Below are positions 1-64,000 of a DNA stretch of 64,000 nucleotides, one piece after another. A program made the translations under genes and the position numbers. The DNA lies in NCBI GenBank assembly GCA_031282735.1, contig JAITDE010000069.1, positions 1 through 64,000 on the forward strand, read 5' to 3'. Position 1 is the first letter of the stretch. The number at the start of each line of letters is the position of its first letter. The notes below the pieces were generated by a model. The model ran no database searches. It was not told the DNA's origin and worked only from the letters and a program-made list of their open reading frames with translations. This DNA is from Oscillospiraceae bacterium (GTDB lineage Bacteria; Bacillota; Clostridia; Oscillospirales; Acutalibacteraceae).

Positions 1-693
1 ACGCGTCAAATTACAGGTGATTTTCCGTATTATATGGATGAAACCGTTCGCGCTGAGGGCAAAAACTTCCAGCTAATCCAAGGCGCACAGTTGGCGATCA
101 CATCCGACCTGAAGCTTGTGGAAAAAGCGGACGCGACGCGCATTGAAAACATGCAGGCCTACGGACGCCGCTTGGGGCAAATTTTGCTGGACATGGAAAG
201 CGGCGAAGCCGTTCCGGCAATGCTGAACATCGCCCACAGGCAATACCAAATAAAGATTGACAATCCGTTGCAATTGCTGATGTTCCGCCTCAAATTCATT
301 GAATCCACGGCAATCAAAAACGATTTTTGGGGATTGGATTTGGATCTGAAAACAGAAGTCGGCTACATGGAGATCGGCGACAAGCTGGCCGTCGCGATTG
401 TTCCCGGCGAAATGGAGCCCGCACTGCTTTACGGCGGCGGATTGACCAGAGAAAACGCCTATTCAGGCGAAGATTGGAACTACACACCCATGAAAACGAC
501 CGTCGGCGAAAGGGAAACATTGGTTTTCGGTTTGGCGAACGATCAATCGGGCTATATACTCCCGCCGAACGATATCAACAATTTTGTGCTGTTCGGCAAT
601 GAGGAAATCAACATTGCAAGTTCCGAGAGCGCGCCGAAGCTGCTGGAGAATTTTTCGGCGCTTGTCGAGAATACTAAGAAGAGTGCCAAATAA
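1..693 (+). CDS. C-terminal part of a neutral/alkaline ceramidase-like hypothetical protein (truncated at window start)
   Basis: Reading frame open from base 1 (TRQITGDFPYYMDETVRAEGKNFQLIQGAQLAI...); IVPGEMEPALLYGGG and NDQSGYILPPNDI segments resemble neutral ceramidase-like proteins. Confidence 0.5.
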   Translation, partial: TRQITGDFPYYMDETVRAEGKNFQLIQGAQLAITSDLKLVEKADATRIENMQAYGRRLGQILLDMESGEAVPAMLNIAHRQYQIKIDNPLQLLMFRLKFIESTAIKNDFWGLDLDLKTEVGYMEIGDKLAVAIVPGEMEPALLYGGGLTRENAYSGEDWNYTPMKTTVGERETLVFGLANDQSGYILPPNDINNFVLFGNEEINIASSESAPKLLENFSALVENTKKSAK

Positions 694-740
694 GTAAGCG
701 CTGCTTTTTCTGAAGAAAAAACCGCAACGAAGCGGGGTTT

Positions 741-792
741 GGGGACGACCCACCAAAGCCTCCTCCCATGGGGAGGGGGTTGGGGTGGGTAA
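741..792. repeat. GC-rich inverted repeat (ACCCACC...CCTCCTCCCATGGGGAGGGGG...GGTGGGT)
   Basis: Self-complementary arms around CCC-ATG-GGG; intergenic between the first CDS and mcsA. Confidence 0.55.
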
Positions 793-897
793 AGCGCGTT
801 GAATCATCAAACGCATCAATAAAAGCATCAATCAATCATTCATTGCAAAAATATAAAGATAACGCTGTTCCGGTATAACAGCAAAACGAGGCGAATC

Positions 898-1413
898 ATG
901 ATTTGTGAAATGTGCAAACACAATATGGCGAACACCGTCATCCGCGTGCAACACAACGGCACGGTGCAGGAACTGTTTCTGTGCTCCGCTTGTGCGCAAA
1001 CTTACGGCGTGGAAGAAGCGACGTTCGCCTCGCAGTTGGGGGAACTGTTTTCCGCAATGCTCGGCGCGTCGCAAGCCGTGCCTCGGCAAAAGCATGAAGC
1101 GTCGGCAGAAACCTGCGCCTTTTGCGGCATGAGCTTGCGCGAAATCCAAAAGAGCGGACACATGGGTTGCCCCATTTGCTACGAGACATTCCGCGACGCA
1201 ATTGCGCCGACATTGCGCAAATTGCACGGCGCGGCACAGCATCGGGGCAAAACGCCCGCGCACGCGCAAGCTGCGTCCCATCAAAACACGATTGCGGCAC
1301 AAATTGAGGATCTCCGCGCAAAAATCGCCGAGGCGGTCGCGGCGGAAAATTACGAGGAAGCGGCACGGCTGAAAGCTGAAATCCTCCGCCTTGAGCAAGG
1401 GGGTGCACAATGA
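898..1413 (+). CDS. mcsA: McsA-like activator of protein arginine kinase (Zn-binding CxxC motifs, UVR motif)
   Basis: MICEMCKHN...CSAC...CAFCG...CPIC cysteine pairs and C-terminal UVR-like motif (ENYEEAARLKAEI); directly followed by mcsB and clpC. Confidence 0.88.
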   Translation: MICEMCKHNMANTVIRVQHNGTVQELFLCSACAQTYGVEEATFASQLGELFSAMLGASQAVPRQKHEASAETCAFCGMSLREIQKSGHMGCPICYETFRDAIAPTLRKLHGAAQHRGKTPAHAQAASHQNTIAAQIEDLRAKIAEAVAAENYEEAARLKAEILRLEQGGAQ

Positions 1414-2396
1414 ACCAATCTCCTTGGTACGCAAAAGCAGGCGACGTGGTGTTTTCCAGCCGTGTGCGTTTGGCGCGCAATGTGGCGGGTTATGCGTTCC
1501 CCGCGCGGTTGCCGCAGGCGGAAAAAGCAAAACTGCAAGCGCGCGTGACGCAGGCGGCAAAGGATGCCATGCCCGATTTGGTTGTGACGGATATGCAAAC
1601 CATTTCGGCGGCGGAAGCGTTCGCGATGGCGGCGCGTTGGGAAATCAGCCGTGGGTTTGCCGCACAGCAAACGGGAGTGCTGTTGTCCGATCAAAACAAA
1701 ACCGTCGGCATTATGGTCTGCGAAGAGGATCACATACGCCTGCAAACGCTGGAAGCGGGGTTGGATTTGCCGAAGGTCTTCGACCGCGCCAACAAAATTG
1801 ACGATGCCATCGCCGCGCGTCTGCCTTACGCTTTTGATGCCCAATTGGGCTATTTGACGCAATGCCCCACCAATTTGGGTACTGCCATGCGCGCGTCCGT
1901 GTTGTTGCATCTGCCGGCGTTGGCAAGCCTTGACCGCGTCGCCTTGCTGGGCGAAACGTTTGCTACATTGGGTTACACAATCCGCGGCGCGTTCGGCGAA
2001 GGCACGGAGGCGCAAGGCGCGTTGTTCCAATTAAGCAATCAGGTGACGCTCGGCATGGACGAGCAAACGGTGATCGCCGACTTGCAGGCGCATACATTGC
2101 AAATCATCGAAAAAGAACGCCGCGCGGCGGCACAGTGTTTGCGCCAGCCCAAAATCAAAGATCAAATTTGGCGTGCGTTTGGTATTTTGTCCGCCGCGCG
2201 GTTGTTGGAACACAACGAAGCCGTGCAGTTGCTTTCACTTGTCCGCATGGGCGCGGCGCGCGGCATTTTGCCTGTGCCATTGGAACGCGTCAACGCGCTG
2301 ATTCCGGGTATCCAGCCCGCAAGCATCGCCTTGTTGCCGGACGGAACGGACGCGGAAAAACGCGCGAATTTGGTGCGCGGCGCACTGGGCACATAA
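1410..2396 (+). CDS. mcsB: Protein arginine kinase McsB (ATP:guanido phosphotransferase family)
   Basis: SSRVRLARNVAGYAFP N-terminus and guanido kinase-type sequence; ATGA overlap with mcsA. Confidence 0.9.
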   Translation: MNQSPWYAKAGDVVFSSRVRLARNVAGYAFPARLPQAEKAKLQARVTQAAKDAMPDLVVTDMQTISAAEAFAMAARWEISRGFAAQQTGVLLSDQNKTVGIMVCEEDHIRLQTLEAGLDLPKVFDRANKIDDAIAARLPYAFDAQLGYLTQCPTNLGTAMRASVLLHLPALASLDRVALLGETFATLGYTIRGAFGEGTEAQGALFQLSNQVTLGMDEQTVIADLQAHTLQIIEKERRAAAQCLRQPKIKDQIWRAFGILSAARLLEHNEAVQLLSLVRMGAARGILPVPLERVNALIPGIQPASIALLPDGTDAEKRANLVRGALGT

Positions 2397-2422
2397 ATCA
2401 ATGAACGATTGGAGAAAACACA

Positions 2423-4912
2423 ATGGCAGAGTATAAATTCAAAGGGTTCACCGAAAAAGCAAATCAAGCCATGAATTTGGCGATTGAAGCCGCCGAGGGG
2501 TTTGGGCACACGTTCATCGGCAGTGAGCATATTTTGCTTGGATTGTTGCGCCAACAAGACGGTGTCGCCTATTCGGTGCTGTCGTCGCGCAAAATCAGCG
2601 AAAAACACATTGTGGATGCCATCAAATTCAGCTACACTGTCGGCACGCCAACCGTGCTGTCGCCTTCGGACTTCACTCCCCGCACAAAACATGTGGTTTC
2701 AGAGGCGTTCCAGCTTTCGCGCAGCAGTAGCGTTGGGTCAATTGTGGGAACGGAACACATTTTGCTTGCGCTCCTGCAAGAGCGCGGCAGTGCCGCTTCC
2801 ACCTTGCTTGCGCAGCAAAACGTGCGCGTGTCGGATTTGATATCCGATATTGATCGCATTTTGAAAGGCGGAAGGGTGGAAGAGCAAGGGGTTGCAAACA
2901 ATATGGGCAATACGGGGCGTTCATCGCGCGGCGAACGCTCGGAAGCCGTCCGCACGCCGACATTGGATCAATTCGGGCGTGATTTGACGCAAATGGCGTC
3001 CGACCAAAAAATTGATCCCGTGATTGGGCGTGACGACGAAATCGCCCGCGTGATGCAAATTCTGTGCCGCCGCACCAAAAACAATCCCGTGCTCATCGGT
3101 GAACCGGGCGTTGGCAAAACGGCTGTCGCGGAGGGATTGGCGCTCAAAATCGCAACGGGTGAAGTTCCTGAACTTCTGCGCGGCAAACGATTGTTTTCGC
3201 TGGATTTGACGAGCATGGTCGCGGGGACGAAGTATCGCGGCGATTTTGAAGAACGCATTAAAACAGCCATTGAAGAGGTGCAAAAATCGCATAACGTGAT
3301 TTTGTTCATCGACGAGCTTCATACGCTGATCGGCGCGGGTGCGGCGGAGGGCGCGACGGATGCCGCGAATATCCTCAAGCCGTCGCTTGCGCGGGGCGAA
3401 ATGCAAGTGATTGGCGCAACCACCATGGATGAATACCGCAAGCACATCGAAAAAGACGCCGCGCTTGCCCGCAGATTCCAACCCGTGACGGTGGACGAAC
3501 CGAGCGAAGAGGAAAGCGTCGAAATTCTGAAGGGTTTGCGCGACAAATACGAAGCGCATCACAAAATCCGGATCACTGATGAGGCAATCAGCACGGCGGT
3601 GAAGTTATCGGCGCGTTACATCGGCGACCGCTTTTTGCCCGACAAAGCCATTGATTTGGTCGACGAAGCGGCCTCGCGTGTGCGGTTGCGGGCTTTCACC
3701 GCGCCGCCGGATATCCGCGAAATTGAGGATAAGCTACACGATTTGCAGGGCGAAAAGGATGCGGCTGTGTCGTCGGAGGACTATGCCCGCGCGGCGACGC
3801 TTCGCGAGGAAGAAAAGCGTCTTGCGCAGGAACTGGAAAATTTGCAGGAAAATTGGCACGGCGGCTCGGGTGATGCCGGCGGCGAGGTCAATGCCGATGA
3901 AATCGCCGCGATTGTGTCGCTGTGGACGGGTATTCCCGCCATGCAATTGACGCAGGAAGAAACGGAGCGGCTTTTGCACATGGAAGAGGAACTCCATCGC
4001 CGCATTGTGGGGCAGGATGAAGCGGTTCGGGCGGTTTCGCGGGCAATTCGCCGCGGCAGGGCGGGGCTGAAAGATCCCAAACGCCCCACGGGTTCGTTTT
4101 TATTCTTGGGACCGACGGGCGTGGGCAAAACGGAACTCTGCAAGGCGTTGGCCGCGTCGCTCTTCGGCGATGAGAAAGCCATAATCCGTTTAGATATGTC
4201 CGAATACATGGAAAAACACACGGTTTCGCGCTTGGTAGGTTCGCCTCCCGGCTATATTGGTTATGATGAGGGCGGTCAATTGACCGAAGCCGTTCGCCGC
4301 AAGCCGTATTGTGTTGTTTTGTTTGACGAAATCGAAAAAGCGCACCCTGATGTGTTCCACATTTTGCTCCAGGTTTTGGACGACGGACGTCTCACCGACT
4401 CGCAGGGTCGTGTGGTGGATTTCAAAAATTGCATCGTGATTATGACCTCGAATCTCGGCGCGAAGCTCATCACCAAACAAACGGGCGGCATTGGGTTTGC
4501 AAGCAGCGACGGCAAGGACGGCATGCAGGATCAATCTAAAATCAAGGATGCCGTCATGGGTGAACTCAAAAAGGCGCTGCGTCCTGAATTTTTGAATCGC
4601 GTGGATGACATCATTGTTTTCCATCAGCTCAACCGTGAGCAAATTTTGCAGATTGCGAAAAAGATGCTCCAGCAAGTCGCTTATCGACTATTGGAACGTG
4701 ATGTGCGCGTGCATTTTGATGATTCCGTCGCTGAACACATGGCGGATGCCGGCTTTGATCCCGTTTTCGGTGCGCGTCCCCTGCGCCGCGCAATTCAAAC
4801 GCAGGTGGAAGATTTGCTCAGCGAAAAGCTTTTGGAGGGCGAATTGTCGCCGGAAGCAAGCTATACCGCGCAATGGAACGGTAGCACAATGATCGTTTCG
4901 GCGGATGCATAG
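2423..4912 (+). CDS. clpC: ATP-dependent Clp protease ATP-binding subunit ClpC
   Basis: Two Clp-N repeats, [15 protein letters not shown] and [15 protein letters not shown] Walker A motifs, UVR-like middle segment; 829 aa. Confidence 0.95.
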
Positions 4913-4913
4913 A

Positions 4914-4966
4914 TCTATATTTGCGCGGGTTGAATATGTTCGCGCGGAGCGTGGAAAAGTAGATTT
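4914..4966. repeat. Degenerate copy of the dispersed repeat (TATATTTGCGCGGG-TTGAATATG-TTCGCGCGGAGCG module)
   Basis: Compare tatatttgcgcgggctaaatatgacagcgcgaagcg near 62250. Confidence 0.55.
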
Positions 4967-4969
4967 CTC

Positions 4970-5650
4970 TCACAAATCGGACTGCGCGGTTTTCGGATTT
5001 TCCCCATGCAGCCATGCGAAAAAACTTTCGGCGAGTTCCACAATTTTAAAGCGGATTTCATATTTGGGATTGCTTTTGACGACGCGCAATTCCCCCGCGC
5101 GAAGCACCGCATCCAGCGAAGCCGCTTTGGATGTCGCCGCGGGCAGGCAAAGCGGCGGGAACATTACGCACCACCAGTTGCGCCCCGCTCCATCGCCCAA
5201 AACCACGCGAACCGCTTCGTAATGCCCCGCCGGCAAAGTGATAGTGTCATAGACACGCGTGTTGAAATACTCTGCGCCAATGGCGATGCGCACGTCGTAT
5301 TGCAATCCGTAGGATCTTAGCACGCGGCGCGCACAGTTTTCTAGGTATTCCTTGCGGGGCAAAATCGACGCCTCCGCTTCGTCTCGGCTGATGCTGCCGC
5401 CGAACAGATCGGCACCCTCTTCCAGCAACGCGTCGCGCACGGCAATTTTGACCGACTGATCGATCGCGCTGTCTGAGTTTGCAATCACATGCAAGCGAAG
5501 CACTTGCGTGCGTATGCCGACGCAACGCACTTGAAAGCTCACGATGCTTGCAAGGAACACGCAAACGGCGATCAGCGTGAGCTTGCGCATGATCACAAGC
5601 CATTTGTGCCGATGTTGTGCGGGACTGTGTAATTTTATGTATTTCATCAC
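4970..5650 (-). CDS. spoIIR: Stage II sporulation protein R
   Basis: LRLHVIANSDSAIDQSVKIAVRDALL and ARRVLRSYGLQYDVRIAIG signatures; N-terminal membrane segment. Confidence 0.88.
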   Translation of the reverse strand: MMKYIKLHSPAQHRHKWLVIMRKLTLIAVCVFLASIVSFQVRCVGIRTQVLRLHVIANSDSAIDQSVKIAVRDALLEEGADLFGGSISRDEAEASILPRKEYLENCARRVLRSYGLQYDVRIAIGAEYFNTRVYDTITLPAGHYEAVRVVLGDGAGRNWWCVMFPPLCLPAATSKAASLDAVLRAGELRVVKSNPKYEIRFKIVELAESFFAWLHGENPKTAQSDL

Positions 5651-5652
5651 AA

Positions 5653-5697
5653 AAACCGTCCTTACTCTTGTTGCAAGGAGTATGGACGGTTTTTTTC
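5653..5697 (+). terminator. Intrinsic terminator-like hairpin (AAACCGTCC-TACTC...GAGTA-GGACGGTTTTTTT), possibly bidirectional
   Basis: 9-bp outer and 5-bp inner complementary arms, T-run on the + strand and a shorter one on the - strand. Confidence 0.65.
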
Positions 5698-5899
5698 GTG
5701 TTTATACAGACAAAAAAGATTTTCGCCTGTTCTTTTTGCCAAGCCATGGCAATCAATCGGCGTTTTTTTTCCTGTATTTGAAAATAACTTGGTAAAATCC
5801 GTGAAGACGCTCCGTAAAGTGTTGCATTTTGCGGGCGTTTGTTGTAAACTATAAAAGTGGTGTTCTTTTCGCGCGCAAAATTGATTGGGAGGAAACGCG

Positions 5900-7111
5900 A
5901 TGATGGTTGGAGGCAAAGCGGAATACAGGCTAACGCGCATTATCAACGTGGCATATTACCTGTTGATACTTGTTGGATTCTATTTGTTCATGCGCTACGC
6001 GTTTTGGTTGGTGTTTCCTTTTTTGTTTTCCTTTTTTGTGGCGATGCTCCTGCAACGCCCCATGAATTACGCCCTGCGCAAGATTAAACTCAAAAAGAGC
6101 TTTTCGGCGGTTTCTCTTGTGCTGATCTTCTATTTGACGATCGCCGCTTTGATCTCGCTTGTGGGTATGCGGATTGTTTCGGGTGTGCAAAGCTTCGCGT
6201 CCTACATCACAGGGCTGGTGCAGAACATTCCGGAGAGCTTGCCCGAGGTGCAGGAACGCATTGCCTTGCTCATCAATTGGATGCCCGCCTCTTTGCAGGA
6301 GACCATCAACGGCGGCATCGACAGCTTTGTCACGCGCTTGCTTGCGGGTGAAACGGCCGACGGTGAACAAGTTGGCGTTTGGCAGAGCTTTATTTCCAAT
6401 TTCAACATCGAATGGCTTAAAACGCCCATGAACAGTCTGCTTTCAACCGCCAGCAAAATCCCCGCCGCTGTCGTCGCCGTGGTGATCACGGTCGTTTCCA
6501 GCTTTTTTATGACTTCAAGCTACGACAGCATCGTCCAATTCATCAAGCGTCAGCTTTCGGTGAACAAACAGACCGCGCTTTCCGCCAGCAAGCGGATTAT
6601 GCTTTCATCTTTGGCGCGGTTGGTGCGTTCTTATTTGATCATCGTTTTGGTGACGTTCGGCGAACTGCTTTTGGGGCTGGGTTTTTTGATAGTCATCGGC
6701 AAATTCAACGACAGCAACGGCAGCAAATACTGGATCGTCATCGCGTTTGCGACGGCGTTGGTCGATATGCTCCCCGTCATCGGAACAGGAAGCGTGCTGA
6801 TGCCTTGGGCAATTTATAATATGATTATGGGCAACATCGGCATGGGCGTCGGATTGATTGTGATGTATGTTGTGATTATCATCGTGCGGCAGATCATCGA
6901 GCCGAAACTGATTGCCGCAAACTTGGGATTGCCCGCGATTGCGACGCTTGCGGGCATGTATATCGGGTTGCAGCTCTTCGGCGTGGTCGGTATGTTTGTC
7001 GTGCCGCTTTTGCTCATTTTGCTCAAGCTCCTCAACGACGAGGGTGTCGTCCATCTTTGGAAAACAGAACGAAGCGGTCAACCCGAACAAAGCAAAGGAG
7101 ATTCAGCATGA
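5900..7111 (+). CDS. AI-2E/YtvI-like membrane protein (PurR-type permease family)
   Basis: Multi-TM protein; QIIEPKLIAANLGLPAIATLAGMYIGLQLFGVVGMFVVPL signature; ATG with GGGAGG upstream (ORF track starts at an earlier TTG). Confidence 0.78.
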   Translation: MMVGGKAEYRLTRIINVAYYLLILVGFYLFMRYAFWLVFPFLFSFFVAMLLQRPMNYALRKIKLKKSFSAVSLVLIFYLTIAALISLVGMRIVSGVQSFASYITGLVQNIPESLPEVQERIALLINWMPASLQETINGGIDSFVTRLLAGETADGEQVGVWQSFISNFNIEWLKTPMNSLLSTASKIPAAVVAVVITVVSSFFMTSSYDSIVQFIKRQLSVNKQTALSASKRIMLSSLARLVRSYLIIVLVTFGELLLGLGFLIVIGKFNDSNGSKYWIVIAFATALVDMLPVIGTGSVLMPWAIYNMIMGNIGMGVGLIVMYVVIIIVRQIIEPKLIAANLGLPAIATLAGMYIGLQLFGVVGMFVVPLLLILLKLLNDEGVVHLWKTERSGQPEQSKGDSA

Positions 7112-7938
7112 GTTATGCCGACGAAGCGTTTGTTTCGGCTTGCAGGCAGATACTGGACCACGGCGTTTGGGACACCGATCAGCGTGTCCGCCCCAAATGG
7201 GACGACGGAACGCCCGCTCACACGGTCAAATCCTTTGGCATTGTCAATCGCTATGATTTGCGCCGCGAATTTCCTCTGCTCACGCTGCGGCGTGTGCCGA
7301 TGAAAACCGCGCTGGACGAGCTTTTGTGGATTTGGCAAAAAAAATCCAGCAACGTGCATGATCTCGGCAGCCATATCTGGGACGCTTGGGCGGACGAATC
7401 CGGCAGTATCGGCAAGGCGTACGGCTATCAGTTGGGCGTGAAGCACGCATATCCCGAAGGCATGTTCGATCAGGTGGATCGCGTTCTCTGGTTGCTCAAA
7501 AACGATCCCGCAAGCCGCAGGATTATAACCAGCCTGTATGTACATCAGGATTTGAACGAAATGTCGCTTTATCCGTGCGCTTACTCCATGACATTCAATG
7601 TCAGCGGCGGCGTTTTGAACGCGATTTTGAACCAGCGGTCGCAGGATATGCTAACGGCGAACGGCTTCAACGTGTGCCAATACGCCTTGTTGCTCATGAT
7701 ATTCGCCCAATGCAGCGGTTTGCGGGCGGGCGAACTTGTGCACGTGATTGCCGACGCGCATATCTATGACCGCCACGTGCCGCTGATCGAAGAGCTAATA
7801 TCCCGCGAGCCATTCCCCGCGCCGACCGTCCGCTTGGACGAAAGTCTGACGGATTTTTACAGTTTCACCAAAGAGAGCGCCGTTGCGGAAGGATATCAAT
7901 ATCACCCGTTTGATGTCAAATTTCCGGTGGCTGTCTAG
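7108..7938 (+). CDS. thyA: Thymidylate synthase
   Basis: LPYP-like SLYPCAYSMTFNV, NQRSQDM, ADAHIYDRH motifs; ATGA overlap with previous gene; track ORF start at 7057 is upstream of the likely ATG. Confidence 0.92.
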   Translation: MSYADEAFVSACRQILDHGVWDTDQRVRPKWDDGTPAHTVKSFGIVNRYDLRREFPLLTLRRVPMKTALDELLWIWQKKSSNVHDLGSHIWDAWADESGSIGKAYGYQLGVKHAYPEGMFDQVDRVLWLLKNDPASRRIITSLYVHQDLNEMSLYPCAYSMTFNVSGGVLNAILNQRSQDMLTANGFNVCQYALLLMIFAQCSGLRAGELVHVIADAHIYDRHVPLIEELISREPFPAPTVRLDESLTDFYSFTKESAVAEGYQYHPFDVKFPVAV

Positions 7939-8004
7939 AGCCGGATGCCGGATGTTAGAAACTGCGGTTTTGTGAACGCAAGCATAGATAATCATAAAAA
8001 GCAT

Positions 8005-8033
8005 TTGCTTTTTGTCGAAAAATCTGCTATACT
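8005..8033 (+). promoter_or_regulatory. sigma-A type promoter TTGCTT-17-TATACT
   Basis: Direct reading; upstream of the first LCP gene. Confidence 0.65.
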
Positions 8034-8076
8034 GCACTGGTCAGTGCAAAGTGTGACAAGAAAAGGATTGTAACGG

Positions 8077-9459
8077 ATGAACGAGGAACCAAATGATTGG
8101 TCAGCGATTGCCTCTATTGACAAATCCAAAAGAACCACGCCCCAAAAGCGCAAACGCCTGTTGATCGCCGCCGCCGTTGCGGTTGTTGCGGTTGTGGGTA
8201 TCACGCTTGCCGCCGCAATTTCATACAGGGATCTTTTGGGCGGAATTACGGTTGACCCGGGAACCGTCCCCAGCGGCTACGCGCCTGAGACGGCGAATGT
8301 GACGGAACCGCCCGACCCGAATTTTGAATCCATGTATGACATCACCGATGCGGCAAACCTGAACAGCTTTTTGTATCAGTGGTGGAATAACGACGGCGAT
8401 ATTCTCTACAGCCGCGATGTGCTGAACGTTTTGTTGCTTGGGATTGATAATGACGACAATTCTGTCGGCACGGGGCGCTCCGACACCATGCTGATGGTGT
8501 CGATCAACAAAAAGACAAACGCCGTTACCCTGCTTTCGTTTTTGCGCGACAGCTATTGTTATTATGACGTCAACGGCACAACGCGATATGACCGCATCAA
8601 CACGTCGTTTCACCATGGCGGCGCGGCGGGTTTGATGGAGACCATTTCAAAGCTCTACAAAATCCGTGTGGACAAATATGTGAGCGTGGACTTTGAGTCG
8701 TTCCCAAAACTGATTGATGCCCTTGGCGGCGTGACGGTGGATGTGACGCAATCCGAGGCAAAATATATCAACCGCACCGCGCCCAGCATGAACAAGAGTT
8801 TTCCATTCGGCGAAGATGTGCTTCTCAACGGCAAGCAGGCGTTGGTTTTCAGCCGTATCCGCAAATTGGACTCCGAAATCAACCGAACACGCCGCCAGCG
8901 CAGTGTGATCCAAGCGATTTTGCAAAGCGCGCGCACGGCATCGATCGCCGAAGTTTACCGAGCGCTTGACCAAACGCTGCCGTATGTGAAAACCAACTAC
9001 ACCCGCACGGAAATTTTGGGATTGGTACCGTCGGCGCACAGTTGGCTCAATTACAGCATGGACGACCTATCTTCGCCGCTGCTCAGCGGCAGTGAACGCA
9101 CGGCGATCGGCGCGACCATCCGCGGCATGTCCATCTGGATTGTGGATTATCCCGCCGAAGCACAGCGTGTGCAGAACCTGCTCTACGGCAAAACGAACAT
9201 CAATCTGACGGACGACGCGGAGCGCAACGCCTACATCCGCGATCTTTTTCTCGGCGCGGCGGAAAAGGGGAGCACCGACTATGAACGTTTCGATAATCCG
9301 CAAACAGAAACGCAAACAGATAGCACAACAGAAAGCGAGGACGGCGGCACGGACATCGCTTTGAACGAAACCGAATCTGACGAATCGATGGAGGAAGCAC
9401 AAACGCAGACAAAATCGAACACAGATATGGGCGGGCAGTTTTGGGGCGGCTTGTTTTAA
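8077..9459 (+). CDS. LytR-CpsA-Psr (LCP) family cell-envelope attachment protein
   Basis: N-terminal TM; GRSDTMLMVSINKKTNAVTLLSFLRDSY, HHGGAAGLMETISKLYKI, VDFESFPKLIDALGGVTVDV, ALVFSRIRKLDSEINRTRRQRSVI. Confidence 0.92.
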   Translation: MNEEPNDWSAIASIDKSKRTTPQKRKRLLIAAAVAVVAVVGITLAAAISYRDLLGGITVDPGTVPSGYAPETANVTEPPDPNFESMYDITDAANLNSFLYQWWNNDGDILYSRDVLNVLLLGIDNDDNSVGTGRSDTMLMVSINKKTNAVTLLSFLRDSYCYYDVNGTTRYDRINTSFHHGGAAGLMETISKLYKIRVDKYVSVDFESFPKLIDALGGVTVDVTQSEAKYINRTAPSMNKSFPFGEDVLLNGKQALVFSRIRKLDSEINRTRRQRSVIQAILQSARTASIAEVYRALDQTLPYVKTNYTRTEILGLVPSAHSWLNYSMDDLSSPLLSGSERTAIGATIRGMSIWIVDYPAEAQRVQNLLYGKTNINLTDDAERNAYIRDLFLGAAEKGSTDYERFDNPQTETQTDSTTESEDGGTDIALNETESDESMEEAQTQTKSNTDMGGQFWGGLF

Positions 9460-9512
9460 TAGAGCTGTAGAAAGAGAAACTCAATTTTTGAATCGATGAA
9501 GGATGTGACAGA

Positions 9513-10934
9513 TTGGGCGGCAAATCAAAATTAACATTCAAGCGGCGCAGATTTCGCACCATTATGCTTGCGGTCATCCTCACCGCCGCGATTGCGGTGA
9601 CGGGCGTTTTTGCCTATTTTTACAACATGATGCAAAAGGCGACGACGGACGACGGCTACTTTTTTGCCGATGAAACTGAACCCGAGGAAGAGGCGACGGG
9701 GCTGGATGTGTACTACGAAAATGTCGATGCCAGTTCCCTAGACGAATATCTGACGATGTGGTCGACAAACGGGATCAAAAAGCTGTCGGATAAAAACGTC
9801 ATCAACATCCTGCTTTGCGGGGTGGATTCCACCAACGGCAAGGCGACGAGCGGGCGTTCGGACGCTATTCTTTTGGTGTCCGTCAACAAGAAGCAAAAAA
9901 ACATCACGGTCACATCGTTTTTTCGCGACAGTTATACCTATATCGACTTGCTGAAAGACGCAAAAAATCCCCGCACCGCGATGAATAAGGTCAATGCGGC
10001 CTATTCTTGGGGCGGTCCCGCTACATTGATCGAAACGCTGGAATCGAACTACAAAATTGTGATTGACGACTATGTCAGCGTCGATTTTCAGACCTTCCCC
10101 AAGCTGATTGACGCACTTGGCGGCGTGACGGTGGATGTGACGGCGACGGAGGCGAATTACATCAACCGAACCGCGCCGAGCATGCACCATAAATTCCCAT
10201 CGGGCAAAAACGTCACGCTCACGGGCGCGCAAGCGTTGGTTTACAGCCGTATCCGCCATTTGGACAACGACATGAACCGTACCGCGCGGCAACGCAAAGT
10301 GATCATGGGGATTTTGTCCGCCGCAAGGCGCGCGACGACAAGGCAAATCAATAACGCCCTCAATATCGCTCTGCCCTATGTTGTAACGAGCATGAGCAAA
10401 ATGGAAATCACAGGCATGGTCACGTCCGCGCTTTCGCAAAACTGGCTGGATTATCCTATCGTCCAAAACAACACGCCGACGGTGGAAACGGACGACGCGA
10501 CGGGCTTTTCAACATATATCCGCACCCAATTTGTTTGGGTCGTGGATTATCCCCGCGCCGCGCAGATGCTGCAAAATCAAATTTACGGTGTCACAAATAT
10601 TCAGCTTGCCGCCGAGGGCGAGGAGCGAGACGACGTGCTTTCCAAACTCTTCCACGAAGCGCATTCATCCAGCGGCGGCGGTTCGTCGAGCAAAACGACG
10701 ACTCAGGCGAGCACGATCGGTGAAACCGTCCCCTTGCAGAGCGACACGACAGAAATTGAGGACAGCACGGAGGAAACGACCACAACCCGAAGCTTCTTCT
10801 GGTGGCTTACGGGGCCAAGTGCCGCGCCGGACGAAACCGTAGCCGAAACCGAACCTGTATCCGAAGAAGAAACCACGGTGCGAACGCAAACGACGGTGAC
10901 CGAAACCGCTACAAAACCAGGTGAGAGTCCGTGA
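9513..10934 (+). CDS. LytR-CpsA-Psr (LCP) family protein, second tandem paralogue
   Basis: Same LCP motifs as upstream gene; Ser/Thr/Glu-rich C-terminal tail. Confidence 0.92.
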   Translation: MGGKSKLTFKRRRFRTIMLAVILTAAIAVTGVFAYFYNMMQKATTDDGYFFADETEPEEEATGLDVYYENVDASSLDEYLTMWSTNGIKKLSDKNVINILLCGVDSTNGKATSGRSDAILLVSVNKKQKNITVTSFFRDSYTYIDLLKDAKNPRTAMNKVNAAYSWGGPATLIETLESNYKIVIDDYVSVDFQTFPKLIDALGGVTVDVTATEANYINRTAPSMHHKFPSGKNVTLTGAQALVYSRIRHLDNDMNRTARQRKVIMGILSAARRATTRQINNALNIALPYVVTSMSKMEITGMVTSALSQNWLDYPIVQNNTPTVETDDATGFSTYIRTQFVWVVDYPRAAQMLQNQIYGVTNIQLAAEGEERDDVLSKLFHEAHSSSGGGSSSKTTTQASTIGETVPLQSDTTEIEDSTEETTTTRSFFWWLTGPSAAPDETVAETEPVSEEETTVRTQTTVTETATKPGESP

Positions 10935-11524
10935 CGAAAATCAAACTATGCGGGCTGTTTCGTCTGGCGGATATCGACGCCGCCAATGCCGCGTCGCCCG
11001 ATTATGTCGGTTTTGTTTTCGCGCCGAGCAAACGGCGGATTGACGCAATCCAAGCGGATGTGTTTCGGCGGCGTTTGCGTGGTGATATTCCCGCCGTCGG
11101 TGTGTTTGTGGATGCGGAGATTGCGCGGATTGCCGCACTCTACCAAAACGGTATCATCCAAATGGCGCAGTTGCACGGCGGCGAAAGCGACGATTATCTG
11201 CAAGAATTGAAATCGCTGTGCGGCATTCCGATCATCCGAACCGTGCGCATGGGTATAAATCGGCAAAACCACAATTGCGGCTGCGCGGATTATTTGCTTC
11301 TTGACAGCGGCGCGGGCACGGGCAAGACGTTTTGCTGGAGCGATATCAAAACGCCGAGCGTTCCGTGGTTTTTGGCGGGTGGCATTTCCATGGAAAATAT
11401 CAGCGAGGCACTTCGCCAAGGCGCGTACGCCGTTGATGTGAGTTCGGGGATTGAGACCAATGGGCGCAAAGATCCGCAAAAGATGCTTGCCATTGTGCAA
11501 AGCGCACGCTCACCGTATCGGTAA
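10931..11524 (+). CDS. trpF: Phosphoribosylanthranilate isomerase
   Basis: TKIKLCGLFR...DYVGFVFAPSKRRI; AGGISMENISEAL; GVDVSSGIE-like AVDVSSGIETNGRKD. GTG start overlapping the LCP stop (GTGA). Confidence 0.88.
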   Translation: MTKIKLCGLFRLADIDAANAASPDYVGFVFAPSKRRIDAIQADVFRRRLRGDIPAVGVFVDAEIARIAALYQNGIIQMAQLHGGESDDYLQELKSLCGIPIIRTVRMGINRQNHNCGCADYLLLDSGAGTGKTFCWSDIKTPSVPWFLAGGISMENISEALRQGAYAVDVSSGIETNGRKDPQKMLAIVQSARSPYR

Positions 11525-11624
11525 CAGCCATACAGGTCAAGCGCGACAAAACGCACAAAAACAATCCAGATATTCACGTTTGATTGTTTGAATCAACAAA
11601 GCTCAAAAAAAGACAAAAATGCTG

Positions 11625-11653
11625 TTGACTTTGGCGCGGAAGTGTGATATAGT
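11625..11653 (+). promoter_or_regulatory. sigma-A type promoter TTGACT-17-TATAGT for the 5S rRNA
   Basis: Near-consensus hexamers with 17-bp spacing just upstream of the 5S gene. Confidence 0.8.
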
Positions 11654-11715
11654 ATTAGTACAGCGAGGGCGACACAGCGGAGCGGATGAATGTGTTCGCG
11701 AAGTCAAACGTCTTC

Positions 11716-11834
<119 letters not shown>

Positions 11835-11838
11835 CACG

Positions 11839-11871
11839 CCGCCATCCAAATTGGGTGGCGGTTTGCTTTTT
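11839..11871 (+). terminator. Intrinsic terminator after 5S rRNA
   Basis: CCGCCATCC-AAATT-GGGTGGCGG followed by TTTGCTTTTT. Confidence 0.85.
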
Positions 11872-11907
11872 CACATTTGCTTGATGCATGAATCGGAGGG
11901 GTTTGCT

Positions 11908-12000
11908 ATGTGTTGCAACTGCTGGAAAATGCAACAATCGAACAAAACCCATGGGCGTAGCGTTGTGCTACGTTTTTTTATTTCGGGCTTGTTTCGTTGA
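11908..12000 (+). CDS. Candidate 30-aa Cys-rich leader ORF upstream of purE (MCCNCWKMQQSNKTHGRSVVLRFFISGLFR)
   Basis: GGAGGGG Shine-Dalgarno 6 nt before ATG; contains a terminator-like hairpin within the ORF. Confidence 0.3.
   Translation: MCCNCWKMQQSNKTHGRSVVLRFFISGLFR
11956..11979 (+). terminator. Terminator/attenuator-like hairpin before purE (CGTAGC-GTTGT-GCTACG-TTTTTTT)
   Basis: 6-bp perfect stem followed by 7 T. Confidence 0.55.
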
Positions 12001-12030
12001 AATCTTTAGAGAAAAAACAGGAGGCGCACC

Positions 12031-12537
12031 ATGAAAAAAGCGGCAATCCTTATGGGGAGCATCAGCGACTTGGAGACGGTTCGTCCCGCGTTCGCGTTGC
12101 TTGAAGAATTGGGCATTGCGTATGAAGCCCACGTGTTTTCGGCACACCGCACACCTAGGCAAGCGGCGGCGTTCGCGCGGGACGCATCCGCCAATGGTTT
12201 TGGTGTCCTGATTGCGGCGGCGGGCAAGGCCGCGCACCTTGCCGGCGCGTTGGCGGCGCAAACGGCTTTGCCAATCATCGGCATACCCATTAAGTCTTCC
12301 ACGCTCGACGGGCTTGACGCGTTGCTTTCCACCGTGCAAATGCCGCAGGGTATGCCGGTGGCGACGGTCGCGATTGACGGCGCATATAATGCGGCAATGC
12401 TCGCGGCGCAGATTTTGGCGGTGGAGAACGACAATTTGGCGCAAAAACTCGCCGCTATGCGCGAAGCAATGACGAAAAACGTCCTCCAAAAAGATGCCGA
12501 ACTGCAAACAATCTTAGCGCGCAAAGTGACAATCTAG
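12031..12537 (+). CDS. purE: N5-carboxyaminoimidazole ribonucleotide mutase
   Basis: [13 protein letters not shown]...[15 protein letters not shown]...[32 protein letters not shown]. Confidence 0.93.
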
Positions 12538-12560
12538 AACAATCAAAAAAGGAGATATGC

Positions 12561-13409
12561 ATGAAAAAGATCATCAGCGGAAAGGTTCGCGACGTTTATG
12601 AGGTTGACGATAAATCATTGGCGATTGTGACGACCGACCGCATTTCGGCGTTCGACGTGATTTTGCCGACGGATGTGCCGGGGAAGGGCGCGGCATTGAA
12701 CGCGCTGTCGAATTTTTGGTTCGATTTGACGGAAGATATCGTGCCGAATCATATGATATCAAGCGATATTGCCGATATGCCCGCTTTGTTTTCCAAAGAT
12801 CCCGCTTATTTTGCGCCGCGCACGATTTTGGTCAAAAAGCTTCGTATGCTGCCGGTTGAGTTCATCATTCGCGGCTACGTTTTCGGCAACATGTGGAAAG
12901 CCTATCAAGCGCGCGAGCCGTTTTGCGGGCAAATGATCGACGGCGACTATCTGCTTGCCGAAAAATTGGTTGAGCCGATTATCACGCCGTCCACAAAAGC
13001 TACGCAGGGACACGATGTTTATATCTCTCTCGAGGAACTTTCCACCGCGATCGGGCGGGATATGAGCGCGAAGCTTTGCGATTTGTGCTTACGGCTTTAT
13101 GATCGGTGCTACACACACGCGCTGACGCGTGGGATTATCATTGCCGACACCAAACTGGAGTTCGGTTTGGACGACGACGGCAATATTGTGCTCGCGGATG
13201 AAATTTTCACGCCGGATTCCAGCCGTTTTTGGGATGCCGCCAACTATCGTGTGGGGACGTCGCCGCTTTCTTATGACAAGCAATTTGTGCGTGATTGGCT
13301 GATTGCCAACAAGCTTGACGGTGTTGAGCCGCCGCCTGTTTTGCCGGATGATATCGTTGCTAAAACCGCGGATTTGTATGCGGTGTGTGTGCGGAAAATC
13401 GTAGGCTAA
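12561..13409 (+). CDS. purC: Phosphoribosylaminoimidazole-succinocarboxamide synthase
   Basis: GKVRDVYEVDDKSLAIVTTDRISAFDVILP; VEFIIRGYVFGNMWKAY; IADTKLEFGLDDDGNIVLADEIFTPDSSRFWD. Confidence 0.95.
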   Translation: MKKIISGKVRDVYEVDDKSLAIVTTDRISAFDVILPTDVPGKGAALNALSNFWFDLTEDIVPNHMISSDIADMPALFSKDPAYFAPRTILVKKLRMLPVEFIIRGYVFGNMWKAYQAREPFCGQMIDGDYLLAEKLVEPIITPSTKATQGHDVYISLEELSTAIGRDMSAKLCDLCLRLYDRCYTHALTRGIIIADTKLEFGLDDDGNIVLADEIFTPDSSRFWDAANYRVGTSPLSYDKQFVRDWLIANKLDGVEPPPVLPDDIVAKTADLYAVCVRKIVG

Positions 13410-13410
13410 A

Positions 13411-13473
13411 AATGATCGCGCGAAGCGGGAAAAGTTCTTTTGCTTCTTTTCTTTCAAGAAAAGAAGAGAAAAT
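13411..13473. repeat. Dispersed palindromic repeat (GCGCGAAGCGGGAAAAGTTCTTTTG + CTTCTTTTCTT-TC-AAGAAAAGAAG) between purC and purF
   Basis: Perfect 11-bp arms at 13443-13466; same module at 29396, 48657 and 62407. Confidence 0.85.
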
Positions 13474-13491
13474 CGTCCAATCGGAGGAAAT

Positions 13492-14931
13492 ATGAGTTCT
13501 CTTCACGAAGAATGCGGCGTGTTCGGGGTGTTTCAAAAAGTCGGCGAGACGCCGTTGGATGTGGCGAGCGCCGCATACTACGGCTTGTTTGCCTTACAGC
13601 ATCGCGGACAGGAAAGTTGCGGGATTTTTGTCAACGACTGCGGCGTACCAACAGGTCACAAAAGCACGGGTCTTGTGAACGACGTGTTCAGCAAAGAAAT
13701 TTTGGCAAACCTTGGCAAAGGACAAATGTCGGTTGGGCATGTTCGTTACAGCACGACGGGCTGTTCGGGCGCGCGCAACGCACAACCCATGTATGTCAAC
13801 CATGCCAAAGGGTCGCTGGTCATTGCGCACAACGGCAATTTGACGAACGCGGTGGAACTGCGCGAAAAATACGAGATGGATGGTTGCATTTTCCACACGA
13901 CGAGCGACACCGAGGTCATAGCGTATACAATCACGCGCAATCGCATTCATACCGCGTCCATTGAAGAGGCGGTGAGCAAAACCGTGGAAACGCTGGAGGG
14001 CGCGTACTCTATTGTGATGATGTCCTCCCAAAAAATGATTGCATGCCGCGATCCGCTGGGGTTTCGTCCGCTGGTGATTGGGGAATTGCCGAACGCCTAT
14101 GTGTTTGCCTCCGAAACTTGCGCGTTGGATGCCGTCGGCGCGGCGTTTGTGCGCGACGTTTTGCCCGGCGAGATTGTTGTGGCCGACGAAAACGGCTTGC
14201 GATCGATTACGGAACACTGCGATCCAAACCGCAAAAAATACATGTGCATTTTTGAATATATCTATTTTGCCCGCCCCGATTCCCTGATGGATGGCAATTC
14301 CGTGCATATGGCGCGTGAAAACGCGGGCGCGATTTTGGCGATGGAATACAAAATCAATGCCGATGTCGTGATCGGTGTGCCTGATAGCGGGCTTGACGCC
14401 GCGATCGGCTACGCCCGCAAATCGGGGATTCCCTACGCGATTGGGCTGATCAAAAACAAATACATCGGGCGCACGTTTATCCAGCCGGACCAAACCCAGC
14501 GCGACACGGGCGTGCGCATCAAGCTCAACCCCGTGCCGCCTGTCGTCAAAGGCAAACGGGTGATTATGGTCGACGATTCTTTGGTGCGCGGCACGACTGT
14601 CGCCCGCACAGTGCGCCTTTTGCGCGATGCCGGCGCGGTTGAAGTCCACGTGATGAGCGCGGCTCCCGCTTTTCGCTATCCATGCTATTTCGGCACGGAT
14701 ATCGACGATCCCGCGTGTTTGATCGCCAATCAGCACGAGAACTACGAAGGGATCGCGGATTCCGTCGGCGCGGATTCCGTCGGCTATTTGCCCGTGGATC
14801 AATTGCGCATGCTGGTGCGTCCCAAACAAGGGTATTGCTCTTCGTGCTTCACCGGGGATTATCCCGTGCGTATTCCGGGGCAGCAAAAAAAGATGTGGTT
14901 CGAAGAAAAAATCGCAAAACCTCTTTCATGA
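13492..14931 (+). CDS. purF: Amidophosphoribosyltransferase
   Basis: EECGVFGVF glutaminase N-terminus; GHVRYSTTGCSGARNAQP; PRT motif VIMVDDSLVRGTT. Confidence 0.95.
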   Translation: MSSLHEECGVFGVFQKVGETPLDVASAAYYGLFALQHRGQESCGIFVNDCGVPTGHKSTGLVNDVFSKEILANLGKGQMSVGHVRYSTTGCSGARNAQPMYVNHAKGSLVIAHNGNLTNAVELREKYEMDGCIFHTTSDTEVIAYTITRNRIHTASIEEAVSKTVETLEGAYSIVMMSSQKMIACRDPLGFRPLVIGELPNAYVFASETCALDAVGAAFVRDVLPGEIVVADENGLRSITEHCDPNRKKYMCIFEYIYFARPDSLMDGNSVHMARENAGAILAMEYKINADVVIGVPDSGLDAAIGYARKSGIPYAIGLIKNKYIGRTFIQPDQTQRDTGVRIKLNPVPPVVKGKRVIMVDDSLVRGTTVARTVRLLRDAGAVEVHVMSAAPAFRYPCYFGTDIDDPACLIANQHENYEGIADSVGADSVGYLPVDQLRMLVRPKQGYCSSCFTGDYPVRIPGQQKKMWFEEKIAKPLS

Positions 14932-14946
14932 CGATAGGAGAAATCA

Positions 14947-15984
14947 ATGAAGAATTCGCAGAGTGAAAGTTACAAAGCGGCCGGCGTGGATATCACGGCC
15001 GGCTATACGGCGGTTGAATTGATGCAAAAGCACATCGCGCGGACGGCGACTGCCGGCGTGGTATCGGGAATTGGCGGCTTTGGCGGTTTGTTCGAGCTGG
15101 ATTTGACGGGTATTGTGCGCCCTGTTTTGGTGAGTGGCACGGATGGTGTCGGGACAAAGCTGAAGATTGCTTTTTTGCTTGATAAACACGACACCGTCGG
15201 CATCGATTGCGTTGCAATGTGCGTCAACGATATCATCTGTTGCGGCGCGAAACCGCTGTTTTTTTTGGATTATATCGCAATGGGAAAGAACATTCCGGCG
15301 CGTGTCGCGAGCGTCGTCGCGGGAATCGCGGAGGGTTGCGTGCAGTCGGGCGCGGCGCTCATCGGCGGAGAAAGCGCGGAAATGCCGGGGTTTTATCCCG
15401 AAGATGAATATGATTTGGCGGGTTTTTCGGTTGGCGTTGTGGACAAAAGCAAAATTGTGGATAACGCGGTTACGCGGGTCGGCGACATCATCATCGCTTT
15501 GCCGTCCTCCGGTGTGCACTCCAATGGGTTTTCGCTTGTGCGCAAGGCGTTTGATGTGAACGAAAAAAATATCGCCACGTATTACGACGAACTCGGCACA
15601 ACATTGGGCGAAACGTTGCTCACGCCCACCAAAATCTATGTGAAGCCTGTTTTGGCCGCGCTTGAAGTCGGAGAAATCCACGGTATTTCGCACATCACGG
15701 GCGGCGGGTTTTTTGAAAACATCCCACGCAGTTTGCCGCAGGGTCTCTGCGCGAAAATCGAAGAACGCGCCCTGCGCACACCGCCTATTTTTGCGCTGAT
15801 TCAGCAAGCGGGCAAAATTCCGCGGCGCGACATGTTCAATACCTATAACATGGGTGTTGGCATGTGTCTAGTTGTGGCAAAAACGGATGCGGATGCCATT
15901 TTGCAAACACTCCACGCAAACGGCGAGGACGCGTATCCAATCGGCGAGGTTGTCCGCGGCGAAGATGGGGTGATTTTTGCGTGA
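14947..15984 (+). CDS. purM: Phosphoribosylformylglycinamidine cyclo-ligase
   Basis: [53 protein letters not shown]. Confidence 0.95.
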
Positions 15985-16679
15985 ATAACACCGCCAAACG
16001 CGTGGCTGTCCTTGTTTCGGGCGGCGGCACAAATTTGCAAAAGCTGATCGACGCGCAAAACGACGGCACGTTGCACAGTGGAAAAATCGTGCTGGTGGTT
16101 TCCGGCAAAGCGGGTGTCTACGCGCTCGAACGCGCCAAGCAAGCGGATATCCCCGCGTTGGTTCTCCCAAAAGCCGAAATGACGTTGGAGGATTTTGAAA
16201 AGCAGCTCTGCGACGCGATTGCGCAACACAAGATTGATTATATCGTCCTTGCGGGATTTTTGACGATTTTGAGCGAATCTTTCACAAAGCAGTTCCCGAA
16301 TCGGATTATTAACGTGCATCCCGCGCTGATTCCGTCCTTTTGCGGCAAGGGATTTTACGGTTTGCGCGTGCATCAAGCGGCATTGGATTACGGCGTAAAA
16401 GTCACGGGCGCGACGGTGCATTTTGTGAACGAAGTCGCCGACGGCGGTGAGATTATCCTCCAAAAAGCCGTGGATGTTTTGCCGAACGACACCCCTGAAA
16501 CGCTCCAGCGCCGCGTGATGGAGCAAGCCGAATGGGTGTTGTTGCCGCAGGCGTTGGAATACGTTTGTTCCGCTTTTTCTTCAGAAAAAGTAAGTCAGAA
16601 AAAGAAGCGGAGTTGTTGCTCCTTGCGATCGTCGTCGCTCAGCAGAACGCCGGCGGCAGGGAAGTTTTTGGTGCGGTAA
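15981..16679 (+). CDS. purN: Phosphoribosylglycinamide formyltransferase with repeat-derived C-terminal extension
   Basis: [43 protein letters not shown]...[17 protein letters not shown] start overlapping the purM stop; C-terminus reads into a repeat copy. Confidence 0.9.
16571..16625. repeat. Dispersed palindromic repeat (CTTTTTCT-TC-AGAAAAAG core) at the convergent purN / topoisomerase ends
   Basis: Core at 16573-16590; same module at 45130s, 48777 and 62171. Confidence 0.8.
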
Positions 16680-18850
16680 CGCGCGGGAACTTTGAATTCA
16701 CCATCCGCCAACGGATGCAGGCTTTCGATGTGTTGGGCGCGGCGCATGGTCATGATTGCCATGCCTTGGCTCTCTTTTTTTGATTTCGGCGCGATCGCGC
16801 CCGTGTGGAATACAATGCATCGATCAGACGAAGATGTGATCACACAATCGCAGTCTTCGGTCAAATACAAGGCGGCGGCAAATTCGGCTTTGTCTGAGTA
16901 GGCTTTGACGAGTTTTTTGCGATTGGTTTTGGTGACATAGGCGCTCAAATCGATCTTGGCAAGTTTTCCGTTGCTGAAAGCGAAGAGCACATAACCCGTG
17001 TAATCTTTGGTGGCAAGCATCCAAACGGCGGTTTCGCCCTCTTCCATCTCCAAACGCGCGGGAATATAATCCCCCAAAACGCTTGCCTTGCTGTCGTCAA
17101 AATCCGATGCGCTCGCTTTGTATACTTGACATTTGTTGGTGAAAAAGAGCAAATCCCACGCATTGCCCGCGGGAATCGAGAGCACGACCTTGTCGCCCTC
17201 CTTGCATTTTTGCTGATCGTTCATACGCAAGGATGCCGGTGTGATTTTTTTGAAATAGCCGTCGCGGGTGAAGAACAATTGCACCGGATAATCCTCCGCT
17301 TGCGGCGCGGTATATTCTTCGGCGACTTCGTGGGCATAAACCACTTCGCTTCGGCGCGGCTTGCCGTATGCCGCGGCAATTTCTTTCAAATCATCGGTCA
17401 TGATTTTTTTAACACGCGCGTCGTTGCCCAAAATATCGGTGGCATCCGCAATTTCTTTTTTGAGCTGATCAATTTCAGACGTGCGCTTTAAGATGTAGGA
17501 GCGGTTGAGATGACGCAAACGGATTTCGGCGACAAATTCCGCTTGGGGCTGATCGATACCAAAGGCGATCATGAGGTTTGGAATGACTTCGTCTTCTTCC
17601 TCTGTTTGGCGGATGACGCGGATGGCTTCGTCGATGTCCAGCAAAATTTTTGCCAAACCCTCCAGCAGGTGGAGTTTTTCCTTGTTTTTGCCCAAATCAT
17701 GGCGTACGCGCCTGCGGACGCATTCGCTGCGGAAATCGATCCATTCCAGCAAAATCTGCCGCACGCCAAGCACGCGCGGCGTGCCTTTGATTAGCACATT
17801 GAAATTGCACGCAAACGTGTCTTCCAGCGTCGTTTGTTTAAAAAGCCGTTGCATCAGTTTGTCGGCATCCGTGCCGCGTTTGAGGTCGATTGTGATTTTC
17901 AACCCGCTTTTGTCGGTTTCGTCGCGGATGTCGCTGATCTCGCGGATTGCGCCCGCTTTAACGCGCTCCACGATTTTATCAATGATCGCCTCGGCTGTGG
18001 TCGTGGGCGGAATTTGATGGATGTCAATGCAATTGTGTTCTTTGTCGTAGGTATACTTCGCACGTACGCGTACGCTGCCGCGCCCTGTTTCGTAGATTTG
18101 CGCGAATGTTTGCGCGTCAAAAATCACCTGTCCGCCGCCCACAAAATCGGGTGCAAGGAGGGTGTCGGCGACGTCGTGCGCGGGATTTTTTGCAAGCGCG
18201 ATGGTCGTTTCGCAAATTTCGGCAAGGTTGAACGAGCAAATTGAACTCGCCATGCCAACGGCAATCCCCGTGTTGAGGTTGACCAAAATGGATGGAAAGC
18301 GCACGGGCAGAAGCGTCGGCTCTTTCATGGTGCTGTCGTAGTTATCGGCAAAATCCACTGTATCCTTGTCGATGTCGCGGAAGAGTTCGTGGGCGATGCC
18401 CTCCAGTTTTGCTTCGGTGTAACGGGATGCCGCCCACATCATATCGCGCGAATACGCCTTGCCGAAATTCCCTTTGGAATCCACAAAGGGATGGAGCAGT
18501 TTTTCGTAACCGCGTGAAAGCAGCACCATGGTTTCATAAATTGACGCGTCGCCGTGCGGGTTGAGTTGCATGGTCCGCCCGACGATGTTTGCGGATTTTG
18601 ACCGCGCACCGCTGAGCAATCCCATTTTATACATGGTATAGAGTATTTTTCGGTGCGATGGCTTGAAGCCGTCAATTTCCGGGATGGCGCGTGACAAAAT
18701 CACGCTCATTGCGTAGGGCATAAAATTTGTCTCGATGGTCTCGGTCACAGGCTGTTTTACAACTTCGCCCGCGCCAAGGATATGCGCGTTTTGCGCGGGA
18801 TTGGTCTGTGTTTCTTTTTTACGCGGTTTTTTTGCCATTCTATCCTCCAA
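16595..18850 (-). CDS. DNA gyrase/topoisomerase IV subunit A-like protein (ParC/GyrA family)
   Basis: MPYAMSVILSRAIPEIDGFKPSHRKILYTMYKMGL; MQLNPHGDASIYETMV; catalytic Tyr region WAASRYTEAKL. Confidence 0.9.
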   Translation of the reverse strand: MEDRMAKKPRKKETQTNPAQNAHILGAGEVVKQPVTETIETNFMPYAMSVILSRAIPEIDGFKPSHRKILYTMYKMGLLSGARSKSANIVGRTMQLNPHGDASIYETMVLLSRGYEKLLHPFVDSKGNFGKAYSRDMMWAASRYTEAKLEGIAHELFRDIDKDTVDFADNYDSTMKEPTLLPVRFPSILVNLNTGIAVGMASSICSFNLAEICETTIALAKNPAHDVADTLLAPDFVGGGQVIFDAQTFAQIYETGRGSVRVRAKYTYDKEHNCIDIHQIPPTTTAEAIIDKIVERVKAGAIREISDIRDETDKSGLKITIDLKRGTDADKLMQRLFKQTTLEDTFACNFNVLIKGTPRVLGVRQILLEWIDFRSECVRRRVRHDLGKNKEKLHLLEGLAKILLDIDEAIRVIRQTEEEDEVIPNLMIAFGIDQPQAEFVAEIRLRHLNRSYILKRTSEIDQLKKEIADATDILGNDARVKKIMTDDLKEIAAAYGKPRRSEVVYAHEVAEEYTAPQAEDYPVQLFFTRDGYFKKITPASLRMNDQQKCKEGDKVVLSIPAGNAWDLLFFTNKCQVYKASASDFDDSKASVLGDYIPARLEMEEGETAVWMLATKDYTGYVLFAFSNGKLAKIDLSAYVTKTNRKKLVKAYSDKAEFAAALYLTEDCDCVITSSSDRCIVFHTGAIAPKSKKESQGMAIMTMRRAQHIESLHPLADGEFKVPARYRTKNFPAAGVLLSDDDRKEQQLRFFF

Positions 18851-18956
18851 AATCGTTATGTAGGCAGTTTAACACAAAAAAGAAAAAAACGCAAGCACGT
18901 TTTGAAGTCTTCTTGTATGCTAAATGTCATTTTTTCAAGTTTTTATGCGGAGCGTC

Positions 18957-18985
18957 TTGCAATTCGGCGAAAAAGCGCGTATAAT
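18957..18985 (+). promoter_or_regulatory. sigma-A type promoter TTGCAA-17-TATAAT
   Basis: Upstream of the 61-aa ORF at 19024. Confidence 0.7.
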
Positions 18986-19023
18986 ACAATCCACCAAGTT
19001 GTGGAGCGGGGAGAATTCAAAAC

Positions 19024-19209
19024 ATGAAAAAAATGGGAACGTTTGCACTGCTCGTCTGTTTGTTCGTGTTGGCTGTGGCGGCCGTGATGAGTGTACGCGA
19101 CCCCGTCGTCGCCGATTCGATCGTTGCGTTTTTCAAAACCGTGGGCGAAGGGATTGCGGCCTTTGCGAAAAACCTCGCCGAAGCGTTCAAAATCGCTTTT
19201 ACGGCATGA
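19024..19209 (+). CDS. Small 61-aa membrane/secreted protein with amphipathic C-terminus
   Basis: MKKMGTFALLVCLFVLAVAAVMSVRDPVVADSIVAFFKTVGEGIAAFAKNLAEAFKIAFTA; own promoter and GGGGAG upstream. Confidence 0.65.
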   Translation: MKKMGTFALLVCLFVLAVAAVMSVRDPVVADSIVAFFKTVGEGIAAFAKNLAEAFKIAFTA

Positions 19210-19339
19210 ACTTCTCTATTGTATCCCAAAGTTTGATATGTGTCAAGGGTACGTGAAAAATTTCACGGCGATCCCGCGTGGTATATATGATCGCTTATAA
19301 GCATACATAAATTTGAAATGCGTTGCAGAAAGGGTTTGT

Positions 19340-20257
19340 ATGAGTGGATTTATCGCAAAAATTGTTTCCGTTTTCGTGGGTATTGTTTCCGTTATCCTGC
19401 CGTTGACATCCACCGGATCGACGGAAATCGCGCCGAAACCGACCGCGCCGGCCATCGTCAAACACACGGACATAAAAAAACAAGAACTCAAAATCATGAC
19501 ATATAACGTCTATATCGGCGGCAAAGGCGCGCAAAGCCCCGACAATCGTTTGAACGGTGTCGCGCAAACGATTCTCGCGCAAAATCCCGATTCAATCGGC
19601 TTGCAGGAGGCGGATGAATTCTGGCGTTGGAATCTCAAATTCGCTCTGCGCGAAAAATACGCCATTGCGTGCGACTACGGTCGCCACTTGGGGATGAGTG
19701 AGGGGTCTCCCATTTTCTATCGAAAAGACAAATTCAAATTGATCGACGAAGGCACGTTTTGGCTTTCAGATACGCCCGGCTTGTATTCCATGGGGTGGGA
19801 CGCAGCCTCTGTGCGCATTGCCGCTTGGGCATTGCTGGAGGACAAAACAACGGGCTTCCGCTATTATCACTACAACGCGCACTTGGATCACTTAGGTGAA
19901 GCCGCGCGGATCAATGCCGCTGCCTTGATCGCGAACAAAATCAACGCGCCAAATCTGCCGACGGTTTTAACGGGCGACTTTAATTTTGCGCCGTCGCATC
20001 GCGGTTATTCCTATCTTACAGGCGCGGGGATAAAAGACACCCGTACGCTTGCAACCCAAACAAAAGACAGTGGACGCACGTTCCACGGTTATGCAAATGT
20101 GACTACCCGCTCGGGGAATCCAATTGATTTTGTTTTTGCCAACCAGCAATATTTGCGCGCGGTTCGCAGTTATGATATTGTCCACACGCGGTATGACGGT
20201 ATGTATCCGTCCGATCACTTTGCGGTTGTTTCAATTTTGACCTTGGCAAACCAATGA
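19340..20257 (+). CDS. Endonuclease/exonuclease/phosphatase (EEP) family protein, probably exported
   Basis: MTYNVYIGG...GLQEADE...YNAHLDHLGEAAR...LTGDFNFAPSHRGY...YPSDHFAVVS; hydrophobic N-terminus; ATG preceded by GAAAGGG. Confidence 0.85.
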   Translation: MSGFIAKIVSVFVGIVSVILPLTSTGSTEIAPKPTAPAIVKHTDIKKQELKIMTYNVYIGGKGAQSPDNRLNGVAQTILAQNPDSIGLQEADEFWRWNLKFALREKYAIACDYGRHLGMSEGSPIFYRKDKFKLIDEGTFWLSDTPGLYSMGWDAASVRIAAWALLEDKTTGFRYYHYNAHLDHLGEAARINAAALIANKINAPNLPTVLTGDFNFAPSHRGYSYLTGAGIKDTRTLATQTKDSGRTFHGYANVTTRSGNPIDFVFANQQYLRAVRSYDIVHTRYDGMYPSDHFAVVSILTLANQ

Positions 20258-20289
20258 TGCTATCGTTCACGGACCGAGAAAAATTTCCA

Positions 20290-20386
20290 CAGGCTGAAAA
20301 TGACCGCGCGAAGCGGGTGCTCGCCGCAGGCGCGCGAAGCGAGTGCTCGCCGCAGGCGTTTTTCTTCAGAAAAAGAAGACGAAAAG
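20290..20386. repeat. Dispersed repeat copy with two tandem 26-bp GCGCGAAGCG(G/A)GTGCTCGCCGCAGGC units plus TTTTTCTTCAGAAAAAG palindrome
   Basis: Units at 20306-20331 and 20332-20357 differ at one base. Confidence 0.85.
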
Positions 20387-20388
20387 CC

Positions 20389-20431
20389 TTGACAATTCGC
20401 CGTAATTAGGGTATACTACTGCTATCCTAAT
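20389..20431 (+). promoter_or_regulatory. Promoter TTGACA-17-TATACT with overlapping inverted repeat ATTAGGGTA-N9-TATCCTAAT (candidate operator)
   Basis: -35 at 20389-20394, -10 at 20412-20417; repeat arms 20405-20413 and 20423-20431 match 8/9. Confidence 0.7.
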
Positions 20432-20451
20432 AGATTAGTGATATCGGGGGC

Positions 20452-20496
20452 AAGACATTTTGGCAGGAGCTTTCTGCCGAAAGGTCTTTTGTTTTT
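20452..20496 (+). terminator. Leader terminator AAGACATTTTGGCAG-GAGCTTT-CTGCCGAAAGGTCTT-TTGTTTTT
   Basis: 15-bp stem with one mismatch and one G-U; T-rich tail; lies between promoter and P-type ATPase start. Confidence 0.75.
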
Positions 20497-20532
20497 CGCG
20501 ATGCCAATCGACGACGGAAGGGAAGAAACCTA

Positions 20533-23184
20533 ATGCGCTATTACCTCTCGGCAATTGCCGACGTGTTTGAGCACGTCAAAAGCGACCTGAGCGGGCTCAC
20601 GCAACAGGAAGCGGAGGAACGCCTCGCGCGTGACGGCAAAAACAAACTCAACCAAGCAAAAAAGGATTCCATCATCAAGCGTTTTTTGAAGCAGCTGGTT
20701 GACCCGATGATTATTGTCCTCCTTGTTGCGGCGTTCATTTCGGGCGTGTTGGCGGTGGTTGAGGGCGAAGGGCTTGCGGATGTGATCATTATCCTTGTGG
20801 TGGTGCTGATCAACGCGGTGCTGGGGGTTTATCAGGAAAACAAAGCCGAAGCGGCAATTGAGGCGTTGCAGGAGATGTCCGCGGCGACTTCTAAGGTGTT
20901 ACGTGAAGGCGAAGTGCAATCCATCAAAAGCGAAAATCTTGCGGTCGGCGATGTGATTTTGCTGGAAGCGGGCGATGCCGTTCCCGCCGATGCTCGCGTT
21001 TTTGAGTGCGCTAGCCTCAAAATTGAGGAAGCCGCGCTGACGGGCGAATCGGTTCCCGTCACAAAACTGCTGGATCAACTCAATCCGGGCGAAAACGGCG
21101 ACGTTACCTTGGGCGACCGCAAAAACATGGTTTATATGGGTTCGTCTGTCGCTTACGGGCGCGGTAAAGCGGTTGTCACCGCGACGGGCATGCAAACCCA
21201 AATGGGGCTGATTGCCGACGCAATTGCCAAAGCCGAAGACGGACAAACGCCCCTGCAAATCAAATTGACGCAATTGAGCAAAATCCTCACTTGGCTCGTG
21301 CTCGGTATCTGTGCGTTCATGTTCGCTTTTCATGCGGTGCGCAACTTCGTCACGGAGGGCGGTTTCGGTACGTTCAGCGACATACTGTCGATTTTCATGG
21401 TGGCTGTCGCACTCGCCGTCGCGGCAATCCCCGAGGGTCTGGCGGCCGTCGTGACAATCGTGCTTTCGATTGGCGTAACGAATATGAGCAAGAAAAAGGC
21501 GATCATCCGGCGTTTGACCGCAGTTGAAACGCTGGGATGTGCGCAGATTATCTGCTCCGACAAAACAGGCACGCTCACCCAAAACAAAATGACCGTCGTG
21601 GATCATTACGCCGCAGACGAACACGCGCTTGCGATTGCCATGGCGCTGTGTTCCGATGCCGAACGCACCGCCGTAGGCGAAACAATCGGCGAACCAACCG
21701 AAATTGCGCTGGTCAACTATGCCGCAAGCCTTTCGCTGGAAAAAAACGACCTGAAAAAACAATATCCCCGTGTGTGCGAAGCGCCGTTTGATTCGGTGCG
21801 CAAAATGATGTCGACCGTCCACCGCACGGAAGACGGCTTTGTGCAGTTCACAAAAGGCGCACCTGATGAAATACTGCAGCGTTGCACACATGTCGGCACA
21901 CCGCAGGGTGCTGTGCCTATTTCGGCTGATGACAAAGAACAAATCCTTGCGCAAAACAAGCGTATGGCGAATAAAGCCCTCCGTGTGCTTGCCGCCGCAA
22001 CCAAACAATATACCATGCAGCCGGATTGTTTTGATCCCGAACGACTGGAAAGCGATCTTGTATTCATCGGTTTGACGGGGATGATCGACCCCGTGCGCCC
22101 TGAGGTCAAGGATGCCATTGCGGAATGCCGCAACGCGGGGATTCGCGCCATTATGATCACAGGCGACCACAAAGATACCGCCGCGGCGATCGCTTCGGAA
22201 CTCGGGATACTCGACGGCACGGTGAAAGCGATCACAGGCGCGGAGCTCAGCGCGATCGGCGACGCGGAATTTGATGAAACGGTAGGCGATTACGCCGTTT
22301 ATGCCCGCGTACAGCCCGAACACAAGGTGCGTATTGTCAACGCGTGGCGCAAGCGCGGCATGGTGACCGCCATGACGGGCGACGGTGTCAACGACGCCCC
22401 CGCCATCAAAGGCGCGGATATCGGCGTGGGCATGGGCATCACGGGCACGGATGTTACCAAAAACGTCGCCGATATGGTTTTGGCGGACGACAACTTCGCA
22501 ACCATCGTCGCCGCCGTCGGAGAGGGACGCAGGATTTATACAAACATCCGTAAGGCGATCCAATTTTTGCTTGGCTCAAATTTGAGCGAGGTGCTCACGG
22601 TTTTTGTGAGTACGCTGTTGGGGTTGACAATCTTAAAACCCGTTCATCTGCTCTGGATCAATTTGGTTACCGATTGCTTGCCCGCGCTTGCGCTCGGCAT
22701 GGAAAAGCCCGAGCACAACATCATGTCGCAAAAGCCGCGCAGGGCAACGGAGGGTGTATTTTCAGGCGGTGTCGGCTTTGACGTGATTTATCAGGGATTC
22801 TTGGTGTCCGCGCTCACCATGGCGGCGTTTTATATCGGCGAATTCTTTCAAGCAAACACTTCGCTGGGCTTGACCATGGCGTTTTTGACCATGAGCATGT
22901 GCGAAATCTTCCATTCGTTCAATATGCGTTCGCAGCGGGGATCTGTTATCACCATGACCATTCGATCGGGGCACAACCTGTGGCTGTGGGGGTCAATGCT
23001 CGTGTCGTTGTTGCTGACCACTTTGGTTGTGATGATCCCGTTCTTTCAAGACGCGTTCGGCTTCGCGGCAATCGGCGCAAAGGAATATTGTATCGCCATC
23101 GCCTTGGCGTTTTCGGTGATCCCCATTGTTGAAATCGTCAAACTGCTTCAGCGCGCGGTTACAAAACGGAAAAACAGGGAGTGA
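20533..23184 (+). CDS. Cation-transporting P-type ATPase (Ca2+/type II-like)
   Basis: ICSDKTGTLTQNKM phosphorylation motif; AALTGESVPV; MTGDGVNDAPAIKGADIGVGMG; 883 aa. Confidence 0.93.
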   Translation: MRYYLSAIADVFEHVKSDLSGLTQQEAEERLARDGKNKLNQAKKDSIIKRFLKQLVDPMIIVLLVAAFISGVLAVVEGEGLADVIIILVVVLINAVLGVYQENKAEAAIEALQEMSAATSKVLREGEVQSIKSENLAVGDVILLEAGDAVPADARVFECASLKIEEAALTGESVPVTKLLDQLNPGENGDVTLGDRKNMVYMGSSVAYGRGKAVVTATGMQTQMGLIADAIAKAEDGQTPLQIKLTQLSKILTWLVLGICAFMFAFHAVRNFVTEGGFGTFSDILSIFMVAVALAVAAIPEGLAAVVTIVLSIGVTNMSKKKAIIRRLTAVETLGCAQIICSDKTGTLTQNKMTVVDHYAADEHALAIAMALCSDAERTAVGETIGEPTEIALVNYAASLSLEKNDLKKQYPRVCEAPFDSVRKMMSTVHRTEDGFVQFTKGAPDEILQRCTHVGTPQGAVPISADDKEQILAQNKRMANKALRVLAAATKQYTMQPDCFDPERLESDLVFIGLTGMIDPVRPEVKDAIAECRNAGIRAIMITGDHKDTAAAIASELGILDGTVKAITGAELSAIGDAEFDETVGDYAVYARVQPEHKVRIVNAWRKRGMVTAMTGDGVNDAPAIKGADIGVGMGITGTDVTKNVADMVLADDNFATIVAAVGEGRRIYTNIRKAIQFLLGSNLSEVLTVFVSTLLGLTILKPVHLLWINLVTDCLPALALGMEKPEHNIMSQKPRRATEGVFSGGVGFDVIYQGFLVSALTMAAFYIGEFFQANTSLGLTMAFLTMSMCEIFHSFNMRSQRGSVITMTIRSGHNLWLWGSMLVSLLLTTLVVMIPFFQDAFGFAAIGAKEYCIAIALAFSVIPIVEIVKLLQRAVTKRKNRE

Positions 23185-23190
23185 TTCGGC

Positions 23191-24333
23191 GTGGTGGGAG
23201 AAACGCGGATTTTGCATGTTCTGCCCGGTCTCGGCGCGGCGGGATGCGAAACGTTCGTGCGCAATTTGGTTCTGGGATTGCGGGACGAACCACAACTGAC
23301 GCAGGAAATCGCGGTATCCACCTTGCCCGAACAATTCTATGAACCTGAACTCCAAGCGGCGGGCATCGTTATCCATCGAACGGACGAGCTGGGCGGCGTA
23401 CGCAGTGTCTTCAAGCATACGCGCGCGTTGACGCGTTTGCTCAAGGAAAAAAAACACGCGGGCGCACCATTTGATGTTGTGCATTGCCACATGGATTATC
23501 TCAACGCGTTCAATCTTTTTGCCGCGTTCCGCGCAGGCGTTCCCCGGCGTATTTGCCACAGCCATATCGCGGGTAGCCAGGCACAAAATCCAAGTATAAT
23601 CACAAAATTCTATCGTGCCGTTATGCGGATCGGCATACGCCTGTTCGCAACCGATTGCGCCGCTTGCAGTCCCGAAGCGGCCGCTTCGATGTTTTGGAAA
23701 AGGCGGGCGGCAGTGATCCCGAACGGCATTGATGTTGCCCGTTTTGCGGCAGTGCGCGGTGATGCGGACCAAAGGCGAACCATGCGCCGCGCTTTGGGTT
23801 TGGACGATATCCAACCGGTTGCCCTGATCGTCGCCGGTATGCGCGAACAAAAAAACCCTCTTTTTGCGGTGGATATCGTTGCGGAAATATGGAAACGATT
23901 GCCGCGCTTTGTTTTGATTTGGTGCGGCGGCGGCAGTGAGTTGCCGCAAATCAAAGCGCGGATTGCGCAATATGGAATTGAGGAACACGTTTTGCTCTTG
24001 GGTAGCCGCAGGGATATTCCCGCGATCATGTGTGCTGCCGACTGCTTGATCTTACCATCCAAGTGGGAGGGCTTCGGTATCGTTTTGGTGGAGGCACAAA
24101 GCGCGGGTTTGCCGTGCTTTGCAAGCGAGCATACGCCGCGTTCCGCGAACATGGGCGCGTGTGTTTATTTGCCGATTGACAGCGTGGATTGCTGGGCAAA
24201 CGCCGTCACAGATGGTTTTCTGCACGGCTTCAACGCGCGTGTCGACGACAAAATTTTGCGCAATTATGATATCAAAACCATGTGCGATTGCTACAAGACG
24301 TTGCTGGAGACACGAAAGGGGGATATCGCATGA
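23191..24333 (+). CDS. Glycosyltransferase family 1/4-like (GT-B)
   Basis: VLPGLGAAGCETFVRNL; CHSHIAGSQ; PNGIDVARF; LPSKWEGFGIVLVEAQSAGLPCFAS. Confidence 0.88.
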   Translation: MVGETRILHVLPGLGAAGCETFVRNLVLGLRDEPQLTQEIAVSTLPEQFYEPELQAAGIVIHRTDELGGVRSVFKHTRALTRLLKEKKHAGAPFDVVHCHMDYLNAFNLFAAFRAGVPRRICHSHIAGSQAQNPSIITKFYRAVMRIGIRLFATDCAACSPEAAASMFWKRRAAVIPNGIDVARFAAVRGDADQRRTMRRALGLDDIQPVALIVAGMREQKNPLFAVDIVAEIWKRLPRFVLIWCGGGSELPQIKARIAQYGIEEHVLLLGSRRDIPAIMCAADCLILPSKWEGFGIVLVEAQSAGLPCFASEHTPRSANMGACVYLPIDSVDCWANAVTDGFLHGFNARVDDKILRNYDIKTMCDCYKTLLETRKGDIA

Positions 24334-25244
24334 CCATCCAACAGGCGCAAGCCGAAATTTTGAGGCTCAAAAAAGAAAAAGGCGTTTGCATACTCGCGCA
24401 CAGCTATCAAGCGCGGGAAATTCTTGAAGTCGCCGATATTTGTGGGGATTCTTTCGCGCTCAGCGCACAGGCGGCAAAAATGCCGCAACAGCAAGCCCTC
24501 ATGTGCGGCGTGCGGTTCATGGCGGAAACCGTCAAACTCCTTTCGCCGGCAAAGACCGTTTGGCTTGCAAATCCGAGTGCGGGTTGCCCCATGGCGGAGC
24601 AAATGGACAAAGAACTGATCCTGCAACTCCGTGCACAGCTACCCGACTATACAGTTGTGGCATATATCAACACAACGGCGGAACTCAAAACCGTCTGCGA
24701 CGTTTGCGTGACTTCATCGTCGGCTGTCGCGATTGTCAAAAAGTTGTCCGCGCGAGATATCATCTTTTTGCCCGATTGCAATTTGGGCGATTATGTGGCG
24801 CGGCAAGTGCCCGAAAAAAACATAAAACTCCTACAGGGAGGCTGTCCGATTCACGCGGCAGTTGAACCCGCCGAAGTCCGCGCGGCAAAGCAAGCGCACC
24901 CGAATGCCCTCGTTTTGGTGCATCCCGAGTGCAAACCGAGTGTCGCCGCGCTGGCGGATTATATTGGATCGACTTCCGGTATCATGGATTACGCAAAACA
25001 ATCGGCGGCGCAGAGTTTCATCATCGGCACGGAGTTGAGCATTGCCGAGCATCTGCAATATGAATGCCCCGATAAATCATTTTATCACCTGAGTAAAAAA
25101 TTGATCTGCCCGAACATGAAATTAACCACGCTAATGGACGTGCTTCATTGTCTGCAAGGGCGGTCTGGCGAACAAATTGAACTGGATGCCGAAACAATGC
25201 GCGGCGCGCGCCGATGTGTGGATGAGATGATACGGTTGGGATGA
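24330..25244 (+). CDS. nadA: Quinolinate synthase A
   Basis: ILAHSYQAREILEVADICGDSFALS; MCGVRFMAETVKLLSP; VHPECKPSV...YIGSTSGIMDYA; ATGA overlap with preceding gene. Confidence 0.92.
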   Translation: MTIQQAQAEILRLKKEKGVCILAHSYQAREILEVADICGDSFALSAQAAKMPQQQALMCGVRFMAETVKLLSPAKTVWLANPSAGCPMAEQMDKELILQLRAQLPDYTVVAYINTTAELKTVCDVCVTSSSAVAIVKKLSARDIIFLPDCNLGDYVARQVPEKNIKLLQGGCPIHAAVEPAEVRAAKQAHPNALVLVHPECKPSVAALADYIGSTSGIMDYAKQSAAQSFIIGTELSIAEHLQYECPDKSFYHLSKKLICPNMKLTTLMDVLHCLQGRSGEQIELDAETMRGARRCVDEMIRLG

Positions 25245-25261
25245 GCGTTCAAGGACGCGGA

Positions 25262-25292
25262 GACTTACTTTTTTTCTTCTTTTTCTTCAGAG
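25262..25292. repeat. Degenerate dispersed repeat (ACTTACTTTTTTTCTTCTTTTTCTTCAGAG)
   Basis: Resembles CTTACTTTTTCTTCAGAAAAAG; forms the tail of the minus-strand acyltransferase. Confidence 0.5.
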
Positions 25293-25957
25293 CTTTTCGC
25301 CGCTTTCGTCACCTGCCGCGCACGGGCGATTGCCAGCGCGTGGGCGGGCACAGAGTCGGTGATCACCGACCCTGCGGCGGTATAAGCCCTTTCGCCCACC
25401 GTGACAGGCGCAACAAGGCTGTTGTGGCAGCCGATAAACGCACCGTCGCCGACCACGGTGCGGTGTTTTTTTTGCCCATCGTAATTCGCCACGGCCAAAC
25501 CGCAACCCACGTTGATATCCGCGCCGAAATCGGCATCGCCGATATAGGACAAATGGGCGACTTTTGTGCCTTTGCCGATGGTTGCGTTTTTGATCTCCAC
25601 AAAATTGCCGATACGCACGCCTCGCGCCAGCTTTGTGCCGGAGCGCAGTCGCACGAACGGTCCGATCTCACACTGATCGCCGACACTTGCCTGCATAGCG
25701 TGAACATTGTTGAGTGTGCAATTTTCGCCGACAACCGTATCGCGCAGGACGCAGTTTGGACCAATCACACTGCCGTCGCCGATTTTGCTTTGTCCAAAGA
25801 GCATTGTGCCGGGCAGTATGGTAACGCCGGAGCCGATTTGGACGCTCTCTTCCACAATGACACCGCTGATGCAGGGGATTGAAACCCCTGCCGCCAGTAG
25901 CGATTCCAGGTGCGCAAGCCGTGCCGCCTCATTTGCTTCGCAACGGATAAAAGACAT
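25265..25957 (-). CDS. Left-handed beta-helix acyltransferase resembling the GlmU C-terminal domain
   Basis: Hexapeptide repeats, SVGDQCEIGPFVRLRSGTKLARGVRIGNFVEIKNATIGKGTKVAHLSYIGDADFGADINVGCGLAVANYDGQKKHRTVVGDGAFIGCHNSLVAPV. Confidence 0.85.
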   Translation of the reverse strand: MSFIRCEANEAARLAHLESLLAAGVSIPCISGVIVEESVQIGSGVTILPGTMLFGQSKIGDGSVIGPNCVLRDTVVGENCTLNNVHAMQASVGDQCEIGPFVRLRSGTKLARGVRIGNFVEIKNATIGKGTKVAHLSYIGDADFGADINVGCGLAVANYDGQKKHRTVVGDGAFIGCHNSLVAPVTVGERAYTAAGSVITDSVPAHALAIARARQVTKAAKSSEEKEEKK

Positions 25958-26012
25958 AGGAACACTCCTTAAAAAAATATGGCTATTTATAGTAATCACG
26001 ACAAGCATGCTT

Positions 26013-27251
26013 TTAATCGTCCGACTCTTGATCGGCAATCTCCGCGTCGCGAATGCCCAAATCGTTTCCCAAAATAACGGCAGGCTGTATGCTGTGGCAG
26101 CCGTATTTGCCGCGAATTTGATCAACAGCTTTTTCGAGCCGTTCCGTGCGAACGTCGTCGTCCCGCGTTTCAAATAGCGATAGTTGCTCCAACCGTGCCG
26201 ATTCTTGCACGAGATTTTGCGCTGTGATGCCAATCAATCGAATCGGTTTGCCGATTTGCCAGCTTGCCGCAATGATATCCGAAGCAAGCCGCGCGATTTC
26301 CGCGCTTGCATGGGTTGCGCGGCTTGCCGCTTTTTGCCGCTGAATTGATTTCAGCGTGGTGTCTTTGATGGTCACTTGGATGGTGCGGCATTTGAGATGA
26401 TGTGCGCGCAAACGGCTGGCGACACGGTCGGACAAAGCGGCGACACCTGTTTGGATATCCTGAGGTGTCAGCAAATCCCGCTTGAACGTGAAGCTGTTGC
26501 CGATGGATTTTGGCGGTTCATGTTCGCCGACGCGGCGCACGGTGCTGTCGTCAAGCCCGTTGGAACAGCGATGCAGGTGTTCGCCCATTTTGCCGAACTG
26601 CCGCCGCAAAAAAGTGATATCCGTTTGCGCGAGATCCCCGATGGTGTGAATTCCCCATTTGCGCAAACTTTCCGCGGCGTTTTTCCCCACGCCGAAAAGA
26701 TCGCCCGCCGGCAAAGGCCACACCGTTTCGCGAAAATCTGCGGATGTTACCGAAAAAATGCCGTTTGGTTTGTTTTGATCACTGCCGAGCTTCGCGAAAA
26801 TTTTGTTCCAACTGATGCCGATTGAAATGGTAATGCCAATTTCGTCGCTGACCCGTCGTTGCAACTCTTTTGCCACGGCAATGGCATCGCCGGCGAAGAG
26901 ATGCAAGCTGCCCGTGAGATCCAAAAAACTTTCATCCACGCCAACCCGTTCCACTTGATCGGTGTATGTTTCGTAAATCGCGTTCACGCGTTCGCAAAAC
27001 ACCGAATAGGTATTGCGGCGCGGCGGACAAAGCAACAAATCGGGACATTTTTGGCGCGCGCTCCAAATGGTTTCGGCGGTTTTGACACCCGCCTTTTTGG
27101 CGAGCTGATTTTTTGCAAGAATGATACCGCGGCGCGTTTCCGGGTCTCCGGCAACCGCCATTGGTATAAGCTTATATGCGGGATTGAACGTTTCCTCGAC
27201 GCTTGCGAAAAAGCAGTCGCAGTCGCAGTGGAAAATTGTGCGGTCTGTCAT
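26013..27251 (-). CDS. dinB: DNA polymerase IV (Y-family)
   Basis: FHCDCDCFFASVEE; AVAGDPETRRGIILAKN; VERVGVDESFLDLTG; SIGISWNKIFAKLGSDQNKPNG. Confidence 0.93.
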   Translation of the reverse strand: MTDRTIFHCDCDCFFASVEETFNPAYKLIPMAVAGDPETRRGIILAKNQLAKKAGVKTAETIWSARQKCPDLLLCPPRRNTYSVFCERVNAIYETYTDQVERVGVDESFLDLTGSLHLFAGDAIAVAKELQRRVSDEIGITISIGISWNKIFAKLGSDQNKPNGIFSVTSADFRETVWPLPAGDLFGVGKNAAESLRKWGIHTIGDLAQTDITFLRRQFGKMGEHLHRCSNGLDDSTVRRVGEHEPPKSIGNSFTFKRDLLTPQDIQTGVAALSDRVASRLRAHHLKCRTIQVTIKDTTLKSIQRQKAASRATHASAEIARLASDIIAASWQIGKPIRLIGITAQNLVQESARLEQLSLFETRDDDVRTERLEKAVDQIRGKYGCHSIQPAVILGNDLGIRDAEIADQESDD

Positions 27252-27315
27252 TTTGTATCACCTCGCATAGTATACACGGTTTTTTGAAAATTGGCAACCA
27301 AATTTCAAAAAACAC

Positions 27316-27344
27316 TTGCGTTTTTTGAAATTGTATGTTATACT
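27316..27344 (+). promoter_or_regulatory. Promoter TTGCGT-17-TATACT for tRNA-Arg
   Basis: Direct reading upstream of tRNA. Confidence 0.7.
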
Positions 27345-27365
27345 ATCTAAGCGATTGTGGCTTGT

Positions 27366-27442
27366 GCGCCGATAGCTCAGCTGGATAGAGCGTCTGGCTA
27401 CGGACCAGAAGGTCGGGAGTTCGAATCTTCTTCGGCGTACCA
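27366..27442 (+). tRNA. tRNA-Arg(ACG), CCA encoded
   Basis: GCGCCGATAGCTCAGCTGGATAGAGCGTCTGGCTACGGACCAGAAGGTCGGGAGTTCGAATCTTCTTCGGCGTACCA folds as a cloverleaf; anticodon ACG. Confidence 0.95.
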
Positions 27443-27444
27443 AG

Positions 27445-27474
27445 GAACCCGTTGATCAAACGGGTTCTTTTTAT
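27445..27474 (+). terminator. Terminator after tRNA-Arg
   Basis: GAACCCGTT-GATC-AAACGGGTTC followed by TTTTTA. Confidence 0.85.
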
Positions 27475-27558
27475 TTTGATGCCGGTCGTCTGTTTGTCAA
27501 CGCCAACGCAAGCCCGCAGAGGTTTTCTCCACGGGCTTGCGCTTTGTTTTGAAACAGG

Positions 27559-27966
27559 TTAGGCGCTCTCAGGCACCGCGGCGGAGTTTGCAAATGTGTC
27601 AAGGAATGGGAGACCCGCATCCAAATCAAGGTTCAACCTGGCAGCGCGCACAAGCGTGACCGCCACAAAGGAAATTTCAAGCGTATCGCTCGTTTTGAAC
27701 ATGTCGGTTTTTGTGAGCAAACCCCGCTCGTAGCTAATTTGGACTTCTTTAAAATAGGTATCCGTCGCGGGAACCGATTCAAAATAAGGCTCGGCTCGGT
27801 AGGGGGATGCGTCCAGGTTGAACGACGAAACAAGCGATTTGAGCCATTCGCCCACCGTCAACCCGGGAACTTGCGCGGGATCACCTGTGATTCCGGTGAA
27901 AAATGGTGTGATTAACCCGAACAATGCCATGATGATCGCCATGATAAATGAGAAAAACGCCTTCAT
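27559..27966 (-). CDS. Small hypothetical protein (135 aa) with N-terminal membrane segment
   Basis: MKAFFSFIMAIIMALFGLITPFF hydrophobic start; no family recognised. Confidence 0.6.
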   Translation of the reverse strand: MKAFFSFIMAIIMALFGLITPFFTGITGDPAQVPGLTVGEWLKSLVSSFNLDASPYRAEPYFESVPATDTYFKEVQISYERGLLTKTDMFKTSDTLEISFVAVTLVRAARLNLDLDAGLPFLDTFANSAAVPESA

Positions 27967-28185
27967 ACTGCTCCTACTTTCATAAAAAAATCATGCACGG
28001 ATAAACGAAGAAATGCCGCTTTTGCCGGTCGCCATTGCGCAAGGCGAGGCAAAGCAAAAGATGGACTTCCCCTTGCAGTGCAGTATAGCACATCGGCAAA
28101 AAAATGGCAAGCGATTTATCAAAAATAAGTTGTGATATGGCGAAAAAAACAACATCAAATTTATATTTTTGTATAAAACGCTTTT

Positions 28186-29358
28186 TTAGCCTTGTTTGTC
28201 TTCCGTCAAAAAATCCGCAATCCGCTTTGAGGCACCGCCATCCAACGTTCCAATATGATATGCGGCAAAAGCGGCGCGTTTGGATTGGTTGACATCAGGC
28301 TTTGCAAGCTCGTCCAACAAATCCGCAAAGCGCACGGTGATCTCGCAGGGAGCGGAGACCGAAAAGTCAACATAAAAATCCCGTTCCGTTTTATAGGCAT
28401 CCAAATCGAAGCAATACAAAAAAACAGGGACATCCAGCACGGCGGCATCAAGGCAAATGGAGGAATAATCGGTAATCAGCGCGTCACAGGCCGCCAAAAG
28501 CTTGATGGTATCGGAATATTTCGCGCAGTCGATTACGCCGTGCGTCTCGCTTGGTATTTTGGCCGCCGATCGCGGATGCACGCGCACAAGCAGGATTGTG
28601 TTTGCACCGAAACGCGCCTGAAATTGATCAAAACGGAAGTTCTCCAGCAAAGCGGCATCCGCTTTTGGATTGTCGCGCAGTGTTGGCGCGTACAGGATGA
28701 TTCGCTTGTTTTTTGTTTGCGGAAATTGCAGTTCAAACGCCTCGCGCGCCTTTTGCTTGCTGAATCCATGGCAAAGCACATCCAAGCGGGGTGCGCCGAG
28801 CGGCAGCACAACCGATAGAGGGACGCCGAACGCTTCGGCGTAAAACGGCGCGACACGCGGGCTTGAGCAGACGACCGCGTCATATTTAGCGCCAGCCTTT
28901 CGCACGCATTCGCGCACCGCTTGCGGCAAATCGAGGCTCAATCCGAACCGTTTCAACGCGCCTTCCGCATGCCAAATCTGCACAATTTTTGTTTTTTTTG
29001 AAAACCGCAGGCTACCCAGCGGCATGAAATTGTCGTTAAGTAAAACGGCGGATGCCGTTGCAAAATGATAAGCTTGCAGGAGAAGTAGGCGCGGCGAACG
29101 TTTTTGAGCGGGCGTTATATACACGGTTTTGCCGCGTTGGATCAGTTCGTTCACGACGCAATCAAGCGATTCACGCACTCGATGCGGCGCAAAAAGCACA
29201 ATTTTGTTCGGGCGAATGGGGCAAACACGAAAAAAATGAAACGCGCAGGCGAAAGAGCGATAAAACAAACTTGTGATAAACCTAAACAATGTAATAATGG
29301 TTGTCACGATGAATGAGATAAACGCCTTGATCCTGCTCTTCTTGATTTTTTGCATCAT
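28186..29358 (-). CDS. CDP-glycerol:glycerophosphate glycerophosphotransferase family protein (TagB/TagF-like)
   Basis: QIWHAEGALKRFGL; ILYAPTLRDN; VRVHPRS; LITDYSSICLDAAVLDVPVFLYCFDLDAY. Confidence 0.88.
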   Translation of the reverse strand: MMQKIKKSRIKAFISFIVTTIITLFRFITSLFYRSFACAFHFFRVCPIRPNKIVLFAPHRVRESLDCVVNELIQRGKTVYITPAQKRSPRLLLLQAYHFATASAVLLNDNFMPLGSLRFSKKTKIVQIWHAEGALKRFGLSLDLPQAVRECVRKAGAKYDAVVCSSPRVAPFYAEAFGVPLSVVLPLGAPRLDVLCHGFSKQKAREAFELQFPQTKNKRIILYAPTLRDNPKADAALLENFRFDQFQARFGANTILLVRVHPRSAAKIPSETHGVIDCAKYSDTIKLLAACDALITDYSSICLDAAVLDVPVFLYCFDLDAYKTERDFYVDFSVSAPCEITVRFADLLDELAKPDVNQSKRAAFAAYHIGTLDGGASKRIADFLTEDKQG

Positions 29359-29389
29359 GGTCTCCTGTCAAAATCGCGCTTGGAAAGTT

Positions 29390-29455
29390 CTTTTGCTTCT
29401 TTTCTTTCAAGAAAAGAAGAGAAAAAACATAAAAAAAGAAGAGAAAAACAAATAA
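29390..29455. repeat. Dispersed palindromic repeat (CTTCTTTTCTT-TC-AAGAAAAGAAG)
   Basis: Perfect arms 29396-29419, flanked by AAAGTTCTTTTG as in other copies. Confidence 0.85.
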
Positions 29456-29462
29456 AACCCCG

Positions 29463-29561
29463 TCACCGAAACAGCGCGGAAATGCCCGCGCCCATGACGC
29501 CGAGCAGCATCAGTCCCGCCATGATGAGCGCGACGAGGCGCACAATTTTTGAACGATTCAT
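29463..29561 (-). CDS. Small 32-aa membrane protein MNRSKIVRLVALIMAGLMLLGVMGAGISALFR
   Basis: ATG overlaps the TGA of the upstream ATP-grasp gene (ATGA), CCAAAGGAG upstream; not in the ORF track because it is short. Confidence 0.6.
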   Translation of the reverse strand: MNRSKIVRLVALIMAGLMLLGVMGAGISALFR

Positions 29562-30550
29562 GCAAAAATCTCCTTTGGAAGTAATTCGCGCAATATGGGG
29601 ATCAGCCCTGTTTTTGCGGGCGTGTGCGCGGGGAGTTGGCAAATATCATGACCCGGCAGGGCGTTCGCCTCCACCAAAACGGGAGCGGTTGGCGTGACGG
29701 CGACATCCCAGCCGAGGTAACGCACACTTGGTTCAACCAGCGCGGCGCGGCGGATCATCGCGAGACATTCCTGCCACAGGGGGATTTGAAATCCAACAAT
29801 CGCGGCGCCCGTCGTCGGATGCGCGGTGTGCGCCGTGCCGTTTTTGTCGGCGGCCGGATACACCACAATCCCTGTTTCAGCGTCAACTTTGGCGGCCATG
29901 CCGCCCGCGTTGAGGTTGTCGACGTTCGATTTATTGCCAATACGCAAAAACACGCCCAAAACATGCACATCACCATCCGCAAGCAACGTCATTACACGCA
30001 ACGTGTTGATGCAGCTTGGGTTGAGGGCGTTCATGCGCGGATGTTGGACGATGGGTTCTTCCCACAGCAAAAAGCCGTCTTGCGCGAGTTGTCCGGCATC
30101 GGCGCACGAGACTTTACGTACACCGCTCCCGCACATGCCGTCGGGAGTTTTTGCAAAAAACACGGGATGCTTCGCGCGGAACGCATCGATTTCACGCGGC
30201 GCGGCTTGGGTGATATCCAAAACGTCACGCCCCAAAAAATCCGCATAGAGCTTGCAAAAGCTCAGTTTGTTTTCGACAAGCGCGGCGCGGTCTTTTTGGT
30301 TGCAGGCGCGGATTAAATCGTTCGATTTGCCGCGCGTCAAATACGTTTCGCGTTGCGCTTTGGTGCGGTCATAAAACTCGAAAAGGCTGTAATCGCTGTA
30401 ACCCGCGCGGTAGCGGAATCCGCAGTAAACCATGTCCGCGAAAATTACAATAGCAGGTTTGCGCGTTTTTTTGCCGATCGCTTCGGCCGTTCGGCACATG
30501 CGTTTTGTGTCCATGCTACGGATGCGCCGTGCCAAATACCTCAATTGCAT
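29558..30550 (-). CDS. Sugar-transfer-associated ATP-grasp-like protein
   Basis: ALNPSCINTLRVMTLLADGDVHVLGVFLRIG; GGMAAKVDAETGIV; VRYLGWDVAVTPTAPVLVEANALPGHDICQ. Confidence 0.75.
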   Translation of the reverse strand: MQLRYLARRIRSMDTKRMCRTAEAIGKKTRKPAIVIFADMVYCGFRYRAGYSDYSLFEFYDRTKAQRETYLTRGKSNDLIRACNQKDRAALVENKLSFCKLYADFLGRDVLDITQAAPREIDAFRAKHPVFFAKTPDGMCGSGVRKVSCADAGQLAQDGFLLWEEPIVQHPRMNALNPSCINTLRVMTLLADGDVHVLGVFLRIGNKSNVDNLNAGGMAAKVDAETGIVVYPAADKNGTAHTAHPTTGAAIVGFQIPLWQECLAMIRRAALVEPSVRYLGWDVAVTPTAPVLVEANALPGHDICQLPAHTPAKTGLIPILRELLPKEIFA

Positions 30551-30559
30551 GGCGAGCCT

Positions 30560-32176
30560 CTATTCATCTTGATTTTCGGATGGCGCGGCAAGTATGCCGA
30601 GTTGTTCCGCGCGTTCCGTGAGTTGCGCAAGGGGATCGACGGGCGTGTTTTCATCGGGGCGCAGGATGCCCAAACGCGGCTTTTTGCCTGTGATTGCCGC
30701 GATTGCGTCTTTCAGGCTTGCGGATTGCGCCGCGTTTTTGATAAACGAACCAAATCCGGCGTTGTTGGTTTTGATGAGCAAAAACTCGCCGCGCACGATG
30801 GCGGACGATCCCGCAAGCACGCCCGCGAGAGGCGCATTGCGCGTTTTGAGCACATCCAACACTTGTCCCCATTCCAAAAAGGCTCTATCCTGCCCCGTAG
30901 ACGGCGGCGCGGACGTGTCTTCGGCTTGCGGCGGCGCGGACATATTTTGCGTATTGACTTGCGCCGATTGCGCGTTTGTGCTTGTTTGACCGCGCAGGAC
31001 GCGCACAACGGATTCCAACGAAGCAACGCGCGTTTCGAGCGCGGTCACATTGGGCGACACGGATGCCGAAGCCGCCGGCGCTTTGTTTTCGGCGGGTGTG
31101 TCCGAACATAACCCAATCAGAGCAATTTCCATTTCCATGCGGCGGTCGGTGCTGCGGCGCAGGAGAACGCCGGCATCTTCCAGCGAACGCATCAAGCGCA
31201 GCAATTGCGGCGTTGCGAAGCGTTTTGCCTGTTCGCGGAAACGCGCCTGATCTTCCGTCGTCGACAAAATCAAATCCTGCGGATTTTGCACGGCGTTGAT
31301 CACCAGCAAGTTGCGCACGTGCCCCAGTAGTTCCTCGCACAAGCGTTCCATGTCGATGGCGTCTTGATATAATGCATGCAAAAGTTCCAATATTTCGGCG
31401 ATATTTTTTGCGGAAATCGCATCGAGCAACGCAAAAAGATAACTGCGGTCGGCAATACCGATGCATCGCGAAACCGTTTCGGCAGTGATGGTTTGACCCT
31501 CCACACGGCAACGGTCGAGCAATGAAAGTGCGTCGCGCATCGCGCCGTCCGCCACACGGGCAAGCAATACTGCGCCGGATTGATCCAGTTCGATGGATTC
31601 TTCCGCCGCTACGAATTGCAGACGCGCCGCAATGTCTTCAGCGGTGATGCGGTGAAAATCGAACCGCTGGCAACGCGAAAGCACCGTTGCGGGTAATTTG
31701 TGCACCTCGGTTGTGGCAAGAATAAACATAACGTAGGAGGGCGGCTCTTCCAAGGTTTTGAGCAAGGCGTTGAACGCGCCCGCGGAAAGCATGTGCACTT
31801 CGTCGATGATATACACGCGGTAGTTCCCCTGCGACGGCGTAAAATTGGTTTCCTCTCGCAGGTCGCGGATGTTGTCCACACCGTTGTTGCTGGCGGCGTC
31901 GATTTCGATCACATCCATCACGGTGCCCATGTCGATCCCCTTGCACATTTCGCAGGCGTTGCATGGTTCCCCGCCGTGCGGATGCAGACAATTAACGGCT
32001 TTTGCAAGCAAACGGGCGCATGACGTTTTGCCCGTGCCGCGCGGTCCTGTAAAAAGATAAGCGTGCGAAAGCCGTCCGCTTGCGAGCGCTTGTTTCAGCG
32101 TATCCGTCACGTGAGGCTGCCCGACAACTTCCGAAAACGTCTGCGAACGCCATTTGCGATAAAGCACTTGGTACAT
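30560..32176 (-). CDS. dnaX: DNA polymerase III subunit gamma/tau
   Basis: YQVLYRKWRSQTFSEVVGQPHVTDTLKQAL; FTGPRGTGKTSCARLLAKA; IIDEVHMLSAGAFNALLKTLEEPP; start set at MYQVLYRKW. Confidence 0.94.
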   Translation of the reverse strand: MYQVLYRKWRSQTFSEVVGQPHVTDTLKQALASGRLSHAYLFTGPRGTGKTSCARLLAKAVNCLHPHGGEPCNACEMCKGIDMGTVMDVIEIDAASNNGVDNIRDLREETNFTPSQGNYRVYIIDEVHMLSAGAFNALLKTLEEPPSYVMFILATTEVHKLPATVLSRCQRFDFHRITAEDIAARLQFVAAEESIELDQSGAVLLARVADGAMRDALSLLDRCRVEGQTITAETVSRCIGIADRSYLFALLDAISAKNIAEILELLHALYQDAIDMERLCEELLGHVRNLLVINAVQNPQDLILSTTEDQARFREQAKRFATPQLLRLMRSLEDAGVLLRRSTDRRMEMEIALIGLCSDTPAENKAPAASASVSPNVTALETRVASLESVVRVLRGQTSTNAQSAQVNTQNMSAPPQAEDTSAPPSTGQDRAFLEWGQVLDVLKTRNAPLAGVLAGSSAIVRGEFLLIKTNNAGFGSFIKNAAQSASLKDAIAAITGKKPRLGILRPDENTPVDPLAQLTERAEQLGILAAPSENQDE

Positions 32177-32218
32177 ATGTTGCTTGTCTCCTGTCTCCTG
32201 ATTCCACAACGTCATATA

Positions 32219-32381
32219 AAAATCCAGCGACGGCTTGGCTCGATCATACAGCGCACAGGCTGACTGTGGCGCGCGCGATGCAACACTGAATGCTGCTCGG
32301 TTCCCCGCCTGACATGGTTCGTGCCAACCACGCCGCACAGAACCCACACGCCGTATGATCCAACCAAGGCAAACGCTGGAT
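32219..32381 (-). ncRNA. ffs: Bacterial large SRP RNA (scRNA type, with Alu-like domain)
   Basis: Minus strand contains GAACCATGTCAGGCGGGGAACCGAGCAGC; long terminal pairing CCAGCG...CTTGGTTGGATCATAC with GTATGATCGAGCCAAG...CGCTGG-ATTTTT; lies directly upstream of dnaX. Confidence 0.88.
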
Positions 32382-32388
32382 TACTGAT

Positions 32389-32417
32389 AGTATAACTGAT
32401 TTTGCGGTGAATTGCAA
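32389..32417 (-). promoter_or_regulatory. Promoter TTGCAA-17-TATACT (minus strand) for SRP RNA
   Basis: -35 at 32412-32417, -10 at 32389-32394. Confidence 0.75.
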
Positions 32418-32456
32418 GTGTTTGAGATATTTTATCAAAAAAATCTCTGTTTCATG

Positions 32457-33224
32457 TCATGCGTCGGCGGTCAGTTCGCGCACATAGTTCTCAATGAACG
32501 CCGGCGCGTTTTCCCTGTGGTTTTCCACCAGCTTCACAATCGCGCTGCCGACAATAATGCCGTCGGCAACTTTGCGGATTTCCTGTGCCTGTTGCGGCGT
32601 GTGTACGCCAAAACCGATGGCTACGGGCAGATCGGTTGCCGCTTTGCACGCCCGCACCATTTTTGACAAATCCGTCGTGATTGCATGGCGCGTCCCCGTC
32701 ACGCCCATGGAGGACACCAAATAGATGAATCCCGACGCTTGCCGCGCAATTTCCGCAATCCTTTGTTCGGAAGTCGGCGCAATCAGCGATATCAAATCCA
32801 CGCCGTTTGCCTGCGTGATGCCCCTCAATTCGCCCTGCTCCTCAAACGGCATGTCGGGTATGATAATTCCATCCACGCCGACTGCCGCGCATTTGGCAAA
32901 AAACGCGTCGTAACCATAATGAAAAACCGGATTCAGGTAGGTCAAAAAGACGATGGGTATTTGTGTTTTGGCCCGCAATCGTTTTACCAAATCAAAGATT
33001 TTGTCAGTCGTTGTGCCCTGCGCCAGTGCGCGCAGGTTCGCCGCCTGAATCACAGGACCTTCCGCGATCGGATCGGAAAAAGGAATACCAATTTCAATCA
33101 GCGTCGCGCCGCCGCGAATCATGGCAAAAACGCATGCTTCGCAGATCTCCATGTTTGGGTCGCCGCCGGTCACAAAACCCAAAAAGGCTTTTTTGTTTCC
33201 GAACGCCTTCGCAATATTACTCAT
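32457..33224 (-). CDS. trpA: Tryptophan synthase alpha chain
   Basis: FVTGGDPN...[35 protein letters not shown]; overlaps trpB stop. Confidence 0.93.
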
Positions 33225-34401
33225 GAATGTCAACCCCCTGATAGCGGGCAATCGCGGCCACATCTTTGTCGCCGCGCCCCGAAAGGCACAAAATCACACT
33301 GTCGTCTTTGGAAAGCGCCGGAATCAATTTGATGGCGTGCGCCACGGCGTGCGCACTTTCGATCGCGCAGATGATTCCCTCTGTTCGCGCCAAAAAAACA
33401 AAAGCATCCACGGCCTCGTCGTCGGTTACAGGCACATATTCCGCGCGCCCTGTTTCGTACAAATGGGCATGTTCAGGCCCGATTCCGGGGTAGTCAAGCC
33501 CCGCCGAAATCGAATAGACAGGGGCGATCTGTCCCTGGTCGTTTTGGCAAAAAAAAGATTTCATGCCGTGGAAGACACCCAGTGTGCCTTTTGCGATGGA
33601 AGCGGCATGTTGCGGTGTATCAATCCCGCGTCCTGCCGCCTCACAGCCGATCAGGCGCACGCCCGCGTCCGGAATAAAATGATAAAACATCCCCATGGCG
33701 TTGCTGCCGCCGCCCACGCAAGCCACCACCGCCGCAGGCAATTTGCCCTCGCGCTCCAAAATTTGCGCGCGCGCTTCTTTGCTGATGACGCTCTGAAAAT
33801 CGCGCACGATGGTCGGGAATGGGTGCGGACCCATCACAGAGCCTAAAACGTAGTGCGTATCGCGCGTACGGCGCACCCATTCGCGCATGGTTTCGTTGAC
33901 GGCATCTTTGAGCGTCATCGTGCCGCTGGTGACGGGGTTGACCTTGCTCCCGAGCAGTTCCATGCGGTAGACGTTCAGGGCTTGGCGTTCGGTATCCTCC
34001 TTGCCCATAAAGATTTCGCATTCCATGCCGAGCAGTGCGGCCGCCGTCGCCGTCGCCACGCCGTGCTGACCCGCGCCCGTTTCGGCAATTACGCGGGTTT
34101 TGCCCATGCGTTGGGCGAGCAGAACTTGCCCCAAAACGTTGTTGATTTTATGCGATCCCGTGTGATTCAAGTCTTCACGCTTGAGATAAACACGTGCGCC
34201 GCCGAGTGCTTTTGTCATTTTTTCGGCGTAATACAATAGCGACGGTCGCCCCGCGTAATCGCGCAACAGAGCGCCGAGTTCCGCCGTGAAATCCGGATCG
34301 TCCTTATACCGGGCATACGCGGTTTCGAGCGCGTGAATTTCGTTCATCAATGTTTCGGGAATATACTGCCCGCCAAAGTCGCCGAATCTGCCTGTTTTCA
34401 A
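33217..34401 (-). CDS. trpB: Tryptophan synthase beta chain
   Basis: [51 protein letters not shown]. Confidence 0.95.
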
Positions 34402-34477
34402 TCAAAACCCTCCCAAACTGCGTTTTGCCTTGCGTTTTTGCTTCTGATCTCATCATAAGAACAAGACAAGTATAATC

Positions 34478-35668
34478 TCAACCAAAAACCGTCAGCAAAA
34501 AGCCGGCCATAACCGCCGAGCCAATCACACCCGCAACGTTAGCCCCCATGGCGTGCATCAGCAAAAAGTTGCCCGGCAAATATTTCGCACCCTCGCGTTG
34601 CGAAACACGCGCCGCCATCGGCACTGCCGAAACGCCCGCCGAACCAATCAACGGATTGACCTTGCCCTTGGTGATGATATAAAGCAATTTGCCGAAGAGC
34701 AAGCCGCCAACGGTGGAAAATGAAAACGCGACCAAGCCGAGAATGATGATTTTGATGGTTTTTGGCGCAAGAAACGCCGTGCCTTCGGCGGTTGCGCCAA
34801 CGCTGATGCCAAGCAGGATTGTGACGATGTTCATCAGCTGGTTTTGCGCGGTGTCGCTCAACCGTTGCGTAACGCCGCATTCGCGCAGCAAGTTGCCGAA
34901 CATCAGCATGCCGAGCAACGGCGCGACGGTTGGCAGGATAAATACCGTGAGCACAAGCACGATCACGGGGAAAATGATGCGTTCGATTTTACTCACTTTG
35001 CGCGTTTGGGTCATTTTGACCGAACGCTCTTTCGGCGTGGTGAGCAACTTCATCAACGGCGGTTGAATGAACGGGATGAGCGCCATGTAGGAGTATGCCG
35101 CAATGGTGATGCCGCCCATCAGTTCAGGCGCTAATTTTCCTGAAAGGAAGATGGCCGTCGGACCATCCGCTCCGCCGATGATGCCGATGCTGGCGGCCTG
35201 TTCGGGCGTGAATCCAAGAACAATCGCAATCACGAACGCAACCGAAATGCCCAACTGTGCCGCCGCGCCCAAAAGCAAGCTGGCGGGGTTCGCGAGCAAC
35301 GGACCAAAATCGGTCATTGCGCCAATGCCCAAAAAAATGATGCATGGGAATACGCTGCTCTTCACGCCCATATAGAACAATCGGAGCAAGCCCGTGTCAT
35401 ACCAATGACTGACGCCGTCGGCGGCTTCCGCGTTGAACAGCCCCACAGGGTCGTTGAACACATCAACGCCCGGCAGGTTGACCAACAGCATACCGAACGC
35501 GATCGGAACAAGCAAAAGCGGTTCGCAATCCTTAAAAATCGCGAAATAGAGCAAAACGAAACTGAGTAAGATCATAACGACATTCTGCCAATGGAATACA
35601 CCGTCGGCAAACAATTGCGCAATACCCGAAGAACCCCACAGCCCCTGCAAAATCTCAATGAGTGACAA
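34478..35668 (-). CDS. Na+-translocating (oxaloacetate-type) decarboxylase beta subunit
   Basis: Multi-TM; IGIIGGADGPTAIFLSGKLAPEL; GNLLRECGVTQRLSDTAQN; VGATAEGTAFL. Confidence 0.9.
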   Translation of the reverse strand: MSLIEILQGLWGSSGIAQLFADGVFHWQNVVMILLSFVLLYFAIFKDCEPLLLVPIAFGMLLVNLPGVDVFNDPVGLFNAEAADGVSHWYDTGLLRLFYMGVKSSVFPCIIFLGIGAMTDFGPLLANPASLLLGAAAQLGISVAFVIAIVLGFTPEQAASIGIIGGADGPTAIFLSGKLAPELMGGITIAAYSYMALIPFIQPPLMKLLTTPKERSVKMTQTRKVSKIERIIFPVIVLVLTVFILPTVAPLLGMLMFGNLLRECGVTQRLSDTAQNQLMNIVTILLGISVGATAEGTAFLAPKTIKIIILGLVAFSFSTVGGLLFGKLLYIITKGKVNPLIGSAGVSAVPMAARVSQREGAKYLPGNFLLMHAMGANVAGVIGSAVMAGFLLTVFG

Positions 35669-35692
35669 AGCCTTTTTCCCTCCCTCGTGCGG

Positions 35693-36064
35693 TTAGATAA
35701 CAAGCAAGATGTCGCCTGTGTCGACGGTTGCGCCTTTTTGCGCCGCGATTTGTTTGACCACACCATCGGAAGGCGCGGAAATATCGTTTTCCATTTTCAT
35801 GGCTTCCAACACAACAAGAACTTGACCGACCTTGACGCTGTCGCCGACCGCAACAAGAACAGAAAGGATCGTGCCCGGCATAGGCGATTCAATGACCGTG
35901 CCCTGCGCCTGGACGGCGGGCGCGGTCTGCGCGGGAGCGGGAGCGGGTGCAACGGGAGCCGTCGCAACGGGGATTTTTACGTCCTCGACGCCCAACAGAA
36001 CCGCTTCGCTTTTTTCGACTTCCACTTCATAGATCTTGCCGCCGAGCGTTACTTTGTATATCAT
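35693..36064 (-). CDS. Biotin/lipoyl carrier subunit of decarboxylase
   Basis: ESPMPGTILSVLVAVGDSVKVGQVLVVLEAMKMENDISAPSDGVV biotinyl motif EAMKM. Confidence 0.92.
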   Translation of the reverse strand: MIYKVTLGGKIYEVEVEKSEAVLLGVEDVKIPVATAPVAPAPAPAQTAPAVQAQGTVIESPMPGTILSVLVAVGDSVKVGQVLVVLEAMKMENDISAPSDGVVKQIAAQKGATVDTGDILLVI

Positions 36065-36067
36065 CGT

Positions 36068-36448
36068 TCATGCCTCCTGTTTTTCTTCGCCCAAAAGTTT
36101 GATGCGTTTGAACATTAATTGGTTGAGCGGAATATCTGTCATATCGCTCACGATTGCCATCACCATGGCGGCGGTCGATTCATCGGTTTCAACCAGCAAC
36201 AGTTCGCCCTGCGATGTTGATGCCGGCAGTGCGATGCCCTGCGGTTTTGCCGCTTGCACGGGCTTTTGCGCGGGCGGCGGCAATTTCACTTGTTTGCGCT
36301 TCAATTTGATTTCGCTCGCGCGGATCACAAGCGAAATGAGCCAAATGAGGAACATCAGCAAAAACAAGATCGAAATGACTGTGACCATACCAACCAAAGC
36401 GTACATCAGTGCTTCGCTGATTGGCATTTTCATATCCTTAAACATCAT
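36068..36448 (-). CDS. OadG-like decarboxylase gamma subunit
   Basis: Single TM near N-terminus, charged tail; position in the operon. Confidence 0.7.
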   Translation of the reverse strand: MMFKDMKMPISEALMYALVGMVTVISILFLLMFLIWLISLVIRASEIKLKRKQVKLPPPAQKPVQAAKPQGIALPASTSQGELLLVETDESTAAMVMAIVSDMTDIPLNQLMFKRIKLLGEEKQEA

Positions 36449-36459
36449 TCGCCGCCTTT

Positions 36460-36491
36460 CTTGTCAACACGTTCACTTGTCAACACGTTCA
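36460..36491. repeat. Exact tandem 16-bp duplication (CTTGTCAACACGTTCA x2) across the alpha-subunit stop codon
   Basis: Direct reading. Confidence 0.95.
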
Positions 36492-37858
36492 ATTGTATAG
36501 CGCACAACGGCGCGTTTTTTCGCTTCGCGTTTGGCAAAATATGCCTCCGCCTGCGGCGGGAACGCAATATAACTGAGCACATCTTCGTCGCAAGAGGCTC
36601 TGCTGCCGAGTTCCGCGCGCGCGGCCTCAACGCCGGGGGAGAGCAAATCCGCAAAACGGCATGTGATGGGCTGTTCGTCGCCCAAAATCTTTTTTTGCAA
36701 ATCGGCGTTCACAGGTACGGGCGTCCGACCGTATTCGCCGCGCACATAACTACGGATTTCTTTTGAAATATTCTTATAACGCTCGCCCGCAAGCACATTC
36801 GCCGCCGCTTGGGCGCCGACCATCTGGCTCATCGGCGTCACCAACGGAGGATACCCCAAATCGGCACGCACGCGCGGTGTTTCTTCCAGCACGGCATCCA
36901 ACTGATCGAGTTTGTTCTGCGCCGTCAATTGCGCCACGAGATTTGAAAGCATCCCGCCCGGGATCTGGTAAACCAACGCGTCTGTCGAAGTGCCCATCAC
37001 AACAGGATTGAGCGTGCCGTCCGCCAGAAATTTGGCAAGCGACGGTTTGAAAAAATCATTGATTTGTTTGAGCTTTTTGCTGTCGACATCCAAATCAAAA
37101 CCCATCTGCCGCAACGTATACGCCATGGTTTCGGTCGCGGGCTGTGATGTGCCGCCCGAAAACGACGAAATCGCGGTATCCAGCACGTCCGCGCCGGCTT
37201 CGGCGGCTTTGAGCAGTGTCATGAACCCAAGCCCCGTTGTGCTATGCGTGTGCACCACAACAGGAAGTTTGACGCTTTGCTTGATGGCACTCACCAAGTC
37301 GAACGCTTCTTTTGGTCCCATGATGCCCGCCATATCCTTGATACAAATGGAATGCACACCCATGGACTCCATCTGCTTTGCCAATTTGGCGAACGCATCC
37401 AAATCGTGCACAGGGCTGGTTGTGAAGCACAATGTACCCGAAGCGTGCGCGCCGTTTTGGATCGTTTCGTCCACGGCGACTTCAATGTTGCGCAAATCGT
37501 TGAGCGCGTCGAAAATACGGATGATATCAATGCCGTTTTCGATGCTTTTTTTAACGAAAAGCCGCACGACATCGTCGGGATAATGCTTATAGCCCAGCAA
37601 ATTCTGCCCGCGCAGAAGCATTTGCAATTTGCTGTTCGGGCAAGCGGCGCGGATTTTGCGCAAACGCTCCCATGGATCTTCGTCCAAGTAGCGCAGGCAA
37701 CTGTCGAACGTGGCGCCGCCCCAGCATTCCAACGAGTAAAATCCCGCTTGATCAAGCAATGGAAGCACGTCCGCAAAGTCCGCGAAATGCATTCGGGTGG
37801 CGACGAGCGACTGATTGGCGTCGCGCAAAACGGTTTCGGTCAACGCGATTTTCGGCAT
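36473..37858 (-). CDS. oadA: Oxaloacetate decarboxylase / carboxyltransferase alpha subunit (no fused biotin domain)
   Basis: LTETVLRDANQSLVATRM; ECWGGATFDSCLRYLDEDPWERLR; LRGQNLLGYKHYPDDVV; KDMAGIMGP. Confidence 0.9.
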   Translation of the reverse strand: MPKIALTETVLRDANQSLVATRMHFADFADVLPLLDQAGFYSLECWGGATFDSCLRYLDEDPWERLRKIRAACPNSKLQMLLRGQNLLGYKHYPDDVVRLFVKKSIENGIDIIRIFDALNDLRNIEVAVDETIQNGAHASGTLCFTTSPVHDLDAFAKLAKQMESMGVHSICIKDMAGIMGPKEAFDLVSAIKQSVKLPVVVHTHSTTGLGFMTLLKAAEAGADVLDTAISSFSGGTSQPATETMAYTLRQMGFDLDVDSKKLKQINDFFKPSLAKFLADGTLNPVVMGTSTDALVYQIPGGMLSNLVAQLTAQNKLDQLDAVLEETPRVRADLGYPPLVTPMSQMVGAQAAANVLAGERYKNISKEIRSYVRGEYGRTPVPVNADLQKKILGDEQPITCRFADLLSPGVEAARAELGSRASCDEDVLSYIAFPPQAEAYFAKREAKKRAVVRYTIERVDK

Positions 37859-37906
37859 TCTGATACCTCACTTTTTGAATTGTGCATTTGAGAATTTATA
37901 TATAAT

Positions 37907-38257
37907 TCATGACTTTCGACTTGGTTTTATTGCTTTGCTCAAAAAATAAACACCGACCAAAAGAGGCACTATAAAATAATACAAGGCCTCTATAAAACAG
38001 CGCACGATCGACCAATCCGAAACAACGTGATCAACGTTGTCCAAATAAGCGTTGCGCAAACAAATGAGGAGATCCGAGACATCAAACAAATGCGGGATAC
38101 CCCAGATGTAAACCACAAAACCGCAAACTGCCGCGATAGCAAAATGGAGCAGCCTTTTTTGTTTTGCGGCGGCGGTCTGTCTTATCTGCTCTTGTTTTTC
38201 GGCGAGTTGCTGCAACGGATTGATGGGTGGGATTGTCGGCCTTTGATTTTCGTCCAT
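37907..38257 (-). CDS. Small hypothetical membrane protein (116 aa)
   Basis: Two predicted hydrophobic segments; charged N-terminus; no recognised family. Confidence 0.6.
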   Translation of the reverse strand: MDENQRPTIPPINPLQQLAEKQEQIRQTAAAKQKRLLHFAIAAVCGFVVYIWGIPHLFDVSDLLICLRNAYLDNVDHVVSDWSIVRCFIEALYYFIVPLLVGVYFLSKAIKPSRKS

Positions 38258-38299
38258 GCTTATTCTCCTTTACTATTCAAGTATGCAAGAATTCTCAAA

Positions 38300-39679
38300 T
38301 CAAAAAACAAGCTTGCTTTCAATGTATGCTTTGATGCCTGCAATCGGCAAACGCTGTTGTTCCATGCTGTCGCGGTCGCGGATGGTGACGCAGGCGTCTT
38401 CGAGCGAATCAAAATCGAAAGTCAAGCAAAACGGCGTACCGATTTCATCCTGCCGGCGATAACGTTTGCCGATTGAACCGGCGTCGTCATATTCGCAGGG
38501 GAACGCTTTGCACAAATCATGATAAAGCGTGAGCGCAGGTTCGCCCAGTTTCTTCGAAAGCGGCAAAATCGCCGCTTTCACGGGCGCAAGGGCGGGATGC
38601 AGACGAAGAACCACGCGAACATCGTTCTTCGCGGCATCGATCACTTCTTCGTCGTAGGCATCGCACAAAAACGCCAGCACCGCGCGATCCGCGCCGAGGG
38701 ATGGTTCAATCACGAACGGAATATACTTTTCGCCGATCTCCTGGTCAAAATATTCCATGCTTTTGCCCGAGGTTTCCTGATGGCGCGTCAAATCAAAATC
38801 GGTGCGGCTGGCGACACCCCACAGTTCGGCCCAACCGAACGGGAACAAAAATTCAAAATCCGTCGTCGCGTTGGAATAATGCGACAGCTCTTTTGCCGAA
38901 TGATCGCGCAAGCGGAGGTTTTCCTCCCGCAAACCAAGATCAAAAAGCCATTGTTTGCAGAAGTCTTTCCAGTAGGCAAACCATTCCAGTTCCGTGCCCG
39001 GTTTGCAAAAAAATTCCATTTCCATCTGTTCAAACTCGCGCGTGCGGAACATGAAATTGCCCGGCGTGATTTCGTTGCGGAAAGTCTTGCCGACTTGCGC
39101 GATGCCAAAGGGCACTTTGCGCCGCGCCGTGCGCTGGACGTTCAAAAAGTTGACGAAGATGCCCTGCGCCGTTTCGGGGCGCAAATAAATCTCGCTTTTC
39201 GCGTCTTCCGTCACGCCCTGAAAGGTTTTGAACATCAGGTTGAATTGCCTAATATCCGTGAAATCGGATGCCCCGCAATCAGGACACGGCAGTTTGTGAT
39301 CGGCGATGTACGCAGACATTTGGGCATTGCTCCACCCCGCCGGATTTTCGCCGCTTTGCTCAATCAAATGATCGGCGCGATGGCGTGTTTTGCAACTCCT
39401 GCAATCCATGAGGGGGTCGGCAAAGCCGCCAACGTGACCCGATGCCACCCACACTTGTGGATTCATAAGAATGGCGCAGTCAATGCCCACGTTATACGGG
39501 TTCTCCTGCACGAATTTCCGCCACCAAGCAGCTTTGACGTTGTTTTTGAACTGCACGCCCAAAGGACCATAATCCCACGTATTCGATAGCCCGCCATAAA
39601 TTTCGCTGCCCGCGTAGACAAAGCCGCGGCCCTTACATAACGCGACTATTTTCTCCATTGTTTTCAAGTCATTCCGCAT
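38300..39679 (-). CDS. glyS: Glycyl-tRNA synthetase (alpha2 type)
   Basis: [63 protein letters not shown]. Confidence 0.95.
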
Positions 39680-39781
39680 GCCGTACCCCCACAAAAAAAT
39701 AGTACCTATTTTAATCTCTAAAATATCATACGCCTTTTCACGCAAAATGTCAATGCCCAAAATTTTTTTGCCCTGTGTTTT

Positions 39782-41614
39782 TTATGAATCCTGTTCTTCG
39801 GAAAAAGCAAGCAAAAAGCAGGACACCCCCGCCACATTGTAGACCGCACCTCTGTAGCGATAGGCGATTTGGTGATCGTTCGCGTTGGCGATCACCAGCA
39901 AATTGCCGCGCTTGTAGCACACACAGCCAAGCGACGCGCTGATCAGTTCAAATTCCGCAGAGGCAAGCGCGGGCGTGCTTTTGCGTAGCGCGCCGAGCGC
40001 ACGGTAATACGCAAGCAGATCTTCATCTTCGCCGCCCCATGGAAAACAACCGCGGTTAAACGGATCCATATAACCCTGCATGCCGGCTTCGTCGCCGTAA
40101 TAAACGCAAGGCGTGCCCGGCAGAGTGAATTGCAACGCGGCACAGAGTTTCAGCCGCTTGTGCGCGAGATTTTTTTGCGCGGGATTGAGTGTTTTGCCCG
40201 CCCATTGCCCGCGTTCCTCATGGTTCGGATTTTCACAATTCCCATCCCCCGCAAGGCGCATGAGCGCCCGCACGGTGTCGTGCGTGCCGATGTGATTCAT
40301 CAAGCCTAAAATGGCGGCGGGCGGATAGTGTTCAAGTTGGGAAAGCATGGTTTGCGCCAACTGTTCGGCTTGTTTGCGCACCGCAAAACAGATGATCGCG
40401 TCGGCAAGCGGATAGTTCATGACACTGTGCATTTGCCGACCCAAAAGATACCGTCGCCGAACACCGTAGCTGATTTTGGTTACGGCATCTTCCCACACTT
40501 CGCCCAACACGCAGGCATCCTTTTTTTCGGCTTGCGCGGCGGCAAAAACGGCGTCCAAAAACGCGTCGGGAAGTTCATCGGCGACGTCAAGCCGCCATCC
40601 GTCCGCGCCCTCGCGTAGCCAACGGCGCACCACGCCGTCCTCACCCGCAAAAAACGCCGTCACATCGGGATGGGATTCGTTCAGCTCTGGCAAAATGCGC
40701 ACGCCCCACCAACAGGCGTACGCCTCAGGCCAATGCTGAAATTTATACCACGGGTAATAAGGAGATTGCGCCGATTGACTCGCGCCGACGCTGTCGAATT
40801 GCCCGTCGGCGTTAAAATATATGCTGTGCGCGCCCGTATGGCTGAAAACGCCGTCCAGCAAAACATGAATCCCACGCCTGTGCGCTTCATCGCAGAGATG
40901 GTGAAAATCATGCAAATCCCCCAAAAGAGGATCAATCGTGTGATAATCCGCCGTATCATAACGGTGATTGCTTTCAGCAAAAAAAATCGGATTCAAATAG
41001 ACGCAAGTGACGCCCAGCGACACGAGATAATCAAGCTTTTCAGCAATACCCGCAAGGTCGCCGCCAAAAAAATCATATTGCGTAATCTCGCCCCGCTCGT
41101 TCGGCTGCCACATTGGAACGCCGCCCCAATCGTCGCGCAAAACGCGGTTTGAGGGGATGTTCTTTTTTGCTTGCCCCGACGCAAAAAATCTGTCCGGAAA
41201 AATCTGATACATCACGCCGCCCGCAACCCAATCGGGCAGACGCAACGCGGCGTCATACACCGTGAGCCGCCAAGGCGTATTCTCGCCGAAACAGCCGACA
41301 CCATCCCCCTCGTCGCCGACGACACCGCCGCCAAAATCGCTCTCGTAGACAAATTTGTAATCATAAACGGCGGGGGTGTCAAGCGTGAATGTGATTTTCC
41401 ACCATTCTTCATGTTCGCCCTGCATGCCTTCCCAAACAAGATCCCAAGCAAAATCAAAACCATGTCCATCCGTGCCGGAAGACAGCAGTTTGATGCCGCG
41501 GCAACGCATGCTGCGGGGCATAATCACCCGAAGCGCGACAGCCTCGTTGGAAGCCGCCGCGCCGAAAGGTGTTTTGTGGATTGTTTCGCGGGAACGATAG
41601 GGCACAAAATGCAT
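39782..41614 (-). CDS. GH13 alpha-glucanase (neopullulanase/cyclomaltodextrinase-like)
   Basis: VMYQIFPDRF; GVTCVYLNPIF; HVLLDGVFSHTG; DGWRLDVADELP; GLMNHIGTHDT. Confidence 0.9.
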   Translation of the reverse strand: MHFVPYRSRETIHKTPFGAAASNEAVALRVIMPRSMRCRGIKLLSSGTDGHGFDFAWDLVWEGMQGEHEEWWKITFTLDTPAVYDYKFVYESDFGGGVVGDEGDGVGCFGENTPWRLTVYDAALRLPDWVAGGVMYQIFPDRFFASGQAKKNIPSNRVLRDDWGGVPMWQPNERGEITQYDFFGGDLAGIAEKLDYLVSLGVTCVYLNPIFFAESNHRYDTADYHTIDPLLGDLHDFHHLCDEAHRRGIHVLLDGVFSHTGAHSIYFNADGQFDSVGASQSAQSPYYPWYKFQHWPEAYACWWGVRILPELNESHPDVTAFFAGEDGVVRRWLREGADGWRLDVADELPDAFLDAVFAAAQAEKKDACVLGEVWEDAVTKISYGVRRRYLLGRQMHSVMNYPLADAIICFAVRKQAEQLAQTMLSQLEHYPPAAILGLMNHIGTHDTVRALMRLAGDGNCENPNHEERGQWAGKTLNPAQKNLAHKRLKLCAALQFTLPGTPCVYYGDEAGMQGYMDPFNRGCFPWGGEDEDLLAYYRALGALRKSTPALASAEFELISASLGCVCYKRGNLLVIANANDHQIAYRYRGAVYNVAGVSCFLLAFSEEQDS

Positions 41615-41627
41615 GGGTTCTCCAAGA

Positions 41628-44384
41628 TTACTTTTGATCGTTCAGCATGCAGCACTTCTTATATTTCAATCCGCTGCCGCATGGGCAAGGATCATTCGGA
41701 CCGACTTTGACGACGGCGCGTTTGACAGGCTGTGGTTTTGGCTTTTTCGCAACTTCCTGCGCTTCCTTGCCTGCTTTCAGCTCCAGCACTTTGGCTCTCG
41801 CTTTGCGCTCGGTCTCCTCGGGATTGTGGGGCAAAAATGTCAGCGTCGTTTTCACGGTCTGTTCGCGGATGCGCGTGGTCATTTCGTCGAACATGTCAAA
41901 GCTTTCCATGCGGTAGGCGACGACGGGATCTTGCTGGGCATAGGCGCGCAAGCCGATGCCGCGTTTCAGATCCTCCATGGCATCAATATGCTCCATCCAG
42001 TGCGCGTCAACCGCGCCAAGCATGGCAAACTGTTCAACACGGCGCATGAGGTTCGGATCAACTTGGGCAAACGCCGCTTCACGCGCTTCATATTGCGCTT
42101 TGCCGCGGGCAATCAGTTTGTCGGCCTCTTCGTCGGGATCAAAATCGCCTTCAAAATCGCCTTCGCGCATGAGCCAACCATATTTTTCGCGGATGGACGA
42201 CACCAGCCAATCCTCGCGCGGAGTCGAAGCGGGGCAAAAATACTGCACCGTCTCGCGGACACCGTCTTCCAGCATCTTGATGATGATCGGCTTGAGTTCC
42301 TCGCCCTCCAAAACCTTGTTGCGCTGGCTATAGATCAATTCGCGCTGGCGGTTCATCACGTCGTCGTATTTGATGACGTTTTTGCGCTGCGCAAAGTTCT
42401 GACCCTCCAGCTTCTTCTGCGCGTTTTCAACCATGGATGTAATCATTTTGTGTTCGATGGGCATATCTTCCGGCACATTGAGGGCATTCATCACGTTCGT
42501 CATACGCTCGCCGCCGAAAAGGCGCAATAAATCGTCTTCCATCGACAGATAAAACCTGCTTTCGCCGGGGTCGCCCTGCCGCCCCGCGCGTCCGCGCAAT
42601 TGGTTGTCGATACGGCGGGATTCGTGGCGTTCCGTGCCGATGATAAACAAGCCGCCGACGGACACCACGCGCTGCGCTTCCTGCTGCGCCGCCGTTTTGT
42701 GCTTCGCTTCCAGTTTCGCGAACGTCTGACGCGCCTGCAAAATCTCCTCGTCTTCCGTTTCGGCATAGCCCGTGGCTTCGGCGATCATTTCCTCGGTGAA
42801 GCCCGCGCCGCGCATTTCGGCTTTGGCAATGTATTCGGCGTTGCCGCCCAGCACAATATCCGTGCCGCGCCCGGCCATGTTCGTGGCGATCGTTACACTG
42901 CCGAACGTGCCGGCCTGCGCAATGATCTCCGCCTCACGTTCATGGTTTTTGGCGTTGAGCACGTTGTGTGGGATTTTCTTTTTTTGCAGCAGCTCGCTCA
43001 CTTGGATGGATCGCTCCACCGACACGGTGCCCACAAGCACGGGCTGTCCTTTTTCGTGGCACGCAAGGATCTGCTCGATCACAGCGTCGAATTTGGCTTT
43101 TTCGGTTTTGTAGACCACATCCCCGTGATCGGTGCGGATCATGGGCTTGTGCGTCGGCGTTTCGACCACGTCAAGGCGATAGATTTCTTGGAATTCGTCG
43201 CGTTCGGTCATTGCCGTGCCCGTCATGCCGGAAAGTTTGCGGTAGAGCCTGAAATAGTTTTGGAACGTGATCGTCGCAAGCGTTTTGCTTTCGTGCGCGA
43301 CTTCCACGCCCTCTTTTGCTTCAATTGCCTGATGCAAACCTTCGTTGTAGCGGCGTCCGTACATGATGCGCCCTGTGAACTCGTCGATGATGAGCACTTC
43401 GCCGTCTTTGACCAAATAATCCACGTCGGGACGCATCACGCCCCACGCGCGGATGGCTTGGTTGACATGGTGCTGGTAAGTTACGTTTTCGGGCGCGGTG
43501 AGATTGTCAACGCCAAAAAAGCGCTCCGCCTTGGCGACACCCGCCGCCGTGAGGGTTGCGCTGCGCGCCTTTTCGTCCACCACCACATCGGCGTCTTCGG
43601 AGATATCCTCGGCGTTTTGCTTGTCTCTGATTTCTTTGACCCGCAGGATTTTACAGCGGCGCGCGAACGTGTTGGCGCGTTCGTAGAGTTCGGTTGACGC
43701 TTCGCCCTGCCCCGAAATAATCAGCGGTGTGCGCGCTTCGTCAATCAAAATGGAGTCCACTTCGTCCACAATCGCAAAAGCATGCCCGCGCTGGACTTTT
43801 TGCTCCTGATACTGCACCATGTTGTCGCGCAGGTAGTCAAAACCCATCTCGTTGTTCGTGCCGTAGGTGATATCCGCCGCGTAGGCGTCGCGCCGCTCTT
43901 TGCCCTCTTTGTCGTGCACAATCAAACCGACCGTCAAGCCCATAAAGCGGAAGATTTTGCCCATCCATTCGCTGTCGCGCCGTGCCAGATAGTCATTAAC
44001 GGTGACAATGTGCACGCCGTTGCCCGCAATGGCGTTGAGATAAGCCGGCAGTGTCGCCACCAGCGTTTTGCCCTCGCCCGTGCGCATTTCGGCGACGCGG
44101 CCTTGGTGGAGCAAAATGCCGCCCGAAACCTGGACGGGGTAGTGTTTCATCTTCAGCACACGCCAAGCGGCTTCGCGGCAAGCGGCGAAGGCTTCGGGCA
44201 AAAGCGCGTCCAAGTCTTCGCCGCTGGCATGGCGTTGTTTGAAAACGGCGGTTTTTGCCTGCAAAGCCTCGTCGCTCAGCGCGGCGTACTCGCCCTCCAG
44301 CGAAAGCACTTTTTGCAGTTGCCCCGCATTGCGTTTGATTTCTTTTGTTGAGTAGTTCTGACGGATTTTGTCCAAAAAGCCCAT
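41628..44384 (-). CDS. secA: Preprotein translocase ATPase SecA
   Basis: MRTGEGKTLVATLPAYLNA; VDSILIDEARTPLIISG; C-terminal VGPNDPCPCGSGLKYKKCC. Confidence 0.97.
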   Translation of the reverse strand: MGFLDKIRQNYSTKEIKRNAGQLQKVLSLEGEYAALSDEALQAKTAVFKQRHASGEDLDALLPEAFAACREAAWRVLKMKHYPVQVSGGILLHQGRVAEMRTGEGKTLVATLPAYLNAIAGNGVHIVTVNDYLARRDSEWMGKIFRFMGLTVGLIVHDKEGKERRDAYAADITYGTNNEMGFDYLRDNMVQYQEQKVQRGHAFAIVDEVDSILIDEARTPLIISGQGEASTELYERANTFARRCKILRVKEIRDKQNAEDISEDADVVVDEKARSATLTAAGVAKAERFFGVDNLTAPENVTYQHHVNQAIRAWGVMRPDVDYLVKDGEVLIIDEFTGRIMYGRRYNEGLHQAIEAKEGVEVAHESKTLATITFQNYFRLYRKLSGMTGTAMTERDEFQEIYRLDVVETPTHKPMIRTDHGDVVYKTEKAKFDAVIEQILACHEKGQPVLVGTVSVERSIQVSELLQKKKIPHNVLNAKNHEREAEIIAQAGTFGSVTIATNMAGRGTDIVLGGNAEYIAKAEMRGAGFTEEMIAEATGYAETEDEEILQARQTFAKLEAKHKTAAQQEAQRVVSVGGLFIIGTERHESRRIDNQLRGRAGRQGDPGESRFYLSMEDDLLRLFGGERMTNVMNALNVPEDMPIEHKMITSMVENAQKKLEGQNFAQRKNVIKYDDVMNRQRELIYSQRNKVLEGEELKPIIIKMLEDGVRETVQYFCPASTPREDWLVSSIREKYGWLMREGDFEGDFDPDEEADKLIARGKAQYEAREAAFAQVDPNLMRRVEQFAMLGAVDAHWMEHIDAMEDLKRGIGLRAYAQQDPVVAYRMESFDMFDEMTTRIREQTVKTTLTFLPHNPEETERKARAKVLELKAGKEAQEVAKKPKPQPVKRAVVKVGPNDPCPCGSGLKYKKCCMLNDQK

Positions 44385-44429
44385 GATTTTGTTTTACCCT
44401 TTTACCTTTCAAATTATCTTATTATTGTC

Positions 44430-44458
44430 TTGATTTTTTGCGAAAAAAATTGTATACT
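44430..44458 (+). promoter_or_regulatory. Promoter TTGATT-17-TATACT
   Basis: Upstream of dCMP deaminase gene. Confidence 0.65.
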
Positions 44459-44488
44459 GTAAGCTGTATTGAAACGGAGGAGCAAAAC

Positions 44489-44989
44489 ATGCCAAAACGA
44501 AGTGATTATATCTCATGGGACGCCTATTTTATGGGTGTCGCCCTGCTTTCCGCCAAACGCAGCAAAGACCCTTGCACACAGGTGGGCGCGTGCATCGTCA
44601 ACGCCAAAAACCGCATTATGTCCATGGGCTACAACGGTTTTCCCATCGGCATCAGCGACGACGAATTCCCGTGGGAATCCTCAGCGGAAGACCATTGCGA
44701 CAGCAAATATCCTTATGTCTGCCATGCGGAACTCAACGCCATTTTGAACAACGGCGGCGGGAATTTGGACGGTTGCAAAATATATGTCGCCCTCTTCCCT
44801 TGCTGCGAATGCGCCAAAGCGATTATTCAGTGCGGTATCCGCGAAGTGCTGTATTTATCCGACAAATACGCGGCGCAGGCGGATTTTCGCGCATCGCGCA
44901 GGATGTTCGCGGCGGCGGGTGTCAAGCTGACCCAATTGTGCTTTGACGAAGAAGAAATTACGTTGGATTTTCGGGCTGATCGGGTATGA
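44489..44989 (+). CDS. dCMP deaminase family protein (ComEB-like)
   Basis: ISWDAYFMGVALLSAKRSKDPCTQVGACIV; CHAELNAIL; LFPCCECAKAIIQ. Confidence 0.9.
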   Translation: MPKRSDYISWDAYFMGVALLSAKRSKDPCTQVGACIVNAKNRIMSMGYNGFPIGISDDEFPWESSAEDHCDSKYPYVCHAELNAILNNGGGNLDGCKIYVALFPCCECAKAIIQCGIREVLYLSDKYAAQADFRASRRMFAAAGVKLTQLCFDEEEITLDFRADRV

Positions 44990-45109
44990 TCGCCCTTTTT
45001 TGCGCATAACGATCGCACAAAAGCCAAACGTCCGCGAGATAGACGACCACAGTGTGCGCGATGAGACGTTTTTTCATTTTGTGCTTATTTCCTCCCTGCG
45101 TTAAAAGTA

Positions 45110-45170
45110 ACAGCGCGAAGCGGCTAAAGTCTTTTTGCTTACTTTTTCTTCAGAAAAAGGAAGTCAGAAG
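45110..45170. repeat. Dispersed palindromic repeat (ACAGCGCGAAGCGGCTAAAGTCTTTTTGCTTACTTTTTCTTCAGAAAAAG)
   Basis: About 50 bp near identical to 48751-48800 and, inverted, to 62171-62224; abuts the ABC transporter stop codon. Confidence 0.9.
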
Positions 45171-47443
45171 TTCTCTTCGGCTCGTTTGGCTTCCGCTTCT
45201 TCCGCCATGGATTGGATTTGCACCAATTTATAGTATTTCCCTTTTTTTGCCATCAGCTCTTGCGGTGAACCGAATTCAATGATCTCCCCTTTGTCGACCA
45301 CGACAATTTTGTTCGCTTTGCGTAGCGTCGAAAGTCGGTGGGCGATCATCAGCGTGGTGCGCCCGCGAATGAGGCGTTCAATCGCCGCTTGGATGAGGTG
45401 TTCGGTTTCGCTGTCCACGGCGGCGGTGGCTTCGTCAAAAATAAGGATGCTGGGGTTTTTGAGCACCGCGCGCGCAATGGAAATACGTTGCTTTTCGCCG
45501 CCCGAAAGACCCACGCCGCGTTCCCCCAGCATCGTATCGTAGGCATCGGGGAGACGGGCGATAAATCCGTGCGCGTTCGCGACTTCGGCGGCGTAGAGAA
45601 CCTCCTCCACGTGCGGCTCGCCCGCACCGTAAGCGATGTTGCGGAAAATCGAATCCTTAAACATCAGCGGTTCTTGTTGCACATAGCCGATTTGACTGCG
45701 GTAGTATTCCATATCAACATCGCGCAAATTCACGCCGTCGATGTAAATTTCGCCGTCGTAGTCGTCATAATAACGCATAATGAGGTTGATCAGCGTCGAT
45801 TTGCCCGAACCGGTCGTGCCGACGATGCCCACCGTGTCGCCCGGCTCAATGACCAAGTTGATGTTGGTGAGCACCTTTTTGGAGCGATCGAACGAAAAGT
45901 TGACGTTGCGGAACTCAACGCGCCCGCGAACACGTTCCAATTGCGAACCTTTGCCGAAATCCCGTTCCGGCTCGGCATCGAGGATGTCAAGGATTTTTTC
46001 GACGGAGGCCAAGGTGTTTTGATAGCTATCGCTGAGCGTCGCAAAGAAGTTGACAGGATCGTAAAACTTGCTTGCGTATGTGATGAACGTCACCAACGTG
46101 CCGATCGTGAGTGCGCCCGTTGTGCCGTTGATGACTTGCGAACCGCCGACACCCCAAACAATGAGCGAACCGCAAGTGATCAAAAAGGTCATTACGTTTG
46201 GAAAAACAGCCGAAATTTTTGCCGCCGCGCGATCCTCTTTATACCATTCATCCAAAAAGCGCGCAAATTTTTTGATTGCGCTGTTTTCGTTCGTGAATGC
46301 TTTGATGACGCGTACGCCCGGGATTGTGTCGGCCAGCAGGCTGTAGATTGCCGATCCGCGCCGCCAGATACGGCGATATTTCGGCGCGATCTTTTTTCCC
46401 ATCAGCCGCCCGCCGTAGACGACCAGCGGCACGGGCGCAAGGCTGAAGAGCGAAAGCTTCCAGTCCATGGCGAACATGATGATGATCAACCCGACCATTA
46501 AAAACGCGCGGACGACGGCATCCTGGCTCATGCGCAAAATGAACTGCTGGAGCACATTTGCATCGCCATTCACGCGGTTAATGACCGATCCCGTGGACGT
46601 TTTATCAAAAAAGCTCATGGGCAAAAACTGCGCCTTGGCATAGATATCTTTTTTGAGGTCGACAATGATACGGTTGCCCGCAATGCGCAGGTAATACGCG
46701 CGGAACGCTCCCAACGTATACTGAACCACATAAACGGCAAGCAAAAACAAAATCACTTTTGCCAAATTGCTCAAATCGCCGCTCGGCAAAACGGAATCAA
46801 CCATTTTGCCCGTGACGTAGGCGGGAACCAAATCCAGCGCGGTTGTTGCAACCGAGAGCAACATGCAAAGCAACAGCGCGGGCATGCGCGGTTTGAAGTA
46901 AGGCCAAAATTTGCCGAAAACCTGTTTTTTGCCCGTGCAATTGAGGCAGGGGCTGTCGATGGAACGCAATTTACGCCCGCATTTGGGGCAAAAGGCGCGA
47001 AGGCGCTCAAAACTGCCGCGCACGCCCTCCGTCATGTCGGGCGTGTAGCCACTTTTGTTGACGGCGTTCACAAACTCACCGGCAGCTTCGGCGACCTCGG
47101 CCACGGCGTATGTAAAGCGCAACAGTGTCCGCTTTTTCCCGTTTGGATCAATCACCTGAAAGATGGCGTTGCCGTAAAACCGACGCACCTTTACGGATGA
47201 AAAATCGGCGTAGACGAACTCTTCAGGCTCCGCCATTTTCGCGGAATCGTAGGCAACCAGGGAATGCGGATAAAACAAAAGCGCACTTTCGCCATAGCGC
47301 CCCTGCAATGTGAGATCGCCGACGACCGCAAAGCACGACTGATCGGCGCGGTTATCTTTGTAACACTGCAACGCGTGCGGCAGTTGGCGGTTGCTCAAAA
47401 ATTTGGTTGCGCTCTGCTGTGCCTCAGCATCTAAAACTTCCAT
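45164..47443 (-). CDS. ABC exporter (fused permease-ATPase) with extra N-terminal domain and zinc-ribbon-like motif
   Basis: Walker A GTTGSGKSTL, signature LSGGEKQRISIARA, VDSETEHLIQAAI; N-terminal ~170 aa ending CPKCGRKLRSIDSPCLNC. Confidence 0.93.
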   Translation of the reverse strand: MEVLDAEAQQSATKFLSNRQLPHALQCYKDNRADQSCFAVVGDLTLQGRYGESALLFYPHSLVAYDSAKMAEPEEFVYADFSSVKVRRFYGNAIFQVIDPNGKKRTLLRFTYAVAEVAEAAGEFVNAVNKSGYTPDMTEGVRGSFERLRAFCPKCGRKLRSIDSPCLNCTGKKQVFGKFWPYFKPRMPALLLCMLLSVATTALDLVPAYVTGKMVDSVLPSGDLSNLAKVILFLLAVYVVQYTLGAFRAYYLRIAGNRIIVDLKKDIYAKAQFLPMSFFDKTSTGSVINRVNGDANVLQQFILRMSQDAVVRAFLMVGLIIIMFAMDWKLSLFSLAPVPLVVYGGRLMGKKIAPKYRRIWRRGSAIYSLLADTIPGVRVIKAFTNENSAIKKFARFLDEWYKEDRAAAKISAVFPNVMTFLITCGSLIVWGVGGSQVINGTTGALTIGTLVTFITYASKFYDPVNFFATLSDSYQNTLASVEKILDILDAEPERDFGKGSQLERVRGRVEFRNVNFSFDRSKKVLTNINLVIEPGDTVGIVGTTGSGKSTLINLIMRYYDDYDGEIYIDGVNLRDVDMEYYRSQIGYVQQEPLMFKDSIFRNIAYGAGEPHVEEVLYAAEVANAHGFIARLPDAYDTMLGERGVGLSGGEKQRISIARAVLKNPSILIFDEATAAVDSETEHLIQAAIERLIRGRTTLMIAHRLSTLRKANKIVVVDKGEIIEFGSPQELMAKKGKYYKLVQIQSMAEEAEAKRAEENF

Positions 47444-47483
47444 ACAAATACCCTCCCGTTTGCAACGGCAATCGAACGCATTT

Positions 47484-47512
47484 ACTATACACACTTTTGG
47501 CAAAAAAGTCAA
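47484..47512 (-). promoter_or_regulatory. Promoter TTGACT-17-TATAGT (minus strand)
   Basis: Upstream of the ABC exporter; same hexamers as the 5S promoter. Confidence 0.75.
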
Positions 47513-47679
47513 TGGGAATTTTACGTCTTTATCATTCTTTACCTAAAAATTTGTCTAAATTTTGATTTATTATACAATAATATGATAATCTCTTTTTTCA
47601 GCAGTCATCATTTAACCAAAAAATTTGCAAAAATCATGTGCCAATCAAAAAACATTTGCATATAGTGCAATAGGCGAAT

Positions 47680-47940
47680 GTCGGCCGCGCGTTTGCGGCG
47701 CACGCCGCGAGAGCAATTTCCGCGGGCGGAACTGGGCGGGGTGGCGCGTTGCGCCCGGGGATAGCCCTGCCCTTGGCTGCCGCAGCCGCAAAAAACGGCA
47801 TTGCCGCCATGCGCCGCCCGTTTTTGGGGCGGAAAGCGCGCCGCAAGTGTGCCGCCTTCCGCCCGATTCTATAAAAAAGCTCTCGGCATGCCAACATAGC
47901 GGCGGCACTGCCCTGACCCCGCACCGCAGTGCCGCCTGTC
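47680..47940. other. GC-rich intergenic segment with multiple inverted repeats, function unknown
   Basis: GGCGGCACTG...CAGTGCCGCC at 47901-47936; GGCGGAA...TTCCGCC near 47828-47863; sharply different composition from AT-rich flank 47520-47640. Confidence 0.55.
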
Positions 47941-47993
47941 AATCGGTATACGTAAATCAATTGTGATACGATCAGTTTGGAGGTACGTCATCC

Positions 47994-48593
47994 ATGAGCA
48001 ACAACAATCTTTTTTCTTGCCGCAAACGCCAGTGTTCTGTAAAAGTCGCATTCCCTGTTATCACTTCGGATGGCTGTTCAGTGGCAGGCGCCGTATTCAA
48101 AATCGCCTGTTCCTGCGGTAAATTCAGCAACGCAATTTCGGATTGCAACGGCTGTGTCACGTTCTGTGGGTTGGCTCCGGGGCATTACACAATCACGCAG
48201 GTCGCCGCGCCCTATGGTTATGCGGCCGACGACAAATCGCACACCGTTATGGTGAATTGCAACGGCTGTGTCAAAATTGACGACTTGCCCGTCCGCTGTT
48301 TTCAGGCTGTTAACGACAAAGCGGAGGCACCGCCCGCGCCGCAAAGCGATCAGCCGGATATCAATCCCATTGCCGCCGATGCGGTCACAATCACCGGCAC
48401 GGGCGAACCCGGGAGCGCGATTACCGTGATTTTCCCAAACGGATGCAAGGTATGCACCATTGTGCGCCGCGATGCCGCGTGGTCTGCGGATGTTCCCGAC
48501 GGTATCACGCTCAAGACGGGGGACGAAGTGACGGTTATCCAAGAGACACCGTGCAAACTGCCCAGCAAACCCAAAGACGAGTTCGTTGTTTAA
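47994..48593 (+). CDS. Cys-rich SpaA/prealbumin-like plus Ig-like (Big) domain protein, no evident signal peptide
   Basis: SVAGAVFKIACSCGKFSNAISDCNGCVTFCGLAPGHYTITQVAAPYGYAADDKSHTVMVNCNGCVKI matches the SpaA-domain pattern; GTGEPGSAITVIFPNGCKVCTIVRRDAAWSADVPDG resembles a Big domain; TTTGGAGGT Shine-Dalgarno. Confidence 0.82.
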   Translation: MSNNNLFSCRKRQCSVKVAFPVITSDGCSVAGAVFKIACSCGKFSNAISDCNGCVTFCGLAPGHYTITQVAAPYGYAADDKSHTVMVNCNGCVKIDDLPVRCFQAVNDKAEAPPAPQSDQPDINPIAADAVTITGTGEPGSAITVIFPNGCKVCTIVRRDAAWSADVPDGITLKTGDEVTVIQETPCKLPSKPKDEFVV

Positions 48594-48600
48594 CTCTAAG

Positions 48601-48803
48601 TCAAGCCAAAAAGCAAAAAACTTTTCCCCGCTTCGCGCGCCTGCGGCGAGCACCCTCTTCTTTTCTTGAAAGAAAAGAAGCAAAAGAACTTTTTCCCGCT
48701 TCGCGCACCTGTTTTCAGACTGAGCAAATATACATCAGCCTAAAAACGACAGCGCGAAGCGGCTAAAGTCTTTTTGCTTACTTTTTCTTTAGAAAAAGTA
48801 AGG
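48601..48803. repeat. Composite dispersed repeat with both palindrome types and GC-rich spacers
   Basis: Palindromes CTTCTTTTCTT-GA-AAGAAAAGAAG (48657-48680) and CTTACTTTTTCT-TT-AGAAAAAGTAAG (48777-48802), with CGCTTCGCGC modules. Confidence 0.92.
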
Positions 48804-48809
48804 CGCATC

Positions 48810-49643
48810 TCAATCGGCGAGGGATTTTTCCAAATCGTCCAATGCCTCGTCAATTTCTTCCGGTGTTACAGACGGCTCGGACTGCGCTGCTTTGAGCGCG
48901 GCGGTCACTTTGGCGACTGCTGTAATGTCCGTGAGCAGTTCGCCGGCGGCGGCGCGCACCAACTCCGTTTCGTCTTTGATCATCAACCACGCCAAATCCT
49001 CTTGCTCCGTGAGTTTTTGCGTCGCCTCCTTGCGAATTTCAGGGACGGCATCCGTTTTGGCGACTGTCGCGATCACGATCTGATCGGTCAAAGGCGCAAG
49101 CGCGAGACTGCGCAAAAACGCTTCGTCGTCGCCCATTGCAACTTCGCCCAAAGCCGTGAGCGCCTCAGGCTGGTCAATATAGAGTTTTAATTGCTCGACC
49201 GCTTTTTTGCGCACGACAGATTCGGGATCGGCGGAAGACGCGCGCGCGAGGGCGGGGATGTTTGTTAAATGCTTGATTGCGGCACGGCGCACATAGGTGT
49301 TCGGGTCGCCGACGGCATAGGGAATCAGCCACTCCTGCAATTCCTCAGGGGTGTAATCGCCGCCCAGCAGGATCTGCCGCCCAAGGCGTTCCACCACCAT
49401 CAGGCGTAAATACCATTCGCCAACTTCCAACGCAACCGCCGAAACCTCTTCCAACGCACGGGGCTCTTGGTCGTCTTCCACCAACAAACGCATGATGTTG
49501 TGCTCATTTGCCGCACGCTGTTCGGACAGTTGCTGCAAGCGGGCTTTTTCTTGCTCCACCTGCAAACGCTGCGCTTGGAGTTCTTGTTCCTTGCGGTTTT
49601 TTTCTTCATCGACTGCCGGAATACCAATTTTGATTTTCGCCAT
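48810..49643 (-). CDS. HEAT-repeat-like protein with N-terminal coiled coil
   Basis: Charged heptad-like EEKNRKEQELQAQRLQVEQEKARLQQLSEQ followed by repeated helical segments (PNTYVRRAAIKHLTNIPALAR, PESVVRKKAVEQLKLY); ATG after GGAGGAAAAAAT. Confidence 0.7.
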   Translation of the reverse strand: MAKIKIGIPAVDEEKNRKEQELQAQRLQVEQEKARLQQLSEQRAANEHNIMRLLVEDDQEPRALEEVSAVALEVGEWYLRLMVVERLGRQILLGGDYTPEELQEWLIPYAVGDPNTYVRRAAIKHLTNIPALARASSADPESVVRKKAVEQLKLYIDQPEALTALGEVAMGDDEAFLRSLALAPLTDQIVIATVAKTDAVPEIRKEATQKLTEQEDLAWLMIKDETELVRAAAGELLTDITAVAKVTAALKAAQSEPSVTPEEIDEALDDLEKSLAD

Positions 49644-49754
49644 ATTTTTTCCTCCTCCGCATATTTCGTTTGGCATCTTTAGTCTACTAAAAAGAAGTCC
49701 ATACGTCAAGAGGTTTTGGCGGATTTCGTCAATATGGGCAAAAAACTTTTCCGT

Positions 49755-50396
49755 TTAATGACATTCGCAAAGCAAAACCGCGTTGGCAAGGATGAAATCT
49801 TTCGCAGGTTGAAGCAATATGTCACGTTTTTGATTGCTGTCAATCAATTGTGCAAACGCTTCGTCCCATTGGGCAATGGCGGTCTTGTCGAGCGAAACGT
49901 CGCTATCCTCATCAAACGCTTCGTATGCCGCCGCAAAAAGCCCCGCGAACGCGCCGCCAACAAGTTGGTTCACGGCGTACAAAGCCCACGGTGTGAGCGG
50001 CTTTCCGTTTGCCCGAAAAAAATGGCTGAGCGACTTTTGCGTGTCAGCCATCACATAACCCAATGCGTAAAGCATCTTTTTTTCATCCGGCAACGATTCA
50101 AACGCGGCGTTAAGGTTCGTTTGAGACTCCAGCCAAAGCTGGATGCTGCAACATACGCCCTCCGCCAACCGTGCGGGCGGCGTGTCGATCAACGTCTGTT
50201 GGGTGAGGACGGCAAAATCATCACGCAGTTTTTTTTCGTGCTCCAACTTTGCGATCAACTCTTGCTTTTTTTGCCCGCGCCTCTTTGCGCGTTTGAGCGC
50301 CTTGAACCAGGCGAACACGCACAGCGCAAACACGACCGCCAGCAAAATCACCAACCACGGATACGCGTCCGCGGCTTTCATGATTTCATCAACCAT
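49755..50396 (-). CDS. Hypothetical membrane-anchored protein (213 aa)
   Basis: N-terminal TM (AYPWLVILLAVVFALCVFAWF); overlaps rsmI stop. Confidence 0.65.
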   Translation of the reverse strand: MVDEIMKAADAYPWLVILLAVVFALCVFAWFKALKRAKRRGQKKQELIAKLEHEKKLRDDFAVLTQQTLIDTPPARLAEGVCCSIQLWLESQTNLNAAFESLPDEKKMLYALGYVMADTQKSLSHFFRANGKPLTPWALYAVNQLVGGAFAGLFAAAYEAFDEDSDVSLDKTAIAQWDEAFAQLIDSNQKRDILLQPAKDFILANAVLLCECH

Positions 50397-51234
50397 TCCG
50401 TCCCTCTTCCTCCCTCAGCATCGCGGTATAAACCGCGTTTTTTTTACACCCCGTTTGCTTTGCGATTGCATGCGCGGCCTCGGTGCGCGCGCAGTTGTTC
50501 GCTTTTGCGTATGCCCGGGCCAAAGCGGCGGCTTCCTCCAAAGAGATCGTTGTTTTAGGCTGTTTGTTTGCGCCGCCCAGCACAAGAACAATCTCGCCTT
50601 TGAATGTGTGTGCGGCAAAATCGCGCGCGGCGGCAGTGCAGGTTGTTTGAATGACCTCTTCATGGATTTTTGTCAGTTCACGCACGATTGCCAGAGGGCG
50701 ATCGCCGAAACAACGCGCAAAGTCGCGCAGTGTTTGCGGCATCTTATGCGGAGCTTCATAAAAAAGCATGGTGCGTGTTTCGCCTTTGAGCGATTCCAAA
50801 TGCGCTTCGCGGCTGTTTTTTGCCACGGATAAAAAGCCCTCGAACGTGAATCGTCCCGACGGCATCCCCGAAAGCGCCAACGCCGTCGCGAACGCGACAG
50901 GACCCGGCACACTTTCCACGGCAACGCCAGACGCGCGGCATGCGCGAACCAGTTCTTCCCCTGGATCGGAGATACTCGGCATGCCGGCGTCTGTGACCAA
51001 AGCGACGTTTTCGCCCGCCTGTATACGCGCAAGTATGGCCTCGCCGCTTGTTTTGTGATTGTGCGCGTGATAGCTGATCATGGGCGTTTTGATATTGAAC
51101 GCATGCAACAATTTCGCGGTTACGCGCGTATCCTCCGCGGCGATGAGGTCGGTCGATGCAAGCACTTCGGCGGCGCGGGGCGAAAAATCGCCCAAATTGC
51201 CGATGGGTGTGCCTACAAGGAACAATTTCCCCAT
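50389..51234 (-). CDS. rsmI: 16S rRNA (cytidine(1402)-2'-O)-methyltransferase
   Basis: LFLVGTPIGNLGDFSPRAAEVL; DLIAAEDTRVTAKLL; ALVTDAGMPSISDPGEELV; FYEAPHKMPQTL; start reset to MGKLFLVG. Confidence 0.93.
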   Translation of the reverse strand: MGKLFLVGTPIGNLGDFSPRAAEVLASTDLIAAEDTRVTAKLLHAFNIKTPMISYHAHNHKTSGEAILARIQAGENVALVTDAGMPSISDPGEELVRACRASGVAVESVPGPVAFATALALSGMPSGRFTFEGFLSVAKNSREAHLESLKGETRTMLFYEAPHKMPQTLRDFARCFGDRPLAIVRELTKIHEEVIQTTCTAAARDFAAHTFKGEIVLVLGGANKQPKTTISLEEAAALARAYAKANNCARTEAAHAIAKQTGCKKNAVYTAMLREEEGRNG

Positions 51235-51313
51235 CAGCCGCCTCCTTTCCTTTGCGCGGCAATCGCGCAAATCCGCCAAAATCGGGTGTATGCGTGGAAT
51301 TTGACGCGCGGCG

Positions 51314-53482
51314 TCAGTTCTCGATAATCCGTTCCACGACCAACCTGCGGAAATCTTTGGAAAGCGTGGAGAAATAGACCGAAAAGCCTGTGATACGCAC
51401 GACCAAATCGGGATATTTTTCGGGATGTTCGTAGGCGTCAAGGAGTTTATCTTTGTCGATGATGTTGATGTTGACGAGCGATCCGCCCAAATCGTTGCAA
51501 TAGGTGAGCAACCATGACATAATGTTGTCGATGCCGTCGTCGCCCTTGGCAAGACCGGGATCAATTTCGAGCTGAATTGGTGCGGTGTTGCCCCAGCGCG
51601 GTTGGACGGCCGCAACGGCGATGCCCATGGCAGTCAGTGCGCCTGATTCGCGGAAACCGGGTTCGGGATTTGCGCCGTGGGTTACAGGAGCTTGCGCCTT
51701 GCGCCCGTTGGGCGTTGCAATCACGGCCTGCCCCATGCCGATGGTGTTTGCCCACGAGAACAAACCGGGGATCATGTTGAATCCTTTCGGCGAATTGCTC
51801 TTTTTGGTGTGATAGGTCAGACGGCGCACAATTTCAACGGCGTATTCATCCGCGCGCGTGCCGCCAAAACCATAGCGCGGCGTGGATTTCATATAGAGCC
51901 GCATGTCTTCGTGATCCGCCCAATCGGAGGCGATCACATCAAAGAGTTCCTGCCAATTCATCATTTGCTCATCGTCAATGGCGCGTTCAAGCGACGCGAA
52001 CGAATCCGCAACCGTGCCGAGGGCGACAAAATCAATGCAGAAATTGTAGTTGTCGACACCGCCGTTTGAAACGTCCAAACCGCGTTCGATCGGACCATGG
52101 CACATGAAGTTCAACGCCATTTCGGGGCGCATAAAGTGGTACATATCATATTGAAAGTCGACGGTTTTTTTGATTGTGTCGACCGCGATATCAAGATGCT
52201 TATCGAACAATTGCCACAGCAATTCGACCGTTGGATGTTCTGCTTCCGCCAACTCAAACCAAGCGATTTCAAAAATTTTTGCCATGTTGATTTTGACCAC
52301 GTCGTTGAGCGTGTATTCCGTGCCGGGCAAGGCGCACCAGTTGCAGCCGACTTTGTAGCGTTGGCGGGCGACTTCGGCGGTGTAGCCGTTTTTCATGAAG
52401 CCCTCCACCATTACCTTGTCGCCGAGGTAGGCGGGATTGCCACACTTGTCCTCAAACATATATTCCACGCTCTTGCGCAAAAAGGCGCGATCAATCCCCT
52501 CATGCACGCGCAGGCAGACGGCGGTCGGGATTTTGAGCCAGTGCGTCGCTTCCAGCGCAAGCCAAGAGAGCCTGTTTGTGCGGTCGGTGCCGTCGGGCCA
52601 AACGCCGCCGATTTCAAAATACTGCGTATCTTTCAGCAACAGGCAAGCCAAATGGTATGTCGCCTCGTCGTCCGTCAAAACACCGGCGGCGATGTCGCGT
52701 TCATAATATTTTGTCAGCAACGCTTCGAGGCATCCGCCCGCGCCGGAGCCGTTGAAAATGCTTGATTGCATCAAAAACCATGTCAGCCATTGGCAGGCTT
52801 CAAGGAATGTTTCGGGTTTTTCCTCCACAAGGCGGAAGTTCATGTCGGCCATGCGCTCCAAATTTGCCTTTAAATCGGGATCTTCCTGCGTTTTTGCGGC
52901 CTCGGCGGCGGCTTCGGCGTTGTGCCTGATCCACGTTTGAATGCCGAGAACGACATCCTCTTCGCCCCGCAAAAATTCCAGTTTTTCGGGATCGTCCTTG
53001 TGGACATCCTGATAGTAACGGATCTTTTCCAAAATACCGCGCCAGCCGACATCAAGCCCCAACGGACCGACATCGTGGTGGAAGTGGTGCGATCCGCCGA
53101 GACCCGACACCAAATTGTACTTTTGGTGCAGTTCGCGCAACGCTTGGAGTTCAGGCGGATTGAATTCGGGTTCGGGACGCCAGCCGCCCCAACTGTGCCA
53201 CTCCAATTTGTCCATATATGCGCCCGCAAGGGAGCAGTAGGGATCAATATAGGAGGGGTGCGCGTCGAGGATCCGGCGCATGTTGTGCCCCCATGCCTTT
53301 GCCCCAAACACGCCGTTCGGATGATTCCATTCCAGTTCAAACGTCCAGCCGTCGGGGGAGACGACCCAACCCTTGTCGTCAGTGTCAAAAAAGCCGGGAC
53401 GCGTGTGCGTTGCAAGTTTCAGCTTGGTCATTTCTTCTTTTGCCTTGCGCAGAACATCAACCTTTTCACGGTACGTTAACAT
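51314..53482 (-). CDS. Glycyl radical enzyme (PFL-like family), substrate unknown
   Basis: C-terminal radical motif VVRITGFSVYFSTLSKDFRRLVVERI; candidate thiyl loop RYKVGCNWCALPGTEY; 722 aa. Confidence 0.9.
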   Translation of the reverse strand: MLTYREKVDVLRKAKEEMTKLKLATHTRPGFFDTDDKGWVVSPDGWTFELEWNHPNGVFGAKAWGHNMRRILDAHPSYIDPYCSLAGAYMDKLEWHSWGGWRPEPEFNPPELQALRELHQKYNLVSGLGGSHHFHHDVGPLGLDVGWRGILEKIRYYQDVHKDDPEKLEFLRGEEDVVLGIQTWIRHNAEAAAEAAKTQEDPDLKANLERMADMNFRLVEEKPETFLEACQWLTWFLMQSSIFNGSGAGGCLEALLTKYYERDIAAGVLTDDEATYHLACLLLKDTQYFEIGGVWPDGTDRTNRLSWLALEATHWLKIPTAVCLRVHEGIDRAFLRKSVEYMFEDKCGNPAYLGDKVMVEGFMKNGYTAEVARQRYKVGCNWCALPGTEYTLNDVVKINMAKIFEIAWFELAEAEHPTVELLWQLFDKHLDIAVDTIKKTVDFQYDMYHFMRPEMALNFMCHGPIERGLDVSNGGVDNYNFCIDFVALGTVADSFASLERAIDDEQMMNWQELFDVIASDWADHEDMRLYMKSTPRYGFGGTRADEYAVEIVRRLTYHTKKSNSPKGFNMIPGLFSWANTIGMGQAVIATPNGRKAQAPVTHGANPEPGFRESGALTAMGIAVAAVQPRWGNTAPIQLEIDPGLAKGDDGIDNIMSWLLTYCNDLGGSLVNINIIDKDKLLDAYEHPEKYPDLVVRITGFSVYFSTLSKDFRRLVVERIIEN

Positions 53483-53522
53483 TGTCAGACCTCCCAAAAA
53501 TCATTGCGAAGTGTTCTATCGC

Positions 53523-53551
53523 ATTATACGATTATTCCGAAAAAAAAGCAA
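53523..53551 (-). promoter_or_regulatory. Promoter TTGCTT-17-TATAAT (minus strand) for glycyl radical enzyme gene
   Basis: AAGCAA at 53546-53551 and ATTATA at 53523-53528 on the + strand. Confidence 0.7.
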
Positions 53552-53644
53552 GGATTTCTATGGCATTTTACCTAATGTGAATTTTTATCACGTGAAATAC
53601 CCCCATATTCCCGCCGATCGGCATGCACTTCCGCTATCTTGATG

Positions 53645-53673
53645 TTGCGTTCGTGAACATAATCTGCTATAAT
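53645..53673 (+). promoter_or_regulatory. Promoter TTGCGT-17-TATAAT
   Basis: Upstream of the TtcA-like gene. Confidence 0.7.
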
Positions 53674-53731
53674 AGCATCAAAGAAGGAGTGCTTGCAATG
53701 AGAGATCGGGAAGATCAGTTGGTGACATCCA

Positions 53732-54580
53732 ATGCCGCGTGAATTCACACCTGCCGCGAAAGCGCGGCGCAGTTTGCAAACCACTTATGTTAAGCGCATA
53801 TGGAATCCGTTTGTCGCCGCCGCGAAGCAGTATCGGCTTATTGAGGCGGGCGATAGAATTGCCGTTTGCGTTTCGGGCGGCAAAGATTCTTTTTTGCTTG
53901 CCATGCTTATGGCGATGCTCCATGAACATTCCGATGTGCCGTTCGAGCTTGTTTTGCTGAGCATGAATCCCGGCTACAATGATGAAAACGCCCGTCGCGT
54001 GCACGATAACGCCGCGTTGCTGGGTTTGGATGTTGTTTTTTTTGATGCCGACATCTTCGACACCGTCGCCAAAATGGATGGTTCGCCCTGCTATGTGTGT
54101 GCCCGCATGCGCCGCGGACATTTATACAAGGAAGCGCAAGCGCGGGGATGCAACAAAATTGCCCTTGGTCATCATTTCAACGATGTGATCGAAACCACAT
54201 TGATGAGCATGTTATACGGTGCGCAAATCCAGTCCATGCCTCCAAAGCTCAAAAGCAGAAACTATGAGGGCATGCAGCTGATCCGTCCGCTCTATCATGT
54301 GCGGGAGGACGACATCATCGCTTGGAAAAACCACAACCAACTCCAATTTATCCAATGTGCCTGCCGGTTCACGGAGCACTGCACCGCGTGCACGCCCGAC
54401 GACGGCGGCTCAAAACGCCAGGAGATGAAACGCCTGATTCGGGAACTACGCAAAACCCACCCCGACGTTGAAAAATGCATTTTCCAAAGCACGCGCAACG
54501 TGCGGCTTGATACCATGATCGCCTACACCCACCACGGACAGGAACATAGCTTTTTGGAAGATTTTTCGCCGCCGGAATAA
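53732..54580 (+). CDS. TtcA-like tRNA 2-thiolation family ATPase (PP-loop)
   Basis: IAVCVSGGKDSFLLAML; CYVCARMRRGHLYKEAQARGCNKIALGHHFNDVIETTLM. Confidence 0.87.
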   Translation: MPREFTPAAKARRSLQTTYVKRIWNPFVAAAKQYRLIEAGDRIAVCVSGGKDSFLLAMLMAMLHEHSDVPFELVLLSMNPGYNDENARRVHDNAALLGLDVVFFDADIFDTVAKMDGSPCYVCARMRRGHLYKEAQARGCNKIALGHHFNDVIETTLMSMLYGAQIQSMPPKLKSRNYEGMQLIRPLYHVREDDIIAWKNHNQLQFIQCACRFTEHCTACTPDDGGSKRQEMKRLIRELRKTHPDVEKCIFQSTRNVRLDTMIAYTHHGQEHSFLEDFSPPE

Positions 54581-54598
54581 AAATGAGGAAGAATCCGC

Positions 54599-55957
54599 GT
54601 GATAAAAAACGAAATCGCAGAGTTGAATATCATTGGTATGTCGCTGCAAGGCGCGGGGATTGCGCGGGTTGACGGCATGGCTGTTTTTGTGCCCGGCGCG
54701 GCGACAGGCGACCGCATACGTGCCGTGATTGTGAAAGTCAAAAGCAACCACGCGTTCGCGCGTTGCCTAGAGGTTCTATCGCCCTCCGCGCAACGAATCA
54801 CACCGGTTTGCGGCGTTTTTCCGCAATGCGGCGGGTGCGCTTTCCAGCATGTCGATTACGCCTGTGAGTTGGCGCTGAAAGAATCCGAAGTCCGCGAGAC
54901 ATTGCGCCGTATCGGCGGCATCGGCGCGCCTGTTATGCCGATGGTCGGCGCATCCTCGCCTTTGCGATACCGCAACAAAGCAATGCTCCCTGTTGGGCAA
55001 TCGCAAAACGGCATTGGCACGGGATATTTTGCCGCGCACAGCCATCGTATTATTTTTACGGACGACTGCCCGTTGCAGCCAGTGCTGTTTTCCGAAATCG
55101 CGCAAACCGTTTGCGGTTGGGCGCAAGAGAGCGGTTGTCCAATTTATGATGAGACGGCGCACACGGGTTGTTTGCGGCATATCTATTTGCGCCAAAGCTT
55201 TTTCAACGGCGATATATTGGTCACGCTTGTTGTCAACGCAAAACAAGTGCCGCGCACCGATTTGCTGATCAAAGCATTGTGTACGCAACATCCGGCCGTC
55301 AAGGGGATATTGTTGAATCATCACGAAAAGCAAAGCAACGCGGTGTTGGGCGAAGGCCTCACCTGCCTTTGGGGCACGACGCGTGTGCATGAGGAACTCT
55401 GCGGACTGCGGTTTCAATTGTCGCCGCTTTCGTTTTTTCAGATTCATCCGCCGCAAGCCGAAAAGCTTTACACAATCGCCGCGCAATACGCCAACTTGGG
55501 CGGCGGCGAACGGATTTTGGATTTGTATTGCGGCACGGGGACGATCGGGCTTTCGATGGCAAAGGAAGCAAAGGAAGTGATTGGCGTTGAGGTTGTGCCG
55601 TCCGCGATTGCCGACGCGAACGAAAACGCAAGGCAAAACGGGATTGTCAATGCCCGCTTTTTGCGCATGGATGCCGCGGATGCCGCAAAACAGTTGTTCG
55701 CGGAACAATGGCATCCGGATGTCGTTTTGCTCGATCCGCCACGCAAGGGCTGTTCCGCCGCAACATTAGAAGTTGTCGCCGGCATGCGCCCCGCGCGCAT
55801 TGTCTATATTTCTTGCGATCCCGCAACGCTTGCGCGGGATTTGGCGTTGCTTGCCGAATGGGGTTATCAAACACAAGAAGTGACGCCCGTGGATATGTTT
55901 CCGCGCACGGCGCACGTGGAATGCTGTGCCTTAGTCGCCGCGATGGGTTGGCGTTAA
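54599..55957 (+). CDS. 23S rRNA (uracil-5-)-methyltransferase, RlmD/RlmCD-like (TrmA family)
   Basis: CGVFPQCGGCAFQHVDYACELALKE; QIHPPQAEKLY; ILDLYCGTGTIGLSMA; DPPRKGCSAATLEV; YISCDPATLARDLALL. Confidence 0.92.
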   Translation: MIKNEIAELNIIGMSLQGAGIARVDGMAVFVPGAATGDRIRAVIVKVKSNHAFARCLEVLSPSAQRITPVCGVFPQCGGCAFQHVDYACELALKESEVRETLRRIGGIGAPVMPMVGASSPLRYRNKAMLPVGQSQNGIGTGYFAAHSHRIIFTDDCPLQPVLFSEIAQTVCGWAQESGCPIYDETAHTGCLRHIYLRQSFFNGDILVTLVVNAKQVPRTDLLIKALCTQHPAVKGILLNHHEKQSNAVLGEGLTCLWGTTRVHEELCGLRFQLSPLSFFQIHPPQAEKLYTIAAQYANLGGGERILDLYCGTGTIGLSMAKEAKEVIGVEVVPSAIADANENARQNGIVNARFLRMDAADAAKQLFAEQWHPDVVLLDPPRKGCSAATLEVVAGMRPARIVYISCDPATLARDLALLAEWGYQTQEVTPVDMFPRTAHVECCALVAAMGWR

Positions 55958-55987
55958 AAAATAAAAGCGATACAAAATACGATTTGC

Positions 55988-57085
55988 TCACACGTTAAAT
56001 CGGAACAGCGTTACGTCGCCATCCTGCATCACATATTCTTTGCCCTCACTGCGGACAAGTCCTTTGTCTTTGGCGGCGGATATTGTGCCGCATTCCATCA
56101 ACGCGTCGTAGGCGATAATTTCGGCACGGATAAAACCGCGTTCGATGTCGCTGTGGATTTTTCCGGCCGCTTGCGGTGCTTTCGTGCCGTTTTTGATTGT
56201 CCACGCGCGCACTTCAGGCGTGCCGGCCGTTAGGAACGAAATGAATCCCAACAGGGAATAACTTTTTTGAATCAATTGTGCCAAGCCGCCGCTTTGCACC
56301 CCGAGTTCGTTCATGAACTCCGCGCGTTCCTCGGGCGGCATATCCACAAGCTGTTCTTCCAGCGCGGCGCAAACGGGAAGCACTTCGGCGCGTTCGGCTT
56401 CCGCAATCCCCAAAACGGTTTGATAGGCGGCGTTTTGCGCGATATTGCCGTTGGCGTAATCCGCTTCGCTGAAATTGCAAACAAAAATCACAGGTTTGAT
56501 GGTGAGCAGCGCGACGGACTCCAGCGTATCCCGCTCATCGGAGGAGCAATCAAATGTGCGCGCGGGGCGCCCGGTCTCCAAGTGTGCGCGCAGACGTTTG
56601 CAAAGCTCCAATTCTGTCGCCAGCGATTTGTCGCCCTTGAGCGCCTTTGTGCCGCGTTCAATGCGGCGATCGAGGAGTTCGATATCCGAAAAAATCAGTT
56701 CCAGCCGAATGGTTTCGATGTCGCGTGATGGATTGATTCCGCCGTCCACATGCACAATATCGTCGTCCTCAAAACAGCGGACGACGTGGATGATCGCGTC
56801 CACTTCGCGGATATGCGACAAAAATTTGTTGCCCAAACCCTCACCTTTGGACGCGCCGCGCACAAGCCCGGCAATATCCACGAATTCCACGACCGCAGGC
56901 GTGATTTTTTTTGGCTGATAAATGTCCGCCAACGCGGTGAGGCGATCGTCGGGCACAACCGCCATGCCAACGTTCGGTTCGATGGTGCAAAACGGATAGT
57001 TCGCCGCCTGCGCCCCCGCGTTGGTTAAAACGTTGAACAACGTGCTTTTGCCGACGTTTGGTAAACCGACGATGCCGAGCTTCAT
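55988..57085 (-). CDS. ychF: YchF-type GTPase/ATPase (Obg family)
   Basis: [71 protein letters not shown]. Confidence 0.95.
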
Positions 57086-58287
57086 GCAATGCCTCCCAAT
57101 GCTTTAAGTGCGCCGACCGCATCCGTTTTTTCCCATGGTAAATCCAAATCCAAACGCCCGACATGACCCAATGCCGCCAACTGCTGATAAATCGGACGCT
57201 GCAAATCAAAACGTTTGATGATCGCCGTTGGGCGCAAATCGAATGTGGCGCGCACAAAATCCGCAATTTGGGTATCGGGCAAAACACCCGTGCCGAAAGT
57301 TTCAATCAAAATGGAAACCGGGTGCGCAACGCCGATGGCATACGCCAACTGCACCTCCGCTTTTTTGGCAAGCCCCGCCGCGACAATATTTTTTGCCGCG
57401 TGCCGCGCGGCATAGGCCGCCGACCTGTCCACTTTTGTGGGATCTTTGCCCGAAAACGCGCCGCCGCCATGCCTTGCGTAACCGCCGTAGGTGTCCACGA
57501 TGATTTTGCGTCCCGTCAAACCGCTGTCGCCCGCGGGACCGCCGATCACAAAACGCCCCGTGGGGTTGACGAAATATTTTGTATTTCCGTCCAGCCAATT
57601 GCTTGGAATCACAGGTTTAATCACATATTCCAAAATATCTTTGCGGATTTGTTCCAGCGTCGCCTCAGGCGCATGCTGCGTGGACACAACGACCGTATCC
57701 ACGCGCACGGGTACGCCGTCGTCATATTCCACCGTCACTTGGGTTTTGCCGTCAGGGCGCAGATAGGGCAACGTGCCATCCTTGCGGATCTTTGTCAACC
57801 GTCTCGCGAGCGCGTGGGCAAGCGAAATGGGCAGAGGCATCAACTCTTCGGTCTCGTCGCAGGCGTAGCCGAACATGATCCCTTGGTCGCCCGCGCCGTT
57901 GGAGAGTTCCTCCGCGTCTTCGGCGGCGTTTTTTTGCTCCAAAGAGCGATCCACGCCCAACGCGATGTCTTTTGATTGCTCATCAATCACCGTGAGCACG
58001 GCGCATGTGTTGCCGTCAAAACCAATATCCGCGCTGTTGTAGCCGATATCCGTCGACACCTTGCGGGCGATTGCCTGAAAATCCACAAAACCCGTCGTGC
58101 TGATTTCGCCCATAATCAAAATCATACCGGTGGTGGTCGCGCATTCGCACGCCACGCGCCCAAGCGGATCTTGCGCCAAAATAGCGTCGAGCACCGCGTC
58201 GGAAATTTGGTCGCAGAGTTTATCGGGATGACCCTCCGTTACGGATTCGGACGTAAAGAATTTGCGGTTTTGCTGATGATCTGACAT
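57082..58287 (-). CDS. metK: S-adenosylmethionine synthetase
   Basis: [59 protein letters not shown]. Confidence 0.97.
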
Positions 58288-58320
58288 AATCTAAAAATCC
58301 CCCTTCACATATTCACATAT

Positions 58321-58361
58321 AAAGAAACTGCGGCGTAGCCCACAAAGGAGCCGCGCCGTAG
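58321..58361 (-). terminator. Terminator-like hairpin downstream of tRNA-Thr (minus strand)
   Basis: Minus strand CTACGGCG...CGCCGCAG followed by TTTCTTT. Confidence 0.5.
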
Positions 58362-58364
58362 GTA

Positions 58365-58440
58365 TGGAGCTGGTGGACGGACTTGAACCCCCGACCTGCT
58401 GATTACAAATCAGCTGCTCTACCAACTGAGCTACACCAGC
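58365..58440 (-). tRNA. tRNA-Thr(TGT), CCA encoded
   Basis: Minus strand GCTGGTGTAGCTCAGTTGGTAGAGCAGCTGATTTGTAATCAGCAGGTCGGGGGTTCAAGTCCGTCCACCAGCTCCA; anticodon TGT. Confidence 0.95.
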
Positions 58441-58548
58441 GCGATTGACAAGAGCAGTATACACGCTTATCGCGCGTTTGTCAAGATGTTAGCGCAAAAA
58501 TGTTTTGCGGCATCCGATTATTTGCCGTATAATGTCTCTCGTATTCCA

Positions 58549-60168
58549 TTATGGCTGTTCCGTGATCGGTCTGTCCTCCGTCGGCTGTTCAAAGGATAAA
58601 AAGTTGTTGTGCGCCGCTACACCAAACCGCATGCGGAAAATCTCGCATGCCATGGCAGGAATATAGAGCTGCCCGCGTTGCCCGCGATAAACGGGCAGCG
58701 GCAACGCCAAATCGCCGGCACTCGTTTGCGCGATATTGCTACCCTCGGTAAAAACACCCCACGCGCCGTAGATTTCAAGGCGGATCTGTCCTTTGGTTTT
58801 GGTCACGGCGCCGCCGATGCTTTGAATTAAAACGCCCATTGGTACGCACCAAACGCTGTCTTTTTGTTCGCAGGGCGTGTCAGCCTGCGCCAATCCCAAA
58901 TCCCAGCCTTTATACATCATGCGGGTGCGGTTGAACATCGGCGGCAGGGCGTGGGGTAGAACGCAATCCGTCGTCTTATTAATCACGCATTTGTCCATCA
59001 CGCGTCCGTCGCTCAAAACGCTTGTGAGCGTGAGCGTCATTCCGTCCACTTCGACGATCACGGCGGCGGCAATGTTCTCTTCCATGGTGTATTGCGCGGC
59101 GTGCCAGACTTTTGCCAAGGAGCGTGTGCCGGGCGGATTGTAATTCCCGTTGCCGATGTTATAGTGGATTGTTCCTTTTGAGGGCTGTGCAAACAGGCTT
59201 TCGTTGCGCAATGGAAAACTTCGCGCAAAGCTGTGTTCATGCCCCGCAAAAATCAAATCGAACGATTCAAAGCCTTCGCGCATCGCGGGATAGGCATCGT
59301 AGTTTTCCAAATTTACGCCCGAATAGCAAATGGGGAAATGATACACACCGATTTTCCAAGCGGCATCGGTCGCTTTGCAGGAGTCGATCATCCACTGATT
59401 GACAATCTCCGGTTCGTTGATGCCGACTACGCCGATCATCACATCGCCGTAACGGAACGTGTAGTTTTCGGTCGTCCAGCCGTCGGGACCGTTTTGCGGG
59501 TATGCGCCGCAGAACTGCGTACCGAAATACGCCGCCGGTTCGGCGTAGTAACGCCCGACGCCTTTGGCATAATCCGCAAAGCCGCGGTTGTCGTGGTTGC
59601 CGAGCGTCATCATGAACGGCATGGATTCCGCAATGCCGGCAAGACCCGCAAAAAGACCGTTCCATTGCACCTCATGCTGCCCGCAATCGGTGTTGTCGCC
59701 CGCCGTGAGGAGAAAAGCGCAATCGGGGTGCGCTTGCAGGAGAGACTGCAAAAAATCATGGAGCGTACCATAGTCAGGGCAATCGTGCGGCGATCCTTTT
59801 TGGATGTCCGATATACAAATGAATTTGAATTTTTTGGGATCGGCTTCGCCCGTCGCAAACAAAAACGGACCCGCGCGGTGCGTTTGGTTCCCGCAGGTGT
59901 AGCGATAGCGCGTGTTCGGCTTTAAATCCGGCATATGCGCGCTGTGCATGACACTTTGATCGATATCGGATTCAAACAAGCGATTTTCGGCTTCCAAACG
60001 AACGTGGCCGCTGTCGGGGATATCCTCCCAAAAATCCAAAAAGCCGGTCGGAGCGTCCAAACTGGTGCGCCAAGTGACGGCGCGCTGGGAGGCGGCTTTT
60101 TCCAAAAGGCTGAGCATGATGTGGTCAGGATTCGGCGTACTGCCGCGCACGGGTTTTGGCATGGACAT
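58549..60168 (-). CDS. Calcineurin-like metallophosphoesterase (purple acid phosphatase-like)
   Basis: ISDIQKGSPH; LLTAGDNTDCGQHEVQW; LGNHDNRG; FAGHEHSFARS. Confidence 0.87.
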   Translation of the reverse strand: MSMPKPVRGSTPNPDHIMLSLLEKAASQRAVTWRTSLDAPTGFLDFWEDIPDSGHVRLEAENRLFESDIDQSVMHSAHMPDLKPNTRYRYTCGNQTHRAGPFLFATGEADPKKFKFICISDIQKGSPHDCPDYGTLHDFLQSLLQAHPDCAFLLTAGDNTDCGQHEVQWNGLFAGLAGIAESMPFMMTLGNHDNRGFADYAKGVGRYYAEPAAYFGTQFCGAYPQNGPDGWTTENYTFRYGDVMIGVVGINEPEIVNQWMIDSCKATDAAWKIGVYHFPICYSGVNLENYDAYPAMREGFESFDLIFAGHEHSFARSFPLRNESLFAQPSKGTIHYNIGNGNYNPPGTRSLAKVWHAAQYTMEENIAAAVIVEVDGMTLTLTSVLSDGRVMDKCVINKTTDCVLPHALPPMFNRTRMMYKGWDLGLAQADTPCEQKDSVWCVPMGVLIQSIGGAVTKTKGQIRLEIYGAWGVFTEGSNIAQTSAGDLALPLPVYRGQRGQLYIPAMACEIFRMRFGVAAHNNFLSFEQPTEDRPITEQP

Positions 60169-60276
60169 TCACTGCTTTCTTGTGTGTTCTGCAAGAACTA
60201 TAACACGAGGCGCAAAATTTGTCAACATATATTGAAACTGATTTCTGTTTTTCGTCTCATTTTCGTCTCAATCCCC

Positions 60277-60305
60277 TTGCGTTTTCCATCAAGAGCGCGT
60301 ATAAT
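60277..60305 (+). promoter_or_regulatory. Promoter TTGCGT-17-TATAAT
   Basis: Upstream of trpD. Confidence 0.7.
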
Positions 60306-60363
60306 GTTAGAATGAGAGAAAATAAAGAAGTTGGAAAAAGAAGAGGAAAAGAGGAGGATCGAC

Positions 60364-61377
60364 ATGATCCAACAGGCAATTGCCTGCGCGGCGGCGCGGA
60401 AGGATATCACGTTTGGCGAAGCGAAAGCCGTGATGAACGAAATCATGGGCGGCGAGGCAAGCCAAATCCAAATGGCGGCCTATCTGGCGGCCATGAGCGC
60501 GAAGGGCGAAACAATCGACGAAATCACAGGTTCGGCGGCAGGGATGCGCGAACACTGTATGCGGCTGTTGCACGACATGGACGTTTTGGAAATTGTCGGC
60601 ACAGGCGGCGATCAATCCAATTCGTTCAATATTTCCACAACATCCGCGCTTGTGATTTCCGCGGCGGGGATTCCCGTGGCGAAACACGGCAACCGTGCGG
60701 CATCCAGCCGATGCGGCGCGGCGGATGTGCTGGAAGCTTTGGGTGTTAGGATCAATATTCCGCCCGAACAGAGTTTGGCGATTTTGCGTGAGATTCGTTT
60801 GTGCTTTTTGTTCGCGCAGAACTATCACATCGCAATGAAATATGTCGCTCCCGTGCGCAAAGAGTTGGGAATCCGCACCATGTTCAATATTTTGGGTCCG
60901 CTGGTCAATCCGGCGGGAGCGAAAATGCAATTGCTCGGCGTGTATGAAAAAGATTTGGTGGAGCCGATGGCGCGGGTGCTATCCAATTTGGGTGTGCAAA
61001 ACGCCATGGTCGTGTTCGGCGAGGATGGTTTGGACGAAATATCCCTCAGTGCGCCGACCCGCGTTTGCGAACTGCGTGACGGCGCGTTTGAGTCCTACAC
61101 CATCGCCCCTGAGCAGTACGGGATGCAACGCTGTGCCAAACAGGAGTTGGTGGGCGGTTCTCCCGCCGAAAACGCGGCGATCACCCGTGCCATTTTGCAA
61201 GGCGAAAAAGGCGCAAAACGCAATGCCGTTGTGCTTAATTCCGCTGCGGCAATCCATATTGCGAAGCCCGCGCTTTCCATCGCCCAAGCAATTTCGCTTG
61301 CCGAAGAGCTGATCGACACAGGCAAAGCCATGCGGCAATTGGAGCGATTCGCGGAACTCAGCCAGGCGAAAGGATAA
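60364..61377 (+). CDS. trpD: Anthranilate phosphoribosyltransferase
   Basis: VGTGGDQSNSFNISTTSALV; AKHGNRAASSRCGAADVLEALG; RTMFNILGPLVNPA; ATG after GAGGAGG. Confidence 0.93.
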   Translation: MIQQAIACAAARKDITFGEAKAVMNEIMGGEASQIQMAAYLAAMSAKGETIDEITGSAAGMREHCMRLLHDMDVLEIVGTGGDQSNSFNISTTSALVISAAGIPVAKHGNRAASSRCGAADVLEALGVRINIPPEQSLAILREIRLCFLFAQNYHIAMKYVAPVRKELGIRTMFNILGPLVNPAGAKMQLLGVYEKDLVEPMARVLSNLGVQNAMVVFGEDGLDEISLSAPTRVCELRDGAFESYTIAPEQYGMQRCAKQELVGGSPAENAAITRAILQGEKGAKRNAVVLNSAAAIHIAKPALSIAQAISLAEELIDTGKAMRQLERFAELSQAKG

Positions 61378-61386
61378 TTTGCAAAC

Positions 61387-62139
61387 ATGATTTTGGACAA
61401 ACTCGCACAGAGCACCCGCGTTCGCGTGGAACGCGCAAAGTGCGGCGTCACGTTGGAAGAGATGCGCGCGTTCGCCGAAAAATCGCCTGTTCCGGCAGGG
61501 ATATCGTTCAAAGAAGCCATTGCGGCGCAGGGGCTTTCAATGATTTGCGAAATCAAAAAAGCGTCGCCTTCCAAGGGCGTGATTGCGGCGGATTTTCCCT
61601 ATTTGGAGATTGCGCGGCAATATGAACAACAGGGCGCGGCGGCGGTTTCGGTTTTGACTGAACCTGATTATTTTTTGGGCGACGACGCCTATTTAAGGGC
61701 AATTGCGTCAAGCATAAAAATCCCTGCCCTGCGCAAGGATTTCACGATTGACGCTTACCAAATCTATGAGGCAAAACAATTGGGCGCACGGGCGGTTTTG
61801 CTCATTTGCGCTTTGCTGGACGACGCGCGATTGGAGGAATACCAAGCGATTGCGCAGTCCATCGGGCTTGACGCGCTGGTTGAAACGCACGACGCAAGAG
61901 AAATGGAGCGGGCTTTGCGGGCGAACGCGCAAATCATCGGCGCGAACAATCGCAACTTGCAAACGTTTGAAGTGGATTTACAAGTCAGTGTGCGTCTGCG
62001 TCCGCTCGTGCCGAAGGATCGCCTCTTTGTCGCCGAGAGCGGCATAAGATCGCAAGCGGATTTGGCGTTGATGAAATCCATCGGCGCGGATGCCGTTTTG
62101 GTCGGCGAAGCAATGATGCGGAAGCAATTGACGATCTGA
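61387..62139 (+). CDS. trpC: Indole-3-glycerol phosphate synthase
   Basis: ICEIKKASPSKGVIAADF; AAAVSVLTEPDYFLGD; ALRKDFTIDAYQIYEAKQLGARAVLLI; IGANNRNLQTFEVDL. Confidence 0.95.
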   Translation: MILDKLAQSTRVRVERAKCGVTLEEMRAFAEKSPVPAGISFKEAIAAQGLSMICEIKKASPSKGVIAADFPYLEIARQYEQQGAAAVSVLTEPDYFLGDDAYLRAIASSIKIPALRKDFTIDAYQIYEAKQLGARAVLLICALLDDARLEEYQAIAQSIGLDALVETHDAREMERALRANAQIIGANNRNLQTFEVDLQVSVRLRPLVPKDRLFVAESGIRSQADLALMKSIGADAVLVGEAMMRKQLTI

Positions 62140-62144
62140 CACCT

Positions 62145-62450
62145 TACTTTTTCTGCCTTGCTTTTTCTGACTTACTTTTTCTGAAGAAAAAGTAAGCAAA
62201 AAGACTTTAGCCGCTTCGCGCTGTCATTTTTAGACTGATGTATAACTGATGTATATTTGCGCGGGCTAAATATGACAGCGCGAAGCGACTGCTCCCCGCA
62301 GGGGCGCGCGATCATTTTTAGACTGATTTATATTTGCGCAGTCTGCAAATGACAGCGCGAAGCGGGTGCTCGCCGCAGGCGCGCGAAGCGTGAAAAAGTT
62401 CTTTTGCTTCTTTTCTTTCAAGAAAAGAAGACAAGAAAAGAAGAGGGCTT
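62145..62450. repeat. Longest composite array of the dispersed repeat (both palindromes plus GC-rich and TATATTTGCGC modules)
   Basis: CTTACTTTTTCT-GA-AGAAAAAGTAAG at 62171-62196; CTTCTTTTCTT-TC-AAGAAAAGAAG at 62407-62430; three GCGCGAAGCG modules between. Confidence 0.92.
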
Positions 62451-62477
62451 GTATTTTTGCTCAAAATCTGCTATACT
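62449..62477 (+). promoter_or_regulatory. Promoter TTGTAT-17-TATACT
   Basis: Immediately downstream of the repeat array, upstream of the lipoprotein gene. Confidence 0.6.
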
Positions 62478-62516
62478 AGACGGCAGTTGGTGCGATCATG
62501 GACGGGAGGATTCCGT

Positions 62517-63194
62517 ATGCGAAAAATTTTTGCTTTTGCACTTGCCGCCGCGTTTCTTTTGTTTTGCCAAGCCTGTGGCGCAACAGGCGAGCGAAGCGAT
62601 GCCGATGAGGTGATCATGACGGGTGAAACGCTCACATTGCCAACCGTGATGGCGACGGACGAAAACGGCAAAGTGATCACAACACCCGACGGCGAACCGT
62701 CGACATACTACCCTGCGGCGAGCCAAAGCGGTCAGGTCGTCAAAAACGATTGGAACGCGTTCCCCGTGCCGAACACGGCAAGACCTTACGATCTCTATAA
62801 CCCGGGCGATCCCGCGCTAAACAGCACGACCGACCACGGTAACGGCATGATCACAGGCAAAATCGCGTGGCCTGTCGCCGATTTGCCCAGTGCGTTGCCG
62901 GCCGCCACGGCATATATCGACCGTTTGGATCTCAGCCAAAGCGCGGACAAAATAGAGCAGACTGTCACGGTTATCGAGATGCCTTATGTGATTTTTTTGC
63001 GCTATATCGAACAACTGCAAGCCGCCGGCATTCAATCGCAAACATTAGAACTCCCGCAAGCCCAGCCCAGCGGTGAATCCGCCATTTTTGTCGGCACGGC
63101 GGGGATTTACACCATTAGCGCGATTTGGCAGCCGAGCGACATGAGTCATTTCACCGCCAACTTCCGTTTGAAGATTGAATCAAACGGCGCATGA
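62517..63194 (+). CDS. Putative lipoprotein (hypothetical)
   Basis: MRKIFAFALAAAFLLFCQACGATGE signal/lipobox-like N-terminus; ATG after GGGAGG (track start 62457 is upstream). Confidence 0.75.
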   Translation: MRKIFAFALAAAFLLFCQACGATGERSDADEVIMTGETLTLPTVMATDENGKVITTPDGEPSTYYPAASQSGQVVKNDWNAFPVPNTARPYDLYNPGDPALNSTTDHGNGMITGKIAWPVADLPSALPAATAYIDRLDLSQSADKIEQTVTVIEMPYVIFLRYIEQLQAAGIQSQTLELPQAQPSGESAIFVGTAGIYTISAIWQPSDMSHFTANFRLKIESNGA

Positions 63195-63236
63195 CAGAGG
63201 AGTTGAAACGAGAGAGTATGAAAGAAAGAGGTTTTT

Positions 63237-63803
63237 TTGAACGTTTATGATTTTGATAACACGCTCTACAAAGGAGAGAGCGGTATCGCGCTGTTTTTCT
63301 TTTATTTGCGCAAGCGTCCGTCGCTGTTGCGCATGATGCCCATTGTTGTTCAGGGCGGTCTAAAATACAAATTGGGTCTGGTCAAAATTGACGAAGTCGC
63401 CCGACGTTACGCCAAATACATTGAGGTTTTTTTGCGGGGCATTCAGGATTACAAAGCGGACGCGAAAGAGTTTTGGGATCGATACGAACACCGGCTCCAA
63501 CCATTTTACAAAAATATGCAAAAATCGGACGATTTGATTGTCTCCGCCAGCCCTGAGCAATCGCTGGAGGAAGTTTGCAAGCGCATGGGCGTTTCACGTT
63601 GGATCGGCACACGCATCGACGAAGAAAACGCGCGGCTTACGTTTGTCTGTTTCCGCGAAAACAAGGCAAAGGCCTTTTTGGAACGCTATCCCAATGAACA
63701 AATTGATAATCTTTACACCGATTCCATGTATGATACGCCGTTGATGGAACTGTCGAAACATGTATATTTGGTGCGCAAGGGCAAGTTGATAAAAATCAAA
63801 TAG
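63237..63803 (+). CDS. HAD-superfamily phosphatase (HAD-IB-like)
   Basis: VYDFDNTLYKGESG; IVSASPEQSLEEVCKRMG; YTDSMYDTPLME; TTG start. Confidence 0.85.
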   Translation: MNVYDFDNTLYKGESGIALFFFYLRKRPSLLRMMPIVVQGGLKYKLGLVKIDEVARRYAKYIEVFLRGIQDYKADAKEFWDRYEHRLQPFYKNMQKSDDLIVSASPEQSLEEVCKRMGVSRWIGTRIDEENARLTFVCFRENKAKAFLERYPNEQIDNLYTDSMYDTPLMELSKHVYLVRKGKLIKIK

Positions 63804-63815
63804 CGAGGTGCATCC

Positions 63816-64000
63816 ATGCAATTTTTGGGTGAGGATTTTTTGTTGCCGACCGTGACGGCGCGCGCGTTGTTTGCCTGCGCAAAGGAACAGCCTATTTTGG
63901 ATTGGCATTGCCATTTATCCCCAAAAGAGATTGACCAAAACGCACAGCCGAAGAACATAACAGAGTTGTGGCTTGGCGGAGACCACTACAAATGGCGCGC
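63816..64000 (+). CDS. uxaC: Uronate (glucuronate) isomerase, N-terminal fragment cut by window end
   Basis: [33 protein letters not shown]...[16 protein letters not shown]. Confidence 0.92.

Follow-up and report, generated by a model that had tools for sequence, protein, structure and literature searches.

The gene studied here occupies positions 47994–48593 on the forward strand of the window, by which we mean the whole 64,000-nucleotide stretch of Oscillospiraceae DNA that was analysed. An earlier note, made from the sequence, had described its product as a 199-residue protein with 14 cysteines, and this open reading frame was recovered with exactly those ends. The gene is present in one copy in its own genome and is preceded by a Shine-Dalgarno sequence, a predicted structured leader RNA, and a putative promoter (Table 1). 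Cysteine accounts for 7.0% of the protein versus 1.7% in the large open reading frames of the window (P about 1e-5 in a naive binomial test). Segments of the CCCGCTTCGCGC(G/A)CCTG type recur just past the stop codon, at 48600–48800, together with an AT-rich inverted repeat. Elsewhere in the window a 5S rRNA stands alone at 11718–11833, with neither 16S nor 23S rRNA reported by Rfam in the window.

Table 1. Features of the locus, in window coordinates.
Feature	Position	Strand	Basis and remarks
Putative -35 element GCC, 16 nt before the -10	47640..47642	+	ACC in 6 orthologues; weaker than consensus here
Putative -10 element CATATAGT, sigmaK/sigmaE type	47659..47666	+	CATATGAT/CATATCAT in relatives; 10/11 orthologue loci
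Predicted 5' leader RNA, about 325 nt	47669..47993	+	Conserved promoter-adjacent 5' end; D1–D3 elements
D1 conserved segment	47709..47727	+	Relatives share AGCGAARAUUCGCGGGC; this species diverges
D2: outer stem, U, inner hairpin, CGGGGA(U/G)AG, outer stem	47734..47772	+	Covariation
D3: invariant AACAUA, 11–12 bp stem, loop CUGACCCCGC	47883..47936	+	Covariation
Shine-Dalgarno GGAGG	47979..47983	+	Sequence; kept in most orthologues
CDS, 199 aa, 14 Cys, signal-less SpaA + Ig protein	47994..48593	+	
SpaA/CnaB (prealbumin-like) domain, aa 27–91	48072..48266	+	Pfam PF17802, E=3e-10; Foldseek CnaB2/SpyCatcher
Big_6/Bap-C-like Ig domain, aa 119–183	48348..48542	+	Pfam, E=1e-5; family profile vs Bap-C, E=1e-26

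A cysteine-rich, signal-less SpaA/Ig family

The proposed SpaA fold is borne out by Pfam, with PF17802 scoring 40.6 bits against a gathering threshold of 23.1. The Big-like domain is matched by Big_6, but at 25.9 bits it falls just under the cut-off of 27.6; the match of the family profile to the Bap C-region is strong. AlphaFold2, run on a four-sequence alignment, predicted two beta-sandwiches with modest confidence (mean pLDDT 60), and the Foldseek matches were CnaB/SpyCatcher, BcpA, and Bap. The repeated CNGCV motif is present in two copies (aa 51–55 and 89–93), and cysteines do sit in loops that are usually rich in D/N, as most family members have a CxC-type sequence where Bap-C has its TDKDGN-type loop.

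The reported lack of an export signal also stands. The best 15-residue hydropathy of the window protein is 1.49, versus about 1.9–3.1 in secreted SpaA proteins, and the protein has neither an LPxTG motif nor a membrane segment. The earlier note had allowed that a start codon and signal peptide might have been missed upstream, or that homologues might be conventional sortase substrates. A missed start is ruled out because an in-frame stop lies 10 codons 5' of the ATG, so that the frame opens only 9 codons before it, and 11 of 11 orthologues have no signal, anchor, or LPxTG. With signal peptide and LPxTG both missing, a conventional sortase-assembled pilin or adhesin was ruled out.

The gene is present in 11 of the 14 sampled genomes of the genus, its own included (10 of 13 others); all genomes in the comparison are metagenome-assembled (MAGs). 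Three members come from Oscillospiraceae MAGs, and the bin names suggest a termite-gut origin for the named relatives. The members form a real protein family: all 11 are 198–245 residues long, carry 13–21 cysteines, lack a signal, and match SpaA at E≤0.01. The orthologues share 24–47% identity with the window protein over the alignment, L044 being distant. Ordinary SpaA proteins were expected to hold few cysteines, and in this genus the long SpaA proteins indeed contain 0.1–0.6%. The remaining matches in samples of 200 genomes from the family and 394 from the order were mostly such long SpaA proteins, a search of genome contigs for relatives with the window protein as query gave no match, and a literature search of incomplete coverage returned no described protein of this type. 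Two signal-less but cysteine-poor SpaA proteins (L049 and L054, in G200 and G201) have in common a helical N-terminus, PRDALAA(I/V)MASIALQEAAVAH(I/V)LNAEGEKIQAVV, which we take to be possibly another spore-surface leader segment.

Conserved cysteine positions are limited to C102 (kept in 10 of 11), a cysteine near residue 3 that 10 of 11 orthologues have and the window protein itself lacks, and the columns equivalent to residues 54, 141, and 185. No orthologue has C51 or C89, the cysteines that open the two CNGC motifs. Metal binding is disfavoured because the CxxC motifs are not conserved, and a Zn-knuckle function was accordingly dropped. Cysteines are numerous but partly drift in position, a pattern easier to reconcile with cross-linking than with a metal site. 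The isopeptide lysine position is Val or Ala in 11 of 11 orthologues, and the catalytic glutamate position is Gln in the window protein and Glu in about 2 of 11; the roles of these residues are presumably those of the known CnaB2 triad. The window protein thus has neither the first-strand Lys nor the catalytic Glu of isopeptide-forming SpaA/CnaB domains.

Promoter-like sites and sporulation genes

At 317–489 nt upstream of the start codon, 10 of the 11 loci have a CATANNNT box with a conserved AA(C/T)AGGC after it; the match is absent at L044. About 15–17 nt before the box, a -35 element read by eye is ACC at six loci, GCC at three, and neither at one (L039). The sigmaK promoters of C. difficile have AC as the -35 element, and one has CATATAAT as its -10 (PMC3789822). 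The sigmaK-like sites of the 10 loci resemble this consensus, which may indicate control by sigmaK, with the -35 of the window gene being GCC and not AC. A promoter comparison with spoIVA yielded no usable sites.

The own genome encodes SpoIVA, found above cut-off in 10 of the 14 genus genomes, and two sigma factors of the sigmaE/K family (283 and 248 bits) that score below the NCBIfam sigK cut-off. G207 (93% complete) carries a divergent copy of the gene, and no SpoIVA was found in it; G210 has SpoIVA and no copy of the gene. The sigK-like matches are split in G048, G200, G205, and G206, with the N- and C-terminal parts apart, which suggests skin-like intervening elements in several members of the genus; the copy in the own genome looks intact.

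Signal-less, cysteine-rich SpaA proteins also occur in other genera (L031 and L032 in G128, L003/L143 in G053), and AC-N15-18-CATANNNT lies 76–122 nt upstream in three of three cases. The same pattern is found within 250 nt of none of 12 secreted SpaA proteins and in 16 of 426 background 300-nt tiles of the window, a contrast that is suggestive rather than a formal test because the cases were found after looking. L143 (contig C69, 1068–3644, reverse strand) encodes 858 residues without a signal, with an extremely cysteine-rich N-terminus followed by SpaA repeats, behind a putative sporulation-type CATACACT promoter; its product is a possible spore appendage or exosporium protein. L032 (4219–4737, reverse strand) and L031 (1643–2017, forward strand) encode short signal-less SpaA proteins with sigmaK-like sites upstream, and that of L032 has 33 cysteines in about 170 residues.

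The covarying leader RNA

The leaders of the orthologues are GC-rich and fill the interval between promoter and start codon. The D3 stem shows compensatory change at 9 of 12 pairs and is 94% paired. D2 likewise has compensatory change at 9 of 12 pairs, with 91.7% of cells paired, a count made on hand-trimmed pieces of equal length because MAFFT misaligned the stems, both in the full leader and in D2; the pieces were chosen to contain the stems and one base of L037 was dropped, which biases the result toward the structure. On these pieces there were 26 double-change cells versus 9.1 in shuffles, and the covariation score was reached by 0 of 500 shuffles. A pseudoknot of the D3 loop, GGGGUC:GACCCC, is 74.5% paired; its GGGGUC partner is present in most relatives and absent in the window species, and we do not claim the pseudoknot as universal. 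Folding z-scores are negative in 10 of 10 leaders, that of the window leader being moderate (-1.6). There is good support for the leader as an authentic structured RNA.

A D3 model gave a single significant match per genome in the 11 that carry the gene, besides a second, weak match in G207. Among the three genus genomes that lack the gene it found none in two and a weak match in G210. This last match (L153) was set aside, as it does not lie upstream of an orthologue; near it, on contig C2, is a Pro/Cys-rich, signal-less open reading frame (MPTPNSSFWWSDPWCAKGKPCGCHTKDCGC...) of spore-coat-like character. The single copy per genome rules out a genome-wide repeat. Outside the genus, searches of 200–398 family genomes with the D3 model and the promoter pattern gave only chance-level matches, and the lone pattern match (L140) proved on inspection to be without D2 and D3. 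Rfam had no match to the leader at gathering threshold and, across 13 loci, nothing plausible at E≤1, only sub-threshold miRNA, lncRNA, and plastid artefacts.

The distance from D3 to the start codon varies from 48 to 190 nt, and no conserved U-tract terminator was found between leader and start codon across the orthologue loci. The neighbouring genes, with names assigned by eye, differ by species (an ABC transporter, glyS/rlmB, tig-clpPX, ilvD, rsmG, or a butyrate-kinase-like gene). Because the leader stays beside the coding sequence amid these differing neighbours, gene and leader behave as one unit. The leader probably controls the timing, stability, or translation of this single mRNA, and it is more novel than the cysteine-rich SpaA/Ig protein itself.

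A proposed spore-surface role and its alternatives

Taken together, the sequence comparisons lead us to propose, with a probability of about 0.6, that the window protein is a mother-cell, disulfide-linked structural component of the spore coat or exosporium. Late in sporulation, a sigmaK-type promoter would drive transcription of the gene in the mother cell, and the mRNA would be monocistronic, its long leader structured. After synthesis in the cytosol the protein would be assembled onto the forespore surface, a route that would call for neither an export signal nor a sortase. Its two rigid beta-sandwich domains would bear their cysteines chiefly in the loops and at the N-terminal end, and disulfides forming between molecules as they assemble would stand in for the isopeptide bond (SpaA) and the calcium sites (Ig) by which the exported relatives are stabilised. 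With 6.1–9.9% Cys and no hydrophobic N-terminus, the family has the high cysteine content and lack of a signal peptide that characterise cysteine-rich spore proteins. The earlier note had left the choice between a disulfide- and a metal-linked protein of the spore coat or cell interior. The putative sporulation-type promoter, the sporulation genes, the signal-less family, and the precedent of cysteine-rich spore proteins agree with the disulfide-linked version; the metal-linked version is not supported, as the CNGC pairs that suggested it are not conserved among orthologues. Against our proposal stand the GCC -35 of the window gene, the promoter gaps at L039 and L044, the sub-threshold sigK matches, the discordance of gene and SpoIVA in G207 and G210, the restriction of the comparison to MAGs, and the small number of conserved cysteine positions. 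If our proposal is correct, a pilus/adhesin module was recruited to a spore surface built by the mother cell, apparently in at least three genera, through loss of export and isopeptide chemistry and gain of cysteines.

An intracellular protein that binds Zn or Fe through CNGC knuckles, in a structural or regulatory role, would account for the two CNGC motifs and the further closely spaced cysteine pairs of the window protein; it is improbable given that C51 and C89 have no counterparts and that cysteine positions drift while their number stays high. We regard as equally improbable an adhesin of the vegetative cell surface that is descended from the secreted SpaA adhesins of the genus and leaves the cell by a non-classical route. 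The SpaA domain is common to those long secreted proteins, but signal, anchor, and LPxTG are missing in all 11 members, cysteine content is at least ten-fold higher, and the putative promoter is of sporulation type. Less improbable, though still unlikely, is a fibre or appendage subunit, like an ENA hair, in place of a sheet-forming coat protein. The N-terminal cysteine of 10 of 11 orthologues could then be a connector, and the beta-sandwich domains and the 858-residue relative, with its cysteine-rich N-terminus and SpaA repeats, would suit such a design; against it, the Pfam ENA domains are unmatched and the window protein has no cysteine near residue 3.

For the RNA, the alternative is an independent non-coding RNA that merely adjoins the gene, whose own promoter would then lie downstream of D3. 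The variable D3-to-start distance and the genus-wide conservation of the structure are compatible with this, but RNA and gene travel together through different genomic neighbourhoods, a conserved terminator between them was not found, and they co-occur in the genus except for one weak match without an orthologue, so we consider it doubtful. Tentatively, and at slightly less than even odds, we put forward the fuller reading that the leader represents a new, genus-restricted class of RNA, a late-sporulation cis-regulator (or bifunctional RNA) of one mother-cell spore-surface gene, whose adhesin-derived protein has exchanged isopeptide and calcium for disulfide stabilisation. A covarying leader on a gene of spore-surface type would, if so, add an uncommon tier to the control of sporulation.

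Several known systems share parts of this arrangement. The SpaA/CnaB domains of pilins and adhesins (CnaB2/SpyCatcher, BcpA) belong to the same fold family, whereas the window protein has no export signal or LPxTG, has Val/Ala for the isopeptide Lys across its family, and has many cysteines. The Ig repeats of the staphylococcal Bap C-region (7dm0, 6m3a) are related through the Ig domain; in the window protein, by contrast, a CxC-type sequence replaces the acidic calcium loop, the Ig domain is single, and the protein is not exported. ENA subunits would be similar in the way they work, being signal-less beta proteins of the spore surface, and S-ENA is disulfide-linked, but the window protein matches neither DUF3992 nor DUF4183 in Pfam at E≤1. 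CsxA, ExsY, and CotY are unrelated cysteine-rich, self-assembling proteins that are cross-linked intracellularly on spores (PMC7333573). Like CsxA, CdeC, and CotY/ExsY (PMC7333573), the window protein is cysteine-rich and signal-less, with mother-cell assembly and disulfide cross-linking proposed; it differs from them in having no detected sequence relationship and in using SpaA and Ig domains as its scaffold.

Follow-up and report, generated by a model that had tools for sequence, protein, structure and literature searches.

The known eliminases and decarboxylases among the glycyl radical enzymes (GREs) depend on a Glu located two residues from the thiyl radical Cys. This loop Glu has been stated to be important for isethionate lyase (PMC6453916) and for HPAD and IAD, both of which retain Glu in their Cys-Glu dyad (PMC6181972). 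Since YbiW and PflD of E. coli, the characterised sugar GREs closest to the protein described here, open 1,5-anhydrohexitol 6-phosphates (PMC12441222), GREs are also able to act on sugar rings. GRE groups without names have been pointed out before (PMC6258724, PMC11574389), with carbohydrates or peptides suggested as substrates for some (PMC6258724). The GRE described here is encoded in the window, the whole 64,000-nucleotide stretch of DNA that was analysed. It is alike in predicted fold (TM 0.81) and in its Cys and Gly radical sites to B12-independent glycerol dehydratase (1r8w/1r9d) and the GRE 1,2-propanediol dehydratases, although it is only ~22% identical to them. Choline TMA-lyase CutC likewise has the fold and radical residues in common with the window GRE, but carries Cys489-x-Glu491, has other gene neighbours and is also ~22% identical. 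PflD/YbiW (8id0, 8id7) have the common GRE fold and, judging by gene context, a sugar-derived substrate class in common with it; however, PflD keeps Cys-x-Glu and their substrate is phosphorylated. Pyruvate formate-lyase (PFL) belongs to the same superfamily and has a glycyl radical domain, but it has an adjacent Cys-Cys (ACCKQM in L003, from the window genome) and a distant position in the tree.

The GCxW family and its predicted fold

The gene and the residues discussed below are as follows.

51314..53482, minus strand: GRE of the GCxW family (P0001), 722 aa, from ORF, Pfam, AlphaFold and Foldseek
53084..53086, minus strand: His133, aligned to glycerol dehydratase His164 (1r8w), 74/74 members
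52334..52348, minus strand: thiyl radical loop GCNWC, from the sequence (Cys380 52343-52345, Trp382 52337-52339, Cys383 52334-52336)
52316..52318, minus strand: Glu389, acid at +9 from Cys380, aligned to glycerol dehydratase Thr442, 74/74 and 28/28 further members, candidate relocated acid/base
52301..52303, minus strand: Asp394, aligned to glycerol dehydratase Asp447 (1r8w), 74/74
51677..51679, minus strand: His602, 71/74 in the family, mostly non-His in comparator GREs, putative role
51386..51391, minus strand: glycyl radical site Thr698-Gly699 in RITGF (family RVTG[FY]), 74/74

The ORF is complete, running from an ATG at 53482 to a stop at 51314, and the protein matches the Pfam families PFL-like (270 bits) and Gly_radical (57.6 bits, cut-off 22.2), both over their cut-offs, confirming the claim of the earlier note that this is a genuine GRE. 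As in other members of the PFL-like superfamily, we find a glycyl motif with its Gly, a predicted barrel fold with a Cys loop and an orthologue of a cognate activase. None of the NCBIfam GRE models reaches its cut-off on this protein, the best being TIGR01774 for the broad PFL2-3 subfamily (228 versus 678 bits). Identity to other GREs is about 20-26%, compared with 34-91% among GCxW members in the same alignment, and the GCxW proteins form a separate clade; the protein thus lies outside every characterised subfamily, as had been proposed, and the further suggestion of a substrate outside the standard set is likely to be correct.

The AlphaFold model (mean pLDDT 94.4, pTM 0.94) predicts a standard GRE fold, closest to the diol dehydratases and CutC. 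The top Foldseek match was 1r8w (E 1.2e-37, TM 0.81), followed by CutC, propanediol dehydratases, hydroxyproline dehydratases and PflD/YbiW, with decarboxylases and the benzylsuccinate and alkylsuccinate synthases at the bottom of the list. CutC E491 mutants are present among the matched PDB entries.

Congeneric and same-order relatives were aligned first and then used to scan genome contigs, yielding 253 confirmed relatives, of which 80 were kept. These belong to Bacillota, Chloroflexota, Planctomycetes, Bathyarchaeota, Armatimonadota, Verrucomicrobiota, Kiritimatiellota, Lentisphaerota, Bacteroidota, Ignavibacteriota, Acidobacteria and other phyla. One member, Victivallis vadensis (L093), is in culture. 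In an alignment of 74 rows, query included, which spans over ten phyla, we found that His133, Cys380, Trp382, Pro386, Gly387, Glu389, Asp394, Asn632, Thr698 and Gly699 are invariant, and that position 381 is occupied by His, Asn or Gln. A later profile search covering 391 genomes from the class matched 29, from which 28 family members were fetched; His133, Cys380, Trp382, Glu389 and Asp394 are kept in 28 of these 28 independently found proteins. L238, a more remote relative (404 bits), likewise has GCQW and PGKEY. The window GRE carries the signature of the family, GC[HNQ]Wxx[ILV]PGxE[YF] together with R[VI]TG[FY], and falls within its single clade. Judged on sequence, the GCxW family is real, conserved and apart from all the characterised GRE subfamilies compared here, and Trp in place of Glu is a trait of the family as a whole rather than a peculiarity of the window protein. 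We found no published description of such a family (Trp-loop, sugar-linked or termite GREs) in the literature searched, whose coverage leaves out most subscription journals.

We built a tree of 81 rows in which GCxW proteins were set against further GREs of the order, PFL and a CutC-like protein among them. The GCxW proteins group in one clade with support 100 and a long stem (0.83); its sister, L165, also has a Trp loop. One protein marked as 'other' in the tree run, L183, carries GCNW, and the second apparent change of label in the tree is therefore a labelling artefact. Another GRE (L184, 4168-6333, plus strand) has PCNW instead of GCxE, together with RITGYS, and sits on a long branch outside the clade; given this protein, Trp at loop +2 may have arisen more than once. 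The GRE frames of L225, L230 and L231 each have one in-frame stop inside the profile match, probably from the match overrunning the end of the ORF.

The thiyl loop and the readings it bears on

The codons of GCNWC lie exactly at 52334-52348, as first reported from the sequence, and the C-terminal glycyl motif is present as VRITGFSVYF. A phmmer alignment to glycerol dehydratase 1r8w pairs query residues 380-394 with 433-447 without gaps, matching Cys380 to Cys433, Trp382 to Glu435, Glu389 to Thr442 and Asp394 to Asp447; His133 pairs with His164. Trp therefore does occupy the usual place of Glu, as the earlier note had it. We take His164, Glu435 and Asp447 to be active-site residues of glycerol dehydratase: the equivalents of the first and third are kept in the window GRE, whereas Glu435 is replaced by Trp, Thr442 by an invariant Glu, and the radical Gly is preceded by Thr, a position that is mostly Ala, Ser or Gly in comparator GREs. 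The invariant Glu at loop +9 (GCxWxxxPGxEY) is a conserved partner of Trp382 that had escaped the earlier note.

The loop departs from each known type. The Cys-x-Glu dyad of the GRE eliminases (diol dehydratase, CutC, HypD and IslA type) is absent, with Trp382 in 74/74 members; Trp likewise stands at +2 in place of Glu1 of the Cys-Glu1 dyad of the HPAD/IAD decarboxylases; and GCNWC compares with GCVET in PflD 8id0, which has the Cys-x-Glu loop of the YbiW/PflD GREs. The adjacent Cys-Cys of PFL is also lacking, since the second Cys of GCNWC stands at +3 from the first and is unconserved. That second Cys had been listed as a feature of the loop; it is present (Cys383), but it is lineage-specific rather than part of the motif, being Cys in only 12 of 74 members, and a PFL-like pair was dropped on these grounds. 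There is accordingly very little to recommend a PFL-like radical C-C lyase or acyltransferase acting on a 2-keto-3-deoxy sugar acid: genes of the 2-keto-3-deoxy pathway do lie near some members and some relatives have the +3 Cys, but the adjacent pair is missing and the PFL clade is distant in the tree.

Trp at +2 would be expected to raise the hydrophobicity of the pocket, and could shape an aromatic or hydrophobic site in a decarboxylase or a fumarate-adding enzyme. We regard this as very improbable, since HPAD and IAD retain their Glu (PMC6181972), the neighbours of the family are carbohydrate genes, and structures of decarboxylases and of Bss/Mas come far down the Foldseek list. Hydrocarbon activation of the Bss/Ass type was rejected.

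Loss of the eliminase Glu could instead signal a different reaction. A radical enzyme that epimerises or isomerises sugars, with the thiyl taking a hydrogen that is returned on the opposite face, would have no need of a Glu for hydroxyl deprotonation, and the sugar gene context would suit it; however, the retained His133 and Asp394 resemble those of eliminases, and no GRE is known to work in this way. We consider this reading improbable.

Activase and gene context in relatives

The earlier note reported that no activase gene lies near the GRE. This is true of the window locus but misleading for the enzyme. In a congener (G005) the activase gene is directly downstream of the GRE, and its orthologue in the window genome, 65% identical and over the TIGR02494 cut-off, is at G000:C18:5981-6880, flanked by unrelated genes; the search for an activase elsewhere in the genome, proposed as a check, thus succeeded. 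Within the genus, an activase was found in 7/7 genomes with the GRE and 1/7 without it (Fisher p 0.005, 14 genomes); the single exception is 72% complete. This p value is no more than indicative, as genomes of one genus are not independent. In a wide set, 45 of 77 loci encode a protein of the activase cluster close to the GRE, mostly as the gene at -1 or +1, and among the 28 newly found members an activase is within 1.5 kb of the GRE in 23. The unlinked orthologue, the co-occurrence in the genus and the adjacency in most relatives together rule out absence of an activase, and the missing neighbour is a local accident of gene order. The C18 protein is presumably the dedicated partner that generates the radical on Gly699.

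These data also bear on whether the window protein could be a degenerate, inactive paralogue. A Glu that is essential in other eliminases is missing, and the gene stands apart from its activase in the window genome; nevertheless, the Gly, the Cys and the pocket residues are strictly conserved in more than ten phyla and the activase co-occurs, leaving this the faintest of the possibilities. It is from this conservation of residues across phyla that we argue for a function of the GCxW family.

We examined 89 operon neighbours of GCxW GREs by Pfam, held as a plain mixed list that is meaningless as an alignment; as genes at these loci were called as the longest ORFs, some of the listed neighbours are spurious. 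The families represented were Gfo/Idh/MocA (19), binding-protein-dependent permeases of the sugar ABC type (9), URO-D-like proteins (8), solute-binding proteins (4), MFS transporters (4), GH92 (2), DHDPS (2) and the enolase superfamily (2). In L056 the GRE is followed by an FAD oxidoreductase, a KDPG aldolase, a KDG-kinase-like PfkB protein, a metallo-beta-lactamase-type (MBL) hydrolase and an SDR. Neighbours such as these point to sugar or sugar-acid breakdown; they differ by lineage, and the family may hold several substrates. Compared with the glycerol and propanediol dehydratases, no microcompartment genes were seen in the GCxW neighbourhoods read, and a microcompartment link was dropped for that reason.

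Within the genus, the GRE and activase genes of G005 are divergent from genes for an MBL hydrolase, an SDR and a galactonate dehydratase (DgoD, over its equivalog cut-off). Genomes with the GRE have MBL in 7/7, DgoD in 6/7 and SDR in 6/7, with no SDR in the window genome at the threshold used. Of those without the GRE, five lack all four partners (activase, DgoD, SDR and MBL), G011 has DgoD, SDR and MBL without GRE or activase, and the 72% complete G002 has activase, DgoD and MBL. DgoD by itself is not significantly associated with the GRE (6/7 versus 2/7, p 0.10). This pattern suggests a sugar-acid module to which GRE and activase provide an optional entry. DgoD and ManD, enolase-superfamily aldonate dehydratases found next to or near some GCxW members, may belong to the same pathway, but they are unrelated in fold and mechanism and would be partners rather than homologues.

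Two further arrangements were observed. In Ignavibacteria/Bacteroidota loci (L036, L041, L043, L072, L077) a URO-D-like protein of ~365-400 aa is encoded directly 3′ of the GRE, often preceding sugar ABC genes. In Bacteroidales (L073, L074, L075, L066) the GRE is followed by a small cupin-looking protein, without a Pfam match in L073, and then by GH92 and/or a RhaT-like transporter.

The sequence family with its motif, clade and invariant residues, the predicted fold, the activase co-occurrence and the carbohydrate context are established. On our best reading the protein would be an active radical C-O eliminase whose acid/base set is rewired and whose substrate is an unphosphorylated sugar or sugar acid. 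We give this reading an even chance; in it, activity, reaction type, substrate class and acid/base roles are all inferred, the chemistry from homology. The unlinked radical-SAM activase would put the radical on Gly699, from which it would move to Cys380; Cys380 would then abstract a hydrogen from a carbinol carbon of the substrate, and the adjacent C-O bond would be lost by dehydration or an ether-type elimination. In known eliminases the Glu at Cys +2 takes the hydroxyl proton. Here Trp382 occupies that place, and acid/base duty would pass to the retained His133 and Asp394 with the family-specific Glu389 and/or His602, the latter two being candidates for the missing acid/base that may line the pocket. 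In the genus, the product would enter a route of the 2-keto-3-deoxy-aldonate type via a galactonate-dehydratase-type enzyme, an SDR and a metallo-hydrolase.

An alternative within carbohydrate chemistry is that the enzyme opens an anhydrosugar or cyclic ether as YbiW/PflD do, but on a substrate that lacks phosphate and is produced by the Gfo/Idh/MocA reductases encoded nearby. The Foldseek matches include PflD and YbiW in complex with anhydrohexitol phosphates, 8id0 is the best PDB sequence match, their reaction has been described (PMC12441222), and Gfo/Idh/MocA is the most frequent neighbour family. However, PflD has Glu at +2 (GCVET), identity is only ~21%, Gfo/Idh/MocA is a broad family, and PTS genes are absent among the tallied neighbours, making this reading unlikely.

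Returning to the eliminase reading, a large family in which the Glu is replaced throughout and every radical residue is kept means that either the known chemistry is achieved in a new way or the reaction itself is new. More tentatively, GCxW proteins may constitute a rewired GRE class, with the Glu of Cys-x-Glu changed to Trp, an invariant Glu seven residues further on and a family-specific His, with a new radical reaction whose substrates are sugars or sugar acids bearing no phosphate, and with a wide distribution in polysaccharide-degrading anaerobes of several phyla including Bathyarchaeota. Set among genes for sugar uptake and oxidation in gut, soil and sediment anaerobes, these enzymes may catalyse a step of anaerobic carbohydrate breakdown that has so far gone unrecognised.

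Window neighbours and other GREs of the order

The genes and the promoter-like element flanking the GRE in the window are listed here.

50392..51234, minus strand: rsmI, downstream on the same strand, TIGR00096 262 bits (cut-off 168), judged unrelated
53732..54577, plus strand: TtcA-like gene, divergent, NF007972 189.5 bits (below cut-off 272), judged unrelated
53523..53551, minus strand: promoter-like TTGCTT-17-TATAAT, ~40 bases upstream of the start codon, exact match, weak -35

Both neighbours are as the earlier note had named them, RsmI over its cut-off and the divergent gene TtcA-like below that of its model. The same note gave the GRE its own promoter; the element occurs once, at 53551-53523 on the minus strand, and in 0 of 100 shuffles, but its -35 box TTGCTT agrees with the consensus at 3 of 6 bases and was unlisted by a consensus scan, and we therefore describe it as promoter-like only. 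The further neighbours are rlmD, ychF and metK, and none of these five genes in the window gives a functional hint. Elsewhere in the window we observed a Cys-rich ORF with a seeming prealbumin/SpaA-like surface domain (47994-48593, plus strand) and an ABC exporter (45167-47512, minus strand) whose best NCBIfam match is a cyanophycin-associated ABC transporter (542.6 bits, below the 880 cut-off).

The window genome encodes three further GREs (G000:C71, L002 and L003; G000:C106, L004): one with a GCSEC loop adjoining an aminotransferase-like gene, a PFL, and a divergent GCQEP/RIHGTF protein with its own adjacent activase. Unusual loops, including GCWEIQIPG, GCIENFLQG and GCGEYVLEHC, occur in GREs of the order. 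Two genomes of the same order, G051 and G057 (L149-L159 and L179-L182), have 11 and 8 PFL-like GRE matches, many of them ~700-760 aa and with unusual loops, a large pool of uncharacterised short GREs.
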